A stretch of 64,000 bases of DNA from Zhongshania marina. GTDB lineage: Bacteria > Pseudomonadota > Gammaproteobacteria > Pseudomonadales > Spongiibacteraceae. The position numbers and the translations under genes were made by a program. The notes beneath the pieces are model-generated. The model saw only the letters and a program-made list of their open reading frames with translations, made no database searches and was not told where the DNA came from. Positions 1 through 64,000 of the stretch are shown here, one piece after another. Positions within the stretch are counted from its first letter, which is position 1, and each line of letters starts with the position of its first letter. Where the stretch lies: positions 1-64,000 of the forward strand of contig NZ_PQGG01000031.1 in assembly GCF_002915595.1 (NCBI RefSeq), read 5' to 3'.

Positions 1-298
1 CATAACGACAACTTATCGAGTATTCGTGCTTTTCGAATATCTCGATCAAGGCCTTGTTCGATGTGGCGCTATTACAGCAGGAAACACACCGTAATGTTGT
101 TTGCTCCAGTAAAGCAAAGCGCCTGAATTGTAGCGAGCACAAAAAGAAATTATTACCGCGATGAGAGAGGGCTTTACGTAAAAGCAACCGCGGGGTCTGA
201 AGCAACAAATCACGACTTGTTCTTCGCGCCCCGCGGTTGCTTTTACGGTAAGACTGAGAGGCCATCTCGTCAACTTCCTTATTAGTTTTTCTTGCCAT
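1..298 (-). CDS. Unidentified protein, possibly SOS-induced (partial, runs off the left edge)
   Basis: The minus strand stays open for 99 codons from an ATG at 298 to the window edge. A GAGG-type ribosome binding site sits just upstream of the ATG, and a perfect LexA-type box lies about 20 bases upstream (318-333), so the gene is probably repressed by LexA and induced by DNA damage. The visible protein starts MARKTNKEVDEM. It has a basic stretch (about residues 18-50), then a Cys-containing part (LRCVSCC, about residues 70-76), and continues past the edge. I do not recognise the family. The middle of the gene contains a long perfect inverted repeat (177-247), which is unusual in coding DNA and may instead mean that part of this stretch is a recombination site. 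It lies on the side of the integron integrase where cassettes normally sit and in the cassette orientation, so it could be a cassette gene. Confidence 0.4.
   Translation of the reverse strand, partial: MARKTNKEVDEMASQSYRKSNRGARRTSRDLLLQTPRLLLRKALSHRGNNFFLCSLQFRRFALLEQTTLRCVSCCNSATSNKALIEIFEKHEYSISCRY
174..250. repeat. Hairpin with attC-like layout
   Basis: Arms reading GTAAAAGCAACCGCGGGG (178-195, with the complement at 230-247) form an 18-bp perfect stem. Next comes a 3/3-base unpaired bulge, then an inner stem (GAAGCAACAA against TTGTTCTTC) with one extra unpaired C, then a small loop. The nested AAC...AAC...GTT...GTT order, the central bulge and the extrahelical base recall a folded integron attC site. 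The outer stem is more perfect than usual, however, and the R-box consensus is not met. It lies about 450 bases upstream of the integron integrase. Confidence 0.3.
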
Positions 299-317
299 AA
301 GTCCCTCCGCCTATATA

Positions 318-333
318 CTGTTTATTTATACAG
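318..333. promoter_or_regulatory. LexA-type SOS box upstream of the left-edge gene
   Basis: The 16 bases CTGTTTATTTATACAG match the gammaproteobacterial LexA operator CTGT-N8-ACAG exactly, with an AT-rich core. The box is 20 bases upstream of the minus-strand ATG at 298. No convincing plus-strand gene follows directly, so it most likely controls the minus-strand reading frame. Confidence 0.65.
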
Positions 334-659
334 CCTTATTCGTGTGACAAGAAAATTTGGGCTTGATATAACATCGAACAGTTTTATTCAGAAGACTGGG
401 GCCTTATATCACTTTGGCCCCCTATCTCCGAGGCCGGATTCTGAATGGCGTCAAAAACCATTGCCATATCATGCACTTGATTGTACTTCATGGAATTGGC
501 TATCGATGTTAGCAAGACTCGTTCCCTCTATTTTTCTGAAATTCCTTTCGCTCGATCATAAACCCATGTTTCGAGAAATCAACAGTTTAGACTAAAGCTT
601 CCGGAATTAGTGAGCCCGCTTCTACTGAACAAGCTCTTGACTGCACACCACGATCACAA
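334..659. other. Spacer between the two LexA boxes, no convincing gene
   Basis: No reading frame here has a credible start site or recognisable product. An 83-codon plus-strand frame (344-595) begins at GTG without a ribosome binding site and resembles no family I know. In a normal integron, attI and the first cassette junction would lie here, between the integrase promoter and the cassettes, but I could not pinpoint an attI. Confidence 0.35.
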
Positions 660-679
660 TACTGTATATAAAACCAGTA
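660..679. promoter_or_regulatory. LexA-type box in front of the integron integrase
   Basis: The sequence TACTGTATATAAAACCAGTA is a near-palindromic LexA operator (CTGT-N8-CCAG, one position from the CTGT-N8-ACAG consensus). It lies 16 bases before the integrase ATG at 696. Integron integrases are known to be repressed by LexA and induced in the SOS response, and this site fits that rule. Confidence 0.7.
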
Positions 680-695
680 TTATAGGGGTGTATTT

Positions 696-1956
696 ATGGA
701 CGATATCCGCCCACCAGTTGCGCAAGGATCAACGCGGTTTCTTGACGAGCTTCGGTTACATATCAGACAAAACGGTCTCGCGTACCGAACCGAGCAGACC
801 TATTTGTTCTGGATAAAAAACTTTATCCGCTTCCATTCTCGCCAGCACCCCAAGCATCTGGGTTCGCATGAAATTGAGGCATTTCTGTCTCATCTGGCAG
901 AACAGCGGAATTGTTCAGTCAGTACGCAGCGCATTGCGCTAAATGCGCTTGTGTATATGTATAAGCGCTTCATGGGGGTGGATGTTGGAGATCTGAGGTT
1001 TAGTCCGGCACCCGCCCCAAAACGATTACCGGTGGTTTACAGCAGGGAAGAGATCGCGGCGATACTTTCTCATCTTAGGGGTGTTCATCGTCTTCAGGTT
1101 GAACTCATGTATGGAACGGGGCTGCGCAAGGCCGAGTTATTATCCCTTCGGGTAAAGGATATCGACTTTGGCAGCAATAATATTTTTGTCCGTGGCGGCA
1201 AGGGCGATAAAGATCGCACCACAATGCTACCTCAACGACTCAAGTCGCGGTTGATACAGCAAATAGACCATGTAAAACGACTACATGCTCAGGATCTTCT
1301 TGATGGTTATGGCGAGGTATATCTACCGAACGCTTTGAGCAAAAAATACCCGAGCGCAGCCACAGATATCGCGTGGCAGTTTTTGTTCCCGTCAACAACA
1401 ATCGGCAAAGACCCAAGATCGGGTACTCTGCGTCGCCATCACTTACACCCGTCAGCTTTATCCAAACAAATACGAAAAGCTGTGCAAGCTGCTGGTATCA
1501 ATAAACCCGCGAAATCACACAGTTTGAGGCATTCATTTGCCACACATTTGCTAGGGCCTGTTCACACTAATTTAGCTGTCGCTGTTATGTCTAAAAAATC
1601 GCCAATCGAGGAGCGAATTGCGAGGTTTGGTGGGCCCAAATAAGCAATGAGCAACGACGAGTGGTGCTTTTTTAGACATAACCCAAAGGGCTGGGCCCAT
1701 TTTTTCACCCCGCTGCGTTGTCAGTCGCTACTTTGGCACCACCAAACTACGCTTCCTCCGCCTTGCAGGATGAAAAAATGGACCCCAGCAGCGACAACTA
1801 AATTAGTGTGAACAGGCCCGAGAAGCCGGTTATGACCTCCGGGCGATCCAGGAGCTTCTCGGGCATTCCGATATTTCAACAACGGAAATTTATACACACG
1901 TGGTCAATCGCGGCGGAAAGGGAGTTTTAAGCCCTGCCGACAGCCTTGGGATTTGA
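696..1956 (+). pseudogene. intI: Integron integrase (IntI), interrupted by a MITE
   Basis: This is a tyrosine recombinase of the integron type, which would insert and excise gene cassettes at attI and attC sites. The N-terminal SAM-like domain (about 14-95), the first catalytic Arg (GTGLRKAELL, R144), the integron-specific insert (about 203-235, YLPNALSKKYPSA) and the H-x-x-R box (HSLR, 275-278) are intact. After residue 286 a 266-bp inverted-repeat element begins. Translation then ends inside it at 1643 after 29 foreign residues. The remaining 44 codons (1822-1953), with LLGHSD and the nucleophile context IYTHV, follow in recoverable frame and end with TGA at 1954-1956. Removing the insert gives about 330 residues, normal for IntI. 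The broken product lacks the catalytic Tyr and should be inactive. The ribosome binding site is AGGGG, and a LexA box lies upstream. Confidence 0.88.
1554..1819. mobile_element. 266-bp MITE inside intI
   Basis: The ends are inverted repeats of about 30 bp that differ at one position (GGCCTGTTCACACTAA... at the left, the complement at the right). Inside, a 14-bp perfect inverted repeat (TTATGTCTAAAAAA at 1585-1598 and its complement at 1668-1681) and further pairs (around ATTTTTTCA and TGAAAAAAT) give a highly foldable element without a transposase gene. The flanks read ctag and cgag, so the target duplication is either TA or CTAG with one substitution. The first would suggest an IS630-type mobiliser and the second an IS5-type. 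No parental insertion sequence is present in the window. Confidence 0.85.
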
Positions 1957-2007
1957 GAGCTTTAAGATTGTTAGCTGTCCGCTTTATGCTATTCGGCTTA
2001 GTCAACA

Positions 2008-2037
2008 CGCCACTCACTTTTCCGGTGGCGTTTTTTT
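2008..2037 (+). terminator. Rho-independent terminator after intI
   Basis: CGCCAC and GTGGCG form a stem around an 11-base loop, followed by seven T on the plus strand. It stops transcription from the integrase side and overlaps the 3' end of the convergent mgtC-like gene. Confidence 0.7.
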
Positions 2038-2523
2038 CTGATAACGCCGCCCGGTAATTTTTTGATGTACACCTTTGCGCAGGGAATGAAAACTGTTTTC
2101 CAGCACATCGACGCCAACCAAGATGCCCACCACAATCAAGGCAATGAGTAATGCGGGGCCGTATTTATCTAAACCAATCATGACGCCAATAGCAGCCAAT
2201 ACCCATATTGCCGCTGCAGACGTAACGCCCATCACCATGCCGTCGCGGGACAAAATCACCCCTGCACCTAAAAAGCCAATACCGGTGATTATCTGTCCGA
2301 TTACCCTGGAAGGGTCAGTCACGCCATTCTCGACTGATGCCGCCATCGCCATAAACACATAGGTGCCCAAGCAGATAAGCGCGGCGGTACGAATGCCAAT
2401 GGGCTTGCCTCTAATTTGCCGCTCTAAACCAATGATCGCACCGGCGACAATAGTACTCAGCACCCCCGCCCACTTTAATGGCGCGATAGAAAGTGCCGCC
2501 ACATCTATGAAATCTATAGCCAT
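2014..2523 (-). CDS. MgtC/SapB family membrane protein
   Basis: A 169-residue inner-membrane protein with four or five hydrophobic helices. The family hallmark IGLERQIRGKPIGIRT (about residues 32-47) and GIGFLGAGVI (about 81-90) are clear. MgtC-type proteins are linked to growth at low Mg2+ and to control of the F-type ATPase in pathogens; the role in environmental bacteria is less certain. Its start overlaps the end of the upstream ZntB gene by 10 bases, so the two are one transcript and probably translationally coupled. Both concern divalent-cation handling. It lacks the C-terminal ACT-like domain of the longer MgtC proteins. Confidence 0.85.
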   Translation of the reverse strand: MAIDFIDVAALSIAPLKWAGVLSTIVAGAIIGLERQIRGKPIGIRTAALICLGTYVFMAMAASVENGVTDPSRVIGQIITGIGFLGAGVILSRDGMVMGVTSAAAIWVLAAIGVMIGLDKYGPALLIALIVVGILVGVDVLENSFHSLRKGVHQKITGRRYQKKTPPEK

Positions 2524-3482
2524 TTTTTATACCGAAAAAACACCAGCAACGCCGCTGATATACCAACTAAAATGCCAATAAATATCGCAAATGCATCGCT
2601 ATTATCAGCGCCGGGGATTCCGCCCACATTAATACCGAGCAAGCCGGTAGCAAAGCCCAAGGGTAAAAATATTGCAGAGACAATTGATAGCACATACATG
2701 CGGCTATTGGATTCTTCAGATATTTGGTTCACCAATTCTTCTTGGCTCACCGCCGCTCGCTCGCGGATGCTGTCTAAGGTTTCGATGTATTGGGCGAGGC
2801 GATCACTCACTTCGCGAACCTGTAAACGCTGAACATCACCAAACCACGGCAAGCGTTCGCTCTGCACCCAACTTAAGGCCTCGCGCTGCGGGGCAAGATA
2901 ACGCCGCAGCGCAATAGATTGACGCCGCACCTGACCAAGCTCGCTGCGTAATTTTGCGCGGGCACTTCCCAACAGCATCTCTTCTAGCTCATCCACCTTA
3001 TCTTCTGCGGTGTCGATAGGCCCCGCCATGCGACGCACTAAGCGATCACATAAAATGGCGACAAAATCAGCACTATTCTGTGGCCCTTCGCCCTCAGCGA
3101 AACTTTCAACAATGTCGTCAACCGACAGCAATCGACGTTTGCGTGAGCTAATAATCCTATGCTGATCAACACAGAGGCGAATAGACACCATGTCTTCTGG
3201 GTCGGCCTCGGGATTCATATTCACGCCCCGTAACGCCATGAGCAAACCACCGGCATGGGAGGTTGCGCGGGGGCGCGTGTCTTCGGCGACCAGTGCAGCT
3301 ATCGCAATATCGTCTAGGCCGCTGTGTTCCTGCAACCACTGCAATGTGCCAGCCTTGCTGTAGTCAAAGTGCAGCCACAACAAACCTTGTGCCGGCTGCC
3401 ACTGGGCTATCTCCTCGGCGCTAACATCTCGAGCGCCACCATTGCCATCGAGCAATTTGGCGAATATCAAAAAATCATCCAT
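2514..3482 (-). CDS. zntB: CorA-family zinc/magnesium transporter (ZntB-like)
   Basis: A 322-residue protein of the two-TM GxN transporter family. It has a long cytoplasmic alpha/beta and helical region, then two C-terminal membrane helices (about 260-285 and 295-317). The loop between them carries GINVGGIPG (about 282-290), the pore signature of ZntB proteins (CorA has GMN instead). ZntB moves Zn2+, with proton coupling reported in E. coli. It is the first gene of a two-gene unit with the MgtC-like protein. The length is normal. Confidence 0.85.
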   Translation of the reverse strand: MDDFLIFAKLLDGNGGARDVSAEEIAQWQPAQGLLWLHFDYSKAGTLQWLQEHSGLDDIAIAALVAEDTRPRATSHAGGLLMALRGVNMNPEADPEDMVSIRLCVDQHRIISSRKRRLLSVDDIVESFAEGEGPQNSADFVAILCDRLVRRMAGPIDTAEDKVDELEEMLLGSARAKLRSELGQVRRQSIALRRYLAPQREALSWVQSERLPWFGDVQRLQVREVSDRLAQYIETLDSIRERAAVSQEELVNQISEESNSRMYVLSIVSAIFLPLGFATGLLGINVGGIPGADNSDAFAIFIGILVGISAALLVFFRYKKWL

Positions 3483-3617
3483 ACCGATTATCTCTTTCTT
3501 GGCTTATGTATTTGATAATCTCACAGCTTTCACAAAACAACCACGCACTCACAAGGTGGGGCACGTTAAGGCCCACCAGCCCTTGAATAAGAAAATAAAA
3601 GCAACGCAGGAATAGAT

Positions 3618-4496
3618 ATGAAAATCGGTGTTTGTCTTCCCTATATGCAGCGCGGTATTAGTCGTCAAAATTTTAAAGACTGGTGCCGAATCATCGATCA
3701 AGGCCCGTTTTACAGTCTGTCCTGCGGTGAACGCGTCACCGGCTACAGCTATGAGATGCGCAATATCTTGGCCTTCGCCGCCGCGTCCACTGAGCGCGTG
3801 CGCATTATTCCCGCCTTATATGTGCTGCCCATGCACAGCGCAGTGCAAGCAGCAAAAGAAATTGCCACCCTCGACATTTTGTCAGAGGGTCGTGTCATGG
3901 TAACTGTCGGTGTTGGCGGGCGTGATAAAGACTATGCAGCACTGGAGGCCAGCTTTAAAAATCGCTTCCAAAAAATGGATGATCAAATTGCGACCATGAA
4001 AAAGGTGTGGCGTGGTGAGCTGCTTGACGGCCTCGAGGAAATTGGCCCAAACCCCGTGCAAGCAGGTGGCCCACCAATATTGGTTGGCGCGATGGGCCCC
4101 AAAAGCATCCAAAGAGTGTCGAAGTGGGCCGACGGTCTGTACGGTTTTGCGATGGATGGCAACGCCGACTTAATCAATCACTTTTTCACCTCTGCCGATA
4201 CCGCGTGGCAGGAATCTGGACGGCAAGACAAACCCTACCGCATGGCGGGGTTTTGGTATTCGCTAGCAAACAATGCCGAAGCGGCCTTAAGCGATTATGT
4301 ATTCGACTATCTAAAAACCTTTGGCGAAGAAGATGCCCGCAACATCGCCAAGACTATGACCATGCACGACCCAATTGCCATTAAAGACGGACTGGATGCA
4401 ATAGAAGCCCTAGGCTGTGACGAAATTCAATTAGTACCCGCTAGCGCAGACATTGCCGAGGTCGACCGCTTGGCAAATATGCTCGCAGGGCGCTAA
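3618..4496 (+). CDS. Luciferase-like (LLM class) flavin-dependent oxidoreductase
   Basis: A 292-residue TIM-barrel protein of the bacterial luciferase superfamily. The N-terminus (MKIGVCLPYMQRG), the barrel segment STERVRIIPALYVLPMHSAVQAAKEIATLDILSEGR (given in parts: VRIIPALYVLP, AKEIATLD, LSEGR) and the mid-protein GGPPILVGAMG (about residues 150-160) are typical. Members use F420 or FMN to oxidise diverse substrates; the sequence does not reveal which. A MarR-type regulator gene is convergent and only 5 bases away. Confidence 0.78.
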   Translation: MKIGVCLPYMQRGISRQNFKDWCRIIDQGPFYSLSCGERVTGYSYEMRNILAFAAASTERVRIIPALYVLPMHSAVQAAKEIATLDILSEGRVMVTVGVGGRDKDYAALEASFKNRFQKMDDQIATMKKVWRGELLDGLEEIGPNPVQAGGPPILVGAMGPKSIQRVSKWADGLYGFAMDGNADLINHFFTSADTAWQESGRQDKPYRMAGFWYSLANNAEAALSDYVFDYLKTFGEEDARNIAKTMTMHDPIAIKDGLDAIEALGCDEIQLVPASADIAEVDRLANMLAGR

Positions 4497-4501
4497 GGCC
4501 A

Positions 4502-4921
4502 CTATTTTAATTTTGCGAAGATCTCGAGCAGGGTATTCAGCTGTTTGCCAGTGACGTTCTCGGTTAAGTCATTGGCGCAGTGAATACAGCTAACTAATGC
4601 GTCGTTGTATATCTCAACCCCCGTCGTCGTCAGCTTCACCAAGCTAAAACGCGCATCGCGCTGATTCACCTCTTTCTCAACCAAATGCAGCTTTTGCATA
4701 GGGTTTAATTTTTTAGTGATACCCGAGGGCGACAAGCTCACCGCATCAGCAAGCTCAGTGCGGCTCATGGTCAGATCAGCGGCCTTGCTCAAATGATGCA
4801 TGACCATAAATTCCGCAAAGCTAATACCGTGAACGCTGAGCTTCCGATCCGCTTGCTTTATAAACGCAGAGCTCAAAGACGCGAGTTCGGTTAACAAACT
4901 CAGAGAGGCTGGCAATTCCAT
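4502..4921 (-). CDS. MarR-family transcriptional regulator
   Basis: A winged-helix DNA-binding protein of 139 residues from the chosen ATG at 4921, which follows a spaced AGGG. An in-frame start at 4990 would add 23 residues unlike the family. The DNA-recognition part (MSRTELADAVSLSPSGITKKLNPMQ, in parts LADAVSLSPSGITK) and wing (VNQRDARFSLVKLT) are clear. MarR proteins are usually ligand-responsive repressors, often of neighbouring genes. The gene is convergent with the LLM oxidoreductase and its target is unknown. The AT-rich stretch 4922-5130 holds its promoter. Confidence 0.82.
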   Translation of the reverse strand: MELPASLSLLTELASLSSAFIKQADRKLSVHGISFAEFMVMHHLSKAADLTMSRTELADAVSLSPSGITKKLNPMQKLHLVEKEVNQRDARFSLVKLTTTGVEIYNDALVSCIHCANDLTENVTGKQLNTLLEIFAKLK

Positions 4922-5230
4922 AACAATCAACCCTAATACTTGAATAGTAAAATATCTATCAAGTATATTTGCTCGCAATAATTTGCTCAAGACATATTTT
5001 CATGCTGTGTAAAACCAAGTGCTAGTATCTAGTCGGGGGGTTTAAATCTAATAAACTGATCAATTCACCCTAAATTTTGCACTTTTCTATTAATTTATTG
5101 TTTATATACTCAGACCATAACAAGATCGCAGTGAAAAACGAGTGATTGTTGACTAAGCGGCATTACCGGCGTGACATAGCCGTAATGCAAAGCTCGCGAT
5201 AGCAACATCAGGTCAAAGGGAGCACACCTT

Positions 5231-5797
5231 ATGCCAGCAAAGAACACCGCTAGCCGCTATGGCTGGGTAAGCCTTAGCCTGCACTGGCTTATGGCTTTGG
5301 CGGTCATTGGCATGTTCGCGCTAGGTATTTGGATGCGCCAACTGTCTTACTACGACCCTTGGTATCGAGACGGGCCAAGCATCCACAAGGGCATTGGTAT
5401 TTTATTATTTATCCTTTTATTGGCCCGTATTGGCTGGCGCAGCATGAATATTCGCCCCAGCGACGACCCCGCCCTAAAAGCCTGGGAGCGCATCACCGCG
5501 CACCTCACCCATTACGCCTTGTATGCTCTGATGCTGGCGCTGATGGTCGCAGGGTATTTAATATCTACCGCCGACGGTCGTCCCATTGACGTTTTCGGCT
5601 TATTTAATGTGCCGGCGACATTACACGGCTTACCTGACCAAGAGGACATCGCCGGCGAAATTCATGAAATTCTCGCTTGGGTGCTTATTTTATTGGCTGG
5701 TGTTCACGCACTTGCCGCGTTAAAACATCATTTTATTAACCGCGATTCGACCCTGATCAAAATGCTGGGCCGAGACGCAAACAACCCAAAACCGTAA
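5231..5797 (+). CDS. Cytochrome b561 family protein
   Basis: A 188-residue four-helix membrane protein of the di-heme b561 type. Candidate haem ligands are the His in SLHWLMALAV (about residue 18), in IHKGIGILLF (about 52), in LTHYALYALM (about 97) and in EIHEILAWVL (about 144). These proteins move electrons between the quinone pool and periplasmic acceptors. It is followed after 35 bases by a YceI-family gene, a frequent pairing whose members are thought to act together with isoprenoid quinones. Confidence 0.88.
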   Translation: MPAKNTASRYGWVSLSLHWLMALAVIGMFALGIWMRQLSYYDPWYRDGPSIHKGIGILLFILLLARIGWRSMNIRPSDDPALKAWERITAHLTHYALYALMLALMVAGYLISTADGRPIDVFGLFNVPATLHGLPDQEDIAGEIHEILAWVLILLAGVHALAALKHHFINRDSTLIKMLGRDANNPKP

Positions 5798-5832
5798 TCA
5801 ACCACGCAAACACCACAAAAGGAATGTGAACG

Positions 5833-6414
5833 ATGAAAAAGTTAATTGCATTAGGCTTCACCGCACTATTGGGATTCAGCGGCGCATTGCACGCTGCCGA
5901 ATATAAAATCGACACGGCCGGCGCCCACGCCTTTGTACAGTTTAAAATTAAGCACCTTGGTTACAGCTGGTTATACGGTCGCTTTAATGACTTTGAAGGC
6001 CGCTTTAATTACGACCCAGCAAAACCTGAGGCCTCGACCGTAAACGTCACCATTAAAACCGCCAGTATCGACAGCAACCACGCCGAGCGCGACAAGCATT
6101 TGCGCGGCAAAGACTTTTTGGCTGTCGACAAATACCCCACTGCCACCTTTAAAAGCACTAGCTTTAAAGCACTTGGCGACGGTAAGGCTGAGCTAATTGG
6201 CACCCTGACCTTGCACGGAGTGAGCAAGCCAGTAACGATTGCGGTAACTGAAATTGGCGGCGGCAAAGACCCTTGGGGCGGCGTGCGTCAGGGCTTCCAC
6301 GGCACTACCGAAATAGCCTTAAAAGACTTTGGTATCGACTATGATCTTGGCCCTGCTTCACAAATTGTCGAGCTAACTCTTGATATTGAAGGTATTGCCC
6401 AAACAATGATGTAA
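5833..6414 (+). CDS. YceI family periplasmic protein
   Basis: A 193-residue protein with a Sec signal peptide ([21 protein letters not shown]) followed by the YceI lipocalin-like barrel ([20 protein letters not shown]...). YceI proteins bind long isoprenoids such as polyprenyl phosphate or quinone tails in the periplasm. The length matches the family. It is the second gene of the b561-yceI pair and is followed by a strong hairpin terminator. Confidence 0.92.
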
Positions 6415-6485
6415 ACCAAATGAACTTATTTGGCGTACAAGTACTCGAAGTTTAGGAATTACCCTCATTCAGTCTCAATATATTT

Positions 6486-6506
6486 GGCCGCTTTGCGGCC
6501 TTTTTT
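6486..6506 (+). terminator. Rho-independent terminator after yceI
   Basis: GGCCGC and GCGGCC pair around a TTT loop and are followed by six T. It closes the b561-yceI unit and abuts the 3' end of the convergent kinase gene. Confidence 0.85.
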
Positions 6507-7881
6507 ATTTCTCAGCCTTGGGCAGGTATTTTTCTACCACGCCATCCGCATTGAATTGCGCGTCTAGCAAGGCGATTAAGGCATATACCCCCATCAGCTT
6601 ACGCATCACATATAAAAAATCCTTGGGTGGCAGCGCAAAATATTTGCTGATAGATGCCGCCACCGCGCGCTTGGCAATACGCTGCGGCAAGCCACTGTTA
6701 CGCCACCAATATTGCCCCTCTGCATTAATAGCCCGCGCCGGCACAGTCTCGTCGATGGGACGCAGCGGCTCAGCGATATCAATACCGATATCCACAAAGT
6801 TATCGAGTACCGACTGGGGAAAGTGCGATTTCATAAAACCCAAGCTAATCGACCGCTCTAAAAACAGCGACTTGTTGCGCTGACAGGCCGCCAGCAACAT
6901 GTCGCAAAACTCACCGGCAAAGCCATCCGGCAATATGCGCATAGCGCCAAAATCCAGTAACAGCAATTTATCGTCTTCACCGCTTTCATCGATGCGGACC
7001 CGAAAATTGCCAAAATTCGGATCGGTCTGCATGCGGCGCCATTCAAATAATTCACTCAAAAATAATTCCAGCACCGCGCTACCCAAGCGATTGCGACGTG
7101 ACTGAGATAACTCACTAACTTCAGGGGCATTGACCGAAGCCGCCTGCTCGTAACTCATGGTCAGCACCCGCCGCGTACAAAACTCGGGGTAACTTTTGGG
7201 CACCACAAAACGAGGGTCTTCCCTCAGCGCGTTTCTTACAAAATCGAGGTCGCGACGCTCCTGCTCGTAATCCACTTCCTTATGCAGCAGCAAACGAATA
7301 TCGCCAAACCATTCATCTAAATTTCGGGTGCTAGGCATTAAGCGCGACACCTTCATTAGCTGCATTACTGCGCTAAAGTCGGCGTCGATAGTATCTTCCA
7401 CCCCCGGATACTGCACCTTTATACACAGTTGTTCGCCGGTTCCGCGCAGCACCGCACGATGCACTTGGCCCAATGACGCCGCCGCCAAGGGCTGCTCGTC
7501 GATCTCTAATGCCAGTAGCGCCTCTTCACCAAGTTCTTTAAGCAATACTTTTTGAATTGCTCGCCACGACATCGGCGGCGTATTGTCTTCTAATTTATGT
7601 AAGGCCTCAGCAACCTCGGGCGACATCATATAATCGCCGTAGGTCGCCATCATCTGACCGATTTTTACCACGCTGCCTTTTAAGCGCCCTAACTCCTCAA
7701 CAAAAAAATCGATATTCTCTGTTCGTTTGGCCAGCGCCGCATCGTCGTCGCCGGCAAGGCGCTGCCAAAGACTCTGCCGCACCGCCCGCGCACCGTAGCG
7801 AACCCCCAGCTTAGACAGCTCAAAACGACGAGAAAACGCGCCGGTTTTAAGTCGGTGTAGCGATTTTTCCTTGTCACCCAT
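6505..7881 (-). CDS. ABC1/UbiB (AarF) family atypical kinase
   Basis: A 458-residue cytoplasmic protein of the ABC1/ADCK group. The family-specific KxGQ segment is present (VVKIGQMMATYGD, about residues 70-82), as is the Ala-rich nucleotide loop (PLAAASLGQVHRA, about 131-143) in place of a normal P-loop. The lysine in CIKVQYPG, the catalytic-loop counterpart (TDPNFGNF) and the DFG triplet (LLDFGAM) follow. Relatives (UbiB, COQ8) support ubiquinone biosynthesis through ATPase activity. This is a soluble ABC1 protein without the C-terminal membrane helices of UbiB itself, so a specific symbol is withheld. It is divergent from the Nramp-type gene. Confidence 0.85.
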   Translation of the reverse strand: MGDKEKSLHRLKTGAFSRRFELSKLGVRYGARAVRQSLWQRLAGDDDAALAKRTENIDFFVEELGRLKGSVVKIGQMMATYGDYMMSPEVAEALHKLEDNTPPMSWRAIQKVLLKELGEEALLALEIDEQPLAAASLGQVHRAVLRGTGEQLCIKVQYPGVEDTIDADFSAVMQLMKVSRLMPSTRNLDEWFGDIRLLLHKEVDYEQERRDLDFVRNALREDPRFVVPKSYPEFCTRRVLTMSYEQAASVNAPEVSELSQSRRNRLGSAVLELFLSELFEWRRMQTDPNFGNFRVRIDESGEDDKLLLLDFGAMRILPDGFAGEFCDMLLAACQRNKSLFLERSISLGFMKSHFPQSVLDNFVDIGIDIAEPLRPIDETVPARAINAEGQYWWRNSGLPQRIAKRAVAASISKYFALPPKDFLYVMRKLMGVYALIALLDAQFNADGVVEKYLPKAEK

Positions 7882-7990
7882 AAATCATCTATGCCCTTTT
7901 CAACAATACCCATCACTACCGCAAGAGACCTTAGTCACTTACTATTCCGCTACGAACAGCAATAACCTGCATCCTAACAGGACAAGCACT

Positions 7991-9190
7991 ATGAAACAGC
8001 TCCGCGCCCTCACCCTGATTGGCCCCGGCTTTGTTGTGGCGGCAACCGGATTAGGTGCGGGGGATTTAGTCGCCGCCGCCGTCTCTGGCGCCAGCCTCGG
8101 CAGCTCTTTACTGTGGGCCATTGCCTTTGGCGCACTGATTAAACTCGCCCTTAACGAAGGCCTCGCGCGTTGGCAGCTCGGCAGCGGCACGACTCTGTTA
8201 GCCGGATGGTTGCAGTATTTGCCGCGCTGGATGAATTACTATTTTCTAGTCTATCTATGTATTTGGGCCTTTCTCGTCGGCGCCGCACTAATGGCCGCCT
8301 GCGGCTTGGCGGCTAATGCACTGTTCCCACAACTCTCAATCAATAGCTGGGCGTCGCTGCACTCCCTGCTCGCTATAGCATTAATTCTATTTGGCCGCTA
8401 TTCACTATTTGAACAGGCGATGAAAATACTCATTTTGCTGATGTTTGCCACCGTGATGGCGGCGCTGCTAGCCAGCGACTGGTCGAGTATTGGCCGCGAT
8501 ACAAGGACAAGCCTCAGCGATATCAATCAGCATTTTAATTTAGTGATGGCACTAATTGGCGGGGTCGGCGGCAGCGTTACCTTGCTTTGCTACGGCTATT
8601 GGATGCGAGAAAAAGGCTGGCACAATACTGACTCACTCGGTCTTGCCCGCATTGATCTCAGCGTTGCCTACACAATTACAGCGCTATTCGGCATGGGCAT
8701 TATGATCCTCGCGGCGCAATCTGCACCGGCGTCGGAGTCTGGAACACATATTCTGCTGGCAATGGCCGACCAGCTCGGCGTGCTGCTAAGTCCCATTTTC
8801 AAAGAGCTATTTTTAATTGGCGTGTGGGCTGCGGTGTTCAGCTCTATGCTTGGGGTATGGCAGGGAGTGCCGTATATTTTCACCGATCTAAGCGCCCAGT
8901 GGCGCAAAAATGTCGAGACCGTCGATACACGTAACAGCACGTATCGGCTGGCCCTACTGTATATCGCCATCCCACCCATTGCCCTGCTCTATATGGGCAA
9001 ACCTGTTTGGCTGATTATTTTATATTCCGTCACCGGCGCTTTATTTATGCCGTTTTTAGCGCTCACGCTACTTTACTTAAATAACCGCATCATCATGCCA
9101 GCTTTGCGCTACGGCAAACTCAGCAATGTGGCGATTGTATTGGCACTCTTGGTATTTACGTTTATTGGCGGGCAATATTTTTTATCGTAA
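7991..9190 (+). CDS. Nramp-family divalent metal transporter
   Basis: A 399-residue polytopic protein with about 11 membrane helices. The first helix motif GPGFVVAATGLGAGDLVAA (about residues 10-28) corresponds to the Nramp DPGN region but reads GAGD, so the metal-binding Asp-Asn pair is altered. A Met in the helix 6 MPH motif is not obvious either. It may therefore be one of the Nramp-related proteins with changed substrate. The start at 7991 is chosen because AGGA precedes it; an earlier in-frame start would overlap the divergent kinase gene and add a non-conserved tail. Confidence 0.75.
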   Translation: MKQLRALTLIGPGFVVAATGLGAGDLVAAAVSGASLGSSLLWAIAFGALIKLALNEGLARWQLGSGTTLLAGWLQYLPRWMNYYFLVYLCIWAFLVGAALMAACGLAANALFPQLSINSWASLHSLLAIALILFGRYSLFEQAMKILILLMFATVMAALLASDWSSIGRDTRTSLSDINQHFNLVMALIGGVGGSVTLLCYGYWMREKGWHNTDSLGLARIDLSVAYTITALFGMGIMILAAQSAPASESGTHILLAMADQLGVLLSPIFKELFLIGVWAAVFSSMLGVWQGVPYIFTDLSAQWRKNVETVDTRNSTYRLALLYIAIPPIALLYMGKPVWLIILYSVTGALFMPFLALTLLYLNNRIIMPALRYGKLSNVAIVLALLVFTFIGGQYFLS

Positions 9191-9197
9191 TTGATGT

Positions 9198-9497
9198 CTA
9201 GCTCCACTCGTCGCCGTAGTCGTGCAGGAGCTCTTCTCCCGCTGCGATATCACGCAACGCAACAACGCTGAAGTCATCGTAATAAATGACATTGGCAGAT
9301 TTATGATGATTGATATACTTGAGTGAACAGGTGACGTCGATCAAACGCCCGTCGGCCATCGTCAGCGTATGCAGGCCAGCCTCCTGTGCGGGACGGGTTG
9401 CGCAAAAACCCAACACGGTGCCCTCTGCTATATTACTGCGTGCAAACAAGCCCTTGCCGTGAATTGCACTTTTTTCTACCCGATAACACTTTGCCAT
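9198..9497 (-). CDS. Small SET-domain protein
   Basis: A 99-residue protein consisting of little more than a SET domain. It has the N-terminal strand (YRVEKSAIHGKGLFARSNI), the NHHKSANV segment matching the catalytic NHS/C motif, and GEELLHDYG matching the ELxxDY motif. SET proteins are S-adenosylmethionine-dependent lysine methyltransferases; bacterial targets are mostly unknown. The start at 9497 follows GAGG at good spacing; the 24 residues upstream do not fit the domain. It is convergent with the Nramp-type gene, 7 bases away. Confidence 0.78.
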   Translation of the reverse strand: MAKCYRVEKSAIHGKGLFARSNIAEGTVLGFCATRPAQEAGLHTLTMADGRLIDVTCSLKYINHHKSANVIYYDDFSVVALRDIAAGEELLHDYGDEWS

Positions 9498-9605
9498 ACA
9501 CCGCCTCTGCCATTGTCGTAAAAAACAAACTGGAGGCGGGACAATTGCTCCCGCCCTGTTACGCATCACATCAAGTAACAGGGCGAAGCAATCACTGCGC
9601 CAATC

Positions 9606-10376
9606 TTACTTTGCCAACATCGACATCAGCGCCGCCCAACTTACTTGATCTGCGTGGGCATCATACGCGAGGGGCATGTCATATTTTTTACCAACGGCGG
9701 TAGAACCAGGATTAGTAAAACTATGCATCACGCCGGGAAAGCTCAGCAGCTCAAAATTAACTTCAGCCGCTGTCATTTCCTCGACAAAACCCGCCACTTG
9801 TTTTGCTGGCACCATCGTATCTGCACCGCCGGTAGCGACTAAAACCTTGGCTTTAATCGTGCCTGGCTCCACCTTCATCTCGGTGCCCAAGGAACCGTGA
9901 AAACTTGCCACACCGGCTAGATCAAGTCCGCGCCGCGCCTGATTCAGCACCACAGCGCCACCAAAGCAGTAGCCAATCGCAAATAATTTGTCGCCATTCA
10001 CCGACGACTGCTTACGTAAAATGGCCAAGGCCGCATCAAAGCGCGCATTCATTTTTTCTGGTTCGGCAAGGGCGGCATTCATAAATGACGTTGCATCTTT
10101 AGGATGCGTGGCCGACTTGCCGGTGCCGTACATATCAACCGCAATAGCGGTATAACCAGCTTCGGCAAGCTGCTTGGCACGTTGCCGCGCATAATCGTTT
10201 AAGCCCCACCACTCATGCACAACAACTACCGCAGGGGCGGGCTTGGTGGCTGCGTCGTCGTGATACATCACCGCCGTTCCCAATTTATTTGGCAGTGTGA
10301 GTTTTTCTTCAACCACTGCTGCCTGCAAACTCGCGCTCAACAATATAGCCGCGAACAAGAAAATCATAAATCTCAT
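9606..10376 (-). CDS. Secreted dienelactone hydrolase family protein
   Basis: A 256-residue alpha/beta hydrolase with a signal peptide (MRFMIFLFAAILLSASLQAA). The dienelactone-hydrolase nucleophile is Cys in GYCFGG (about residue 137), with the Asp of GGADTMVP and the His of MHSFTNP completing a Cys-Asp-His triad. VVVVHEWWGLN forms the oxyanion region. The natural substrate is not predictable. The export signal suggests periplasmic action. It is divergent from coaD. Confidence 0.88.
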   Translation of the reverse strand: MRFMIFLFAAILLSASLQAAVVEEKLTLPNKLGTAVMYHDDAATKPAPAVVVVHEWWGLNDYARQRAKQLAEAGYTAIAVDMYGTGKSATHPKDATSFMNAALAEPEKMNARFDAALAILRKQSSVNGDKLFAIGYCFGGAVVLNQARRGLDLAGVASFHGSLGTEMKVEPGTIKAKVLVATGGADTMVPAKQVAGFVEEMTAAEVNFELLSFPGVMHSFTNPGSTAVGKKYDMPLAYDAHADQVSWAALMSMLAK

Positions 10377-10554
10377 GCCTAACTCCTTCTACGTATTAAT
10401 GACAACGACATCGAATATACCGCTTTTGCGAGCCATAAAGGCAGAATCACGAAAATTTCATCGCTAAGACGCCATTATGGCAATTCTCAGTATCAACTTG
10501 TGACACCTGTCTAATTTCGCTACCATTTCCGCCCCACAGATCCGGCGGTGATTT

Positions 10555-11299
<745 letters not shown>

Positions 11300-11492
11300 A
11301 AAAGCTCGCCGGCGCAAATTACCTCCCATCGGTTAAAATCTCTCCCAGCCGTTGCTAACACCCTAGCCAGACTAAGCTATTCCTATACCTCACTGGCCAT
11401 TATCGCCCTAGCGCGCTAGAGTAAAGCCGGTGCCTGAATTAATAACATCTTTTACCCAAGCTCATTAATTGAGCCAAAGAGTGACGCCCACT

Positions 11493-12764
11493 ATGCGAAA
11501 TATTCCCCTGCACTGGCAAATCGCTGCCGCTATTCTGCTCGCCGTAACAGCGGGTGTTATCGGTGGCCCCGACGCAGGCATCGGCAGTTTACATTTCACT
11601 GCGGTTTACGCGTTTTTAGGGACGATGTTTCTCAATGCCTTAAAAATGCTAATTGTGCCACTGGTTATGTCTTCAATTATCAGCGGCATGGCTGGCGTAG
11701 GTGGCGACAAGCTGGAAAAGCTAGGCGGTAAAACCCTGCTGTTTTACGCATCTAGTAGTCTCGTTGCCATTTTGATTGGCCTCGCTGTCGTCAATGTTAT
11801 CGCCCCCGGTAGCGGCGACAACCAAGCATTAGCCGCAACCATCAGCAGCAATGACCCAGAACTCAGCGACACCTTATCCAAGGTCGAGGGTCGCGGCGCA
11901 AGCGATATTGTGCAAGTCTTTGTGCGCATGGTGCCTACCAATGTCGTCAACGCCGCCGCCAATAGCGAAATGTTGGGGCTGATTTTTTTCAGTTTATTAT
12001 TCGGTTTCTTCCTCGCCCGCAGTAAATCTGAACACGCCAAGACACTGACCCATTTTTGGCAGGGCGTTATGGACATCATGACCGAAATCACTATGTGGGT
12101 TATGCGATTTGCGCCCATTGGGGTGTTTGGCCTAGTGGCAAAAACCGTCGCCATAACCGGCTTCGCGGCCTTCAAACCTATGCTGCTATTTTTCTTCACC
12201 GCCCTGCTCGCTCTGCTCATTCACGCCTTTGTCGCACTGCCACTGGTACTTAAATACGTCGCAGGGGTTAGCCCCAAAAAACACTATGCCGCCATGACGC
12301 CGGCGCTACTGACGGCGTTCTCAACCGCATCTAGCTCCGCCACGTTGCCGCTCACTTTGAAAAGTATTCAAGAGGAATCTGGCGTATCCAAGCAGGTCAG
12401 TGGCTTCGTGCTGCCCTTGGGTGCAACCGTCAATATGGATGGCACGGCCTTATACGAGTGCGTCGCCGCCATGTTTATTGCCCAGGTTTACGGCTTGGAA
12501 TTAGGTTTCGTTCAGCAATTCACTATTGTCATGATTGCGCTGCTTACCTCTATTGGCGTGGCCGGCATCCCCGCCGCAAGCCTAGTTGCCATATCTGTTA
12601 TTCTCGGTGCCATTGGTCTGCCACTCGAAGGGATTGGCTTACTATTAGTGACCGACCGCATACTCGATATGATTCGCACCGCTGTTAATGTATTTAGCGA
12701 TTCCTGCGCGGCGGTCGTCATTGCCCGCAGTGAAGGTGAGGACACCTTAATCGCGTCAAAATAA
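11493..12764 (+). CDS. Dicarboxylate/amino acid:cation symporter (DAACS family)
   Basis: A GltP/DctA-type secondary transporter of about 423 residues with eight membrane helices and two hairpin loops. Key motifs are the serine-rich hairpin STASSSATLPLT and the cation/substrate site LGATVNMDGTALY. The family imports glutamate, aspartate or C4-dicarboxylates with Na+ or H+. The start at 11493 (ATG) is preferred; GTG at 11481 and TTG at 11469 are in frame and possible. It is the first gene of a four-gene unit with HMG-CoA reductase, an esterase and a CoA-transferase, so its substrate may be a dicarboxylate such as a methylglutarate. That link is inference. Confidence 0.88.
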   Translation: MRNIPLHWQIAAAILLAVTAGVIGGPDAGIGSLHFTAVYAFLGTMFLNALKMLIVPLVMSSIISGMAGVGGDKLEKLGGKTLLFYASSSLVAILIGLAVVNVIAPGSGDNQALAATISSNDPELSDTLSKVEGRGASDIVQVFVRMVPTNVVNAAANSEMLGLIFFSLLFGFFLARSKSEHAKTLTHFWQGVMDIMTEITMWVMRFAPIGVFGLVAKTVAITGFAAFKPMLLFFFTALLALLIHAFVALPLVLKYVAGVSPKKHYAAMTPALLTAFSTASSSATLPLTLKSIQEESGVSKQVSGFVLPLGATVNMDGTALYECVAAMFIAQVYGLELGFVQQFTIVMIALLTSIGVAGIPAASLVAISVILGAIGLPLEGIGLLLVTDRILDMIRTAVNVFSDSCAAVVIARSEGEDTLIASK

Positions 12765-12806
12765 TCGCCACAAACAAACTAGCAATAACAATAAAACGGA
12801 TGCTTT

Positions 12807-13985
12807 ATGACTGATCGCAAGCCAATCCCCCGTATTAAGGGGGATAATTATTCCGAAGATGCCGCCGCGCTGCGCCGCGCATTTATAGAACAGCAAACCG
12901 GCGTAAAACTCACGCACACCAGTCATTATTCAATTGATCCAAACAGCGTTGAAGGCAATGCCGAAAACTTTATTGGCGTGGTGCAAATGCCGCTTGGCGT
13001 TGCCGGCCCCTACCTCATTAATGGCGAACATGCCCAGGGTGTGTTTTATGTGCCCATGGCGACCACCGAAGGCACCTTGATCGCCTCTTACAGTCGAGGC
13101 ATGCGGGTAATTTCAGAATCGGGTGGCGCCACCGTCACGGTGATTGAAGAATTTATGCAGCGCGCGCCACTATTCGAATTTGCCAGCGCACGCGACGCTC
13201 GCCACTTTTCAGACTGGCTAGATCAACAACACCCGACTATATGCCAGCAAGCGGAAAGCACCACCTCGGTAGGCAAGTTACAACACATTCAAAAATGGGT
13301 CATCGCTAATAAATTATTTACCCGTTTTAATTACACCACCGGGGACGCAGCCGGACAAAACATGACTGGCAAAGCAACCCACAAAGCCTGCCAGTGGATA
13401 CTGGGCAACTACCCCGGTGTAATCGAAAACTTCTCGCTATCAAGCGGCATAGAGACCGACAAAAAGCACTCGCACATGAACCTTCTGCACAGCCGTGGCA
13501 AGAAGGTTGTTGCAGAGGCAACTATCGGCAAAGACGTTTTAAAAGACCTAATGCGCGCCGATCCCGAACGTATGTTTCGCCTTCGCCAACGCACAGTGCT
13601 TGGCAGCCTGCTCGCGGGCTCAGCCTATAACGGCCCGCACTCCGCCAACGGTATTGCGTCGATGTTTATTGCCACCGGCCAAGATGAGGCCAATGTGGTG
13701 GAATCTCACACTGGCATCGCCTTTATGGACCTAACGCCAGCGGGGGATTTGTACTATTCCGTCACCCTGCCTTCCATAATTTGTGCCAGCTATGGCGGCG
13801 GCACCGGCTTGCCAACCCAGCGCGAATGCCTAGAAATGATGGATTGCTACGGACAGGGAAAAGCCAGAAAATTAGCAGAAATTATTGCGGCAACCGTACT
13901 CGCTGGAGACCTCTCTTTAGCGGCGGCAATCGTTTCCGACGAATGGGTTTCTAGCCACGACCAGTTAGGTCGCAATCGACCCTAG
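12807..13985 (+). CDS. Hydroxymethylglutaryl-CoA reductase, class I type
   Basis: A 392-residue soluble enzyme that interconverts HMG-CoA and mevalonate with NAD(P)H. The catalytic residues of class I enzymes can be placed: Glu in ATTEGTL (E88), Lys in ETDKKHS (K219 or K220), Asp in GQDEANV (D293) and His near the C-terminus in SSHDQLGRN (H384). TTGDAAGQNMTG (about 178-189) matches the cofactor-binding DAMGMN region. There is no membrane anchor. Class I HMG-CoA reductase is unusual in gammaproteobacteria, which make isoprenoids by the MEP route. No other mevalonate-pathway gene lies in the window, so a catabolic or specialised role, or horizontal transfer, is plausible. It lies 42 bases after the symporter gene. 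Confidence 0.93.
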   Translation: MTDRKPIPRIKGDNYSEDAAALRRAFIEQQTGVKLTHTSHYSIDPNSVEGNAENFIGVVQMPLGVAGPYLINGEHAQGVFYVPMATTEGTLIASYSRGMRVISESGGATVTVIEEFMQRAPLFEFASARDARHFSDWLDQQHPTICQQAESTTSVGKLQHIQKWVIANKLFTRFNYTTGDAAGQNMTGKATHKACQWILGNYPGVIENFSLSSGIETDKKHSHMNLLHSRGKKVVAEATIGKDVLKDLMRADPERMFRLRQRTVLGSLLAGSAYNGPHSANGIASMFIATGQDEANVVESHTGIAFMDLTPAGDLYYSVTLPSIICASYGGGTGLPTQRECLEMMDCYGQGKARKLAEIIAATVLAGDLSLAAAIVSDEWVSSHDQLGRNRP

Positions 13986-14049
13986 GCTTTTCTACCGCTA
14001 AAGTGCTACAGCAAAAATGCACAACAATGATAAGAAATAAATTAAAAAT

Positions 14050-14973
14050 ATGAATATTGAAAACATTAATCCACAACTGCAAAAGGCGTATCGCCGAATT
14101 CCTGCTGTGCCTTTTCACAATCGCTTTTTACTTCCACTACTGCAATTTCTAAGCCTACGTCAAAGTCGCGCCAAATCTATCCCTGGTATTACCATCAAGC
14201 AACACCAACTGGATAATTGCGGTATCCGCGTTTACCAAACGAAGGGCGAGCAATCAGGCGCTGGATTGCTATGGATACATGGCGGCGGCTATATCATAGG
14301 CAGCGCGCTAATGAATGATCTTGAATGTGCGCGCTACGCACAAGACTTAAACATCACCGTGGTCTCCGTAGATTATCGTCTGGCGCCGCAGCATCCTTTT
14401 CCCGCCGCCAGCGACGACTGTTTTGAGGCGTGGCAATGGATTATTAATAACGCTGAACATCTGGGTGTTTCTGCAGATCGCTTTGTTATTTCCGGACAAA
14501 GTGCCGGTGGCGGGTTGGCGGCAGGGCTAGTTCAGCGGATTCACGATAAGGGCGGCGTACAGCCTGCGGGCCAAGCACTGTTCTGCCCCATGCTAGATGA
14601 TCGCACCGCAAGCCGTAGTGAACTCGACGATATTAAACACCGGCTGTGGAATAATAAAAACAATCGCGGCGCGTGGACTTACTACCTCGGCCAAGTACCG
14701 GGGCTCGATCAGACGCCACCTTACGCCGTGCCAGCCCGCCGTGAAAATCTCGGTGGATTGCCCCCAAGTTGGATAGCTGTTGGCGACGTAGATCTTTTTT
14801 ACGAAGAAGATCAACGCTATGCCTCGCGTCTTCAAGAGGCGGGCGTCAACTGCGAAATGCATATTGTGCCCGGCGCGCCCCACGCCTTTGAAGCCATAGC
14901 CCCAGATGCGGAAGTCAGCATTGCGATAATGCAGTCTAACCACCAATTTTTGCGTCGCGTACTCGCACTCTAA
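14050..14973 (+). CDS. HSL-family alpha/beta hydrolase (carboxylesterase)
   Basis: A 307-residue esterase of the hormone-sensitive-lipase (family IV) type. It has the oxyanion motif HGGGYIIG (about residues 77-84), the nucleophile elbow GQSAGGG (about 149-155), the acid in VGDVDLFYEED and the His in PGAPHAFE. No signal peptide is seen, so it acts in the cytoplasm. It likely cleaves small carboxylic esters or thioesters. Its place between HMG-CoA reductase and a CoA-transferase suggests a part in branched-chain or terpenoid acid metabolism, but the substrate is not shown by the sequence. Confidence 0.9.
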   Translation: MNIENINPQLQKAYRRIPAVPFHNRFLLPLLQFLSLRQSRAKSIPGITIKQHQLDNCGIRVYQTKGEQSGAGLLWIHGGGYIIGSALMNDLECARYAQDLNITVVSVDYRLAPQHPFPAASDDCFEAWQWIINNAEHLGVSADRFVISGQSAGGGLAAGLVQRIHDKGGVQPAGQALFCPMLDDRTASRSELDDIKHRLWNNKNNRGAWTYYLGQVPGLDQTPPYAVPARRENLGGLPPSWIAVGDVDLFYEEDQRYASRLQEAGVNCEMHIVPGAPHAFEAIAPDAEVSIAIMQSNHQFLRRVLAL

Positions 14974-15009
14974 GCGCCTCGCAAATTCACATTTTGAGCC
15001 AATACCACT

Positions 15010-16218
15010 ATGACTAAAGAACTAGCCCACGGCCCCCTGCAGGGCATTCGTATTTTAGAGTTAGGCCAGCTTATCGCCGGCCCCTTCACTACCACCATGC
15101 TTGGATACTTTGGCGCTGAAGTAATCAAAATAGAACCACCCGGCATTGGTGACCCTATCCGTCGCTGGCGCAGTATGAAGGGCGACACCTCCCTGTGGTG
15201 GTACAGCATTGGTCGCAATAAGAAATCGGTGACCGTCGATCTACGTCATCCTGACGGTCAAGCTGTGGTGCGCGAGTTAGCGGCGCATTGCGATGTATTA
15301 GTAGAAAATTTTCGACCCGGTGTAATGGAAGAATGGCAGTTAGGGCCAGAAGACTTAAAGGCGACCAACCCCGATCTGGTTTACACCCGTATTTCTGGCT
15401 ACGGCCAGACCGGCCCTTACGCAGAAAAGCCCGGCTTTGCCTCGGTATGCGAGGGAATCAGCGGCTTCCGTCACCTCATTGGTTTTCCCGGCGAGGCCCC
15501 CGTAAGGCCCAATCTCAGTCTAGGTGATAGCATTGCCTCGCTCCACGCAATTATCGGCATATTAATGGCCCTCAATGCGCGCGAACGCGGTGTGCACAAG
15601 GGCCAAGTCGTTGACGTTGCACTCTACGAAACTATGTTCAATATGCTGGAGTCCGTCGTACCCGAATACGCCGAGGAAGGAATTATTCGCGAAGCCTCTG
15701 GCACCACCTTAACCGGCATTGTTCCAACCAACACCTATCGCTGCCAAGATGATAAATTTGTCATTATCGGCGGCAATGGCGATTCCATTTTTAAACGCTT
15801 AATGACCGAGATTGGGCGCGACGATTTTGCTGCAGATGCGGCGATGGCTGACAATGCAGGTCGCGTAGTCCATCAACAAAAGATTGATGACGCAATTAGC
15901 CTTTGGTGCAGTCAGCACCCCATACAAAGCGTAATTGAAAGGCTAGAAGCGGTGAGAGTACCCGCCGGCCCCATTTACAATGCGGAAGACATGGCGAATG
16001 ATCCACATTTTCAAGCTCGTGGCCTATTTGAAAAAGTGGCCATCGACGCAAGCAATAGCGTCACCATTCCGGGCATGTGCCCTAAACTAGATGGCACACC
16101 CGGTGGCACTCAATGGGCAGGGCCTAGCCTTGGTCAACACACCGAGCAAGTATTGCGAAAATTACTAAATATGTCCGCAGATAAATTAGAATCACTAAAA
16201 AATAACGCAGTGATTTAG
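15010..16218 (+). CDS. CaiB/BaiF (family III) CoA-transferase
   Basis: A 402-residue enzyme that transfers CoA between carboxylic acids. The N-terminal family signature (GIRILELGQLIAGPF, GYFGAEVIKIEPP) and the catalytic Asp in LSLGDSIAS (about residue 173) are present. The segments NFRPGVMEEWQLG and ISGYGQTGPY are typical. Relatives include formyl-CoA transferase and the succinyl-CoA:glutarate/HMG transferase. With the adjacent HMG-CoA reductase and dicarboxylate carrier, a dicarboxylate such as 3-hydroxy-3-methylglutarate is an attractive substrate (inference). Last gene of the unit, followed by a strong terminator. Confidence 0.92.
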   Translation: MTKELAHGPLQGIRILELGQLIAGPFTTTMLGYFGAEVIKIEPPGIGDPIRRWRSMKGDTSLWWYSIGRNKKSVTVDLRHPDGQAVVRELAAHCDVLVENFRPGVMEEWQLGPEDLKATNPDLVYTRISGYGQTGPYAEKPGFASVCEGISGFRHLIGFPGEAPVRPNLSLGDSIASLHAIIGILMALNARERGVHKGQVVDVALYETMFNMLESVVPEYAEEGIIREASGTTLTGIVPTNTYRCQDDKFVIIGGNGDSIFKRLMTEIGRDDFAADAAMADNAGRVVHQQKIDDAISLWCSQHPIQSVIERLEAVRVPAGPIYNAEDMANDPHFQARGLFEKVAIDASNSVTIPGMCPKLDGTPGGTQWAGPSLGQHTEQVLRKLLNMSADKLESLKNNAVI

Positions 16219-16287
16219 TCGCACATTTATTCACCATGGGTCGCGCTGCTCTCAATAATTTTGCAGTTCGTAACAAAATAAATGCAT

Positions 16288-16330
16288 AAGAAACAGCGAA
16301 AGAAGTATCCGCTTCGCTGTTTCTTTGTTT
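16288..16330 (+). terminator. Rho-independent terminator closing the HMG-CoA reductase unit
   Basis: The 13-base arms AAGAAACAGCGAA (16288-16300) and TTCGCTGTTTCTT (16313-16325) pair perfectly around a 12-base loop and run into a T-rich tract (TGTTTTT). From there to about 16660 I see no gene, only the probable promoter region of the next small gene. Confidence 0.88.
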
Positions 16331-16683
16331 TTCACACATTGCGGTGTCTGAATCATTCAAAACGCAGATAGCAATGCCAATTCACACTTTTAAGCGTCGT
16401 AAAATCGCTATTACAGACAAATAGCTGGCATTACGTCATAATATTCACCGCAATGCCTTTCAGTATTCCCTCGCCTTCCTAAAACTGGTTGGTAATTTAG
16501 CGGGTTTTTATGCTCGCTGGGCCAGCATCGCCAGATCGACTTTTTAAATACAGATGTAGTGATTACGCGCTTTCGTCAACAATTTCACCAAAAGCGATCA
16601 GCTACGCCATCAATTCAAAGCCTTGTGCTGCGCTCTTATTGGCAAGCTATGCCAGCACTAATTTGCAAGGAAACAGTTTGAAC

Positions 16684-16950
16684 ATGCAGGATAAAATTAC
16701 CGCTATATTGAATTACCTAAATGAAAACAAAACTCGCTGCAGCAATAATGCAGCGGCAGAGGCATTGGGCATAACCGCACCAGAGCTGAAAAAGCTGTTG
16801 GGAGAGCGCCGACCAGAAACCTCTTGGCTGGTTAATTATGGCACCGGCGAACCCGCTGGCTACAGCGCCGACGACAAGCACCCAGATCTTTATCGCACCA
16901 AACGAATTATTAAATCTGCGGAAGTTTTAACTCGCAATCTCGATTTGTAG
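16684..16950 (+). CDS. Small conserved-looking protein of unknown function
   Basis: An 88-residue protein from the ATG at 16684, which follows AAGGA. The frame is open further upstream, but those residues look non-coding. The first half (MQDKITAILNYLNENKTRC, NNAAAEALGITAPELKKLLG) resembles a helix-turn-helix of winged-helix type. The second half (SWLVNYGTGEPAGYSADDKHPDLYRT) is unlike families I know. It may be a small DNA-binding protein. It stands alone between two operons. Confidence 0.6.
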   Translation: MQDKITAILNYLNENKTRCSNNAAAEALGITAPELKKLLGERRPETSWLVNYGTGEPAGYSADDKHPDLYRTKRIIKSAEVLTRNLDL

Positions 16951-17118
16951 CAAGAATCACGGAATATCTGTGCGATGGCGCTAAGCCTCATCCTTGCCAA
17001 TTGAAGCCTAAATCGGGAATATTGACGCTAATTACCGCCCTGAGCTTATAACACCGCACCTCATTATGGGTCGAAGCATCAGAGCAACGTTTTCGCCCCG
17101 TAGCAGATGGAGGCTTCC

Positions 17119-17526
17119 ATGCTTAGACTATGCTTTAAAATTGGCATTATATTTTTCACTGCACTGGCGTATTCCTCAGAATCAGACACTGCCAGTTGCA
17201 CGCTGGATGGCACCCAGCTAGAAATGAATAGTTGCGCTGCCGAACGGCACCACGAACAAAAAGCGGCGTTTGACGACGCACTTGCAGAAATACTCGCGAT
17301 TGCTAAATCTAAGAATCAGGGCTTTGGCCCACAGCCCGACGATATTCAAAGTGCACAAGACGCGTGGTTAGCTTACGCAGAGCAGCACTGCCACCTGCTG
17401 TTAAGCTGGGGCGGAAGCATGGCCACCATGCAATACCATTTGTGCATGGCTGACTTGTATGAAGAGCGCCAAAAAGAAATTCAGGTGCATATCTGCCACC
17501 CAGCCCTTGGCGCCTGCACGCCGTAA
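17119..17526 (+). CDS. LprI-like (DUF1311) periplasmic protein
   Basis: A 135-residue protein from the ATG at 17119 with a short hydrophobic signal (MLRLCFKIGIIFFTALAYS). The mature part has the DUF1311 pattern: C..EMNSCAAE near the start, then IQSAQDAWLAYAEQHC, then SMATMQYHLCMADLYEERQKEI. The six or so Cys residues suggest disulfides. The LprI domain inhibits lysozyme in Mycobacterium; the function in proteobacteria is only presumed. It is convergent with the MDR reductase gene. Confidence 0.75.
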   Translation: MLRLCFKIGIIFFTALAYSSESDTASCTLDGTQLEMNSCAAERHHEQKAAFDDALAEILAIAKSKNQGFGPQPDDIQSAQDAWLAYAEQHCHLLLSWGGSMATMQYHLCMADLYEERQKEIQVHICHPALGACTP

Positions 17527-17536
17527 AGTTAAATAC

Positions 17537-18490
17537 TTATACGGTAAACACCAAGCGCGCCGCGCTTTGCTCCTTCCACGCGGTTTCTACCTCGGCCAAA
17601 GGCGCACTACGAGTTTCAATTTGCAAACCCACACGGCTGACAATTTTCATCATATCCCCTATCGCCCGCACCAGCGCAGCATTAGACACGCTACCCAAAC
17701 CGCTGCCCATTAACTCTAAGCCACTGCTGCGCAGGGCCGCCGCAGGAAGGGCAAGCTCAGTCCCGCCAAGTGAACCGATATTAACGAAACGAATTCGCGC
17801 AGCCGCCTTAGCTGCACCATGACTCGTCGCAGCCGCAATGAAAGCACCCGCCGACGGCCCCCACAAATAATCCAAGACAATATTTATTCCCTTGGCAATT
17901 TCATCGCGAAATTGCCCCACAAGCTCATCCTCCGATTGCTTTAAGGGTATAAACTCATCCGCACCCAACAGACGTAACTCCGCTTCGCTTGCGGGATTTC
18001 GCCCCGTCACAACGATCCGGCCCGCGCCTAGGTGCTTGGCAATCTGTATCGCCAAGCGGCCCGAGGCACCCGTTGCGCCATTAATTAGTACCGACTCTCC
18101 CCTCACCATATTTGCGCGATCAAGCAAGGCCGCCCACGACGACATTCCAGGATTCGCTATCGCCGCCGCGGTTATATCGTCAACGCTATCGGGTATTGCG
18201 ACGGTGTAAGCCGCCTTCACCACGGTCTTTTCAGCCATCGCCCCTAGCGGCGCAGCGGGAAAAGCAAAGTAAACCCGCTCGCCGCTTTCTAAATAAGCAA
18301 CGCCATCCACCCCCGGCACAAAGGGTGGTGCTGGGCTGGAGTAATGTTTCCCCGCCGCCTGTAATCGCACTAGCTGGCTTAGGGCTGCTGCCTTCACCGT
18401 AATCAGGACTTCATCGCTGGCGGGCTTTGGATCATCAATTTGGGTATAGCGAGGTGGGGCGTCGTAGGCGTGAACAACAGCGGCTTTCAT
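17537..18490 (-). CDS. Zinc-independent MDR-family quinone/alcohol oxidoreductase
   Basis: A 317-residue medium-chain dehydrogenase/reductase. The N-terminal GroES-like fold (MKAAVVHAYDAPPRY, PFVPGVDGVAYL) is followed by the Rossmann motif INGATGASGRLAIQIAKHLG. The catalytic-zinc ligands of alcohol dehydrogenases are absent, which suits a quinone-oxidoreductase-like enzyme using NADPH. The start at 18490 follows GGAG; nine extra upstream residues are possible but unsupported. The substrate is unknown. Confidence 0.85.
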   Translation of the reverse strand: MKAAVVHAYDAPPRYTQIDDPKPASDEVLITVKAAALSQLVRLQAAGKHYSSPAPPFVPGVDGVAYLESGERVYFAFPAAPLGAMAEKTVVKAAYTVAIPDSVDDITAAAIANPGMSSWAALLDRANMVRGESVLINGATGASGRLAIQIAKHLGAGRIVVTGRNPASEAELRLLGADEFIPLKQSEDELVGQFRDEIAKGINIVLDYLWGPSAGAFIAAATSHGAAKAAARIRFVNIGSLGGTELALPAAALRSSGLELMGSGLGSVSNAALVRAIGDMMKIVSRVGLQIETRSAPLAEVETAWKEQSAARLVFTV

Positions 18491-18575
18491 TACATATCTC
18501 CCAAAATGAATTCTCAACTAAGGCAAAGCCTCACTTTGAATCGCTAAGCGCTATCAAGTTCGCGAGACCACAATT

Positions 18576-18605
18576 AAAAAAGGCACGACGCTAAGCTCGT
18601 GCCTT
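18576..18605 (-). terminator. Rho-independent terminator of the FHA/PP2C unit
   Basis: Read on the minus strand, AGGCACGA and TCGTGCCT pair and are followed by a run of six T. It lies directly after the FHA gene stop. Confidence 0.82.
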
Positions 18606-18626
18606 GCAGGAAGCAGAGTAGGTTAA

Positions 18627-19280
18627 TTACATCTCTTGCGGCGCAGCAACCATGACAAACTTTAACTGGGTGCCGGCAATTTCGACCACATCGCCACTGC
18701 TTAGCTGGCGGGGCTGCAAACCAATCTCAATCCCATTGAGTTTGGGGGTGCGACCATCTTTGCCTTCAATATGCTCTAAATAATAATCCTGCTGGCGACG
18801 GCTAATTGCCGCAACTTGAAAGCCCGCCTTACCCAATTTGCTTAGCGGCTTGTTCAAGGTCATTTCTCGCCCAGCTGAACCACCATTTTGCACCTGCAAT
18901 TTACCAATCATCGGTATTGGTGCCGCTGCCGCAGGCTTAGCGCTTGGCCGCATAGCGATGGTCTTCTCGACCTCGGCATCACCGCTGGAATAGGCTTCGC
19001 CGTGATAAGTTAGTGAGTGCTTACCAATCGTAATGTAGTCGCCATTCTTGAGATGATGGCGAGTAATTGCACCACCATTAACAAATGTGCCGTTGGTGCT
19101 GCCAAGATCAATAAGAAAACTGTCTTTCAACACGGTTTCAATAGCCGCATGACGGCCACTGACCGCCAAGTTTTCAATACAAATATCATTGTCGGGCGCA
19201 CGACCAATAGATAACCGCTCTTTATTGAGCGGAAAATCTTCAAGTACTCTACCCTGAAAACTGAGAACCAGTTTAGCCAT
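18627..19280 (-). CDS. FHA-domain protein
   Basis: A 217-residue protein. The first FHA domain (about 20-95) has the full set of phosphothreonine-binding residues: SIGRAPDND, SGRHAAI and DLGSTNGTFVNG. A linker rich in Ala and Pro follows. The C-terminal third (about 130-215: GREMTLNKPLSKLG, ISRRQQDYYLEHIEG) resembles a second, degenerate FHA domain. It would read threonine phosphorylation. A PP2C phosphatase gene is immediately upstream on the same strand, but no Ser/Thr kinase is visible in the window. Confidence 0.88.
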   Translation of the reverse strand: MAKLVLSFQGRVLEDFPLNKERLSIGRAPDNDICIENLAVSGRHAAIETVLKDSFLIDLGSTNGTFVNGGAITRHHLKNGDYITIGKHSLTYHGEAYSSGDAEVEKTIAMRPSAKPAAAAPIPMIGKLQVQNGGSAGREMTLNKPLSKLGKAGFQVAAISRRQQDYYLEHIEGKDGRTPKLNGIEIGLQPRQLSSGDVVEIAGTQLKFVMVAAPQEM

Positions 19281-19349
19281 AATCCTTATCCGTAATTGAC
19301 CAGCATTCCCTAGGTGAGGCGCGGCGGCACGGCAGCGCAGATAATCACC

Positions 19350-20168
19350 CTAATCAAACCAGTCCAGCTCTTCGTCTGAGGAGCTTTCCTGCCCAGCTAC
19401 AACTTTGTCTACATACACAACAATAATCGAAATATTATCATTGCCACCGGAATTATTCGCCATTTTCAATAATTGAGTAGCGGCTGCCTCTGGCTCAGCG
19501 CCGCAGCTAGCTAAAACCTCACCAATTTCGGCATCTGCCACCATTCCGGTGAGGCCGTCGGAACATAATAAATACACATCCCCTTCCCGCAGCAGCGCCT
19601 CTAAGAGGTCTACTTCAACAACATCAGCGAGGCCCAGGGCTCGGGTAATCACATTTTTATTGCGGGAGCGACGGGCTTCTTCTTCCGTATACTCCTTGCG
19701 ATCTAACATCTCTTGAACCAGCGTGTGGTCGGTGGTGAGCTGATCTAAAAAGCCGTCGCGAAATCGGTACAGTCTCGAGTCGCCAACATGGGCAACTGCA
19801 AGCCTAGCCCCCTCAAAACTCGCTGCCACCAAGGTGGTGCCCATTCCTTGGCGTGCGGTATTGTTAAGTGCATCCTCATAAATTGCGATATTGGCCGCGT
19901 AAATTGCATCGCGCAGCGCTAAAGTCTGCAATGAGAACTCAGACATCTCGGCAACGGTGTCGTCGCCACTTGAATCTGCCGCCAGATATTGGGTAAAACC
20001 CGCTATAGCAAGGGCGCTAGCCACTTCGCCAGCATTGTGCCCGCCCATACCGTCGGCCACCAAAACATAAGCATCATCAAGGGCTACGTGAATTGCGTCT
20101 TCGTTGTGATCACGCACTCGGCCAATATCGGTCAAACCGAAGGCACGTATTATTGTTTTTTCTTCCAT
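19350..20168 (-). CDS. PP2C-family serine/threonine phosphatase
   Basis: A 272-residue metal-dependent phosphatase, complete in all motifs: RDHNEDA (about residues 19-25), VADGMGGHNAGEVAS, GMGTTLVAA, AHVGDSRLYRF, CSDGLTG and GGNDNISIIVV. The conserved Asp residues bind Mn2+/Mg2+. The start at 20168 places the first conserved block at its usual distance; the longer frame starting at 20285 would overlap the next gene. It pairs with the FHA protein, as in type VI secretion or signalling loci, though no secretion genes are here. Confidence 0.92.
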   Translation of the reverse strand: MEEKTIIRAFGLTDIGRVRDHNEDAIHVALDDAYVLVADGMGGHNAGEVASALAIAGFTQYLAADSSGDDTVAEMSEFSLQTLALRDAIYAANIAIYEDALNNTARQGMGTTLVAASFEGARLAVAHVGDSRLYRFRDGFLDQLTTDHTLVQEMLDRKEYTEEEARRSRNKNVITRALGLADVVEVDLLEALLREGDVYLLCSDGLTGMVADAEIGEVLASCGAEPEAAATQLLKMANNSGGNDNISIIVVYVDKVVAGQESSSDEELDWFD

Positions 20169-20257
20169 GATTTTACGCTTAGTGGGAGTTGAAGCCTGAG
20201 TATAGACAGCGACTTTTAAGATGGTCAATGTCGAGGGGAAGGTAAACGCCGCCGTAA

Positions 20258-20575
20258 CTAGATCTCTGAAAACAGAATCGACCAAGAATTCGCCGTCCCA
20301 AACAGCAAACTTAAGCCCTGCATTGCCGGTTTAGCACACGGGCGCAAATTCACCGCTATTGGCATACGTGCTGCTCGCGGAGAAAAATACACCACTAACT
20401 CGCAGTGCAAACGCCCTTCGGACTCGTGGCGATAATACACCGCACACTCATCAGCTTTTACATCATTGGCCAAAACCGCTTCGGCCTGCGCTTGAATATT
20501 ATCCAAAGCGGGAGCTGCCAAGGTCGCATCACCAAGATTGCAGCAATACCAAGTATTATCCCGCACCGTACTCAT
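20258..20575 (-). CDS. Hypothetical protein coupled to fisR
   Basis: A 105-residue protein whose ATG overlaps the stop of the sigma-54 activator gene by 4 bases (ATGA), so translation is coupled. It contains several Cys (WYCCNLG near the start, [25 protein letters not shown]) and no membrane helix. I do not recognise the family. Because it is fixed to a sulfide-responsive regulator, a role in sensing or modulating it is possible but unproven. Confidence 0.55.
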
Positions 20576-21879
20576 ATGGCGGTGCCAAGTTTTCTATACA
20601 AAGATCGCACACTAATGCCTGCAATTTCCGCCGCCCTAGCTTTATCGCCGTCGCAAAAATCAAGCAACTCATTCAAGTAGCGTAGCTCTTTGGTTTTTAA
20701 ATCTTCCCAATGCTGTTCTTTTTGATTGACTCGCGGACTAATGTCTAACATACAACGCTCTAATACTTTTACGTCAATAATATTAGAATGTGCAAAAATA
20801 ATAGCGCGCTCCAGCACGTTTCTAAGTTCGCGAATATTCCCTGCAAAATAGCATTTTTCTAATAACTTGATCGCGGTCTCAGTTAATCGATACATATCTT
20901 TTTTACTAAATTTTTCGAGTATCGATTTTGCGATTAATGCGATGTCTTCTCCACGCTCTCGCAATGGTGGCAATACTATCGGGAAAGCGTTTATTCGATA
21001 ATATAAATCTTCTCTGAACTCGCCACAGGCCACATTGTTAGACAAATCTTTATGGGTGGCACATATCAATCTAAAGTCTGCCCGCTTAAGCTCTGTGCTA
21101 CCCACCGCTCGATAAGTTCCAGTCTCAATTAAACGCAGCAACTTAACCTGCATACCCAAGGGAACATCACCAATTTCATCTAAAAATAGCGTGCCACCTT
21201 CTGCACTTTCTAACAAGCCGCGCTTATTAGATGTAGCACCAGTAAATGCGCCTTTAACGTGGCCAAATAATTCACTCTCAAATAGGGTTTCAGTCAAACC
21301 CGCGCATTCAACAGTAATCATCGGACGTCCGCTGCGGCTGCTGGCATCATGAATCGCCTTAGCCGCTAATTCTTTTCCAGTACCAGACTCTCCCATCAAT
21401 AATACTGAGGTATCTCTCGCCGCCACCAAATTAATCATTTCAACAAGCTTATTAAAAGCGCGGCTGCGACCCACCATATTTTGAGTGCTCAGCTCGGCAC
21501 TCGCGATGTGAACGGGCTTGAGAATTTCTACAAAATATTTTAACTCGCCATCGTCACCACAAATCGGCAGCATCTCGACATCAACATGTTCTTTTCCCCT
21601 CGGCGTTGTGTGAACATGCAACACGCGCTCCTTTTCTCTGGAGCTTTTGCAGGCGAGCAAGGGGCAACTCTCCCCGGCCTGATCACAGGGCACCTTATAA
21701 CCGTGGGAGACTTGATAACAGCGCGCGTCCTTATCAACGTCGATTTCACCGAACGTTGAACGGTAAAGCTCGTTTGTTGCCAATATTCTGTAATCGGCAG
21801 ACACCAGGATGGCGGGATAATCAAAGCCATCAAGCATCGAAGCAACGTCTTTGTCTGAATCTTTAGCGATTAGCTGCAT
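20572..21879 (-). CDS. fisR: FisR-like sigma-54-dependent sulfide/polysulfide-responsive activator
   Basis: A 435-residue NtrC-type activator. A PAS-like sensor (about 1-125) carries three Cys at residues 54, 65 and 72 ([18 protein letters not shown]), the same 11 and 7 spacing and almost the same numbering as the sensing Cys of Cupriavidus FisR (53, 64, 71), which react with polysulfide. The AAA+ domain follows with Walker A (GESGTGKE), the sigma-54-contact GAFTGA loop (HVKGAFTGA), and Walker B ([10 protein letters not shown]). A Fis-type HTH ends the protein ([17 protein letters not shown]). A TTG 42 bases upstream is in frame, but the ATG at 21879 fits the family. It is divergent from the cydA-pdo-sqr operon, which has a sigma-54 promoter. 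Confidence 0.88.
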
Positions 21880-22028
21880 AGCAGTGTCATTTTTGGCATT
21901 TTGTTTTGCCAATAGTGGCAAGCAATCAATAAATTTACCAGTATTTTAAACCGCACAATACCCGATGACTAAAACATATCTATTCAAAAACAATGACTTA
22001 GGCAATATTAATTTTATGAATTTAACGG

Positions 22029-22044
22029 TGGCACGTGGCTTGCT
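22029..22044 (+). promoter_or_regulatory. Sigma-54 promoter (-24/-12) of the sulfide operon
   Basis: TGGCACGTGGCTTGCT matches the consensus TGGCAC-N5-TTGCW exactly, with GG and GC in the required 10-base spacing. Transcription should start near 22055, about 57 bases before cydA. The upstream AT-rich stretch 21925-22020 is the likely place for FisR-binding sites, though I could not define one. Confidence 0.88.
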
Positions 22045-22111
22045 CTACCGACAGACATAGACGGCAAGCTAGAAAATAGCGCCGCGACAACGGTATTCTG
22101 GGAGACTCAAT

Positions 22112-23464
22112 ATGGATTTCGACCCCTTCGTTTTGGCCCGCATTCAATTCGCGACCAATATCAGCTTTCATATTTTATTTCCCGCCATTTCTATTGGCCT
22201 TGCCTGGATTCTGCTGTTTTTCCGAGTGCGCTTTACCCAAACCGGCGAGCAAGCCTGGGAATACGCCTACCTGTTCTGGGTAAAAATCTTTGCCCTGACC
22301 TTTGCAATGGGTGTGGTATCGGGCATTACCATGAGCTTTCAATTTGGCACCAACTGGCCAGGCTTTATGGAAAAGGCCGGCAATGTCGCTGGCCCACTGC
22401 TAGGCTATGAAGTGCTGAGTGCATTTTTCTTAGAGGCCTCCTTCCTCGGCATCATGCTATTTGGCAAGGACCGCGTGTCTAATCGCATGCATTTAATCAG
22501 CGCTCTCCTTGTCGCCCTTGGCACAACGCTATCTGCCTTCTGGATTCTTAGTCTCAACTCGTGGATGCAAACCCCCACTGGCTACTACCTTGAAAATGGC
22601 GTAGTCATGGTCGATAGCTGGATGGAGGTGATTTTTAACCCCTCCTTCCCCTACCGTTTTTTCCATATGCTCATCGCCTGCCTACTAACCTCAGCCTTTT
22701 TGATCGCGGGTGTTAGCGCGTGGCGAGCGCTGCGCAATGTGGATGGCCCCGCAACATGGAAGGTCATGAAAACCGGTGTGGTCATCGCCGCCGTCCTCGC
22801 CCCAGTGCAAATCTTCATTGGCGACCTTCACGGCTTGAACACCCTAGAACATCAGCCCGCCAAAATAGCGGCCATGGAAGCGGTGTGGGAAACCGAAAAA
22901 GGCGCACCCTTTACCGTGTTTGGGCTGCCCGACGAAGCGAGTAAAAGCAACCGCTACGCCATAGAAGTCCCCTATGCGGCGAGCCTTATTCTCACCCACG
23001 ACCCAATGGGCGAAGTAAAAGGCCTCAACGAATTTGAAGGCGAACATCCACCCGTTGCCATCGTCTTTTGGTCTTTCCGCATCATGTTAGCCGTCGGAGG
23101 ACTCATGTTACTGGTGGCATGGTGGGCAGCATGGCAATTACGGAATAAAAACACCGCGACCAAACCACTGCTGTACTCCCTCGCGGCGATGACTTTCTCA
23201 GGCTGGGTCGCTGTCTTAGCGGGCTGGTATGTCACAGAAATTGGCCGCCAGCCGTGGATAGTCAGCGGCGTATTAAAAGTGCAAGACGTGGTCGCCGAGC
23301 ACAGCAGCGCTACCGTCGGCGGCACCTTGTTTGGCTATATATTGCTCTACGGTTTTTTACTGGCCTCCTATATCGGCGCCCTCCTCAACTTGTCTCGCAA
23401 ACCCGCTGCGTCACTAAGCCTAAGCGCTATTAACGCGCCCCAAACCGTTAACAAAGAGGTTTAA
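22112..23464 (+). CDS. cydA: Cytochrome bd-type ubiquinol oxidase subunit I, short Q-loop (CioA type)
   Basis: A 450-residue inner-membrane subunit holding the haems of a bd oxidase. Visible features are the haem ligands H20 (ISFHILFP) and H185 (RFFHMLIA), the quinol loop starting DLHGLNTLEHQPAKIAAMEAVW (in parts GDLHG, QPAKIAAMEA) and the conserved GRQPWIV. The Q-loop is short, which marks the cyanide-insensitive oxidase group. Such oxidases are less sensitive to sulfide than haem-copper oxidases, so being first in a sulfide-detoxification operon makes sense. The ribosome binding site is GGGAG. Confidence 0.94.
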   Translation: MDFDPFVLARIQFATNISFHILFPAISIGLAWILLFFRVRFTQTGEQAWEYAYLFWVKIFALTFAMGVVSGITMSFQFGTNWPGFMEKAGNVAGPLLGYEVLSAFFLEASFLGIMLFGKDRVSNRMHLISALLVALGTTLSAFWILSLNSWMQTPTGYYLENGVVMVDSWMEVIFNPSFPYRFFHMLIACLLTSAFLIAGVSAWRALRNVDGPATWKVMKTGVVIAAVLAPVQIFIGDLHGLNTLEHQPAKIAAMEAVWETEKGAPFTVFGLPDEASKSNRYAIEVPYAASLILTHDPMGEVKGLNEFEGEHPPVAIVFWSFRIMLAVGGLMLLVAWWAAWQLRNKNTATKPLLYSLAAMTFSGWVAVLAGWYVTEIGRQPWIVSGVLKVQDVVAEHSSATVGGTLFGYILLYGFLLASYIGALLNLSRKPAASLSLSAINAPQTVNKEV

Positions 23465-23467
23465 GCA

Positions 23468-24460
23468 ATGGAATATTGGCTACCAATTATTTACATGGGC
23501 ATTATGGGTCTGGCCTTATTGATCTATGTGATTCTCGACGGCTACGACCTCGGCGTTGGCATGTTAGTACCGCTGGCAGGCGAGGCCGAAAAAGACATGA
23601 TGATCGCCTCTATTGGCCCCTTCTGGGACGCTAATGAAACCTGGATTGTGCTGGGCGTCGGCGTGTTACTGATCGCCTTCCCCACCGCCCACGGCATCAT
23701 TCTCACCAGCCTGTATTTACCAGTCACTATCATGCTGATGGGCTTAATTCTGCGCGGCGTGGCCTTTGATTTACGGGTAAAAGCCGGCGATCACCGGCGC
23801 GGCCTGTGGAACAAAGCTTTTTTTGCCGGCTCCTTAATTAGCTCCTCAGCACAGGGCTGGATGCTCGGCGCCTACATCACCGGCCTTCAAGCCAGCACCA
23901 CCAGCCTATTGTTTTCCGCCCTAATCGCCATGACCTTACCAGCCCTCTACTTGGTTTTAGGCTGCGGTTGGCTGCTAATGAAAACCGACGGTGAACTGCG
24001 CAACAAGGCCATCGGCTGGGCACGCATGGCAATTTGGCCGATGGGGCTAGGGCTGTTTATGGTGTCTATTGCCACCCCGCTGGTAAGCAGCACGATTGCC
24101 GAGAAATGGTTCACCCTGCCCAATGCGCTGTACTTAATGCCCATTCCGATGATTTGCCTTTTTTGCTACGGCCTCATCGTAGCGGCGCTAAACAAACCCA
24201 CCATGCTCGATAAAAACCGTAGCTACTTAATTTATGTCAGCACCGTCGCGATCTGTCTGATGGCAAGCCTAGGATTAGCCTACAGTTTATTCCCCGACAT
24301 TATCATTGGCGGCCTGACTATTTGGGAATCTGCCGCCTCAGTGAAGTCTCTGCAATTTACCTTGGTGGGCGTGGTGATCACCCTGCCGGTAATTTTGTTT
24401 TACACCTATTTTGTCTACCGAATATTTCATGGCAAAGCCACCGCACTGTCTTATGAATAA
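23468..24460 (+). CDS. cydB: Cytochrome bd-type oxidase subunit II
   Basis: A 330-residue subunit with about eight membrane helices, starting 3 bases after cydA. The opening (YWLPIIYMGIMGLALLIYVILDGYDLGVGML) and FWDANETWIVLGVGVLLIAFP are typical of CydB/CioB. It binds no haem but is required for assembly and, with subunit I, oxidises quinol and reduces oxygen to water. The length suits the CioB group. No separate CydX-like small gene is evident after it. Confidence 0.94.
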   Translation: MEYWLPIIYMGIMGLALLIYVILDGYDLGVGMLVPLAGEAEKDMMIASIGPFWDANETWIVLGVGVLLIAFPTAHGIILTSLYLPVTIMLMGLILRGVAFDLRVKAGDHRRGLWNKAFFAGSLISSSAQGWMLGAYITGLQASTTSLLFSALIAMTLPALYLVLGCGWLLMKTDGELRNKAIGWARMAIWPMGLGLFMVSIATPLVSSTIAEKWFTLPNALYLMPIPMICLFCYGLIVAALNKPTMLDKNRSYLIYVSTVAICLMASLGLAYSLFPDIIIGGLTIWESAASVKSLQFTLVGVVITLPVILFYTYFVYRIFHGKATALSYE

Positions 24461-24481
24461 GCTTAAGAAGGAGTTTTAAAA

Positions 24482-25369
24482 ATGACAACATTTAAAATCG
24501 ATATGAACACTAGCCCTGAAGTAATCGCGTTTTTTGACGAACCAACTAACACCTTTACTTATGTGGTAAAAGATCCCGGCTCCAATGCCTGCGCGGTAGT
24601 GGACTCCGTAATGGAGATCGACTACGCCGCAGGCCGGCTAAGCTTAAATGGCGCCGATAAAGTCATTGACTATATACGCAACCAAAACTTAGAGCTGCAA
24701 TGGATAATCGAAACCCATGTTCATGCCGACCACCTCTCCGCAGCGCCCTATATTCAAGAGCAGCTAGGCGGAAAAATTGGCATAGGCGCCGAAATCACCA
24801 CGGTGCAAAACACCTTCGGCAAAATATTTAACGAAGGCACTGAGTTCTGCCGCGACGGCTCCCAGTTCGATCACTTATTTAACGATGGCGACGAATATAT
24901 GGTGGGAGAAATGCGCTGCCACGCCCTGCACACCCCCGGCCATACCCCGGCCTGCATGACCCACATCATGGGCGACGCTGGTTTTGTCGGCGACACGCTG
25001 TTTATGCCCGACGGGGGCAGCGCCCGAGCCGACTTCCCCGGTGGCGACGCCAAAATTTTATATCGCTCTATTCAACGTATCCTGTCCTTACCCGACGAGC
25101 TTCGCCTATTCATGTGCCACGACTACATGCCCAACGGTCGCAACGTTGAATACCAAACTACCGTCAAACAAGAGCGCGAAAACAATATTCACGTACACCA
25201 AGGTGTGAGCGAAAGTGATTTTGTCGCCATGCGCGAAAAGCGCGACGCCACACTGGGGATGCCCAGATTAATCCTGCCCTCGCTGCAGGTAAATATGCGC
25301 GCCGGCCACCTACCCAAAGCTGATACCAACGACGTGGTCTACCTGAAATTGCCACTGAACCTACTCTAA
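24482..25369 (+). CDS. pdo: Persulfide dioxygenase (ETHE1-like, metallo-beta-lactamase fold)
   Basis: A 295-residue iron enzyme that oxidises glutathione persulfide to sulfite and glutathione. The motif ETHVHADHLSAAPYI (H79, H81, D83, H84), HTPGHTPACM and VGDTLFMPDGGSARADFPGGD are diagnostic of the bacterial PDO group rather than of glyoxalase II. CHDYMPNGR gives the last metal His. It follows cydB by 21 bases with a strong AAGGAG. It consumes the product of the SQR encoded next. Confidence 0.93.
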   Translation: MTTFKIDMNTSPEVIAFFDEPTNTFTYVVKDPGSNACAVVDSVMEIDYAAGRLSLNGADKVIDYIRNQNLELQWIIETHVHADHLSAAPYIQEQLGGKIGIGAEITTVQNTFGKIFNEGTEFCRDGSQFDHLFNDGDEYMVGEMRCHALHTPGHTPACMTHIMGDAGFVGDTLFMPDGGSARADFPGGDAKILYRSIQRILSLPDELRLFMCHDYMPNGRNVEYQTTVKQERENNIHVHQGVSESDFVAMREKRDATLGMPRLILPSLQVNMRAGHLPKADTNDVVYLKLPLNLL

Positions 25370-25389
25370 ATCACTGAGGCTATCGGAAA

Positions 25390-27063
25390 ATGACGATCAA
25401 CATTAAAGAATTGCATACCAACTTAAGTGTTTCACAACAATTACAAGCTAGCGATATTGGTGAGCTAGCAAGCCGCGGCGTGCGCACTCTTATTTGCAAC
25501 CGCCCCGACGGTGAGGGCGTAGACCAGCCGCTTTTTTCTGAAATTGAAAAAGCCGCCACTGAGCACGGAATAAAATGTCATTACCTCCCTGTTACCACTG
25601 GGAAAGTCGGCGACGACGAAGCCGCTGATTTTGGCAAATTATTACTAGCGAGTGACGGACCTGTGCACGCTTACTGTCGCAGCGGTATGCGCTCCACCAC
25701 CCTGTGGGCGCTAAGCCAAGCCAAGCAATTGCCACTGGTCGATATTGTTGCCACCGCCAAAGCCGCAGGTTACGACATGAGCGGAGTGGCTGCGCGCATT
25801 GCCGGCGAGCGCGGCGAACTTAAATCCTTAAAAACATACGATGTGGTTATCGTTGGCGGCGGCGCAGCGGGCATTGCAACCGCCGCCAGCCTGCTAGCCA
25901 GAGATAAGACACTATCCATTGCAATCATTGATCCCGCCGACAAACACTATTACCAACCCGGCTGGACCTTAGTTGGCGCAGGTGTTTTTACGCCGGAACA
26001 AACAAAACGCGACATGGCCTCGCTCATTCCCAAAGGTGCCGATTGGATCAAAGCCGCCGTTGCCGCCTTTGACCCCGACAGCAACACCGTTACCCTCGAA
26101 GGCTGCCGGCTTATTAAATACACACGCCTAGTAGTCGCCGCTGGAATAAAACTCAACTGGGACGGAATTGAAGGGCTTAGCGAAACCATTGGCCGCAACG
26201 GTGTCACTTCTAACTACCGCTATGATCTTGCGCCTTACACCTGGGAATTGGTTCGCAATTTAAAACGTGGCCGCGCCTTGTTTACCCAACCTCCCATGCC
26301 GATTAAATGCGCCGGAGCGCCGCAAAAGGCCATGTATCTATCCGGCGATCACTGGTATAAAAACCAAGATATTAACAATATTAATATTGAATTTTACAAT
26401 GCCGGTGCAGTGCTGTTTGGCGTGGCCGACTACGTACCTGCATTAATGGAATATGTAAAAAAATACAAAGCAGAATTAAAATTAAATCACAAATTAGTAC
26501 GTATCGACGGCGACAAAAAAACCGCCTATTTCGAAACCGCCAACGCTGACGGGGGCACCGACATTGTGAGCCGCGAATTCGATATGATTCACGTCTGCCC
26601 ACCGCAAACCGCACCTGATTTTATTCGCAGCAGCCCACTTGTCGACGACGCTGGCTGGGTAGACGTAGACCAGTACACACTGCGCCACAAGCGCTTCAAC
26701 AATATTTGGTCTCTCGGTGATGTCTGCAATGCACCCAATGCAAAAACCGCAGCAGCGGCGCGGGTACAAGCTCCCATCGTGGCCGCAAATATCATTGCCG
26801 ACCGGCAAGGCACGCACAAAATTGCTCACTACAATGGTTACGGCTCCTGCCCTCTTACCGTAGAGCGCGGCAAAATTGTACTCGCAGAATTTGGCTATGG
26901 CGGAAAACTCTTACCTAGCATGCCCAAATGGATAATTAACGGTACCAAGCCCACCCGAGCTGCGTGGTTTTTAAAAGAAAAATTACTACCTCCCATATAC
27001 TGGCAAGGTATGCTCAAGGGCAAAGAATGGTTGGTTAAACCCGTCATGGACGATGATGCCTAG
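25390..27063 (+). CDS. sqr: Sulfide:quinone oxidoreductase fused to an N-terminal Blh (DUF442) domain
   Basis: A 557-residue fusion. Residues 1-112 are a Blh/DUF442 phosphatase-like domain with the CX5R loop YCRSGMRS (C96 to R101). From about 149 a flavoprotein begins with the dinucleotide fold VVIVGGGAAGIATA. The redox Cys pair of type II SQR is present: C307 in PIKCAGAPQK and C487 in YGSCPLTVE. SQR oxidises sulfide to persulfide and reduces ubiquinone, here likely re-oxidised by the bd oxidase encoded in the same operon. Blh-SQR fusions are known in other proteobacteria; the Blh role is thought to be sulfur transfer or polysulfide handling. Confidence 0.93.
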   Translation: MTINIKELHTNLSVSQQLQASDIGELASRGVRTLICNRPDGEGVDQPLFSEIEKAATEHGIKCHYLPVTTGKVGDDEAADFGKLLLASDGPVHAYCRSGMRSTTLWALSQAKQLPLVDIVATAKAAGYDMSGVAARIAGERGELKSLKTYDVVIVGGGAAGIATAASLLARDKTLSIAIIDPADKHYYQPGWTLVGAGVFTPEQTKRDMASLIPKGADWIKAAVAAFDPDSNTVTLEGCRLIKYTRLVVAAGIKLNWDGIEGLSETIGRNGVTSNYRYDLAPYTWELVRNLKRGRALFTQPPMPIKCAGAPQKAMYLSGDHWYKNQDINNINIEFYNAGAVLFGVADYVPALMEYVKKYKAELKLNHKLVRIDGDKKTAYFETANADGGTDIVSREFDMIHVCPPQTAPDFIRSSPLVDDAGWVDVDQYTLRHKRFNNIWSLGDVCNAPNAKTAAAARVQAPIVAANIIADRQGTHKIAHYNGYGSCPLTVERGKIVLAEFGYGGKLLPSMPKWIINGTKPTRAAWFLKEKLLPPIYWQGMLKGKEWLVKPVMDDDA

Positions 27064-27074
27064 GATATAAAATC

Positions 27075-28835
27075 TTGAAAATAGCAGCGATTAAACAATA
27101 CTTCCCCATCTTAAGCTGGGCCGCCAACTATCAGCGCGACACGTTTATAAGCGACCTCTTGGCGGCGGTGATTGTCACCATCATGCTGATTCCGCAGTCC
27201 CTCGCCTACGCCTTGTTAGCGGGCTTACCGCCGGAAATGGGTTTGTATGCAAGCATGCTACCGCTAGTGGCTTACGCTATTTTCGGCACCAGCCGTACCC
27301 TGTCTGTAGGGCCTGTTGCCGTTGCCTCCCTTATGACGGCATCAGCCATCGGCCATATCGCAGCACCGGGCAGTGTCAGCTACATAGAAGCCGCGCTGCT
27401 ATTAGCCTTGCTTTCCGGTATGTTTCTGCTGGGAATGGGCATTTTGCGGATGGGCTTTTTAGCCAATTTTTTATCTCACCCCGTTATTGCCGGCTTTATC
27501 ACCGCGTCGGGAATTATTATCGCCATCAGCCAGCTAAAGCATATATTAGGCATCAGCGCCTCCGGCGAAAATTTATACCACTTATTACAATCTTTAATTT
27601 CAGAAATTAAAAATACAAATTTACACACACTAGCCGTCGGACTACCCGTACTCGCGTTTTTATTTTGGGTCAGGAGTGGTTTAAAACCTCTCTTAATGCG
27701 CGCCGGTCTTAGCGATAAGGCGGCAGGAATGTTGTCAAAAACTGGCCCAGTAATGGGTATTATTGCTACCAGTCTTGCCGCTTACAGCTTTGATCTAGGT
27801 CAGTACGGCGTCAAGCTAGTCGGTGACATTCCAAGCGGTCTACCCAGCTTACAAATCCCAAGATTAGATCACAGTGCCTGGCGCGAACTACTCGTCTCGG
27901 CAATATTTATTTCTGTTATTGGCTTTGTTGAATCCGTTTCGGTGGGCCACACCCTAGCCGCTAAACGGCGTCAAAAAATTACTCCGAACCAAGAGCTTAT
28001 TGGTTTGGGCGCCGCCAATGTGGCTGCCGCATTTTCCGGCGGCTACCCTGTTACCGGCGGTTTTGCGCGCTCTGTCGTCAACTTTGATGCCGGCGCGGTA
28101 ACCCCCGCCGCAGGCATATTCACTGCCGTTGGCATTGGATTGGCCGCACTATTTTTTACGCCATACCTCGCCTATTTGCCCAAGGCAACACTGGCAGCAA
28201 CAATCATTGTCGCAGTGTTATCGCTAGTAGATTTTTCAATTTTGAAAAAGAGCTGGGGCTATGCCCGCAGCGATTTTATTGCTGTTGCTACCACCTTATT
28301 AGTCACTCTACTTGCTGGCGTAGAAAGTGGCGTAGCCTGCGGCGTATTCGCCTCACTTGCCTTGCATTTATATAAAACCTCTACACCACATATGGCCGTA
28401 GTTGGCGAGGTTCCCGGCACTGAACACTACCGCAACGTAAACCGTCACAAGGTGATAACCCATAGCGAGATTCTTTCTTTACGCGTGGATGAAAGTTTAT
28501 ATTTCGCCAACGCCGGATTTATTGAAGATAAAATTTACGAACTCTTAGAAAAAAGCCCAACAGTACGCCACGTTATTTTAATGTGTACAGCGGTAAATGA
28601 GATTGATCTCAGTGCACTAGACGCACTGGAATCTATCAATCATCGCTTAAATGACAGTGGTATTAAGCTGCATTTATCAGAAGTAAAAGGGCCGGTGACG
28701 GATGTACTTTTAAAAACAGATTTTATTAAACATTTAAGCGGCGAAATATTTTTAAGTCACCATCTAGGTGTTCAGAAAATTCTCGCTTTAACGGCAACGC
28801 CAGAGGAGGGCAGCGCAGCCAACTGGAATATATAG
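27075..28835 (+). CDS. SulP-family anion transporter with STAS domain
   Basis: A 586-residue protein with the SulP membrane core (about 1-420; SLAYALLAGLPPEMGLYASMLPLVAYAIFGTSRTLSVGPVAV, in parts) and a C-terminal cytoplasmic STAS domain (about 455-570; ILSLRVDESLYFANAGFIEDKIYELL). It begins with a TTG codon behind AGGA. SulP proteins move sulfate, bicarbonate or other anions. In this operon it may export the sulfite or sulfate formed by persulfide oxidation, or balance anions; this is inference. Confidence 0.92.
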   Translation: MKIAAIKQYFPILSWAANYQRDTFISDLLAAVIVTIMLIPQSLAYALLAGLPPEMGLYASMLPLVAYAIFGTSRTLSVGPVAVASLMTASAIGHIAAPGSVSYIEAALLLALLSGMFLLGMGILRMGFLANFLSHPVIAGFITASGIIIAISQLKHILGISASGENLYHLLQSLISEIKNTNLHTLAVGLPVLAFLFWVRSGLKPLLMRAGLSDKAAGMLSKTGPVMGIIATSLAAYSFDLGQYGVKLVGDIPSGLPSLQIPRLDHSAWRELLVSAIFISVIGFVESVSVGHTLAAKRRQKITPNQELIGLGAANVAAAFSGGYPVTGGFARSVVNFDAGAVTPAAGIFTAVGIGLAALFFTPYLAYLPKATLAATIIVAVLSLVDFSILKKSWGYARSDFIAVATTLLVTLLAGVESGVACGVFASLALHLYKTSTPHMAVVGEVPGTEHYRNVNRHKVITHSEILSLRVDESLYFANAGFIEDKIYELLEKSPTVRHVILMCTAVNEIDLSALDALESINHRLNDSGIKLHLSEVKGPVTDVLLKTDFIKHLSGEIFLSHHLGVQKILALTATPEEGSAANWNI

Positions 28836-28947
28836 AAAGTGCTCCCTTTGACTCACGCCTTGCATGAAAGCATTTTCACCCGACTTTGCTTGACTTTATC
28901 CGCTGGCAATGCGGCAATCTGCCATACACTTTTATGCTGATTCCGCC

Positions 28948-30036
28948 ATGATCCTACTGTTCATTTATGTTGCCATCGCCCTAGGCGTTTCTTTTTTATG
29001 CTCCGTATTAGAAGCTGTATTACTTAGTGTTACGCCTTCTTATATCGCCGCGGAGGAGGAGCGCGGGCATCGCAATGGCCGCTTGTGGCGCAGGTATAAA
29101 ACAGATGTAGACAGACCACTGGCAGCCATCCTCAGCTTAAACACCATCGCCCATACCGTAGGGGCGGCTGGGGCAGGGGCACAGGCCACTGCTCTGTTTG
29201 GCGAAGCCTATTTTGGACTAATTTCTGCGGTACTCACCTTATTAATTTTATTTGTTTCTGAAATTATTCCCAAAACCCTAGGCGCCTTATTCTGGCGTCA
29301 ATTGGCGCCACCTTGCGCCATAATTTTACGCTTTATCATGTGGTCGATGACGCCACTGGTCGCAATGGCTCAGGTGGTAACCCGCTTGCTATCCCGTGGC
29401 GCGGGCTCCCACTCAATTAGCCGGGAGGAATTTGTCGCCCTAGCTGAAGTTGCCGTAAGCGAAGGAATTTTAGATCAAGAAGAATCCAGCGCTGTCGCCA
29501 GTCTTATTCGATTTAGATCACTACAGGCCCGCGACGTCATGACTCCGCGACTGGTTATTTTTAGCGTGCCGGAAAGTGCCAGTGTGAAAGAGGTAGTGGA
29601 GGGCAACGAAGCCATTCTATTCTCGAGAATCCCCGTCTACGCCGATGACCCAGACAATATCACCGGCTTTATCCGCAAGGACGAACTTATGCTCGCGATG
29701 GCCCGCAGCCCAGACTCACCATTAAGCAGTTTACGCCGTGAGCTGTTCGTAGTTCCCGAATCACTACCAACCCCCGAACTGCTAAAAAAGCTAACGGAAA
29801 TGCGCCTTCAAATTGCCCTCGTCGTTAACGAATACGGCAGCGTAATGGGTTTGGTAACAATGGAAGATTTGGTAGAAACCATGCTGGGCATGGAGATTGT
29901 CGACGAGACCGATACCGCCGTAGATATGCAAGTATTGGCCCGCGAACTATGGGCGAAGAGGGCGCGTCGACTCGGTGTCTTCGACGACGAAAAAATCAGC
30001 GCCGCCACCTCGTGGCAGGCGCCGAAAACGGATTAA
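28948..30036 (+). CDS. CNNM/DUF21 transmembrane protein with CBS pair
   Basis: A 362-residue protein. The DUF21 membrane domain comes first (LFIYVAIALGVSFLCSVLEAVLLSVTPSYI, in parts, then SEIIPKTLGALFWRQLAP), followed by a CBS pair (ARDVMTPRLVIFSVP... to VTMEDLVETMLG). The C-terminal CorC_HlyC domain of larger relatives is missing. CNNM proteins act in Mg2+ or Co2+ efflux. The gap of about 110 bases after SulP suggests its own promoter or a looser link to the sulfide operon. A 13-codon longer start exists without support. Confidence 0.82.
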   Translation: MILLFIYVAIALGVSFLCSVLEAVLLSVTPSYIAAEEERGHRNGRLWRRYKTDVDRPLAAILSLNTIAHTVGAAGAGAQATALFGEAYFGLISAVLTLLILFVSEIIPKTLGALFWRQLAPPCAIILRFIMWSMTPLVAMAQVVTRLLSRGAGSHSISREEFVALAEVAVSEGILDQEESSAVASLIRFRSLQARDVMTPRLVIFSVPESASVKEVVEGNEAILFSRIPVYADDPDNITGFIRKDELMLAMARSPDSPLSSLRRELFVVPESLPTPELLKKLTEMRLQIALVVNEYGSVMGLVTMEDLVETMLGMEIVDETDTAVDMQVLARELWAKRARRLGVFDDEKISAATSWQAPKTD

Positions 30037-30614
30037 TAACTAAAGGTGATGGGTTCAACTTCTTGGCTATTTACCGTTACCGGCAAACGGAAGTCATTAG
30101 GCATTTTTTTAACCGTGTATTGCTGGCCCCTCACTTTGTGCATATAGCTAAAGTACTCACCATCTAAACCGTCAATTTTGTAGGCGTCGTAATGCTCCGC
30201 CACCGTAGGGTCGGCGGGCTTCATGCCTTCAACCGTCACCCAGCCGCGAAATATGCGGAAATAGATATCGCCAGACACTCCCCAAAAACCAACCTCAGAC
30301 TGCGAGCGAGCGCTGCCATCGGCGGCGACAAAGCGAAAATCGACACGGTAAGTTCCATCAGCCGAGCGCTCGGTAAGCCATTCTTTTTGGCCGCCGTCTT
30401 TTAATCTACGAATGCCATACCACTTACCCAGTAGCATTTCTCGAGCTGCGCTGCTGGCCAGCGTCTGAACGTCATCAGACTCTTCAATTTGCAGGTTCTC
30501 TTCTACCTGTGTGGTATCTAGCAGGTTTACCGGCGCAATTGGCTTACTCGTTTTTAGCTGTGAGCACGCCGCCAATAAGGTTGATAACAATAAAAAACCA
30601 AGCTGCTTTTTCAT
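30033..30614 (-). CDS. Lipoprotein of unknown function
   Basis: A 193-residue protein with a lipoprotein signal (MKKQLGFLLLSTLLAACS, lipobox LAAC, Cys17). The mature part has an acidic linker and a beta-rich domain (LLGKWYGIRRLKDGGQKEWLTE..., FRGWVTVEG). It overlaps the convergent CNNM gene by 4 bases. No family is recognised; the GKWYG pattern recalls small lipocalin-like outer-membrane proteins. Confidence 0.75.
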   Translation of the reverse strand: MKKQLGFLLLSTLLAACSQLKTSKPIAPVNLLDTTQVEENLQIEESDDVQTLASSAAREMLLGKWYGIRRLKDGGQKEWLTERSADGTYRVDFRFVAADGSARSQSEVGFWGVSGDIYFRIFRGWVTVEGMKPADPTVAEHYDAYKIDGLDGEYFSYMHKVRGQQYTVKKMPNDFRLPVTVNSQEVEPITFSY

Positions 30615-30674
30615 GCAAAAAATCGTTCCTAATTAGCCCACTGGGCCATCTACTCTCTATTTGGTGTCACGGCT

Positions 30675-33600
30675 TTAGGTATCGTCCAATACCAACAGGT
30701 GTTGGTGGGCCGGAAAATACAATGCCGTTGTGATCGCGCATTCTACCCCAGTTGCGTGTAAAGCTTGCTGATAAATTCGCATTTTTGTGCGATATCTTTC
30801 CGCCTGCTCCTCATAAAAGCGCTGCACATTTCCTTTAGCCCTTGCGGTCTTATAATCCACGATCCAACAGCGATCTTCGTCGATAAATACACGATCTAGT
30901 ATCAATGTTTGCCACTGCCCGCCTATCATTCGACGGATTGTTTGCTCACTGGCCTGCCATTGATAGCTGGCCAATATCCACTGCCCCTTGTCGCAGGACA
31001 GGGTATTACTAACCAAGTCCATCACTCGGGCCACGCTGTTATCTAAATCTGGCTCCGGATGACAGTGATGGCGCAAACGCTGGGTAACGCCGCGCCGGAG
31101 CCTGTCGGTATCCAGCAACCACTGCTCGCGGTCATTGCGGCGCCCCAAACGCTCCATCAGCTCGTGGAATACAATACCCACCGCACGATCTTCAATATTG
31201 TCTTCCAGCACCGCATTTTCGGTTTGACGCTGCGCCCGCTGCAACGGTGATTCCGGCGGTAGCGGCGGCTGCCAAACCGGCTCGCACGCGATTTTTAACT
31301 CCCGTAGACGGGGCGCCATCGGCACCCGCAGCGGTGGCACAGCATCGTCGGTTTCAATAATGTCACAGCGCTCAAATGCGTCGCCAACACTGGCCCACAG
31401 GCGATGCAAAATACTGCCAGACGTTGGCGCAACATCGCCTTTACTATTCATTTGCGCCACGCCAAACACATGCAAAGTACGCTTGGCGCGGGTCAGGGCA
31501 ACGTATATGAGCCGGTCTATTTCTTCATCCAGTGCGCGGGCCTGTGCATCACTCATATAGCGATACAGTTTTTCAGCCGCCGGATCACCCGCCGAACTCT
31601 GCGGTTTAGGAGCAAAAATCATATGGCCGCGCAGACGCTGCCACGCCAATAGATCGCGGTCAGCATTGCGGCCAGCCGCCCCCGTGCTTGGCAAAATCAC
31701 CACATCAAACTCCAATCCCTTGGACTTATGAATGGTCATTAACTCGATATTGCTACTGGGGGGCGTAGCGTATAACCGCTCTAAAGCGCGCTCTAATACT
31801 CCAATATCTTCAAGCAAACCCGCTGGCGCATACTGGTCTAGCAAGCCTAAAACTCGATCGATATCTCCCTGTTGATGGGGTTCAATACAGGCCGGCCCAC
31901 CGAGTAAATGCCAGGCGCTGCGCAGCGCCCAACGCAAATCGCGACTTTGCGGGCAGCTCTCTATCCAAACCACGGCATCTCGAAGGTGAGTTAGCGCTCG
32001 CTGACCATCTTGGCTAAGGCCAGCGCATATAGTGGCATCCATAATCGCATCACGGAGCAGACCACCGGCTTCGCGCAGCAATAGCAAATCGTCCCAACTC
32101 AAGCCAACGAATGGCGCGCGCACCAGTCGCGCCCAGGCCACATTATCAGCCTCATGCCACAGGGCTCTGAGCAAACCCATAAAATCCATCACCGCGGGCG
32201 TGGTGTTAAGGCTATCAATATCTTGACCAGAAAATGTCAGCTTCGCCGCCTTCAATGCCGGCACAATATGTTTTAGATGACCACGGTTGCGAACCAGTAT
32301 TGCCACCGACGACGTTTTACCTGTCTCAACATCTTGGGCTTGTACTTGCTGAATCAACTCCACAATCTGCTGAGCTTCCGTTTGACCGGCGCCGAGCTTG
32401 GCATCTACCTGCTGGCCCAAAACCTGGGGGTGAATACACACTTCGCCAGCGTTATTGCGCTGGGGTAGGGCCGCTTCGTAGTAGCGGCCACGATCCGTAA
32501 AGAGGATCTTGAAGCAGTCATTTACCCAATTCACTAAATCCGGCGAGGACCGAAAGTTGGCCTTCAACTGCAGAGGTTTTAAGATTTTGCCCGCGAAGCT
32601 ACCGCGCTGCTGCAGCTCGTCAAATAAGCTGACCAAACTGCCGCGAAACGCATAAATCGACTGTTGCAAATCACCGCAGAAAAACACACTGCGACCGTCG
32701 TCTTCTTCCCAGCCTTGGCACAAAGCCTCTAGCAAATCTATTTGGCTCACCGAGGTGTCTTGCATTTCGTCGACCAAAATATGGCGAACGCGATCCTCAA
32801 GTAATAAGGCATCGCCAACTTCTTCACCATGCTCGGCGCTTAAGGCTGTAATGGCGCGCTGTGCGATCTCGCCAAAATCCACCCCACCTTTGTGCTCAAA
32901 GCTCAGGCGCAAATGCGCTAATAAATAGGCGAGGGCGATACGAAAATGCCCAACCAATTCTCGGCTGCTCTCGGGAAAATACGGCGGCGGCAAACTGGCA
33001 ATACATGCAAAATTCTGCGACGCCTCCTCATAAAAGCCGTCATCTTCTAGCCCTTTGAGCCAAGCCTTGGCTTCGGCGGTGCCAGCCTGACCCGCTTTTA
33101 ATCCTGCATAATTCAGTGAGCGCGGCTTATATAATTCACCTTTGCCACTAAGCATGCTGGACGCCAAGGTTTGAACCAGCTCAAACTCTGCAATACCTAG
33201 TTCATTGCTGCTACGCAAATCCGCTGCCCAGGCATGGGCCTCGTTTTCAGCGGACGATGCGATAAACGCGTTAATAAGCTGATCAATATTTAAATCCTGC
33301 AGGGCTGCCCATGCCGGCTCAAACTGCGCCGCTACCTCCTCTGCCAGCGCCGCCTCCATAACATCGAGATCGCCGCTAATAACATCACGCAACCATTGGT
33401 CGCGCTTAGATAATAATGCCGACAAAAGTGGCAGCAGCGTTTCGATGCGATTACTGCCATAGGCAAGCAAACTTTGCAGAGCGAGTGCGAGGGCAGGGGG
33501 GCAATTTTTATCATCTAACTGTCTAAATAAGCTGAGAATTGCCTCCCGATAAAGTGCCTCAGCATCTGTGAGCGGAACCGCAGCGCCAAGCCCAGATAGC

Positions 33601-34034
33601 AGCGGCAAACGGCGTACCAAACTCCCACAAAAACTGTCAAAGGTAGTAATGCGCAAACGCGCACTGTTCTTTAATAAATGCCAATGATTGGCCGCGTCTT
33701 TTTCTAGTACTTTAAAAACCGCTTCGCGAATATCGTGCTCAAAACCGCTCTCGACACTCGCCAGCTGCTCGCCATTTGCCAAACACGCCAAGGCCTTTGC
33801 ACCGTCTTGCAGTGCCGATACCACCCGCTCTTTAATTTCGCCGGCGGCTTTATTGGTAAAGGTGATCGCGACTACCGTTTCGGGCTGATCCACGGTGAGC
33901 AAACAGTGCAAATAGCGCAGCAATAACACCCCAGTTTTACCCGAACCTGCTGGCGCCCGCACCAATACCGAATTGCGAGGGTCTACCGCCTGTTCGCGCT
34001 GATCTTGATCTGGTGGACGAGGATACTGACTCAT
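30675..34034 (-). CDS. AddA-like UvrD-family helicase with C-terminal nuclease
   Basis: A 1119-residue superfamily I helicase for double-strand-break repair. Walker A is APAGSGKTGVLL (about 28-39), Walker B is LVDEMQDTS, and the late helicase motif is LIYVALTRAKRTLHVFG. The C-terminal part contains a PD-(D/E)XK nuclease core (WIVDYKTARAKG). Its start overlaps the stop of the partner gene by 4 bases. The pair resembles AddAB/AdnAB-type end-resection complexes, found in place of or beside RecBCD; the exact subgroup is uncertain. Confidence 0.87.
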   Translation of the reverse strand: MSQYPRPPDQDQREQAVDPRNSVLVRAPAGSGKTGVLLLRYLHCLLTVDQPETVVAITFTNKAAGEIKERVVSALQDGAKALACLANGEQLASVESGFEHDIREAVFKVLEKDAANHWHLLKNSARLRITTFDSFCGSLVRRLPLLSGLGAAVPLTDAEALYREAILSLFRQLDDKNCPPALALALQSLLAYGSNRIETLLPLLSALLSKRDQWLRDVISGDLDVMEAALAEEVAAQFEPAWAALQDLNIDQLINAFIASSAENEAHAWAADLRSSNELGIAEFELVQTLASSMLSGKGELYKPRSLNYAGLKAGQAGTAEAKAWLKGLEDDGFYEEASQNFACIASLPPPYFPESSRELVGHFRIALAYLLAHLRLSFEHKGGVDFGEIAQRAITALSAEHGEEVGDALLLEDRVRHILVDEMQDTSVSQIDLLEALCQGWEEDDGRSVFFCGDLQQSIYAFRGSLVSLFDELQQRGSFAGKILKPLQLKANFRSSPDLVNWVNDCFKILFTDRGRYYEAALPQRNNAGEVCIHPQVLGQQVDAKLGAGQTEAQQIVELIQQVQAQDVETGKTSSVAILVRNRGHLKHIVPALKAAKLTFSGQDIDSLNTTPAVMDFMGLLRALWHEADNVAWARLVRAPFVGLSWDDLLLLREAGGLLRDAIMDATICAGLSQDGQRALTHLRDAVVWIESCPQSRDLRWALRSAWHLLGGPACIEPHQQGDIDRVLGLLDQYAPAGLLEDIGVLERALERLYATPPSSNIELMTIHKSKGLEFDVVILPSTGAAGRNADRDLLAWQRLRGHMIFAPKPQSSAGDPAAEKLYRYMSDAQARALDEEIDRLIYVALTRAKRTLHVFGVAQMNSKGDVAPTSGSILHRLWASVGDAFERCDIIETDDAVPPLRVPMAPRLRELKIACEPVWQPPLPPESPLQRAQRQTENAVLEDNIEDRAVGIVFHELMERLGRRNDREQWLLDTDRLRRGVTQRLRHHCHPEPDLDNSVARVMDLVSNTLSCDKGQWILASYQWQASEQTIRRMIGGQWQTLILDRVFIDEDRCWIVDYKTARAKGNVQRFYEEQAERYRTKMRIYQQALHATGVECAITTALYFPAHQHLLVLDDT

Positions 34035-36709
34035 TGCGCATCCTCCTCAACACTTAAATCACGCAGCAGCGGCAAGAGAAACGCACTAAAACCTCGGCTG
34101 TGATTCTGACTGAAATCGTGCTCAATATTACCCGCCAATATTCCCGCCGCCATGTCTTGCAAGGTATTTGACCAGGCCTCTAATTCTGCCTGCCACTTTT
34201 CGGGATTATCGACGTCATTACCGTGGGGCTTTTTGGCAAGCACGCTATTTGCCCAATTACTGCGCATATGAATTTTTAAATCGTCGGGACTTTTAAGTTG
34301 CGCCAGCATCACACCGTCAAGCTGCTGCGCTTCATCTTTTTGCGCCAACACATAAATCGGAAGCTGGGGTTCCGTTAAATTGTCAACGCTAAGGGAGCGA
34401 CCATCAATCGTTCCCGTTTTATAGTCTATTACTAGGCGTTTTTCGCCAATTTTATCGATGCGATCCATGCGAATTTTCAGCGGTATACCCATCAATTCAC
34501 TTTCAACTAGCTGCTCGGTCGCCACTACCTCAAAGTCTTGTAAGCGCGCGCGCTCATTTTTTTCCATCCACGCGCAGACCAAGGTAATCACGCGCTCTTT
34601 TTCAATATTCAGTAGGGATTCCCCAAAGCGCGCCACACTAAGCTCTGGGTTTTCTAAGGCTCGCTCGCAGCTTTTGCGCACCACCGCCTCTAGCTGCAAA
34701 GCACTGCAGGCGTCGAGCGCCGCTTTGTTTTGCAGTGTTTCCCATACATACTGCATGGTGTCGTGAATCAAAATCCCTTGCACACGATGATCCAAACCTT
34801 CGGCAGCCACGGGAAATTCCCGTAAATTTAAGCGATATTTTAAAAACGCAAAAAAGGGACTGCTGGCATATTCTTTAAATAGTCCCGTGCCACCGCGAAC
34901 CCCATTGCGCTGACCGGGATCCACCGGCCGCACCTCATCCACGCTCGGCATGCTAATTACACCCTGCGCCGCAAATCGCTCTGTTGGCACTGGCACATTT
35001 TCTTCAACATATTCTGCCAGCAAATTACACAAGCCCAGCGGACTACCTGTTTCATTCTCGCGGCAATAACTCACTCGCAGCTGCGGCGCTGACTGTAGCA
35101 AGCCCGACAGGAGTTTTTGATCGCGCTGTAAACACAGGCCCGGATCGCTCTCTGGATACTTTGCTTTTTGCTGTAGCTCCAGTGGTAGAAGAGCAGAGGG
35201 CTCAACCCGGCGGGGCAGAGCGCTGTCATCTAAGCCCATAATCCACACTGCATCAAATTGCAGTCCGATGGCGTCATCGTATTCCATTATTCGCACTGGA
35301 CAGGCCCAGTTGCGGCTAACCGAAAAGCGCTTAGTGCTGAGTATGTGTTGCAACCAAGACAGCGCCGTGTCGTGACTAATGTCTCCGAGCTGTCGATCTA
35401 AGGCGCGGAATACATCCATGGCCTGACTAAAACCACGGCGACATTGCTGTACAATTTCATCGTCATCACTGGCATTTGGCCAGGCTGAGCTTAAAAGCAG
35501 TTGATCAAAAAATCGCACCCACGATGAGGGCAGCTGCGTGGCCGGAGCGGCATTTACCATAGCCTCTAATTCATGCAAAAAATCACTAACACTGGGGTCT
35601 TCTAACTCAATTTTTTTTGCCAGCGACAGGGCATTGCGCAAATTGGTTTCTGGGCCGAGACGATCCCGCCAGCGAAGATCTAGGTTTGCGCGAACACTCC
35701 GCGCTTCTGGCCACCCGCGCACAAAGCGTGACCGCAATATGCGGCTTAATTGTTCAAGCGGTAGCGGTCTGGTATTAAGCGAAATAATATCCCACGCCGC
35801 TTTAATTAGCGGATAAGACATAAGGGTTTCGCTAGCGTCAAACAACCACGGCTCACGCACTTCTTGATTTTGCGTCGGAAACAGATCATTAGGGTAAAAC
35901 TGCCGCTGCAGCACATTATTTAACACTCCCCGATAGCGATTCATATCTGGTACCAGAATCGCGAATAAAGAATGTTCTAATGCGGTTCCTGCCTTGGTTT
36001 CAGCGCTAAATTTTTCGCTTAACCACCCGGCAACAGCCTCGCATTCCTGCTGAATTTGTGGCGCCGAACATAATATCGGCACAGCGTTACTCGGCCGATC
36101 TTCAGCCAGCGTTGATATAGCTATTTTATCGGCACAGCGCTCGATAAAGTTCTGCGCGGCGGGGCTGAGTTCCAAACCTTCGCTCAGCACCAACTGATCT
36201 GGTAGGTCTAAGGCTGACTGCTCCAGCAAATCGCACAACTGCGCCGGCAATTGCTGCGCACTCAGGGCCGACTGCGCATCCAGCTTTTCCTGCAAGGCTT
36301 GTCGCCAGTGATAAAAAGCTTGGTACTCTGTAGAGAAGCGGTAATAGTCTTGATCACTGCTGAGTTGATACTGGGCGTGCAGCTGAAAGGCATCTACAAA
36401 CTGGCGGGTAATCGCCATGCTATTTAGGCAGTTGTCGGGAAAAAATTCGCTGTTCTCTATAATTTCGCGGGCCAAGGCCAGTAGCTGGATAGGGCGCAGC
36501 ACTTGTTTAGCGGGGAAGGTGGCATCCCACAATTCCGCCAGCCATTGATCAACGGGCATTACCGTAACGGTTTCTATAAATGCTTGGTCATGGCTGCCGC
36601 GCAGGCGCGCGATGCGATCCCGACATTGTCGCGCGCTCGCATCGCTGGGCATAAGAATAATGCTGTGACCAGCAAAACTCAGCAGCTCTTTTAATTCCAT
36701 TACGGCCAC
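34031..36709 (-). CDS. AddB-like PD-(D/E)XK nuclease / inactivated helicase
   Basis: An 892-residue protein beginning LLSFAGHSIILMPSDASARQ. The helicase-like part lacks a good Walker A, as in AddB-type inactivated helicases. The C-terminal nuclease (VIDYKTGTIDG, about residue 765) has the DYKT core. Proteins of this layout are annotated as probable DNA-repair proteins that pair with an AddA-like helicase. The four-base overlap with the downstream helicase gene supports a complex. Confidence 0.85.
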   Translation of the reverse strand: MAVMELKELLSFAGHSIILMPSDASARQCRDRIARLRGSHDQAFIETVTVMPVDQWLAELWDATFPAKQVLRPIQLLALAREIIENSEFFPDNCLNSMAITRQFVDAFQLHAQYQLSSDQDYYRFSTEYQAFYHWRQALQEKLDAQSALSAQQLPAQLCDLLEQSALDLPDQLVLSEGLELSPAAQNFIERCADKIAISTLAEDRPSNAVPILCSAPQIQQECEAVAGWLSEKFSAETKAGTALEHSLFAILVPDMNRYRGVLNNVLQRQFYPNDLFPTQNQEVREPWLFDASETLMSYPLIKAAWDIISLNTRPLPLEQLSRILRSRFVRGWPEARSVRANLDLRWRDRLGPETNLRNALSLAKKIELEDPSVSDFLHELEAMVNAAPATQLPSSWVRFFDQLLLSSAWPNASDDDEIVQQCRRGFSQAMDVFRALDRQLGDISHDTALSWLQHILSTKRFSVSRNWACPVRIMEYDDAIGLQFDAVWIMGLDDSALPRRVEPSALLPLELQQKAKYPESDPGLCLQRDQKLLSGLLQSAPQLRVSYCRENETGSPLGLCNLLAEYVEENVPVPTERFAAQGVISMPSVDEVRPVDPGQRNGVRGGTGLFKEYASSPFFAFLKYRLNLREFPVAAEGLDHRVQGILIHDTMQYVWETLQNKAALDACSALQLEAVVRKSCERALENPELSVARFGESLLNIEKERVITLVCAWMEKNERARLQDFEVVATEQLVESELMGIPLKIRMDRIDKIGEKRLVIDYKTGTIDGRSLSVDNLTEPQLPIYVLAQKDEAQQLDGVMLAQLKSPDDLKIHMRSNWANSVLAKKPHGNDVDNPEKWQAELEAWSNTLQDMAAGILAGNIEHDFSQNHSRGFSAFLLPLLRDLSVEEDAQ

Positions 36710-36733
36710 GCAGTATTCCTTTTAAAAATAAAT

Positions 36734-36988
36734 TTATTTTACAAATTTAGTTGGCTTTTCAATTTCGTAAAGTGCATCGCCAATATCAACCAACTTGTCT
36801 TCTAACACCATCTTCGCATCATTTAGGCCGCGATTATAAAAATACGCACCAATCTCTTCAGAGAAAAAATCCGTCAAAAATTCAGCGTCAAACTTACCTA
36901 GATCCTGGTGCAATTCATCTTCGAAGTAGCGCTGAACCTTGGCGATAATAATGTCTTTTTCTTCCTTAGAAAATTCAATAATAGCCAT
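36734..36988 (-). CDS. DUF2164 family protein
   Basis: An 84-residue protein (MAIIEFSKEEKDIIIAKVQRYFEDEL, in parts) matching the small DUF2164 family. LGKFDAEFLTDFFSEEIGAYFYNRGLNDA is the conserved block. The start at 36988 follows GGAG; a longer frame to 37099 is shadowed by the neighbouring gene. No function is known. It lies between the flavoprotein and the AddB-like gene on the same strand. Confidence 0.82.
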   Translation of the reverse strand: MAIIEFSKEEKDIIIAKVQRYFEDELHQDLGKFDAEFLTDFFSEEIGAYFYNRGLNDAKMVLEDKLVDIGDALYEIEKPTKFVK

Positions 36989-37005
36989 CTCATCTCCGTC
37001 ATATT

Positions 37006-38244
37006 TTAATTTGTTTTGCCCGCCAAGGCGGCCTTTGCCGCCCACACCGCTGTGGCGAAACAAGCGGTTAGCAAATAGCCGCCAGTTGGCGCCTCCCAAT
37101 CCAACATTTCACCTACACAATAGCTATTCGGCATTTGCTTTAACATCAGCTTATCATCTACGGCGGTAAAACAAATTCCGCCATCGGTGCTAATTGCTTC
37201 GTCTATATCACGGGTGGCGCTAAAGGTTTGCGGCAGGTGTTTGATAAGGGCGGGCAGGGCGTCAATATCAGCCATTTGCTCTTTACTAGTTAGGGCTTTA
37301 AACAGCGCCAATTTGCTGCCGTTAAGACCACACTGCTTGCGCAGCACATTGACGAGGGAATCTTTAGGGCGGCGCTTTGCAAGCGCCTGCTGCAACTTCT
37401 CTATCGATTTGTCTGGGTCGAGATCCCAGTACATTGTGCAATGTCCATCTTGCTCAATGGCGTCGCGCATCGCTGCAGAAATGCCGTACACCGGCCCGCC
37501 TTCAATACCGTAACTTGCAATAACTGCATCGCCGCGCTGACGCCAGTCGATGCCTTTAGCGTCGCGTATCGACACCGCAATAGACTTTAGCGGCTCCCCG
37601 CTGTGCTGCGTTTTAATATCTGCCGGCCAGCTATATTCAAAACCGCAGTTGCTTGGCCGAAATGCCTGGCAGGGCACACCGCGATCTTTAAACCGCGCCA
37701 GCCAATGGCCGTCTGAACCCAGCGCCGACCAACTACCGCCACCCATCGCAAAAAAGCAATGTTCTGCTTTGATGGTCAGCTGTGACTCGGGGCCTTGGAT
37801 GAGTAATTCGTCCCGATCATTCCAGCCCATCCAGCGATGGCGGCTGTGAATTCGCACGCCGTTTTCTCGAAGTCGACTCAACCAGCGCCGCAGTAGTGGT
37901 GCGGCCTTTTTTTCTAGCGGGAAAACCCGCCCCGAGCTACCGACAAAGGTCTCTACCCCTAAGCCTGCAACCCAGGCTCGGAGGTCGTTTGCAGTGAATG
38001 CGTCTAACGCGGGCCGAAGTATGCTTGCCTTATCACCGTAGCGGCCAATAAAGTCTTGCCAGTTTTCATTGTGGGTGAGGTTTAAACCGCCAATACCAGC
38101 CCGCAAAAATTTGCGGCCAACGGTGGGCATAGCGTCATATACGTCTACTATCATTCCCGCCTTGCTCAATTGCTCAGCCACCATCAGACCCGCAGGGCCA
38201 CCGCCAATGACCACGGCGGCTAGGTGAGTAACTGAATCAGGCAT
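37006..38244 (-). CDS. HI0933-like FAD-dependent oxidoreductase (TIGR03862 type)
   Basis: A 412-residue flavoprotein with the N-terminal FAD-binding motif AVVIGGGPAGLMVAEQL and the family block AGIGGLNLTHN. FAMGGGSWSALGSDG (about 166-180) and a C-terminal GEMLDWEAPTGGYLLTACFATAVWAAKAAL (in parts) complete the fold. Relatives are of unclear physiological role; some are linked to tRNA or redox chemistry. The length is normal. Confidence 0.87.
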   Translation of the reverse strand: MPDSVTHLAAVVIGGGPAGLMVAEQLSKAGMIVDVYDAMPTVGRKFLRAGIGGLNLTHNENWQDFIGRYGDKASILRPALDAFTANDLRAWVAGLGVETFVGSSGRVFPLEKKAAPLLRRWLSRLRENGVRIHSRHRWMGWNDRDELLIQGPESQLTIKAEHCFFAMGGGSWSALGSDGHWLARFKDRGVPCQAFRPSNCGFEYSWPADIKTQHSGEPLKSIAVSIRDAKGIDWRQRGDAVIASYGIEGGPVYGISAAMRDAIEQDGHCTMYWDLDPDKSIEKLQQALAKRRPKDSLVNVLRKQCGLNGSKLALFKALTSKEQMADIDALPALIKHLPQTFSATRDIDEAISTDGGICFTAVDDKLMLKQMPNSYCVGEMLDWEAPTGGYLLTACFATAVWAAKAALAGKTN

Positions 38245-38324
38245 GGGGACAACTCGGTAAATGACAGTGCAGAGATTGTACCGGATTCGCCTCGCTTTTG
38301 AGACTTACTCGCGCAATTGCGGAA

Positions 38325-39170
38325 CTACAGCGCTACGTCATCTATGCGGGCAGGGCCGACGGTGGTTTTTGAGCGCCACAAAATTCGCGATATAGAAAAA
38401 CCAATGTAGGCACCGCTATTCTTGCGAAACAACGGGCTGTCGTTGAACGCCGCATCGTGTAAATCGTAATACGAGACCGAGGCGGTAATTCGCCAGTTGC
38501 GATCCAGCCTTGCCGCCGCGTAGGCGCTCACACCTGCGCTATTGTATCCGCGCTCTGCTTGGTAGCTGGGCCGCGATGCAGTAGCAAACCGTGGCGCCAC
38601 ACCATAAAAATAATTGTGGTAGTCGCGGCTTCCGTAGCGCAATTGTAAGGAACTACCCAGCACATAGCGCTCGCCGTAATGCTGACGCCAGCGCAATTCT
38701 GGATTGAATAACCAACCCTCGTAGTCCAAAGACGGGAAATCATCTGCTGCCAATAGAGCACGTAAATTTAATCGCAATTGAATCTTTTGATCTGGCGTGT
38801 CAACAAATTTAAAGCGCAGAGATGGCCCTAACTCAAGACTCACATTGAGATCATCCATGCCCTCCCGCGCACGGTTATCTTCGCTATTCACCGGCAAACT
38901 GCCGCCCGCAGAGATATCGAGATCCCAGCGCCCGCTTTCAAACAACAGGCCACGCAGACCATCGCGACCCGCCTTTAAACGCTCACCACGATAAATAATA
39001 TAAGGGAAGGGCAGCACATAAGTTTGATCTTGGTCTGCACTGGGATAATCCGGCAGGCTAAAGGCCGACAAACCTACACCGAGTTCCCATTTTGGCAAGC
39101 GCTGCTCGTCACTGGCATACACGCCAGTAGAAAGCGCAAGTAAAACCAATATTCGCAAAACAAGACTCAT
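38325..39170 (-). CDS. MipA/OmpV family outer-membrane protein
   Basis: A 281-residue protein with a signal peptide (MSLVLRILVLLALSTGVYA) and a beta-barrel with alternating aromatic and polar residues. LGVGLSAFSLPDYPSADQDQ and the C-terminal strands match MipA/OmpV. Family members act as scaffolds for murein enzymes or as porin-like proteins. It is a single gene. Confidence 0.85.
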   Translation of the reverse strand: MSLVLRILVLLALSTGVYASDEQRLPKWELGVGLSAFSLPDYPSADQDQTYVLPFPYIIYRGERLKAGRDGLRGLLFESGRWDLDISAGGSLPVNSEDNRAREGMDDLNVSLELGPSLRFKFVDTPDQKIQLRLNLRALLAADDFPSLDYEGWLFNPELRWRQHYGERYVLGSSLQLRYGSRDYHNYFYGVAPRFATASRPSYQAERGYNSAGVSAYAAARLDRNWRITASVSYYDLHDAAFNDSPLFRKNSGAYIGFSISRILWRSKTTVGPARIDDVAL

Positions 39171-39354
39171 AAAATTCTCGGTGATTTCAATAAGGCGTTG
39201 TCGAACAAGCTTATAGCATATCGCTTAAAAAGCGACGCGGATTAGCGAAGAACAAAATACTCCTACGCGACATGCGCTAGCCTAGACCACTCAACTAGCA
39301 CCGCGATTTTGAACTTGCATCGCCACTTTTAAATAACAGCGGCCAATTACCTGC

Positions 39355-39753
39355 CTAGCTATCAGGCGCAAACTGCTCAAATACCTGCTGCCCAGTTAGC
39401 TTGGTGGTTTGATTACTAAACTCATAGAAATCCGGCTTTTCATCAATGAATATTTCATTAGATAGCTGGAAATCTTGATCTTGGAACAAACCCGCCGGAA
39501 GAATATATTCATTATTAGGGAGCAAATGATAAAAAAGATGTGTGCCACAGTTTGAGCAAAAACCACGCTCCGCCCAGTCAGATGACTGATACCTAGTTGG
39601 CGCGTCACCGGTAAAGCTAACATCCGAGCCACAATGCACTGCGAACATTGGCCCACCTGACCAACGACGACACATCGAACAATGGCAAAGACCAAGATCC
39701 GTATTATCAGGCGTTTCTACTTCGATTTTTCCACACAAGCAGCTTCCCTTCAT
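39355..39753 (-). CDS. GFA family zinc-binding protein (copy 1)
   Basis: A 132-residue protein of the glutathione-dependent formaldehyde-activating (GFA, CENP-V) fold. The Zn ligands are GSCLCGKI, CHCSMCRR and GFCSNCGTH. The GFA name reflects one characterised enzyme; most members have unknown substrates. It is more AT-rich than its neighbours and lies just next to a 115-bp inverted-repeat element, suggesting a mobile history. Confidence 0.87.
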   Translation of the reverse strand: MKGSCLCGKIEVETPDNTDLGLCHCSMCRRWSGGPMFAVHCGSDVSFTGDAPTRYQSSDWAERGFCSNCGTHLFYHLLPNNEYILPAGLFQDQDFQLSNEIFIDEKPDFYEFSNQTTKLTGQQVFEQFAPDS

Positions 39754-39770
39754 AGCGGGCTCCTTTCTAG

Positions 39771-39885
39771 ATATTTGGGGTCAGTGTAAAAACTCATCCA
39801 TTGGAACAAAAGAACATTAATGTATTGTGTACGTTAAAATATTGAGCGTCCTACAATCTGGAGTTTTTACACTGACCCCAAATAT
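39771..39885. repeat. 115-bp inverted-repeat element, copy 1
   Basis: The ends are a perfect 25-bp inverted repeat (ATATTTGGGGTCAGTGTAAA... to its complement) around a 65-base middle. An almost identical copy lies at 40333-40446. The GGGGTCAG end resembles the short repeats mobilised by REP-type Y1 transposases, but no transposase is in the window. It sits between the first two GFA genes. Confidence 0.85.
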
Positions 39886-39897
39886 TAAATAGCCGCG

Positions 39898-40302
39898 TCA
39901 CAGGCCATCAGGAAACCCACTGAACTGAGGAATTCCTGCATACGGCTCACACCAACTTGCTTTTGACTCTGTGTTTGCATGAGCTACTGGTTTAAAGCTA
40001 ATTGGACTATCTACTGTCGAAAGCATGATAGCAAAAAACATATTCTTATCAGGAGCGTAGTTTATAAGCCTCGTACCACACTCAGAACAGAATGCTCGGA
40101 AGCCACCCGCGCCATTTTGGTGTTCTTTTAGAAAACCCTTCTCATCAAATAATTTGAACGTAGAATACTTTACGACAGCCACCGTCGCGTAGTCCGCACC
40201 ATGCGCCTTTCTGCAAAACTTACAATGGCAGTTAAATATCTTTTCTGGAAGTATTTCTACTTCGTAACGGATATTACCGCACAAGCAACTACCATTGGCC
40301 AT
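39898..40302 (-). CDS. GFA family zinc-binding protein (copy 2), framed by repeats
   Basis: A 134-residue GFA-fold protein with the expected Zn ligands GSCLCGNI, CHCKFCRK and FCSECGTR. It differs strongly from copy 1, so it is not a recent duplicate. The gene fills the space between two 115-bp inverted-repeat elements (39771-39885 and 40333-40446), leaving 12 and 30 bases on each side. That layout is what a transposed or cassette-like unit would look like. Base composition is AT-rich. Confidence 0.85.
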   Translation of the reverse strand: MANGSCLCGNIRYEVEILPEKIFNCHCKFCRKAHGADYATVAVVKYSTFKLFDEKGFLKEHQNGAGGFRAFCSECGTRLINYAPDKNMFFAIMLSTVDSPISFKPVAHANTESKASWCEPYAGIPQFSGFPDGL

Positions 40303-40332
40303 GTTTAAACTCCACCGGATTTATTAGACCGG

Positions 40333-40446
40333 ATATTTGGGGTCAGTGTAAAAACTCACCCATTGGAACAAAAGAGCATTACCACATTGTGTACGTTAAA
40401 TCTTGAACAAGCTACGATCTGGAGTTTTTACACTGACCCCAAATAT
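40333..40446. repeat. 115-bp inverted-repeat element, copy 2
   Basis: It has the same ends and the same middle as copy 1 with scattered substitutions. The perfect 25-bp arms are at 40333-40357 and 40422-40446. The two copies are in the same orientation and enclose one GFA gene. Confidence 0.85.
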
Positions 40447-40506
40447 TAATAAACTTTCTACCATATGCCAGTAAAACCGCAAACAAAAAAGCAAAGCACT
40501 AACGAA

Positions 40507-40938
40507 TTACATTGCCGCTACTTTTTCTTTAAAGCCCGCCGGTACTGCGCAGACAGATTTTGTGTTGTAGTCAAAAAATAGCATGGTGTTACGGAGGCGG
40601 GCAGTCTCGATATTTTTGCTCAAATTAAATAATCGAAAGGCGAGCTCAAAGCTCTTGGCGGTGAAGTTGATGGCTGCTACGTCTATACGCAGCCTGTCGC
40701 CGTAGTCGGTTTCACTCAGGTATGAGATTTCTGAATGGGCCATTATTAATCCGGCTTCTTCAAAGGCAGTGGCGTGTTCGTAGCCAAGGGCAATAACAAA
40801 GCGCAGCTGCCCTTCAATTGCGATGGCGGGGATGCGATCTGCGGCTAGGTGGTTGGCCACATTTACGTCTGAATAGAGGACGGTGTATTCGGTACTAAAT
40901 TGAAAGCGCTCGGGTAGGTCTATGGTTTTGCGGGACAT
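40507..40938 (-). CDS. Hotdog-fold acyl-CoA thioesterase
   Basis: A 143-residue protein of the 4HBT type. The hotdog pattern is seen in YSDVNVANHLAADRIPAIAIEGQLRF (in parts YSDVNVANHLAAD) and LIMAHSEISYLSETDYGDRLRIDV. NVANHL replaces the usual Asp-based active site, so the exact mechanism is open. It likely hydrolyses acyl-CoA thioesters. It is a single gene after the repeat element. Confidence 0.78.
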   Translation of the reverse strand: MSRKTIDLPERFQFSTEYTVLYSDVNVANHLAADRIPAIAIEGQLRFVIALGYEHATAFEEAGLIMAHSEISYLSETDYGDRLRIDVAAINFTAKSFELAFRLFNLSKNIETARLRNTMLFFDYNTKSVCAVPAGFKEKVAAM

Positions 40939-41050
40939 GGGGACTCACTGCTTAATAGTCGACAAAGTAGGAATAGTAGAGGGCTTACTGTACTCATTTC
41001 TTGCTTGAAATGGCAGCGTTTAGGCGTGCAACAGCGAGCGAGAAGCCAGA

Positions 41051-42457
41051 TCAGCGTCTGGCTCGGCGTATGAATAGAAACATTCCCAGAGAAAACGTGA
41101 GGGCAATACCGGCGGCAAAGCAGGCTGAAATGATGTCGCGCGGGGTGTGGCCAAGGCCGTCGATAAAATGCCATTTATGCAGAAAAGCAAAGCTAAATCC
41201 CTCGTAGCGGTCAGCGTCTCTCACGACTGTTGCCAGTGCGCCGCTGCGCGGTTCTACATATACGCTGAGGTGATCGGCGCGCTCATAATCGACCGCTATA
41301 ACGGGTAGGCGCTTGTTTACAAAACCGTATTCATCATTAAAGGATTCTACGGTTCGCGTCGCTTTGATTGGCGCGTCTGTAGGCATATATTGCGCCGCCA
41401 AAGCTATTGCATGTAAGCGCTCACCATCATTTAAGACTTGACCATCTGTAGCATCGATATAATGTAGCTCACCCTCATACCACGTGCGGAAATACGCCTG
41501 ACCGTCTATAGCCACCATATCTGCCTGAACAATATTTGCATTTACGGCCGACCAATTTACGGCTAATTGCTCTGCAGGAACGCTCTGGGTCGGCACCGCT
41601 ACAGGCTGCAATACAAATTGCTTTTGCCATAAATGATATAGGCCGCTGCCGGTGAAGGTAACGGCGGTAATGGCGACGGTGACACCCAATAAGCGATGAA
41701 CTTTTAAGGCAGAGCGGCCTTGTCGCCAACCCCGACCCGCGCGCCACTGCAGAAAGTATTGCAGCAAACCCGCCAGTGCTATGACACCACCTCCAACAAG
41801 GCAAATGCTCATTAACGTCAAACGCAGGCTGTCGTTTTTAATAAAAATCCATGAATGAAGGTTGCGGAAAAATACACTCGTTGCCGCCTTGGTGTTATTC
41901 ACCACGGTGCCGAGGCGATCGCTGGCGGTGTCTACATAAACCCGCATGCCGTCTTCACGCTCAAAGGCGACTCGCCACACCGGCAGCAAGCGATTTACAA
42001 ATACATAATCTTCATCGAATTCGGTTTGCAGGCTGATGGATTTTACTGCGCTGTGCTTGTCGCCCAAGTAGTGGCGCGCTAGAAATACCGCGTAATCACG
42101 CTCGGCATTGTCGACGACTGCGCCGCTATTCGCATTCAACCAGATAATGTCGGAGTCGGTTTGCAGGCGGTAATAGGCTTGATTTTGCCAAACTAAAAGG
42201 CGCACGGCGGTCAATGACTGTGTAAGGCCGGCACGTTTTGCAGCTTCGCTAACGCTGAGTAAGTCTGCCGTTGAAAACGCCTCTAGCTTGTAAAGGTATG
42301 CCTCAGCGGAGGGTTGTATGCGAGAAATAATTGGGTGGGCTAGGCCGCTCAAACCCCATGCAATAATGGCCAAGCCCACCACTGCACCAAGCCGAGGATG
42401 CCAGCGCAGCAACCAGCCTATAAGCGACGATGGACGGCGCGGGGAATTGCTAGACAT
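41051..42457 (-). CDS. PepSY domain-containing membrane protein
   Basis: A 468-residue inner-membrane protein with four hydrophobic helices: about 12-35 after RWHPRLGAVVG, about 213-236, one near 250, and one at the C-terminus (IISACFAAGIALTFSLGMFLFIRR). Two periplasmic PepSY-like segments are seen (AVRLLVWQNQAYYRLQT and VAIDGQAYFRTWY). Such proteins are often in iron or haem uptake regions or act as flavin-type reductases, but no siderophore genes are near. Confidence 0.8.
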   Translation of the reverse strand: MSSNSPRRPSSLIGWLLRWHPRLGAVVGLAIIAWGLSGLAHPIISRIQPSAEAYLYKLEAFSTADLLSVSEAAKRAGLTQSLTAVRLLVWQNQAYYRLQTDSDIIWLNANSGAVVDNAERDYAVFLARHYLGDKHSAVKSISLQTEFDEDYVFVNRLLPVWRVAFEREDGMRVYVDTASDRLGTVVNNTKAATSVFFRNLHSWIFIKNDSLRLTLMSICLVGGGVIALAGLLQYFLQWRAGRGWRQGRSALKVHRLLGVTVAITAVTFTGSGLYHLWQKQFVLQPVAVPTQSVPAEQLAVNWSAVNANIVQADMVAIDGQAYFRTWYEGELHYIDATDGQVLNDGERLHAIALAAQYMPTDAPIKATRTVESFNDEYGFVNKRLPVIAVDYERADHLSVYVEPRSGALATVVRDADRYEGFSFAFLHKWHFIDGLGHTPRDIISACFAAGIALTFSLGMFLFIRRARR

Positions 42458-42626
42458 AAGAGATGACCCATTAGTATGCGGCGAAAAAGCTGCTTTAAAC
42501 TCGACTTGGCTGAGGAGCTAATCACATAGCTCTCCCGCGCAGCGCTGAGCAGGCGGCGTATTTTAGCAAAGTTTAAACACTGGGTAATGTGACATGATGT
42601 CGCAGCCGCCGCGCAGAAGCAGCGCA

Positions 42627-42845
42627 TTACATTTGCGACTGTTTTTCTGCCGCTACGCGACGACGATACTCGTCATAGGATTCGCTGTATTCCGCCGTGC
42701 AGGCTTGCCGCTGGCTCGCGGGTAGCTTTTCGCATTCCTGTAAGCGGTTTTGATGACTCGCCTCGTAAAGTCGACGGTTACTACAGGCGCTAACACTAGC
42801 CAGCGCCAGCATAACGATGATACTTATTCGTATTCTTACGCCCAT
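42627..42845 (-). CDS. Small lipoprotein
   Basis: A 72-residue protein with a lipoprotein signal (MGVRIRISIIVMLALASVSAC, lipobox VSAC). The mature part is charged and has paired Cys (LQECEKL, RQACTAEY), ending in a helix YDEYRRRVAAEKQSQM. The ATG at 42845 lies one base after the stop of the upstream GFA gene, so the two are co-transcribed. A longer frame exists but lacks a signal. The family is unknown. Confidence 0.72.
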   Translation of the reverse strand: MGVRIRISIIVMLALASVSACSNRRLYEASHQNRLQECEKLPASQRQACTAEYSESYDEYRRRVAAEKQSQM

Positions 42846-42846
42846 A

Positions 42847-43263
42847 CTATGGCTGTTTGTCGAACTGCGGCACGTCATCAGGAATGTGAAACCACGCCTG
42901 CTTTTGGCTAACCCAAATATGCGCCTCTGGTTTGAGAATGCTCGTGTCGGTGAGATTGGCGGCCTTTAGCTTGATCACCTCGGGCTGATCTGGATTAAAG
43001 TGATAGATCCGATTTCCACATACTGGGCAGAACTTCGCGTAATTTTTATTGCCGCTTTCCGCTAAGCGCTCCCACTGCACCAACTCGCCCTCAAAGACGA
43101 CGGTATCTGTAGCCACTAATGCAGTAAGGCTAAAGGCGCTGGTCGATAATTTTTGGCATTCTTTGCAATGACATGCCATTACCTTTAAGGGTGGCGACAA
43201 TAACTGGTAGCTCACATTGCCACACTGACATGAACCCGAGATAGGGTATTGGATATCGGCCAT
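42847..43263 (-). CDS. GFA family zinc-binding protein (copy 3)
   Basis: A 138-residue GFA-fold protein with the ligands GSCQCGNV, CHCKECQK and FCPVCGNR. Start at 43263 follows GGGAG; a four-residue longer start is possible. This is the third GFA gene within 4 kb but has normal base composition and no adjacent repeats. It is coupled to the small lipoprotein gene. Confidence 0.86.
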   Translation of the reverse strand: MADIQYPISGSCQCGNVSYQLLSPPLKVMACHCKECQKLSTSAFSLTALVATDTVVFEGELVQWERLAESGNKNYAKFCPVCGNRIYHFNPDQPEVIKLKAANLTDTSILKPEAHIWVSQKQAWFHIPDDVPQFDKQP

Positions 43264-43408
43264 ACAAACTCCCAATGTTAATAAGGGATACTTAATTGAA
43301 TGGCAAACATAGTAACGCCGAAAGCGACGGCTTTACAACAAGGCAATATGGGCGTGAAGTTATTGCTGGAATAGCTTAGAAATTAGAATCTGTGTAATAA
43401 ATTTGTTA

Positions 43409-44395
43409 CTAAACACATTCACTTTTCATTGCGGCATAACGCTTTTGTTTTTTATTGTCATACATAATTAAATCAGCGTCTGTGAGCAATTTTTCTACGG
43501 TAGAATGTTTTCCAGAATTAAACTCGGCAATGCCATGACTTAATGATAATGGCGAAAGCCAATTTTCATTTCGATTCAATTCTTCAACTTTGGTTTTAAA
43601 TTTCATCATAGCCAGCTCTGCCTCTGCCGCCGATGCATCGACCAAGAGTGCAGAAAATTGATTTTCGCCCACCCTCGCTACCAAGGCAGATTGTTCTAAA
43701 TGGGTATTCAAACATTCACTAAACCGGACGAGCATTTTATCGCGCTCTGCGCTCTCTGTTTGATTTTTATTCCCGATAGCATCATCTAATTCTATAAATA
43801 CCAAAGACGCGGAAATATTTCGGCGAGCACATAAATCTAGGCCCTTTTCCGCCAGTACCGAAAAGCTATTTCGGGTGCTGATGCTGGTAACCTCATCCAA
43901 TATATCTAATTCTGGACGAATGATTTCTCGTTCAATGATTAGTGCTAGGTCTCTAAACACGTCGAGATCATCTTGGCTTAAGATCCGTGGGCGGCGGTCG
44001 ATAAGACATAAGGTGCCCAGCGCATTGCCGTCTTCTGCCAAGAGGGGGCAGCCCGCGTAAAAACGAATATACGGCTCACCTAATACTAGCGGATTATCAA
44101 AAAAGCGTTCGTCTACACTCGCGTCAGCGGTGCTCATAATATTGCGACTTAATATGGTGTGACCGCAAAAGGAAATCGCCCGCGAGGTTTCTCGCACATC
44201 TAATCCCTGCGCCGATTTAAACCACTGGCGGTCTTGGTCAATTAAACTGACAAGGGCGATGGGAACATCAAATAATTCACTGGCAAAACGAGTAATGCGG
44301 TCAAAGCGTTCCTCGAAGGGGGTGTCTAAAATGTTCAGGGATTGCAGCGAGGCTAAGCGCTTGCTCTCGTTATCGGGAGTTCGGGGGATTTCCAC
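43409..44395 (-). CDS. GAF-GGDEF protein with degenerate GGDEF motif
   Basis: A 328-residue protein with an N-terminal GAF domain (about 25-155; FDVPIALVSLIDQDRQWFKSAQGL, in parts) and a GGDEF-like domain from about 165. The catalytic GG[D/E]EF site reads VGENQF, so diguanylate cyclase activity is unlikely. It could still bind GTP or act as a protein-protein module. The GAF part resembles those of cyclic-di-GMP-linked sensors. Confidence 0.83.
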   Translation of the reverse strand: MEIPRTPDNESKRLASLQSLNILDTPFEERFDRITRFASELFDVPIALVSLIDQDRQWFKSAQGLDVRETSRAISFCGHTILSRNIMSTADASVDERFFDNPLVLGEPYIRFYAGCPLLAEDGNALGTLCLIDRRPRILSQDDLDVFRDLALIIEREIIRPELDILDEVTSISTRNSFSVLAEKGLDLCARRNISASLVFIELDDAIGNKNQTESAERDKMLVRFSECLNTHLEQSALVARVGENQFSALLVDASAAEAELAMMKFKTKVEELNRNENWLSPLSLSHGIAEFNSGKHSTVEKLLTDADLIMYDNKKQKRYAAMKSECV

Positions 44396-44558
44396 TACGG
44401 CACCTCAACATAAGCCATCCTTCGGCGCCCAATTTGGCGTCAAAATTTATCGCTGTGAACATTTCATATCGTTGTGACATTGTGAGCTTAAGGCGCGGAT
44501 TGTCCCATACGGGCTTATCCCTATGATAGTTTGCACTCCGGCAAATGGGTGGATAAAG

Positions 44559-45368
44559 CTACTTTGACGGCTTAAAGAATGGGATATGTGTTGTGGTCTG
44601 CCCGTCTAAGACCACCGACTCATCCTTTAAACCAACCCCGCTCAGGGATTTCTTTAAAGCGGAGCTAATGAGGTACATGGCGGTATCGCTGGCTTGTTGG
44701 TAGCTGAGGCCGCCACTGCGAATATTTGAAATACAATTGCGCTGGGCGTCGCTACATGCGCGCCTTGGTGCATAGGTGATATACGCGCCTAAGCTATCCG
44801 GTGAACTCAAGCCCGGGCGCTCGCCAATTAGCACAACTACTAGACGCGCCTTTAAGGCCTCGCCAATATCATCCCCTAGGGCGACCCGCGCCTGAGTTGC
44901 GATACATAGCGGTGCTAACTTGAGCTTTTGCGCATGCACTGCGGGAATAAAGAATTCCAATAGAGCCAGAGCATGATGCTCGACGGCTGCCGACGACAGG
45001 CCATCGGCCACGACTATCGCAATATCAAAAGGCTGAGCATTATTCGCGGTTTGTCTTAGCTTATGCCATTGGGCATCTGCTAGCCGGCGGCCAAGATCTG
45101 GGCGCTGTAAATACTGCGTGCGATCTGCGGCCTCGCTTTGTAGTATTAAGGCCGCCTGCTCAGTAGAAAACTTGGCGCGGTAATCACTGGCAAATTGCGC
45201 AGCATTAAAAGGGCAGTGCACGGCGTCGCGGGCTCGGGCGTGGTCGAGTTGAAATAGTAAATTCGCACCCGTTGGTAGCGACACGCCAACACGGCCCTGG
45301 GCAATGCGCGCTGGGGTGTATTCTCGCAACACCTGCCAGACATCTCTCTGTGTATTCAGCTCCTTCAT
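44559..45368 (-). CDS. eutC: Ethanolamine ammonia-lyase small subunit
   Basis: A 269-residue subunit of the adenosylcobalamin enzyme that splits ethanolamine to acetaldehyde and ammonia. Typical segments are GRVGVSLPTGANLLFQLDHARARDAVH (in parts), FDIAIVVADGLSSAAVEHHA, VVLIGERPGLSSPDSLGAYITYAPR and CISNIRSGGLSYQQA. The start overlaps the eutB stop by 4 bases. No eut microcompartment or reactivase (eutA) gene is nearby. Confidence 0.95.
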   Translation of the reverse strand: MKELNTQRDVWQVLREYTPARIAQGRVGVSLPTGANLLFQLDHARARDAVHCPFNAAQFASDYRAKFSTEQAALILQSEAADRTQYLQRPDLGRRLADAQWHKLRQTANNAQPFDIAIVVADGLSSAAVEHHALALLEFFIPAVHAQKLKLAPLCIATQARVALGDDIGEALKARLVVVLIGERPGLSSPDSLGAYITYAPRRACSDAQRNCISNIRSGGLSYQQASDTAMYLISSALKKSLSGVGLKDESVVLDGQTTTHIPFFKPSK

Positions 45369-46756
45369 GCCTGCCCCTTCAAAGAAAGCGCATGCGCAAA
45401 ACGCGCCGGCAATTCACCGGAAAACAACGCGCCCTGGCTGTCCATAATATTTGAGCTTTGCAGCCACTGAAAAAACTCCGGGGCTGGCGGCAGCTTAAAA
45501 AGGCGGCGAATATAGAGTGCGTCGTGAAAGGAGGTGGTTTGATAGTTGAGCATTATGTCGTCGGCACCAGGTATGCCCATAATAAAATTCCCACCCGCCG
45601 CCGCAAATTGGGTGAGCAGCATGTCCATATCATCCTGATCCGCTTCGGCATGGTTGGTGTAACAAATATCACAGCCCATAGGTAGACCTAACAGTTTTCC
45701 GCAGAAGTGATCTTCTAAGCCTGCGCGAATAATCTGTTTGCCGTTGTATAAATATTCTGGGCCAATAAAGCCCACCACGGTGTTTACTAGCAGCGGCGAG
45801 AACGCTCGCGCCACGGCGTAAGCACGCGTTTCTAGGGTCTGTTGATCTACGCCGTGATGCGCATTGGCAGACAACGCGCTACCTTGCCCCGTTTCAAAAT
45901 ACATTACATTATTGCCCACGGTGCCACGCTGCAAAGACTGTGCGGCGGCGTGGGCCTCTGCCAATAGTGGTAGATTCACACCAAAGCTAGCGTTGGCCGC
46001 CTCTGTGCCAGCAATAGACTGAAATACCAAATCTACCGGCGCGCCCTGATTGATAAGTTCCAATGTTGTTGTCACGTGGGTAAGCACGCAGGACTGGGTG
46101 GGAATATCAAAACGGGTGATAACATCCTCTAGCAAATGCAATAATCGCGACACAGTCTGAGTGTTATCTGACGCGGGATTGATACCGATTACCGCATCGC
46201 CACTGGCGTAGAGCAAACCGTCAATAATGCTCGCCGCGATTCCCGCCGCGTCGTCGGTGGGGTGGTTGGGCTGTAGGCGCGTTGAAAAATGATTCGCCAG
46301 CCCAAGGGTGTTGCGAAAACGCGTGACCACCTCGCATTTTTTGGCAACTAGAATAAGGTCTTGCACCCGCATTATTTTACTCACTGCGGCGACCATTTCC
46401 GGTGTTAGGCCCGGCGCTAATTGTTGTAGCGATTCTGTTGTGGCCGCATCCGACAGCAAGTAATCGCGAAATTCGCCAACACTCAAATGGGAGACAGGCG
46501 CAAAGGCTTGGGTGTTGTGACTGTCAATAATCAGCCGGGTTACTTCGTCATCTTCATAGGGAATAACAAGCTCATTAAGAAAGTGGCTGAGGGGAACATC
46601 GGCCAAAGCATATTGTGCCGCGACACGCTCTTCATTGCTGCTGGCGGCAATGCCGGCAAGCACATCGCCAGAACGAGCGGGGGTCGCCTTGGCGAGCAAG
46701 GTTTTTAGGTCGGCAAAAACATAATGCTGATAACCGAGGTTGACGCTAAACGGCAT
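45365..46756 (-). CDS. eutB: Ethanolamine ammonia-lyase large subunit
   Basis: A 463-residue TIM-barrel subunit that binds substrate and cobalamin with EutC. The core is well conserved: PLLVNTVVGFIGPEYLYNGKQIIRAGLEDHFCGKLLGLPMGCDICYTNH in parts (GFIGPEYLYNGKQ, EDHFCGKLLGLPMGCD), and GGNFIMGIPGADDIMLNYQTTSFHD in parts. The start at 46756 follows AAGGTGG; ten more upstream residues are less likely. No cobalamin riboswitch, transporter or aldehyde dehydrogenase is beside it, so this is a minimal eutBC system for nitrogen use. Confidence 0.95.
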   Translation of the reverse strand: MPFSVNLGYQHYVFADLKTLLAKATPARSGDVLAGIAASSNEERVAAQYALADVPLSHFLNELVIPYEDDEVTRLIIDSHNTQAFAPVSHLSVGEFRDYLLSDAATTESLQQLAPGLTPEMVAAVSKIMRVQDLILVAKKCEVVTRFRNTLGLANHFSTRLQPNHPTDDAAGIAASIIDGLLYASGDAVIGINPASDNTQTVSRLLHLLEDVITRFDIPTQSCVLTHVTTTLELINQGAPVDLVFQSIAGTEAANASFGVNLPLLAEAHAAAQSLQRGTVGNNVMYFETGQGSALSANAHHGVDQQTLETRAYAVARAFSPLLVNTVVGFIGPEYLYNGKQIIRAGLEDHFCGKLLGLPMGCDICYTNHAEADQDDMDMLLTQFAAAGGNFIMGIPGADDIMLNYQTTSFHDALYIRRLFKLPPAPEFFQWLQSSNIMDSQGALFSGELPARFAHALSLKGQA

Positions 46757-46840
46757 TGACCACCTTTTGCATAGACGAAAAGCCACTAGCCTTTGAAGCT
46801 ACCAAGCTTTGTCGTCTGGTGCAAAAGGAAATGCGGCTAG

Positions 46841-47200
46841 CTATAAAGCTACCCGCGCTTTGAAACCACCGAAAATCATCCGTTTACCGTCAAATGGCAT
46901 CATATCTGGACCCATCATTGCCTGCATTCTCGGGTCCTTCATGACAGCCTCGTTAATTCGATCGCGATCTTCGCGCGAGGCATAAACAATGTAAGAGAAC
47001 ACCACCACTTCGCCTTCTTCTAGCTTCACGCTTTGCGGAAACGAGGTGTGCACGCCGGTTTTTACGTCGTCGGCGACACACTCCATATACTCTAGCGCAC
47101 CGAGCTCCTTCCAAATTTCACCTGCGGTCTTGGCTATTTCAAAATACGCGTCCAAGTTTTTTTCTGGCACAGGCAATACAAAACCATCTACATAGTTCAT
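46841..47200 (-). CDS. DUF1428 family protein
   Basis: A 119-residue protein (MNYVDGFVLPVPEKNLDAY) with the conserved block YMECVADDVKTGVHTSFPQSVKLEEGEVVVFSYIVYASREDRDRIN (in parts). It has a ferredoxin-like dimeric alpha/beta-barrel fold similar to YciI and is common beside YciI and PhnB-like genes. Its function is unknown. It is the last gene of a three-gene unit likely driven by the ECF42-type promoter at 48140-48168. Confidence 0.88.
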   Translation of the reverse strand: MNYVDGFVLPVPEKNLDAYFEIAKTAGEIWKELGALEYMECVADDVKTGVHTSFPQSVKLEEGEVVVFSYIVYASREDRDRINEAVMKDPRMQAMMGPDMMPFDGKRMIFGGFKARVAL

Positions 47201-47219
47201 CGTTTTATCTCCATATTAA

Positions 47220-47651
47220 CTAAGCACATTCAGGCTCGGCCCCAAGTGGGGCAGGCCCATTTACCATCCACGAAATACCAAATTTATCGACAAAGGAACC
47301 AAAACGCTGAGACCAGAAGGTTTCTGCTATTGGCATGGTGATATTGCCACCCTCAGACAGCGCCGCAAAAATACGCTCCGCTTCAACAATTGTGTCGGCT
47401 TGAATTGCGACGCTGCTACCTGCCGGCCGTTCATACATTTCGGCGGGGGCATCGCAACCCATTAGAGTTAGACCCTCGCCGTTATCAATTTGGGCGTGCA
47501 TGACGTAATGCTGACAATCGGCGGGGAAATGTTCCGCCACTGGGGTTTCTGTCACCCCCATGATCACGGGCTCAAGATCTAAGCACGCGGCGTAAAACTC
47601 AAAGGCCTGCCGACAATTGCCAGCAAAATTCAAATAGGGATTAATTTTCAC
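47220..47651 (-). CDS. PhnB-like VOC-superfamily protein
   Basis: A 143-residue vicinal-oxygen-chelate protein (KINPYLNFAGNCRQAFEFYAACL, in parts) of the PhnB/3-demethylubiquinone methyltransferase-like group. It starts at GTG (47651) behind a perfect AAGGAG; longer frames lack a site. FVDKFGISWMVN near the end is typical. No enzymatic activity is established for this subgroup. It is the middle gene of the YciI-PhnB-DUF1428 unit. Confidence 0.88.
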   Translation of the reverse strand: MKINPYLNFAGNCRQAFEFYAACLDLEPVIMGVTETPVAEHFPADCQHYVMHAQIDNGEGLTLMGCDAPAEMYERPAGSSVAIQADTIVEAERIFAALSEGGNITMPIAETFWSQRFGSFVDKFGISWMVNGPAPLGAEPECA

Positions 47652-47676
47652 CGTGTTCTCCTTAAGCTTGTTCAAA

Positions 47677-48108
47677 TTATTGCTGCTGTTGCTGTTCCAT
47701 CGCTGCGCGCAAGCGCGCCTCTTGCTCTTGTAGTTCTGGGGTGAATTCTTCGCCAAAATCCTCGGCCTCAAATACCGGACGAATTTCGACATTGCTATGT
47801 TCACCGTCGGTATTGGGGATGCGCTTTGCCCAAGCGATGGCCTCTTCCATTGACGCCACCTGCCACATCCAAAACCCCGCCACTAGTTCTTTACCCTCTG
47901 CAAACGGGCCATGCTCTGCGCGAGGGGCTCCGTCGCCAAAGTGCACCCGTACACCGGCACTCGTTGGGTGTAAGCCTTCGCCACTTAGCATAATGCCCGC
48001 GTTTACCAGCTCTTCATTAAACGCGCCCATCTCTGTGAGTAACTGCTCACTTGGCATTTCACCCGCTTCGCTACTGGCGCTTGCCTTCATTAAAACGATA
48101 CATTTCAT
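47677..48108 (-). CDS. YciI/DGPF-domain protein
   Basis: A 143-residue protein with a DGPF-type domain (about 1-110): MKCIVLMKASASSEAG, HGPFAEGKELVAGFWMWQVASMEEAIAWAKRIP in parts. The C-terminus is acidic and ends in a run of Gln. DGPF proteins are the usual neighbours and targets of ECF42 sigma factors, and the gene is preceded by a matching promoter (48140-48168). The biochemical role is unknown. Confidence 0.9.
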   Translation of the reverse strand: MKCIVLMKASASSEAGEMPSEQLLTEMGAFNEELVNAGIMLSGEGLHPTSAGVRVHFGDGAPRAEHGPFAEGKELVAGFWMWQVASMEEAIAWAKRIPNTDGEHSNVEIRPVFEAEDFGEEFTPELQEQEARLRAAMEQQQQQ

Positions 48109-48139
48109 AAATCACTCCTTCATGATCACTTTCTTTCTA

Positions 48140-48168
48140 TAGTCGAAGCGTGGTGTGTCAATTCGACA
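48140..48168 (-). promoter_or_regulatory. ECF42-type promoter of the YciI-PhnB-DUF1428 unit
   Basis: On the minus strand the sequence reads TGTCGA, 17 bases, CGACTA, 32 bases before the start codon. The same two boxes at the same spacing occur upstream of the other YciI gene (49577-49605). TGTCGA is the reported -35 element of ECF42 sigma factors. Confidence 0.82.
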
Positions 48169-48306
48169 GGATATGCAAAATATTTTTTCTTCCCCTGCAT
48201 TCCGTCGTCACAAGACCGTGATATACGAGTAGTTGGCAAAGTTTTTACTCACACCCAATATTGGCATTACAATGGCAAACATCATAAAAGTTACAGATGC
48301 GAAACC

Positions 48307-49212
48307 ATGCTGACATTCCTTCCCCCCTTTGTGCGCGGCAGCCTGATTATGCTGCTGATTATTTGCTCCACCCTAATGCTAGTCCCATTTTTATTTCTTG
48401 CCGCAATACTCAAGCTACTTATTCCACTGGCGACCACCCGTCGCTGGTTTACGATTGTGTCGATAGAAATAGCGAACCTCTGGGTAGGCTTTAACAATTT
48501 GCTGCTTAGTGTCGTTAATGACATCGAATGGGACATTAAAGGCGCCGAGGGGCTAGACCCTAAAGACTGGTATTTTGTTACCTGTAATCACCAGTCCTGG
48601 GCAGATATTTTGGTTGCGCAGAAAGCCCTATTTCGCAAAATTCCTATGCTTAAATTCTTTCTTAAACAACAACTTATCTGGGTGCCGGTGATTGGTTTGG
48701 CGTGGTGGGCGCTGGATTTTCCGTTTATGAAACGCTATTCGGCGGCGGAGATCGAAAAGAATCCGGCATTAAAGGGCAAGGATTTAGAAACCACCCGCAA
48801 GGCCTGTGAAAAGTTTAAGTACACGCCGGTCACGGTGTTTAATTTTATGGAGGGCACCCGCTTTACCCCAGACAAACACCGCAGCCAAGAGTCACCGTAT
48901 CAGTATTTGCTCAAACCCAAAGCCGGCGGCGCGGCTTTTGTGCTGGGGGCAATGGGGGAGCAGTTGCACACCCTCTTAAATATTACGATTCACTACCCCA
49001 GCGATGACCGCAGCTTTTGGCATTTTCTGTGTGGCAAAATACACAAGGTAGTGGTTCGTATAGAACGGCAAAGCATTCCACCCCGCTTTTTAAGCCGCGA
49101 TTATTTGAACGATCAGCAGTTTAGGGCAGAGTTTCAGCAGTGGGTGTCTGACTTATGGGCGCAAAAAGACGAACTTCTAGGCCAGTTGCACGGCAAAACT
49201 GACCCCGCCTAA
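48307..49212 (+). CDS. 1-acylglycerol-3-phosphate acyltransferase-like protein (YihG type)
   Basis: A 301-residue membrane acyltransferase with an N-terminal hydrophobic helix. The catalytic NHxxxxD box is NHQSWAD (about residues 94-100) and the glycerolipid-binding box is MEGTRFT (about 181-187). It acylates lysophosphatidic acid, possibly with a fatty-acid preference as in E. coli YihG. It is convergent with the YciI gene (4-base overlap). Confidence 0.88.
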   Translation: MLTFLPPFVRGSLIMLLIICSTLMLVPFLFLAAILKLLIPLATTRRWFTIVSIEIANLWVGFNNLLLSVVNDIEWDIKGAEGLDPKDWYFVTCNHQSWADILVAQKALFRKIPMLKFFLKQQLIWVPVIGLAWWALDFPFMKRYSAAEIEKNPALKGKDLETTRKACEKFKYTPVTVFNFMEGTRFTPDKHRSQESPYQYLLKPKAGGAAFVLGAMGEQLHTLLNITIHYPSDDRSFWHFLCGKIHKVVVRIERQSIPPRFLSRDYLNDQQFRAEFQQWVSDLWAQKDELLGQLHGKTDPA

Positions 49213-49544
49213 GCTGGCTGCAGCTGGCGTATTGGCCGCACTTCTATGGAGCCGACACGGGCCGGTGGAATTTTTGCGGCCTTGTCTAGCGCCTCATTAA
49301 GGTCGCGGGCTTCTAGCAAATAAAATCCCGCTAACTGCTCTTTGGTTTCCGCAAAAGGGCCGTCGGTGAAGGTTGTTTTGTCGTTGCGAATGCGCAGGGT
49401 AGTGGCCGTTTCCACCGGCTGTAGCGCCTCACCGGCAATGAAATGACCGCTCTCTAACAAGCCCTCAACGCAGGACATACACTCGGCGTCGTCCATCGCC
49501 GCTATTTTTGCTTCTTCGCCATAAACCAAACATAAATACTTCAT
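49209..49544 (-). CDS. YciI/DGPF-domain protein, second copy
   Basis: A 111-residue DGPF protein (MKYLCLVYGEEAKIAAMDDAEC, in parts; the DGPF motif itself is TFTDGPFAETKEQLAGFYLLEARDLNEAL in parts). It is shorter than the first copy. It is preceded by the same promoter pair (49577-49605) and lies directly downstream of the ECF42-type sigma factor gene. It shares one transcription direction with it, separated by about 73 bases. Confidence 0.92.
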   Translation of the reverse strand: MKYLCLVYGEEAKIAAMDDAECMSCVEGLLESGHFIAGEALQPVETATTLRIRNDKTTFTDGPFAETKEQLAGFYLLEARDLNEALDKAAKIPPARVGSIEVRPIRQLQPA

Positions 49545-49576
49545 TCGTTTTACCCTCTAAATAGCTATTCTTATCC

Positions 49577-49605
49577 TAGTCGAATAAGGGCGATCTAAAT
49601 CGACA
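49577..49605 (-). promoter_or_regulatory. ECF42-type promoter of the second YciI gene
   Basis: On the minus strand: TGTCGA, 17 bases, CGACTA, 33 bases before the start codon. It is the same architecture as at 48140-48168, while the spacers differ in sequence, so the conservation is limited to the two boxes. Confidence 0.85.
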
Positions 49606-49617
49606 ACAAGCCCAATA

Positions 49618-50925
49618 TTATTTTGTTAATTTCGCCTGCATCTCGGCAATGCGCTTTTCTAAAAAGCGAATTTCTGGCATTTGCCGGGCATAGCCAAGCG
49701 CCTCTTTGTAGGCCGCAAAGGCCGGCTGATACTGCCCTAGCTGACGTTTAAAGTCGGCCCGCGCGGCGTGTAAAAGATGGTAATCTGCCAAGTCACCTGC
49801 TTCATAAATTTCATCAACTGCGCTTGCCCCCACTGCTGGGCCGTCGCGCATTCCAAGCGCTACTGCGCGGTTTAAGGCAATAACTGGACTGGTATTTAGC
49901 CTGAGTAGAACATCGTACAGGCCCACAATTTCATGCCAGTCGGTGGTTTCTGCCGACGTCGATTCGGCGTGAATTGCAGCTATGGCCGCTTGAATAGAGT
50001 AGGGGCCGAAACGGCCATCTTTGAGAGCCCGGCGCACTAGAGCCACGCCCTTATCGATATACTCGCTATTCCAAAGACGACGATCCTGATCCGCCATCAA
50101 CACCAATTCATCCTGTGCGTCGGTACGAGCGGCACGGCGAGATTCCTGTAACAACATTAAGGCCAGCAGTCCGGCTATTTCGGTGTCTGCACTGCTGTCT
50201 CGATTCAAATTTAACAATAATTCCGCCAGGCGAATCGCCTCAGCGGAAACATCTGCTCGCGTAATATTGGCCCCCGAGGACGCGGAATAACCCTCGTTGA
50301 ACATCAGGTAAAGCACCTGCAATACCGCATTAATACGCTCCGGTAATTCCGCCGCACTGGGTATTTGATAAGGGATGCGTGCATCGCGAATTTTTGCTTT
50401 GGCCCGCACAATGCGCTGCGCGATGGTGGTGGGCCGGCTGAGAAAGGCGCTGGCGATTTCCTCCGTACTCAAGCCGCAGATTTCGCGCAGAGTCAGCGCG
50501 ACGCGGCTTTCTTCAGCAAGAGCGGGGTGGCAACAGGTAAAGATAAGCCGCAGACGGTCATCCTCGATATCTTCATCCGCGTAGGCGACGAAATCGGGGG
50601 TATCTACCTCAAGCTGATCGGCAAGCTCGTCAATACCCTGCACAAACCGCGACTGACGCCTCAATCCGTCTATGGCTTTAAATCGCCCCGTAGATACTAG
50701 CCATGCCCGAGGATTTGCCGGCACGCCGTCAAGAGGCCACTGCTTTAGTGCAGCGGTAAAGGCATCTTGCAAGGCCTCGTCAGCCAATTGAAAATCGCCA
50801 AGCAGACGCAGCAAGGTCGCGAATACACGGCGCGACTCGCACCGATATAGCGCCTCAATTTGTTGGTGTACCTGCGCCGTAGCCTTCGCCAAGCTCACAT
50901 CTCTGCTGTTTTGGATTTTTGCCAA
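49618..50925 (-). CDS. ECF42-type RNA polymerase sigma factor with C-terminal TPR-like domain
   Basis: A 435-residue extracytoplasmic-function sigma factor. Region 2 (about 35-105; LRLLGDFQLADEALQDAFTAALKQWP in parts) and region 4 (about 130-190; EICGLSTEEIASAFLSRPTTIAQRIVRAK in parts) are standard. The extra 240-residue C-terminus holds the DUF6596/TPR-like part (YLMFNEGYSASSG, then DRRLWNSEYIDKG, then LNRAVALGMRDGP). That C-terminus and DGPF partner genes define ECF42, which has no cognate anti-sigma factor. No TGTCGA promoter is seen in front of the sigma gene itself. Confidence 0.92.
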   Translation of the reverse strand: MAKIQNSRDVSLAKATAQVHQQIEALYRCESRRVFATLLRLLGDFQLADEALQDAFTAALKQWPLDGVPANPRAWLVSTGRFKAIDGLRRQSRFVQGIDELADQLEVDTPDFVAYADEDIEDDRLRLIFTCCHPALAEESRVALTLREICGLSTEEIASAFLSRPTTIAQRIVRAKAKIRDARIPYQIPSAAELPERINAVLQVLYLMFNEGYSASSGANITRADVSAEAIRLAELLLNLNRDSSADTEIAGLLALMLLQESRRAARTDAQDELVLMADQDRRLWNSEYIDKGVALVRRALKDGRFGPYSIQAAIAAIHAESTSAETTDWHEIVGLYDVLLRLNTSPVIALNRAVALGMRDGPAVGASAVDEIYEAGDLADYHLLHAARADFKRQLGQYQPAFAAYKEALGYARQMPEIRFLEKRIAEMQAKLTK

Positions 50926-51006
50926 TACTAACCCAGCCCTTTATGGAAGGCAGCTCTACGCGGAAACATCTTATATTATTTCTTAGCGCCTACTCACACA
51001 GAAAAA

Positions 51007-52251
51007 CTAGGTTTGTGCACTGCGGCAATTAGCTTGTAACACTTGATTAATTTCAGAAATATTTAATTCTGAAACGCCAAATTGCTCAGCATATTTCGGC
51101 CAGTCATTTAGCGTGGCCATAATTTCTTCTAGTATTAATTCAGCGTCTGTTTTACGAATACCTGCATGGCGGGCCAACTCAAGATAACGATTACGGCTGG
51201 TGGGAACACGAAGCCGTCCTAGACGCATGGCATGGCCACCATTCACCTTACAATAGGCGCCGTCATACCACGGCGACAGTCGCCAATGCCCTGCGCCGTC
51301 CATCAAGAAGGAAAAGTTCTTACCATGATCGTCACAATTATGAGCTAAATAATTAAATAATATGCGTCGATATAGTTCGACGACGTCGCTTTGTTCCTGT
51401 GTCAAATGCCGGCAAGCTGCCAAAGCCATTTCAGCGGAAATCGCCTGCTCAGCAATATCCATATCTAGCAAACCGGCAAGCGTACACTGATGTAATTTGT
51501 ATGCGTAATTCGTCGCTGTTCTATCAAATCGGTCAATTACAAACCAACCGCGCTCCTCGTCTTCTAGCAACTCACAGAGTGGCACCGCGATACCTGTGTG
51601 TTCCGCCATACGCGCATAGCTAATTTCAACGCGGTTCTGTAAGTCACTTTCCACCGGTACTTTTATGATGACTGGGCGGTATCCCTCACTTAATGTATCG
51701 GTACTTGTCAGTGCGCCGTCATCATTTATTGCCAGTGAGAATTTCGGATAAGCCCCACCTGCGCTACCGGCCGCATGTTTATATGCTTGCGATAGAACCT
51801 CAGAATTACCCGCCGCGACATTACGTGCGCTGCTTTGTAATTGACGTAAACTCCAGCTAGTTTCTTCATTGATATAGTCCGAGCTAGGCTGAAATTCTAA
51901 TGCGCCAATTGCACGATCACTCTGCCATGCAAGTCGATCACACACCGACGGGTCAAGCAGACCAGCCTCGGCCAAGGCAACTTCCATTACTCGCATTCCC
52001 CATCGGTCAGGAAGCGCATCGGCGATAAATCCAGGTAATCCCTGTAAACCAAGCCGTGTTCGAATATCAATGACATGGGTATCACGATTTAACGGCGCCG
52101 TAAGCGGCGAAACCTCAAGGCCACTATCAAGAATTTCGGTACTATAGCGCCAAGCTAATTTCCCGTCAGGTGACAGACTCAAGCGGCACAGCGGTGTCGC
52201 CTCACCAAGAAGATTTAGGTGAACATCTATTTCCGTCAACTTACGCATCAC
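51007..52251 (-). CDS. hipA: HipA-like serine/threonine kinase toxin
   Basis: A 414-residue protein of the HipA family. It has LPGFIADALPDRWG (about 72-85), the phosphorylated loop AGSAGGAYPK (about 161-170), the nucleotide Lys in VIIKVP (about residue 197), the catalytic NCDDHGKNFSF (D308) and SPWYD replacing DFG. HipA kinases phosphorylate a target such as glutamyl-tRNA synthetase and cause dormancy. It follows the HTH antitoxin gene with an 11-base overlap. Confidence 0.92.
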   Translation of the reverse strand: MMRKLTEIDVHLNLLGEATPLCRLSLSPDGKLAWRYSTEILDSGLEVSPLTAPLNRDTHVIDIRTRLGLQGLPGFIADALPDRWGMRVMEVALAEAGLLDPSVCDRLAWQSDRAIGALEFQPSSDYINEETSWSLRQLQSSARNVAAGNSEVLSQAYKHAAGSAGGAYPKFSLAINDDGALTSTDTLSEGYRPVIIKVPVESDLQNRVEISYARMAEHTGIAVPLCELLEDEERGWFVIDRFDRTATNYAYKLHQCTLAGLLDMDIAEQAISAEMALAACRHLTQEQSDVVELYRRILFNYLAHNCDDHGKNFSFLMDGAGHWRLSPWYDGAYCKVNGGHAMRLGRLRVPTSRNRYLELARHAGIRKTDAELILEEIMATLNDWPKYAEQFGVSELNISEINQVLQANCRSAQT

Positions 52252-52552
52252 GCCAAGCCTTGCGGTTATATCGTTCGTGTTGCTCTAAAGACCAATGTTC
52301 GCGGGATTCAAGTGCAGCCACAACGGGCCCCATTAAACGCAAAGTACTCAATATAACGAGTAGTTTGTCTGAGGTCAGAATGCCCGTGCGCTCAAATCGC
52401 TTTAGCGTACTCTCAGAAACACCTGTACGCCGTGATAATTCGCGTATAGACCAACCGTAGGCAATTCGATTATCACGCACGGCATTGATTAAGCGGACTG
52501 AAGCATCAGTGGGTAATGCGTATGGGCCAATATTATCCATTGTAAAACACAC
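52241..52552 (-). CDS. hipB: HipB-like HTH antitoxin
   Basis: A 103-residue Cro/C1-type DNA-binding protein with a clear HTH (YGWSIRELSRRTGVSESTLKRFERTG in parts). It should neutralise the HipA-like kinase and repress the operon. The start at 52552 is the first possible one and leads directly from a short AT-rich promoter region with a candidate operator (52561-52581). Confidence 0.88.
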   Translation of the reverse strand: MCFTMDNIGPYALPTDASVRLINAVRDNRIAYGWSIRELSRRTGVSESTLKRFERTGILTSDKLLVILSTLRLMGPVVAALESREHWSLEQHERYNRKAWRDA

Positions 52553-52560
52553 ACTTATTA

Positions 52561-52581
52561 ATGGTTTAAATATAACACCAT
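52561..52581. promoter_or_regulatory. Candidate operator of the hipBA-like pair
   Basis: ATGGT and ACCAT form an inverted repeat with an 11-base AT-rich spacer, 8 bases upstream of hipB. A related half-site pair occurs at about 52587-52617 (ACCAAA...TTGGTT). Binding is not proven. Confidence 0.4.
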
Positions 52582-52727
52582 AAATACCAAATTATAGCAA
52601 TATTGGTTTATATATAAGCTTATTTAATGGTAACTCATCAACAATGTGTTGAACAAAATAGTATGCCGGAGATACACAACAGAATGTCGTACCGCAGGTG
52701 CTATAGCACCCACGGCTTCACTTCGTA

Positions 52728-52847
52728 TCAGGAGAAAGGCGAGTTTTTGCTCGTGTTCATTTTATCCTTCTTCGCCAATTTCTTTTCTTTCTGTGTTAAC
52801 AGCGGCTTTTTCTTGGTTTCTTTATTGCTCTTTTGTTCTTTACTCAT
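52728..52847 (-). CDS. 39-residue lysine-rich protein
   Basis: The frame MSKEQKSNKETKKKPLLT... is preceded by GGAG at a spacing of 8. It is extremely basic: 13 Lys in 39 residues, including KETKKKP and KEKKLAKKDK. It is too short for many gene finders. Short Lys-rich proteins starting MSKEQ-SNKE-KK are frequent in gammaproteobacteria as I recall them, but no function is assigned. The rest of the 52848-53104 spacer holds a CCACCGC/GCGGTGG hairpin (52923-52940) and no other gene. Confidence 0.65.
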   Translation of the reverse strand: MSKEQKSNKETKKKPLLTQKEKKLAKKDKMNTSKNSPFS

Positions 52848-53104
52848 TTTCTGAACTCCATTCAGTGGGGCGACGACGTTTGGATAGGCCATCGCCAATA
52901 AAGCGAATAGATCTTTGAGATACCACCGCGGTAGCGGTGGCTACTCCAGAGTACGCCCTTTCTTGGTATTAGCTATAGGCGACGGCGGGAATCAGAAAAT
53001 AAATATTGCTCCCATTTAAGCCGGCGCTACCAATACACGGCGCTGCGCCTTACAATTTAGTTTCTTCGCATTTGCTGTAGATCACCCCAACTTTTTGGAT
53101 TCCA

Positions 53105-53881
53105 ATGTCTGAGCTTCACTATTATCAGTATTTACTGATTGGTTTAATTTTCATTTGGAGCGGCTTTGTTCGCTCTGGATTGGGCTTTGGCGGCGCCGTA
53201 TTGTCATTACCGTTTTTGCTACTGGTTCATAATCAGCCCTTGGTGTTTTTGCCTTTAATTTCAGTGCAATTATTATTTTTCTCGTCGATTACGCTGCTAC
53301 TTAACAACCGCAAATCTACCGCTGCCCAACGCACCCATAAAAGCACCGTCGACTGGCGCTATCTTCGATATATGCTTGCGATCATGATTGTGCCAAAACT
53401 ACTGGGGGTTTTTGGCTTGATCACGATGCCGGCCAATATTCTCAGTATTATTATTTTTGTGGTGGTATCGGTTTACGCCATTACTTACATTGCCAACAAA
53501 CCTTTTAAAAGTAATAGCAAATTTATCGATGCCCTCTTTTTAATGGCCGGCGGCTATATCAGCGGTACCTCGCTTATTGGCGCACCATTGATTATTGCCG
53601 TCGCGGCACAACACGTTGCCCGCGAACGTCTGCGCGACACCTTGTTTGCCCTGTGGTTTATTTTGGTCAGCATCAAACTTGCGGCATTTATTTACGCCGG
53701 TGTGAGCTTGCAACTCATTCATCACCTTTGGTTATTACCCTGTGCCGCCATCGGTCACTTTATTGGCCTGCGCTTCCACGAGCGCATGCTAAAAGCTGAA
53801 ACGCCGATGTTCTTTAGAGTAATGGGGATAGCACTGCTATTAATTAGCGCGCTGGGACTTTGGAATGTGCTAGAAGGCTAA
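53105..53881 (+). CDS. TauE/SafE (TSUP) family membrane protein
   Basis: A 258-residue protein with about eight hydrophobic helices. The start (YYQYLLIGLIFIWSGFVRSGLGFGGAVLSLPFLLL in parts) and the second repeat (LFLMAGGYISGTSLIGAPLIIAVAAQHV in parts) show the TSUP double-repeat with GFGG and SLIGAP motifs. Members export sulfite or move other sulfur compounds; the substrate is unknown here. It is convergent with DUF3465. Confidence 0.87.
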   Translation: MSELHYYQYLLIGLIFIWSGFVRSGLGFGGAVLSLPFLLLVHNQPLVFLPLISVQLLFFSSITLLLNNRKSTAAQRTHKSTVDWRYLRYMLAIMIVPKLLGVFGLITMPANILSIIIFVVVSVYAITYIANKPFKSNSKFIDALFLMAGGYISGTSLIGAPLIIAVAAQHVARERLRDTLFALWFILVSIKLAAFIYAGVSLQLIHHLWLLPCAAIGHFIGLRFHERMLKAETPMFFRVMGIALLLISALGLWNVLEG

Positions 53882-53884
53882 ACT

Positions 53885-54337
53885 CTACTGATAGCGCCTA
53901 CCGCGAAGTTCTAACCAACCACCAATATGCCTTCCGGCGGGGTCGTGGTGCGTCCAATGTAAAACGCCACCGTGCTTATTCCACTCGTATTCGCCGTAGA
54001 ATGTGACGCTATCGCCTAGGCGCAAACCGTCGAGGCGCGGCGCTAGATCGATATTGTGAGCAACCAATAGCGTTTGACCGGAGGCGAGTTTAAGAATGAA
54101 TTTTTGGTGACGACTGCCTTTGGTGTCATCCGCCAAAATTTTGATCACGCGGCCGCTGCCCCCCACCTGAATATCACTAAGTTGACGCTGAAAGGCCTCC
54201 GCTAATCGATCTTGTGCAGAGGCTTCTTCGTCGCTGGCCAATAAAAATGCCTGGGGCTGCTCAGCAAACTGGGGATTGTTTTGATAAAGTTGAAAAAGCC
54301 CCGCAAGGATAAGGGCAATGAAAATCCATTTTTTCAT
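53885..54337 (-). CDS. DUF3465 family exported protein
   Basis: A 150-residue protein with an N-terminal hydrophobic anchor (MKKWIFIALILAGLFQLY) and a beta-barrel-like domain (GSGRVIKILADDTKGSRHQKFILKLASGQTLLVAHNIDLAPRL in parts, then WNKHGGVLHWTHHDP). It fits the DUF3465 family, an OB-fold-like set of unknown function. The length is standard. Confidence 0.85.
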   Translation of the reverse strand: MKKWIFIALILAGLFQLYQNNPQFAEQPQAFLLASDEEASAQDRLAEAFQRQLSDIQVGGSGRVIKILADDTKGSRHQKFILKLASGQTLLVAHNIDLAPRLDGLRLGDSVTFYGEYEWNKHGGVLHWTHHDPAGRHIGGWLELRGRRYQ

Positions 54338-54412
54338 AGGGCCAAACTCAAGCAGAGATTTGAATTTTTAGCCTACACAAATTTCTTAGCTTTTACATTT
54401 TATTAATTTGGG

Positions 54413-55603
54413 CTACTCAAAAAAACCTCGCAAAACAAAACCCGCAACCCAACGCTGCTGACTTACATTTGCAACCGTTTCATCCACCCATTCGCTACGT
54501 AAACTAAGATTGGGATTGTAATGAAAGCGATAACTGAGTGTCGCTCGCTCGGGATCAACGCCCTCAGGGTTATCTAGGCTCGTACCGCGTCCCACTAATA
54601 TTGCCGCAGAGCCGCTCAGACTATTATCTAAAGACAAATACTCATAGCGCGCAGCTACCTCATGACGGCCTCGTCGCCATGCAGCCCCGAGCTGCACAGA
54701 CTGATATTTGCTGTCCAATGCTGCTTGGCGTTGCGACTCTACCACTATGCCATCATTCTCTAACTGGCTAAGACTGAGGTCGATACGCAAGATGCCATTC
54801 CAAGCTGTGGCGATGTCCATTTGAGCATCAATACCACTAGCTAGTACATCTCCGGAAAAATATGCATCATTGCTAGTAACGACAACATTGCCATGACTGT
54901 GGCCGCCAAAATAGCGAGTGTCCCGACGCTTTTCTGTCTCAGCACTTAGCAGCCAAGCGCCCACAGTAAATTTAGCCTTGCGGTATATACCACTGTAGCG
55001 CGCGAAAATATCAACAGCGTGACCATTGTCAGCAAGCCAACTGTGGCCTTGCCAAAACTCAGCACCGTATTGCCAGGCCTCGTATTGAACGCTGCCACGA
55101 ATGCCGGTATCAACTATGCTGCGCCCCCAAAAAATATCGCCGCTTAAACTCGCTTCACTGTATGCATCTTGGCTAGCGTGCCAATTTGCATGTGGCGAAA
55201 ATGCGGCGAACATCTTTCCCGCCTCTAGCCGGAGCTTTTTGTCGTCAAATCGCCACTGATGCATATACCAGTAATGGGCGAATTTAAATTCTGTTTCTCC
55301 GTGAGCACCGTGTGCTTCCGCGCTAAGTTGAATTCCGTTGTCGGCACTAAAGGCATAACGATAATCGGCGGTCGCGTCATCCAAGGCGACATCATCCTCA
55401 ATAGGCAGGGCTTCGCCGCCCATTAAAGCGCCCGGAATTTGCCAGTCTGTATCTGGATCTGCATAAGCTTTGTCGCGGTAGCTATAAGACAAATAGACTG
55501 ACAAGCCCGTCTCAATCAGCGGCGCCTCATCACTCGATATTTCATGGCTAATCGCCGCTTGGCTTATGGCCAAAACAGCAATAAACAGCAGCGTATTCTT
55601 CAT
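54413..55603 (-). CDS. Outer-membrane beta-barrel protein of the MbnP/MbnH locus
   Basis: A 396-residue protein with a signal peptide (MKNTLLFIAVLAISQAAISHE) and alternating beta-strands, ending in a Phe-rich outer-membrane terminus (VLRGFFE). The middle has His-rich stretches (AEAHGAHGETEFKFAHYWYMHQW in parts, and FGGHSHGNV). It starts 3 bases after the stop of the MbnH gene, so it is in the same operon. It is likely a porin or receptor for copper or copper complexes; this is inference from context. Confidence 0.75.
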   Translation of the reverse strand: MKNTLLFIAVLAISQAAISHEISSDEAPLIETGLSVYLSYSYRDKAYADPDTDWQIPGALMGGEALPIEDDVALDDATADYRYAFSADNGIQLSAEAHGAHGETEFKFAHYWYMHQWRFDDKKLRLEAGKMFAAFSPHANWHASQDAYSEASLSGDIFWGRSIVDTGIRGSVQYEAWQYGAEFWQGHSWLADNGHAVDIFARYSGIYRKAKFTVGAWLLSAETEKRRDTRYFGGHSHGNVVVTSNDAYFSGDVLASGIDAQMDIATAWNGILRIDLSLSQLENDGIVVESQRQAALDSKYQSVQLGAAWRRGRHEVAARYEYLSLDNSLSGSAAILVGRGTSLDNPEGVDPERATLSYRFHYNPNLSLRSEWVDETVANVSQQRWVAGFVLRGFFE

Positions 55604-55606
55604 TGC

Positions 55607-56770
55607 TTAATTTTCCCAAGGATTAGCAAAGCGGGGATTATTAATGAGTTCAAAATCGGTCAGACTTTCCAGAAAGGCAATGAGGTTCTGAATATCGTCT
55701 TCACTTATATCAAAGCCAGACACAAAGCCATCTCTAAATGGATTGGCGCGACCGTCGCCCGCATTCACACCATTACTGATATTGCGACCACCGGCAGCGT
55801 AGGTACGGATTACCTCCTCAAGCGTGGCAATGCTACCGTCGTGCATATAAGGTGCGGTAAGTGCAACATTGCGCAGGCTCGGTGCTTTAAAACGCCCCAT
55901 GTCACTGGCCTTGCCAGTAATTTCAATAATGCCCTGGCTTATTTCTGGGTAGGCACCTTGGCCGTCAATATTGTATAGACCCGTATTGTGAAATGGGGTG
56001 TCGACAAATAGCTGACTGCTATCGGCAGTGGCATTAGTGAAGTTATAACCACCGTGGCAGTGAAAGCATTCGAGGCCTTCACTAAAAAATAATTCTCGCC
56101 CTTTGAGTGCAGCGCTGGAGAGTACATTTGCCTCGCCATTTTCGTAACGGTCGGTATCGCTGCTAAAAGAATTTATGCCGCGCACAAATGTAGCGAGTGC
56201 TTTAACAATCGTATTGAAGTTCAGAGCGTCTATACCGGCCTCGGCAATGAGCTGTTGATACTTGGCATCGGCACCTATTGCTGCTAACACTGCATCTTTA
56301 TTATCTTCGGTAATACCTTGTTCAACCGGAAATTCTCCAAACAATGGTACTAGGATTTGCTGTTCTAATGTTACTAACGCCGGATTAGCCCAAGTATACG
56401 TAGTGTTAAACGCCACATTTACCAAGCTTTGAGCATTGCGTGGATGGAGCTCACCAGTGGAACCAATTGAGCGCTCTAATGATTCGGCAAATGCCATACT
56501 TTGATGATGGCACGATGCACAGGATTGACTGCCATTACCAGACAGGCGCAAATCGTAAAATAAGTGACGACCGAGCTGAAACATCGCTTCGTCGACCGGG
56601 TTGTCACTAGGAACAATTGGCAAGGGAACGTGTTCAGGGATATTCCAATTGAATTCACGAGTAACAGAACTCTCACCCGTTTGATAACGGGTTTCACTAC
56701 CACCGCCACAGGCCGACAGTGCTAACACAACAAAGGCCGCATATGCGGCCAAAACAACGTTTCGTTTCAT
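55607..56770 (-). CDS. MbnH-like di-haem cytochrome-c peroxidase family enzyme
   Basis: A 387-residue lipoprotein-like protein (LSACGGG lipobox, Cys21) with two c-type haem sites: CASCHH (about residues 84-89) and CFHCHGG (about 236). The frame EFNWNIPEHVPLPIVPSDNPVDEAMFQLGRHLFYD in parts matches the MbnH/TIGR04039 branch of the CcpA superfamily. MbnH oxidises a Trp of its partner MbnP to kynurenine, creating a copper site. The partner gene is 8 bases upstream. Confidence 0.9.
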   Translation of the reverse strand: MKRNVVLAAYAAFVVLALSACGGGSETRYQTGESSVTREFNWNIPEHVPLPIVPSDNPVDEAMFQLGRHLFYDLRLSGNGSQSCASCHHQSMAFAESLERSIGSTGELHPRNAQSLVNVAFNTTYTWANPALVTLEQQILVPLFGEFPVEQGITEDNKDAVLAAIGADAKYQQLIAEAGIDALNFNTIVKALATFVRGINSFSSDTDRYENGEANVLSSAALKGRELFFSEGLECFHCHGGYNFTNATADSSQLFVDTPFHNTGLYNIDGQGAYPEISQGIIEITGKASDMGRFKAPSLRNVALTAPYMHDGSIATLEEVIRTYAAGGRNISNGVNAGDGRANPFRDGFVSGFDISEDDIQNLIAFLESLTDFELINNPRFANPWEN

Positions 56771-56778
56771 ACTATGCT

Positions 56779-57693
56779 CTAAAGCGACTCAACACTGAAC
56801 ACCGTTTGACCCTCTGTTGGATCACTGTTTTCGCCAAGCCCCATACCCAAAGCATCAAATACTTCGATGCAATCCAAATCTGTTGGACCAGACATGCAAC
56901 CAGGTGCGCCACCTTGGTCAGTCATTAAGGCGCTGTTCTCTACTAATTTTCCGTAATCAATGACGAGCTGTTGATTCGCGATGTCACTAATATCTAATTC
57001 AATCGTGGGGCGGTTATTTGCGCCACAACTTAAGGTTTCGCCAGTTTGCGGACTACCAACACAAGCCGTACTTCCTAAATGAATATTCCACGTAGTTGCT
57101 GTTGTGTTATCTGGCTTCATCACACCGCCATCAGGACTAACATCCATGCGTAGATGTTTATAGCCCGACTGCCATGACCAATGCATGTCAGTACGATTTA
57201 AGGGCGATGCGGCTGCAGTAATATCTTCATGGTTTAGCTCACTAGGCACGCCCACTGTAAAACGAATGCGATCTACATTAACAAGGTCACCCTGAACACT
57301 GCCTACAAGCATATTATTAGTCGGCTTCGCAGTATCGCTCTCACAGTTGTCTAGCTTGTCTTGGTAGTCCAGCAATGCGACTCCGCTATTTTGCCAGTCG
57401 TTGTCGTCCAAGCTTAGAGGTAGCTCTGTGCCGTCGCTGTTAATCAGCACAACATCGTGAATATATAAGGCAAAGCCACGAATGGTCCCCGAGGCAGCGT
57501 CACTACCCAAGCCACTTAGCTGGGCACCGCAGCTTATTTCGGTGTCATAGGCGCGGGCAATAAATGGAATACTAAGCTCACTAGTGAGCTCACCCGTCGT
57601 CGCGTCCTTGCTGCCGCCACCAGAAGAGCCACCACAGGCGATAAGAGAGCAAGAGGTGGCAACGATTACACCGAGTTTTGTAAGCAAATTCAT
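56779..57693 (-). CDS. MbnP-like copper-binding lipoprotein
   Basis: A 304-residue protein with a lipoprotein signal (VATSCSLIACGGSSGGG, Cys20). The central motif TDMHWSWQSGYKHLRMD (about residues 177-193) contains the Trp residues typical of MbnP; one is expected to become kynurenine. Two conserved Cys pairs (SCGAQL; VGSPQTGETLSCG) are present. MbnP binds copper and is found in many bacteria outside methanobactin operons. It is the first gene of MbnP-MbnH-barrel. Confidence 0.9.
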   Translation of the reverse strand: MNLLTKLGVIVATSCSLIACGGSSGGGSKDATTGELTSELSIPFIARAYDTEISCGAQLSGLGSDAASGTIRGFALYIHDVVLINSDGTELPLSLDDNDWQNSGVALLDYQDKLDNCESDTAKPTNNMLVGSVQGDLVNVDRIRFTVGVPSELNHEDITAAASPLNRTDMHWSWQSGYKHLRMDVSPDGGVMKPDNTTATTWNIHLGSTACVGSPQTGETLSCGANNRPTIELDISDIANQQLVIDYGKLVENSALMTDQGGAPGCMSGPTDLDCIEVFDALGMGLGENSDPTEGQTVFSVESL

Positions 57694-57944
57694 TTATAAC
57701 TCCTCCGAAATTACTAACAGTTTAACCGTATCGCCCCACGGCGAGAATGCGACTATTTGTCGCAGTCAGGCTGATAATATGAAAATGAAGCAGGGAAGGA
57801 GGGGCCTGCCGAAGCTAATGCGGCCTTACTGAAAAGGAAAAATATTCCACAAACTAGGCGACTACTATTGCCTTAATACAATGACAAATCTACGCAAGTA
57901 ATGTGAGCACGGACGATAACCTAGCTTTGCGAATATATTTAATG

Positions 57945-59366
57945 CTAAGTAACAGCACTAGCGCCATTATTCTTCACAAATAACTTAGCCAAGAAATACA
58001 CCAATATTCCGGCGAGAATACCTGGTAGACCCTCGTAAACCATATTGTGCAGATCAAAGTATCGCCACGCTAAAGCCGTTGTTATACCCACACAGCTCAT
58101 TGTAATGGCAACACCCTGACTTGGACGGCCGCCAAAAATGAGCACAACTAACATCGGAACAAAGGCGCTAGCTAGCCCAGACCACGCCATCACCACCATC
58201 GCAAATACGCTTTGCGCACTAAGCAAGGCCCAGCCCAAGGCCAAGATGCATATACCCAAGGTGGAGGCCTTAATCAAGAACGGGCGCTCAATATTATTGG
58301 GCATGAGGTCGTGGGTGAATGCAGCCGAGGAACTCAGAATTAGGGAATCTGCCGTGGAAAGTGTGGCGGCAAAAATACCAGCCAAGATTAAACCGACAAG
58401 TACGGGAGGCAATAGGGTTTGCGCCATCGTCGGCAATGCCAATTCGGCGTCAAAACTACCGACCTCAGGTAAATACAAACGCGACAATAGACCAACCGTT
58501 GTCGCCATTAAATAAAATGCGGTGAACCACAGGTAGTACCACACTCGGGCGCGATTCATATCGTCGCCGCTGCTCAAGGTCATAAAGCGCACCATCACAT
58601 GGGGCTGACCAACAACGGATAAGCCGGCGAACAACCAACCTAGAGCAAACAGGAATGCGCCGGGTACGCCGGGAAAGGCGAGGTCTTCTGGGAACCAGTC
58701 CATATAATTTGGCACGTCTTGCAGGGCAGTTAGCGTTGCAGACACACCACCAAGATTCGCAATCGCCACCCACATAAGGATGCCCATAGCGCTAATCATC
58801 ACAACCGACTGAGCTGCGTCAGTCCAGATAGATGCGCGAATACCACCAGCCAAACAATAGGCCGCGACTAGCACGGCACCACAGACTGCGCCGGCCCATG
58901 TTGGCCAGTCAAACAATACATGTAGAGCCTTGCTGCCCGCTAATAATTGCGCTGCCGCGTATGCGGTAAGAAGTAATAAGCAAATTAGTGCGGCAAGTCG
59001 CTGATAGCCAGGGAGTACACTGCCATTCCAATTCGCCAATACGCCGAGGTAACTTACTTCGCCGGTTTTTTCCGTCGCCGCCCGCAATTTTCGATGAACG
59101 AAGTGAGAGGCAATATAATCACCAAAAATCCAACCTACCATTACCCAGAACGCCGACAGACCTACTGTATAGGTATAGCCAATAACGCCGATAAACATAT
59201 AGCCACTATTATTCGTCGCCACCGCCGACAAACCCACCAACCAGGGCTTTATGGTATTGCTGGCCAAATAATAATCTTTACTTTGATGGGTATTAAAAAA
59301 TAGCGACGACAGGCCGATAAGCACAAATACACTGAGAAAGGCGGCAAAACTCCAGGCTGTTATCAT
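57945..59366 (-). CDS. Sodium:solute symporter (SSS family, PutP-like)
   Basis: A 473-residue Na+ symporter with about 13 helices. Segments seen are YYLASNTIKPWLVGLSAVATNNSGYMFIG in parts, ILAGIFAATLSTADSLILSSSAAFTHDL in parts (the SSS Na+-site helix 8), and FGGRPSQGVAI. Proline-like, glycine-betaine-like or other solutes are possible. Its position beside the ectoine genes suggests an osmolyte role. The 250-base stretch before it (57694-57944) holds the mbnP promoter. Confidence 0.88.
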   Translation of the reverse strand: MITAWSFAAFLSVFVLIGLSSLFFNTHQSKDYYLASNTIKPWLVGLSAVATNNSGYMFIGVIGYTYTVGLSAFWVMVGWIFGDYIASHFVHRKLRAATEKTGEVSYLGVLANWNGSVLPGYQRLAALICLLLLTAYAAAQLLAGSKALHVLFDWPTWAGAVCGAVLVAAYCLAGGIRASIWTDAAQSVVMISAMGILMWVAIANLGGVSATLTALQDVPNYMDWFPEDLAFPGVPGAFLFALGWLFAGLSVVGQPHVMVRFMTLSSGDDMNRARVWYYLWFTAFYLMATTVGLLSRLYLPEVGSFDAELALPTMAQTLLPPVLVGLILAGIFAATLSTADSLILSSSAAFTHDLMPNNIERPFLIKASTLGICILALGWALLSAQSVFAMVVMAWSGLASAFVPMLVVLIFGGRPSQGVAITMSCVGITTALAWRYFDLHNMVYEGLPGILAGILVYFLAKLFVKNNGASAVT

Positions 59367-59411
59367 ATCTAATTCCGTGATGTTTGCAGGTGTGTTGGCT
59401 TAAATGAATAC

Positions 59412-60305
59412 CTATGCGTTTGTCGGCACCGGAGCGAGTAGCTCAATTAATAAAGGATGCTCTCGCAGCTCTGACAAAGCCGGATCTCGGTGCAGCTCTT
59501 CTCGATAAGATTCAGACTGGGCCACAGCGTGGGTAAAATAGCGTGCGGCATCATCTAAATTACCTTGGCAGGTATGCGCACAGGCTAGCTGATAAAACGC
59601 ATGGGCATTTGCATCATCTAATACCAAAGCCTGATGGCAGAGGTTTATTGCCCACTGGGGTTCATTCTGATCTAAGGCCGCATCTGCCTTATAGGTTATG
59701 GCTTCAATATCATCTTTGCGCAGGGAGAGTATTTGATCGTAGATTGCTATTTTCCCCGCAGGGCTAGATTCCTGACTGGCTCGCAACCAAAGGGAATGTA
59801 TTTCCTGAGTGAGGGTAATTTCTTCGCGATTAGATTCTATATGCGCGGTTTCTTGTTTTAATTGTTTTTCAATTGTTCGCAGGCGTTTTTCATATTCCTC
59901 TACCAACTCTGCCACTTGTTCATTGGCGACTTTGTGCACCTTATCTTTAATATCACGAATCGAATTCCAGCCGATTAACACCAGTGCAGAACTCACCGCG
60001 GCAATTAAATAGAAGAAGTAGGTAACGGTACTAGTAGCATATGACACGGCCTTGTCAGCAGCGCTGAGCTCTCGATCGACAACTTCTGCTGCCATTTCGC
60101 GATGAGCACGCTCCATATCAATTCGCAAATTGCGAATCTCATCCAACATATAGCGTTCAATAAAAGGCGAGTAGAGCGGCTCACTTAATTCATTAATCGC
60201 CGCATCTACCGCCTCGTCATTTGCGCTAGCGGCGGGCGCCGCTGAAAGCATCAGCGGAAAAAAAACACCCACCACATAAACCAGTTTTTTTATTATGCTG
60301 CGCAT
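59412..60305 (-). CDS. Membrane-anchored coiled-coil/TPR protein
   Basis: A 297-residue protein. There is a signal peptide (MRSIIKKLVYVVGVFFPLMLSAAPAASA), an acidic helix region, a single membrane helix (about 90-115, TYFFYLIAAVSSALVLIGW), a coiled coil (about 118-165, KVHKVANEQVAELVEEYEKRLRTIEKQLKQ in parts), then two or three TPR-like repeats (about 190-285). Its start overlaps the aspartokinase stop by 13 bases, so it is expressed with the ectoine operon. No homologue with known function is recognised. Confidence 0.7.
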   Translation of the reverse strand: MRSIIKKLVYVVGVFFPLMLSAAPAASANDEAVDAAINELSEPLYSPFIERYMLDEIRNLRIDMERAHREMAAEVVDRELSAADKAVSYATSTVTYFFYLIAAVSSALVLIGWNSIRDIKDKVHKVANEQVAELVEEYEKRLRTIEKQLKQETAHIESNREEITLTQEIHSLWLRASQESSPAGKIAIYDQILSLRKDDIEAITYKADAALDQNEPQWAINLCHQALVLDDANAHAFYQLACAHTCQGNLDDAARYFTHAVAQSESYREELHRDPALSELREHPLLIELLAPVPTNA

Positions 60306-61729
60306 ATTGCGTCGCCGTGGTCATGTACTTCAACAAGACAACGGTGCAAGCTCGCTACGCCCATTTCATAATCGTCTTCATTCACCACAAACTGCATATC
60401 TACCTGACGCATAGATTGGTGCATTGCCAATACGCTGATATTCGCCGAAGCTAAAGCCGAAACGGTTTTCGCCAACATACCAGGCACCTGCATATCACTG
60501 CCGATTGCAGAAATAATCGCAACCTTGCGCGTGCTGACTTCCGCACTAGGAAACAGCTCTTTTACAGCACTTACAATTCGCTTAACGGTTTTTAAATTCA
60601 CCCCAAGATAATTCGTAATGGTGTTTGCATTGATATCTTTGGTAATCACCGTGCCTTTAAAACGCTCGATTGCCGCCAGTATTTTTTGTTCGTACTGCCA
60701 GAGAGCACCAACCATGTCTTGATCAAATACCTCTAGGGCATAGACCTGCTTACGGCCGGCAATAATTTCGACACAGGGCTTTTCGCTCCGATAATCACAG
60801 TCAATTAAGGTTCCCGCGTGATTAGGTTCAAAGGTATTTTTTACCCGCAGTGCAATATTCTGTTGGCGTAAACCTTTTGCAGCGCGAGGATGAATTGCCT
60901 CCATTCCCAAATTCGCCAGCTGGTCAGCGACGTCATAATTAGTGCGGCCGATCGGCACCACTTTATCGGCGCCGACTAAACGCGGATCCGCACTGCTTAA
61001 ATGGTATTCCTTATGAATTACTGCCTCACGCGCACCGCTAATCACCGCCATACGGCTAAAGGTCATTTCGCTATACCCGCGATCAAAACTGGCCATTAAA
61101 CCTTCTTTGCAGTGGGCGTAGCCCGTCACAATAGGTAGTGTTGTTGACAAATCAATGCCGGCCAATGCTTCACTTATATGATCATCTAATGGCAGTGCCT
61201 CTTCAGCACGCCAGCCCGACAAATCTACATAGCGAGCATTAACGCCATCGCGACTAAGCAGCTTCGCGGTATTCCATGCGCTATGGGCTTCACCGATACT
61301 CGCTAACATTTCACGCACTGTTAGCAAGTGATCTTCCAAACCAAAATGTCCGTGCTGACAAAGGCGGTGCAAATTATCCATGCAGCGCTCTGCCTCAAAT
61401 AAGCGGCCTTCTATATATTTGTTTGCCTCTGCCAACTGTTCAACATCTGGAAACAAGCCGGCATTAATTTCTTTAAGGGTGTTACCCACTTTGCTCAGGG
61501 CATCACGCCAAAGTGTTTCTGCGCCATCGTCGGCAAACAGGGCGTAAACACCAGGGTGGCTATTGCGCTTATTTTCCAATAGTAAATCGGTTACGCCACC
61601 GTAGGCGGAGACAACAAATATACGGCCATAAACATTGCCATCTTCACCACCGGCAAGCACGATATTGTCTCTAACCGCTTCATAATTGGTCATCGACGTG
61701 CCGCCGATCTTCTCTACACTGTGTGTCAT
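60293..61729 (-). CDS. ask: Ectoine-specific aspartokinase
   Basis: A 478-residue aspartate kinase: ATP plus aspartate gives aspartyl phosphate, feeding ectoine. The kinase start (VEKIGGTSMTNYEAVRDN) and an end with two ACT domains (from about 380; EVSTRKVAIISAIGSDM, then NISVLAMHQSMRQVDMQFVV in parts) are seen. The Ask_Ect group is less inhibited by lysine and threonine, and lies with ectABC as here. It is the fourth gene of the operon. Confidence 0.95.
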   Translation of the reverse strand: MTHSVEKIGGTSMTNYEAVRDNIVLAGGEDGNVYGRIFVVSAYGGVTDLLLENKRNSHPGVYALFADDGAETLWRDALSKVGNTLKEINAGLFPDVEQLAEANKYIEGRLFEAERCMDNLHRLCQHGHFGLEDHLLTVREMLASIGEAHSAWNTAKLLSRDGVNARYVDLSGWRAEEALPLDDHISEALAGIDLSTTLPIVTGYAHCKEGLMASFDRGYSEMTFSRMAVISGAREAVIHKEYHLSSADPRLVGADKVVPIGRTNYDVADQLANLGMEAIHPRAAKGLRQQNIALRVKNTFEPNHAGTLIDCDYRSEKPCVEIIAGRKQVYALEVFDQDMVGALWQYEQKILAAIERFKGTVITKDINANTITNYLGVNLKTVKRIVSAVKELFPSAEVSTRKVAIISAIGSDMQVPGMLAKTVSALASANISVLAMHQSMRQVDMQFVVNEDDYEMGVASLHRCLVEVHDHGDAICAA

Positions 61730-61777
61730 TTTTCTCTCCGTTGAATAACTGAAATTTGCTTTCGGTCTTCAGCAGAA

Positions 61778-62161
61778 TTAGTCGATAGGGTAAACGCCAT
61801 TTTCATCGTGTACTTCTTTGCCACTCAGCGGCGGATTAAATACGCAGGCCATTTGCATATCTTCGCTGCCACCGCGCAACAAGTGTTTGTCGTGCTTATC
61901 TAGAAGATAAATGGTGCCGGCTTCTAGCTTATAAATTTTGCCATCATTTACGGTTTCAATTTCGCCATTACCTGAGATGCAATACACCGATTCGAGATGG
62001 TTTTGATAGTGAATCGGCGTTTCGGTGTTCGCAAAAATGGTAGTGATATTAAAAGAAAAGCCCATTTTGTCGTCTTTTAAAATCATGCGAACACTTTTCC
62101 AAGTGTCGGTAGCGACACAACGCTCTGAGTTTTCACATTCTGCTAGCGTTCTAACAATCAT
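61778..62161 (-). CDS. ectC: L-ectoine synthase
   Basis: A 127-residue cupin that closes the ring of N-gamma-acetyldiaminobutyrate to give ectoine. The cupin core ([22 protein letters not shown] in parts) and [16 protein letters not shown] hold the Fe-binding residues. It is slightly shorter than usual but complete. The spacing to ectB (130 bases) contains a hairpin terminator. Confidence 0.97.
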
Positions 62162-62241
62162 TTGAACATCCTTTCATTCATTAATTTTTAAATCCGCAGT
62201 AATTTGTAATGAACTGGCGGCATAAACAAACCGTTAATAAA

Positions 62242-62277
62242 CGCCTCTTCCACAGAATAAATCCTGTAGAAGAGGCG
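62242..62277 (-). terminator. Hairpin terminator/attenuator between ectB and ectC
   Basis: On the minus strand CGCCTCTTC and GAAGAGGCG pair with a long, partly paired loop (CTACAGG...CTGTGG), followed by TTTATT. It lies just downstream of the ectB stop. It should lower expression of ectC and ask relative to ectAB or protect the upstream mRNA. Confidence 0.7.
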
Positions 62278-62291
62278 CATTACTCATTCAT

Positions 62292-63572
62292 TCAAGAGGC
62301 TTTTTTTTCGACCGCTTTGCTTAAAACTTCGTCAATCGCATCGGTGAGAATATCTAGGCCGCGCATTAGCTCAGCCTTCTCAATAGTGAGCGGGCAAAAG
62401 ACTTTAACTACCTGTCCGCGATTACCGCAGGTTTCAATAATTAAACCACGCTCAAAACAAGCTCGACCAATTTCATCGGCGGTTTCGCCGTCACGGCAAG
62501 CCAAGCCCTGCATCATGCCACGACCTTTAGGCTGTAATTTTGTTACACCGTAGCGGTCAGAAATTTTCTTGAAGCGGTGGCTTACAATCGCTGATTTTTC
62601 AACAATCTCGGCGGCGAATTTCTCATCCGTCCAGTAGTGGCGAATAGCCGCTGCGGCGGTGATGAATGCATGGTTATTACCACGGAAAGTACCGTTGTGT
62701 TCACCCGGCTCCCATACATCTAAATCGGGGCGCAGCAACACAATCGCAAAGGGTAAACCGTAACCGCTCAATGATTTAGACATGGTAATAATGTCTGGCT
62801 TAATGCCGCTGGCTTCAAAACTGAAAAAGGTACCAGTTCGGCCACAGCCCGCTTGAATATCATCAACAATTAATAATATTTCGTGCTTGCGACACAGCTT
62901 TTCTAGGCCACGCAACCAATCATTATTAGCGACGTTTAAGCCACCCTCGCCCTGCACTGGCTCTACAATCATAGCCGCGGGAAGGTCTACGCCGGATGAT
63001 GGATCTGACAATAATTTATCCATCATTTTTAAGCTGTCAGCGTCGCGACCGTAGTAACCGCAGTAGGGCATGCGGTTTACATCGCCAAGTGCAACACCGG
63101 CACCGCCGCGATGGTGGCTGTTGCCCGTAGCGGCAACTGCGCCAAGTGTCACGCCGTGAAAGCCATTGGTAAACGACACGATTGAGGTGCGACCCGTCAC
63201 TTTACGCGCCAGTTTCAAGGCAGCTTCTACCGCATTTGTGCCGGTAGGGCCGGTGAATTGGAAGGTGTATTCCATATCACGCGGCGCAAGAATATGCTCA
63301 TTAAAGGCCTGCAAAAAATCGCCCTTAGCCGAGGTGTGCATATCTAGGCCGTGGGTGATGCCGTCGCGCATGATGTAATCAACCAGCGCCTGCTTTAATA
63401 CCGGATTGTTGTGGCCGTAATTAAGTGTGCCTGCGCCCGCGAGAAAGTCGATGTATTGCTTGCCGTTGGTGTCGTACAAGTGCTCACCCTGTGCCTTGTC
63501 GAAGGTCACGGGAAAAGATCGCGCATAAGATTGTACTTCTGATTCGAGTCTGTCAAAGATTGTCATATTCAT
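62292..63572 (-). CDS. ectB: L-2,4-diaminobutyrate transaminase
   Basis: A 426-residue class III aminotransferase that makes diaminobutyrate from aspartate semialdehyde and glutamate using PLP. The PLP Asp is in LLIVDDIQAGCGRTGTFF (about residue 237) and the Lys in ITMSKSLSGYGLPFA (about residue 265). EVQSYARSFPVTFDKAQGEHLYD is the usual N-terminal block. It starts 56 bases downstream of the ectA stop. Confidence 0.97.
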   Translation of the reverse strand: MNMTIFDRLESEVQSYARSFPVTFDKAQGEHLYDTNGKQYIDFLAGAGTLNYGHNNPVLKQALVDYIMRDGITHGLDMHTSAKGDFLQAFNEHILAPRDMEYTFQFTGPTGTNAVEAALKLARKVTGRTSIVSFTNGFHGVTLGAVAATGNSHHRGGAGVALGDVNRMPYCGYYGRDADSLKMMDKLLSDPSSGVDLPAAMIVEPVQGEGGLNVANNDWLRGLEKLCRKHEILLIVDDIQAGCGRTGTFFSFEASGIKPDIITMSKSLSGYGLPFAIVLLRPDLDVWEPGEHNGTFRGNNHAFITAAAAIRHYWTDEKFAAEIVEKSAIVSHRFKKISDRYGVTKLQPKGRGMMQGLACRDGETADEIGRACFERGLIIETCGNRGQVVKVFCPLTIEKAELMRGLDILTDAIDEVLSKAVEKKAS

Positions 63573-63628
63573 ATCTCCCTTAGCATCCCTGAGTCTATAT
63601 TTGTTGGTGCTGCACCTAGCCCTGCCGC

Positions 63629-64000
63629 TTATTTTTGTGCGACAAATGGCCCAATGCGGAGCAGCGCCTCGCTGTCGTGTTGACCGCCGAAATGGGCGTC
63701 TTTTTCAAACCAAATATCGTGATTCAATTCGGTATTTAGGTCTCTGGCAAAGCTGCGAAACAGCGCCCAAGAGGCCTCGTTATCTGGGGTAATTGTGGTT
63801 TCTAAAAAGCTCACTCCCTCGCAAGCCGGGCGTTTGATAATTTCCTTCAGCATCCGCTTTGCCAATCCACGGCCACGCTGAGATTTGTCGACAACCACCT
63901 GCCATACAAATACCGTGTCACTTTTTTCTGGTGGGCGGTGGGCTGAGATAAATCCAACCAAACGACCATCTTCTTCTACAGCAACTGAGGTCGCGGCAAA
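63629..64000 (-). CDS. ectA: L-2,4-diaminobutyrate acetyltransferase (partial, cut by window edge)
   Basis: The C-terminal 123 residues of a GNAT acetyltransferase. The acetyl-CoA motif is VVVDKSQRGRGLAKRMLKEII and the C-terminal ETTITPDNEASWALFRSFA is typical of EctA. The reading frame continues past the edge (AATSVAVEEDGRLVGFIS), so the start and any promoter or EctR gene are beyond the window. It is the first enzyme gene of the ectABC-ask order. Confidence 0.95.
   Translation of the reverse strand, partial: FAATSVAVEEDGRLVGFISAHRPPEKSDTVFVWQVVVDKSQRGRGLAKRMLKEIIKRPACEGVSFLETTITPDNEASWALFRSFARDLNTELNHDIWFEKDAHFGGQHDSEALLRIGPFVAQK

Follow-up and report, generated by a model that had tools for sequence, protein, structure and literature searches.

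Sulfide blocks heme-copper oxidases, and SQR-based detoxification requires a working quinol oxidase. The cst operon of Staphylococcus aureus is said to unite sqr, a persulfide dioxygenase and an exporter with the persulfide sensor CstR, and FisR of Cupriavidus pinatubonensis JMP134 (Li et al. 2017) reportedly switches on sulfide-oxidising genes as a sigma-54 activator that senses through three cysteines; its known targets are pdo and sqr and, to our knowledge, no oxidase. The FisR study is cited in the accessible part of PMC9774590, and cst and CstR are described in that of PMC7315123, according to which the induction of pdo-sqr in Acinetobacter baumannii is FisR-dependent and cydAB is sulfide-induced. 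A rise of bd oxidase with sulfide is already known in several bacteria; in Escherichia coli its mechanism was unexplained before the YgaV data, namely higher cydAB read counts in a YgaV mutant (available text of PMC9774250), and the CIO of Pseudomonas aeruginosa is unaffected by sulfide (available text of PMC10968556). For C. necator cydA2B2, a weak native promoter is given in the accessible part of PMC10164946, where 'Fis family' and 'sulfide' are absent, and this was kept as a lead only; FisR, cydA and operon words do not occur in PMC12345210. A literature search at title and abstract level, covering few subscription journals, found no description of cydAB inside a FisR operon.

In the 64-kb window, i.e. 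the whole stretch of DNA analysed, positions 20572-28835 hold fisR divergent from cydA-cydB-pdo-blh/sqr-sulP, with the following features:

20572..21879, minus strand: fisR, sigma-54-dependent activator with a three-Cys sensor domain (Pfam Sigma54_activat, AAA_lid_14, HTH_8)
21884..21899, no strand: predicted distal FisR-type enhancer dyad, 2 mismatches, GTGTCATTTTTGGCAT
21906..21921, no strand: predicted proximal enhancer dyad, perfect TTGYCA-N4-TGRCAA palindrome
22029..22044, plus strand: sigma-54 promoter element TGGCACGTGGCTTGCT, exact consensus match
22112..23464, plus strand: cydA, bd oxidase subunit I with a short Q-loop (PF01654, Cyt_bd_oxida_I, E 1.6e-160)
23468..24460, plus strand: cydB, bd oxidase subunit II (PF02322, Cyt_bd_oxida_II, E 2e-77)
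24482..25369, plus strand: pdo, persulfide dioxygenase of metallo-beta-lactamase fold, closest solved chains 9g8t and 4ysk
25390..27063, plus strand: blh-sqr fusion, N-terminal PF04273 (BLH_phosphatase) and TIGR01244, then a type-II-like SQR
27075..28835, plus strand: sulP, SulP-family anion transporter with STAS (TIGR00815 over cut-off, PF00916 Sulfate_transp, PF01740)

The gene set and unbroken order described in the initial annotation were thus recovered, all genes lying at these coordinates with intergenic gaps of 3, 21, 20 and 11 nt, in the order from cydA to sulP. We consider it very probable that this is a FisR-controlled sulfide-response operon, carrying the cell's only cytochrome bd oxidase as its promoter-proximal cargo. 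No special structure was found 3′ of sulP (z −0.24). A CNNM gene after sulP was left out as an operon member, its position varying among the relatives' listed loci, where L014 and L015 have it 3′ of sulP and L016/L124 have it upstream of cydA.

FisR carries a C-x10-C-x6-C sensor motif, GAFTGA in its AAA+ sigma-54 interaction domain and a Fis-type HTH (HTH_8), and RpoN is encoded in the genome. Numbered from the ATG at 21879, the sensor cysteines are C54, C65 and C72, the exact spacing noted initially, which we take to equal that of the published C53/C64/C71 of Cupriavidus FisR. This ATG (435 aa) is probably the start, in preference to TTG 21921, where the mechanical ORF begins, because the dyads occupy 21884-21921 and close relatives share a Met codon there. 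The three-Cys motif was present in 109/109 other FisR loci examined, and by analogy with published relatives these cysteines would sense sulfide-derived persulfide or polysulfide.

Opposite fisR, and preceding the sulfide-oxidation genes, is a sigma-54 promoter with two dyads further upstream. The promoter, called textbook at first reading, matched the consensus exactly at 22029-22044, and TGGCACGTGGCTTGCT had this single match in the window versus 0.11 expected. Genome-wide, the pattern TGGCAY-N5-TTGCW gave 18 sites and its reversed control 7, so sigma-54-like matches also arise by chance; a chance origin of the present site was rejected on the window expectation and the spacing statistics. 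The distal dyad lies 145 bp upstream of the sigma-54 site (142-145 bp in many relatives with pdo or sqr following cydA, hereafter linked), and the proximal one 123 bp upstream (120-123 bp before the promoter in 18/25 linked loci). Among the 10 perfect dyads of the genome, the proximal one alone falls within 300 bp of any TGGCAY-N5-TTGCW site, a statement covering perfect dyads, as those with one mismatch number at least 97 forward versus 24 in the reversed control. FisR is predicted to bind at both dyads.

CydA and CydB contain the heme ligands, GRQPW and the short Q-loop by which the S/CIO-like subfamily is recognised. In alignment to E. coli CydA (6rko), by which the conserved residues presumably have their familiar roles, about 66 residues of the Q-loop are skipped, bearing out the short loop of the initial annotation; by the same Q-loop measure, linked S-type relatives give 61-63 and the readable L-type rows 129. 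CydAB may be sulfide-resistant, as published relatives such as P. aeruginosa CIO are. A second bd oxidase was not found in the genome, where cydA is the sole PF01654 match, so CydAB may also be required under low oxygen; the region also has many weak sigma-70-like sites (19 found versus 13.5 expected). Both points would suit a possible, though doubtful, arrangement in which cydAB is read from the FisR promoter and also from a separate constitutive or oxygen-responsive one, with sulfide control adding little. However, no Fnr/Anr-type box (TTGATN4ATCAA, ≤2 mismatches) was found in the fisR-cydA interval (21880-22111), on which ground Fnr/Anr control from this region was rejected; low oxygen could be served by the three heme-copper oxidases also encoded in the genome (aa3-, bo3- and cbb3-like), the cbb3 type included; and sigma-54 promoters are, as generally known, normally silent without an activator.

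The downstream proteins agree with a FisR-controlled sulfide response. The THxHADH and HTPGHTP motifs of PDO, presumably metal-ligand motifs, align with those of its solved relatives; the closest chains are 9g8t (E 5e-116) and 4ysk, both recorded just as metallo- or beta-lactamase proteins, and we take them to be the persulfide dioxygenases of P. aeruginosa and P. putida. The sulfurtransferase-like Blh domain is fused to SQR in one ORF, and the SQR part is closest to human SQOR (E 2e-92) and has the redox-cysteine motifs CAGAPQK (CxGAPQK) and SCPL (SCP), the cysteine roles and the 'type II' label being assumed from general knowledge. SQR and PDO would catalyse the reactions of their published relatives, while the substrate and direction of SulP, perhaps sulfite or sulfate export, can be guessed from family membership.

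In the proposed working, sulfide, or persulfide/polysulfide derived from it, would modify the FisR cysteines, and FisR on the two dyads ∼120-145 bp upstream would activate RNA polymerase-sigma54 at 22029-22044, giving a single transcript for CydAB, PDO, Blh-SQR and SulP. CydAB would pass quinol electrons, SQR-derived ones included, to O2 while the aa3-, bo3- and cbb3-like heme-copper oxidases are poisoned, PDO would convert persulfide to sulfite, and SulP would transport a sulfur oxyanion. Sulfide would in this way induce every step from sulfide to sulfite together with a resistant oxidase, as fits the protein families and the published related bd oxidases. An operon answering instead to a different poison (cyanide, nitric oxide or CO), or to persulfide that the cell itself makes in breaking down cysteine, with sulfide as just one inducer, appears unlikely: protection by short-Q-loop bd oxidases extends to cyanide and NO (accessible parts of PMC11837568 and PMC10968556), and Chromobacterium cioRAB was induced by cyanide alone among five compounds tested (accessible part of PMC11837568), but the co-directed pdo and Blh-SQR are sulfur-specific, and the regulator has the FisR cysteine motif shared by all the other FisR loci examined.

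The gene-order comparison advised by the initial annotation, once run, found fisR/cydAB/pdo kept across the genus and FisR-cydAB recurring in 12 further families. Within the genus, pdo lies behind cydAB in 17/17 genomes with this cydA and fisR opposite in 16/17; a CsoR-family gene lies between cydB and pdo in three relatives, and G002 and G011, without an SQR match in the genome, yet keep cydAB-pdo-sulP behind the promoter. A sigma-54 site was present upstream of cydA in 23/25 linked loci versus 4/77 unlinked ones (Fisher p about 1e-16, the rows being related). A dyad with the promoter 105-148 bp on occurred in 18/25 versus 0/77 at ≤1 mismatch and in 21/25 versus 1/77 at ≤2 mismatches (shuffles, 0/5000). 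For the 25/77 comparison, the short locus L101, initially 'none', was counted as 'front', L042 and its duplicate L038 were counted as one, and L056 (fisR, a peroxiredoxin-like gene and cydA, with the contig end right after cydA) was counted as 'none'. From promoter to ATG the distance varies (34 to 217 nt), while the dyad-promoter spacing is maintained. In L029, fisR is relocated to the far end, with the dyads and promoter still upstream of cydA, and G005 has an extra pdo-sqr copy (L141) that lacks cydAB and fisR but has retained its dyads, 1 mismatch each, at distances of 121 and 142 bp. Among 390 genomes of the order, 12 carry the strict dyad-plus-promoter pattern and none the control pattern; in 11 of these 12 the hit is situated between fisR and cydA. 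No dyad upstream of cydA was found in L016/L124, L024 and L033. Considered as FisR targets in trans, 73 of the 77 unlinked cydA are without a sigma-54 site, and unlinked L032 and L040 have the site and no good dyad. Linked cydA was found in none of the 12 order genomes outside the genus with a strong SQR hit, 3 of which have a FisR match.

Outside the genus, cydAB was located in 39/108 FisR neighbourhoods (38 without L216, bd-linked only via a CydA that the locus edge truncates, 7.5 kb off), in front of, behind or without sqr-pdo, across the 12 further families; at one locus checked, cydDC-like assembly genes follow the bd oxidase. These FisR-linked oxidases comprise 22 long- and 17 short-Q-loop types, so the label 'short Q-loop, sulfide-tolerant type' holds for the loop of the present CydA and is too narrow for the FisR partner. 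In L213 and L217, for instance, a long-Q-loop cydAB stands alone opposite FisR. A heme-copper oxidase subunit I match of ≥80 bits (COX1, the only control for bd proximity; tblastn, three queries from the own genome) was found at 0/109 FisR loci, i.e. the 108 plus L231 of genus member G007. No bd oxidase was found in the fetched stretch at 42/81 FisR loci of the class outside the genus, nor at any of 27 outside the class; several loci hit contig ends within a few kb, so absence counts at FisR loci are lower bounds. In the long-Q-loop divergent loci, 5/18 have the dyad in geometry and 12/18 a strong sigma-54 site, and three L-type loci in another arrangement have neither; rear copies of cydAB might own a separate promoter. 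On a quick-method FisR tree, from which the short rows L178, L211, L230, L250 and L263 were excluded, the bd label underwent at least nine changes, forced by the starred branches. Given 39/108 loci, two Q-loop types, 12 further families and these label changes, bd oxidases recur as FisR partners without being universal. In the cydA tree of 104 loci, all 27 linked copies fall within one supported clade of 47 rows, indicating that much of the conservation in this set is shared ancestry, but linkage by mere descent or transfer, with the genes travelling as a block and oxidase and sulfide oxidation functionally uncoupled, is quite improbable in view of three cydAB positions relative to pdo-sqr, two CydA classes, the repeated label changes, the COX1 result, the conserved enhancer spacing, and the retention of cydAB-pdo-sulP in the SQR-less G002 and G011.

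The conserved promoter geometry, the gene order and the FisR-cydAB pairs in other families and bd types support the predicted wiring, as initially proposed, of cydAB and pdo-sqr-sulP to one FisR/sigma-54 promoter. What is new here is that bd oxidases, both short- and long-Q-loop, occur repeatedly in FisR neighbourhoods, with no heme-copper oxidase subunit I found there. We lean towards the view that protecting respiration is a core job of FisR, and that in Gammaproteobacteria FisR repeatedly captured any bd oxidase at hand, sometimes as the sole recognised gene behind the promoter, whereby the sulfide induction of bd oxidase in some bacteria, long without an explanation, could be direct FisR control. 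A single promoter serving both detoxification and a resistant oxidase would offer a direct, testable answer to the bd oxidase rise with sulfide, and FisR control of bd oxidases is predicted for 13 or more families, counting that of the window.

C. pinatubonensis FisR is likewise a sigma-54 activator with three cysteines but is not known to control an oxidase, whereas CstR of S. aureus is a repressor of another family and cst is not known to include a terminal oxidase, unlike the present locus. Bd oxidases that protect against sulfide, as proposed here, include the short-Q-loop C. violaceum cioRAB (PMC11837568) and P. aeruginosa CIO (PMC10968556), both as described in the available text; in that of PMC11837568, cioRAB is cyanide-induced under the MarR/GbsR-type CioR and quorum sensing, with no FisR mention or sqr-pdo linkage, unlike the locus here. 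E. coli YgaV resembles the FisR case in that a sulfide-responsive regulator influences bd oxidase transcripts, but it is of SqrR/BigR type, and no operon shared with sulfide oxidation genes is described in the accessible part of PMC9774250. The A. baumannii regulon is similar in layout: fisR is divergent from pdo1-sqr-tauE-A1S_1711 with a predicted sigma-54 promoter, and pdo is followed by sqr and a putative anion exporter (accessible part of PMC7315123); in the present locus SulP takes the place of TauE, and SQR is fused to Blh. There, the sulfide-induced cydAB is drawn as joined to SQR via the quinone pool and FisR dependence of cydAB is absent from the account, in the parts available; these genes (A1S_1433-1434) lie elsewhere in A. 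baumannii, whereas here cydAB stands first behind the FisR promoter.

The Z. marina genome (4.13 Mb in 46 contigs, with the window in contig C25) carries at window positions 20572-28835 a fisR gene divergent from the co-directed genes cydA, cydB, pdo, a blh-sqr fusion and sulP, and intergenic gaps of only 3, 21, 20 and 11 nt bear out the unbroken cydAB-pdo-sqr-sulP series described in the initial annotation. The cysteine spacing claimed for FisR was recovered as C-x10-C-x6-C, together with the GAFTGA motif, and a single RpoN match was found in the genome. CydA of this operon, the sole PF01654 match in the genome, has its closest named relatives in Zhongshania and Spongiibacter; its alignment with E. 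coli bd-I CydA revealed a Q-loop ~66 residues shorter, in agreement with the short loop noted earlier, and retained H, E, M and GRQPW positions. Elsewhere, the genome encodes three heme-copper oxidases (aa3-, bo3- and cbb3-like). The solved chains closest to PDO were 9g8t and 4ysk, presumably the P. aeruginosa and P. putida enzymes, and the SQR half of the fusion matched human SQOR best and retains the two cysteine motifs of the active site. In addition, a 105-aa ORF (window 20258-20575, minus strand), for which family searches gave no match, overlaps the fisR end and also adjoins fisR in another compared locus (L014, 64% identity).

The sigma-54 site claimed for the operon was recovered as the single exact match in the window, TGGCACGTGGCTTGCT, versus 0.11 expected. 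A dyad, TTGYCA-N4-TGRCAA, recurs in the upstream regions, often doubled with copies ~22 bp apart, and in 18 of 25 linked loci, L022 among them, 120-123 bp separate its proximal copy from the sigma-54 site downstream. Two copies occur in the window:

21884-21899, distal dyad
21906-21921, proximal dyad

These positions point to 21879 as the probable start of fisR. Among 10 perfect dyads in the genome, only the proximal one of the window falls within 300 bp of any of the 18 TGGCAY-N5-TTGCW sites (7 with the reversed-pattern control), and when one mismatch was allowed, 97 dyads were counted versus 24 with the reversed control. Of 390 order genomes, 12 matched a strict dyad-plus-promoter pattern, and none matched the reversed control; by coordinates, 11 of the 12 matches fall between fisR and cydA, and the twelfth (locus L148 of genome G302) had none of the operon's genes within the stretch examined. 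In genome G005, a second pdo-blh-sqr-sulP copy (L141, contig C63) has no fisR in its stretch and retains two dyads, 142 and 121 bp from a sigma-54 site; since the sole FisR match of that genome lies at the cydAB locus, this suggests that FisR could act in trans on the second copy.

Within the genus (own genome plus 17), this CydA was found in 17 of 18 genomes. In a gene-order comparison of the kind proposed in the initial annotation, all 17 had pdo downstream of cydB in the same orientation, at a distance of at most 3 kb, and fisR faces cydA in 16 of them. An opposite-strand gene breaks the series in G012; G002 and G011 gave no Blh-SQR match and retained cydAB-pdo-sulP; G001 lacked the dyads and the sqr half and gave no FisR match anywhere in its genome; and in G007, which is without this cydAB, other genes occupy the 4 kb that separate fisR from pdo. 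A CsoR-family gene (PF02583) with two cysteines was observed between cydB and pdo in G012 (L127:6512-6847), G004 (L129:6592-6873) and G015 (L130:7275-7604); because these cysteines presumably resemble those of the persulfide sensor CstR, a second sulfur sensor may be present in the three operons.

A set of 104 distinct cydA loci included 25 with pdo or sqr downstream (L101 having been moved into this group) and 2 with these genes upstream. A sigma-54 site precedes cydA in 23/25 front-linked versus 4/77 unlinked loci, and dyads in geometry were found in 18/25 versus 0/77 with at most one mismatch and 21/25 versus 1/77 with at most two, the p-value of this contrast being indicative only because the rows are mutually related. 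Neither of the two rear-linked loci has a sigma-54 site upstream of cydA. All 27 linked copies fall in one clade of 47 rows on the CydA tree, alongside 20 others, and 14 unlinked loci inspected by eye showed no sulfide genes and no neighbour shared by all.

So that loci were not picked by CydA, the FisR sensor domain was used as the query (E ≤1e-25), which matched in 20/293 class, 68/390 order and 30/398 phylum genomes, own genome included in each. The 109 neighbourhoods analyzed, namely all 108 listed matches outside the genus plus L231 of G007, mostly span 8 kb per side, some being shortened by contig ends, and every FisR bears C-x10-C-x6-C. CydA lies near fisR in 39 of the 109 (38 without L216, where it is cut at the edge), extending the gene-order comparison beyond the genus. 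Short-Q-loop cydAB is divergent from fisR in 15 loci, ahead of pdo-sqr in 10 and behind sulP in 5; long-Q-loop cydAB is so placed in 19, with SQR close downstream in two (L167, L178); and three long- and two short-Q-loop copies are placed otherwise. The two CydA classes are separate, with loops of 61-63 versus 129 in readable rows, and three long-Q-loop examples best matched the NCBIfam bd-I model NF011677, below its curated cut-off. No COX1 match of at least 80 bits to aa3-, bo3- or cbb3-like queries occurred in the 109 loci. The bd-linked loci belong to 12 families (f37, f38, f40, f41, f44, f72, f163, f167, f171, f185, f190, f191), 13 counting the window's own f1, and on a FisR tree built by a quick method (105 rows) the bd label changes 15 times, gains and losses combined, at least nine being forced by starred branches. 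Based on these sequences, the FisR-bd pairing is recurrent and not universal, since bd oxidase was absent from view in 42 of 81 class loci outside the genus and in all 27 outside the class, and 12 genomes outside the genus with a strong SQR hit in the family-level order sample, 3 of them with a FisR match, had no linked cydA.

Promoter signals were likewise compared over the FisR loci. Sigma-54 sites scoring at least 14 were found in 15/17 short-Q-loop and 12/18 long-Q-loop divergent regions (shuffled sequences would give 0.26 and 0.34), 0/3 long-Q-loop regions in other arrangement, 29/41 class loci without bd and 8/26 outside the class; dyads in geometry numbered 12/17, 5/18, 0/3, 19/41 and 5/26, respectively, with at most 0.03 expected in each group.

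Several neighbours were also observed. FisR is divergent from long-Q-loop cydAB in L165, L213, L214, L217, L219, L264 and similar loci, mainly of f37, f38, f171 and f185, and the stretches examined there yielded neither pdo nor sqr matches. In L264 (451-6917), FisR faces a small gene with no family match, followed by cydAB and genes nearest cydD and cydC (below cut-offs), which would bring oxidase and assembly exporter together. In a Pseudohongiella MAG, a peroxiredoxin-like gene separates fisR from cydA (L056:8000-9001, inspected by eye), and in L200 a 1-Cys peroxiredoxin (541-1197) lies downstream of cydB. Tll0287-like proteins (PF11845) stand repeatedly beside FisR, SQR or bd oxidase (L161:2427-3050, L213:12074-12625, L024:3426-4406), that of L024 being accompanied by a cytochrome c-like part and lying between cydB and pdo. 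Outside the class, the FisR proteins of L232, L233 and L238 share the three cysteines and group in a clade of their own; FisR of L233 faces a molybdopterin oxidoreductase nearest thiosulfate reductase PhsA (NCBIfam, below cut-off), and open reading frames of the other two resemble those of L233 by eye.

Cooperation between SQR and bd oxidase is an idea already in the literature, judging by four reports: A. baumannii FisR controls pdo-sqr-tauE and cydAB rises with sulfide (PMC7315123), sulfide does not inhibit the CIO of P. aeruginosa (PMC10968556), YgaV influences cydAB transcripts in E. coli, where the mechanism of sulfide induction was previously unknown according to the authors (PMC9774250), and C. 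violaceum cioRAB has a regulator different from FisR (PMC11837568). Neither SQR and bd oxidase within one FisR operon nor a recurrent FisR-bd pairing was found in the literature searched, to which most subscription papers did not belong. The repeated pairing over families and oxidase types raises the finding above routine. Judged by sequence, the FisR operon of the window is real and conserved, and its predicted first cargo is a bd oxidase; whereas A. baumannii has cydAB elsewhere in the genome (PMC7315123), here cydAB lies inside the FisR operon.
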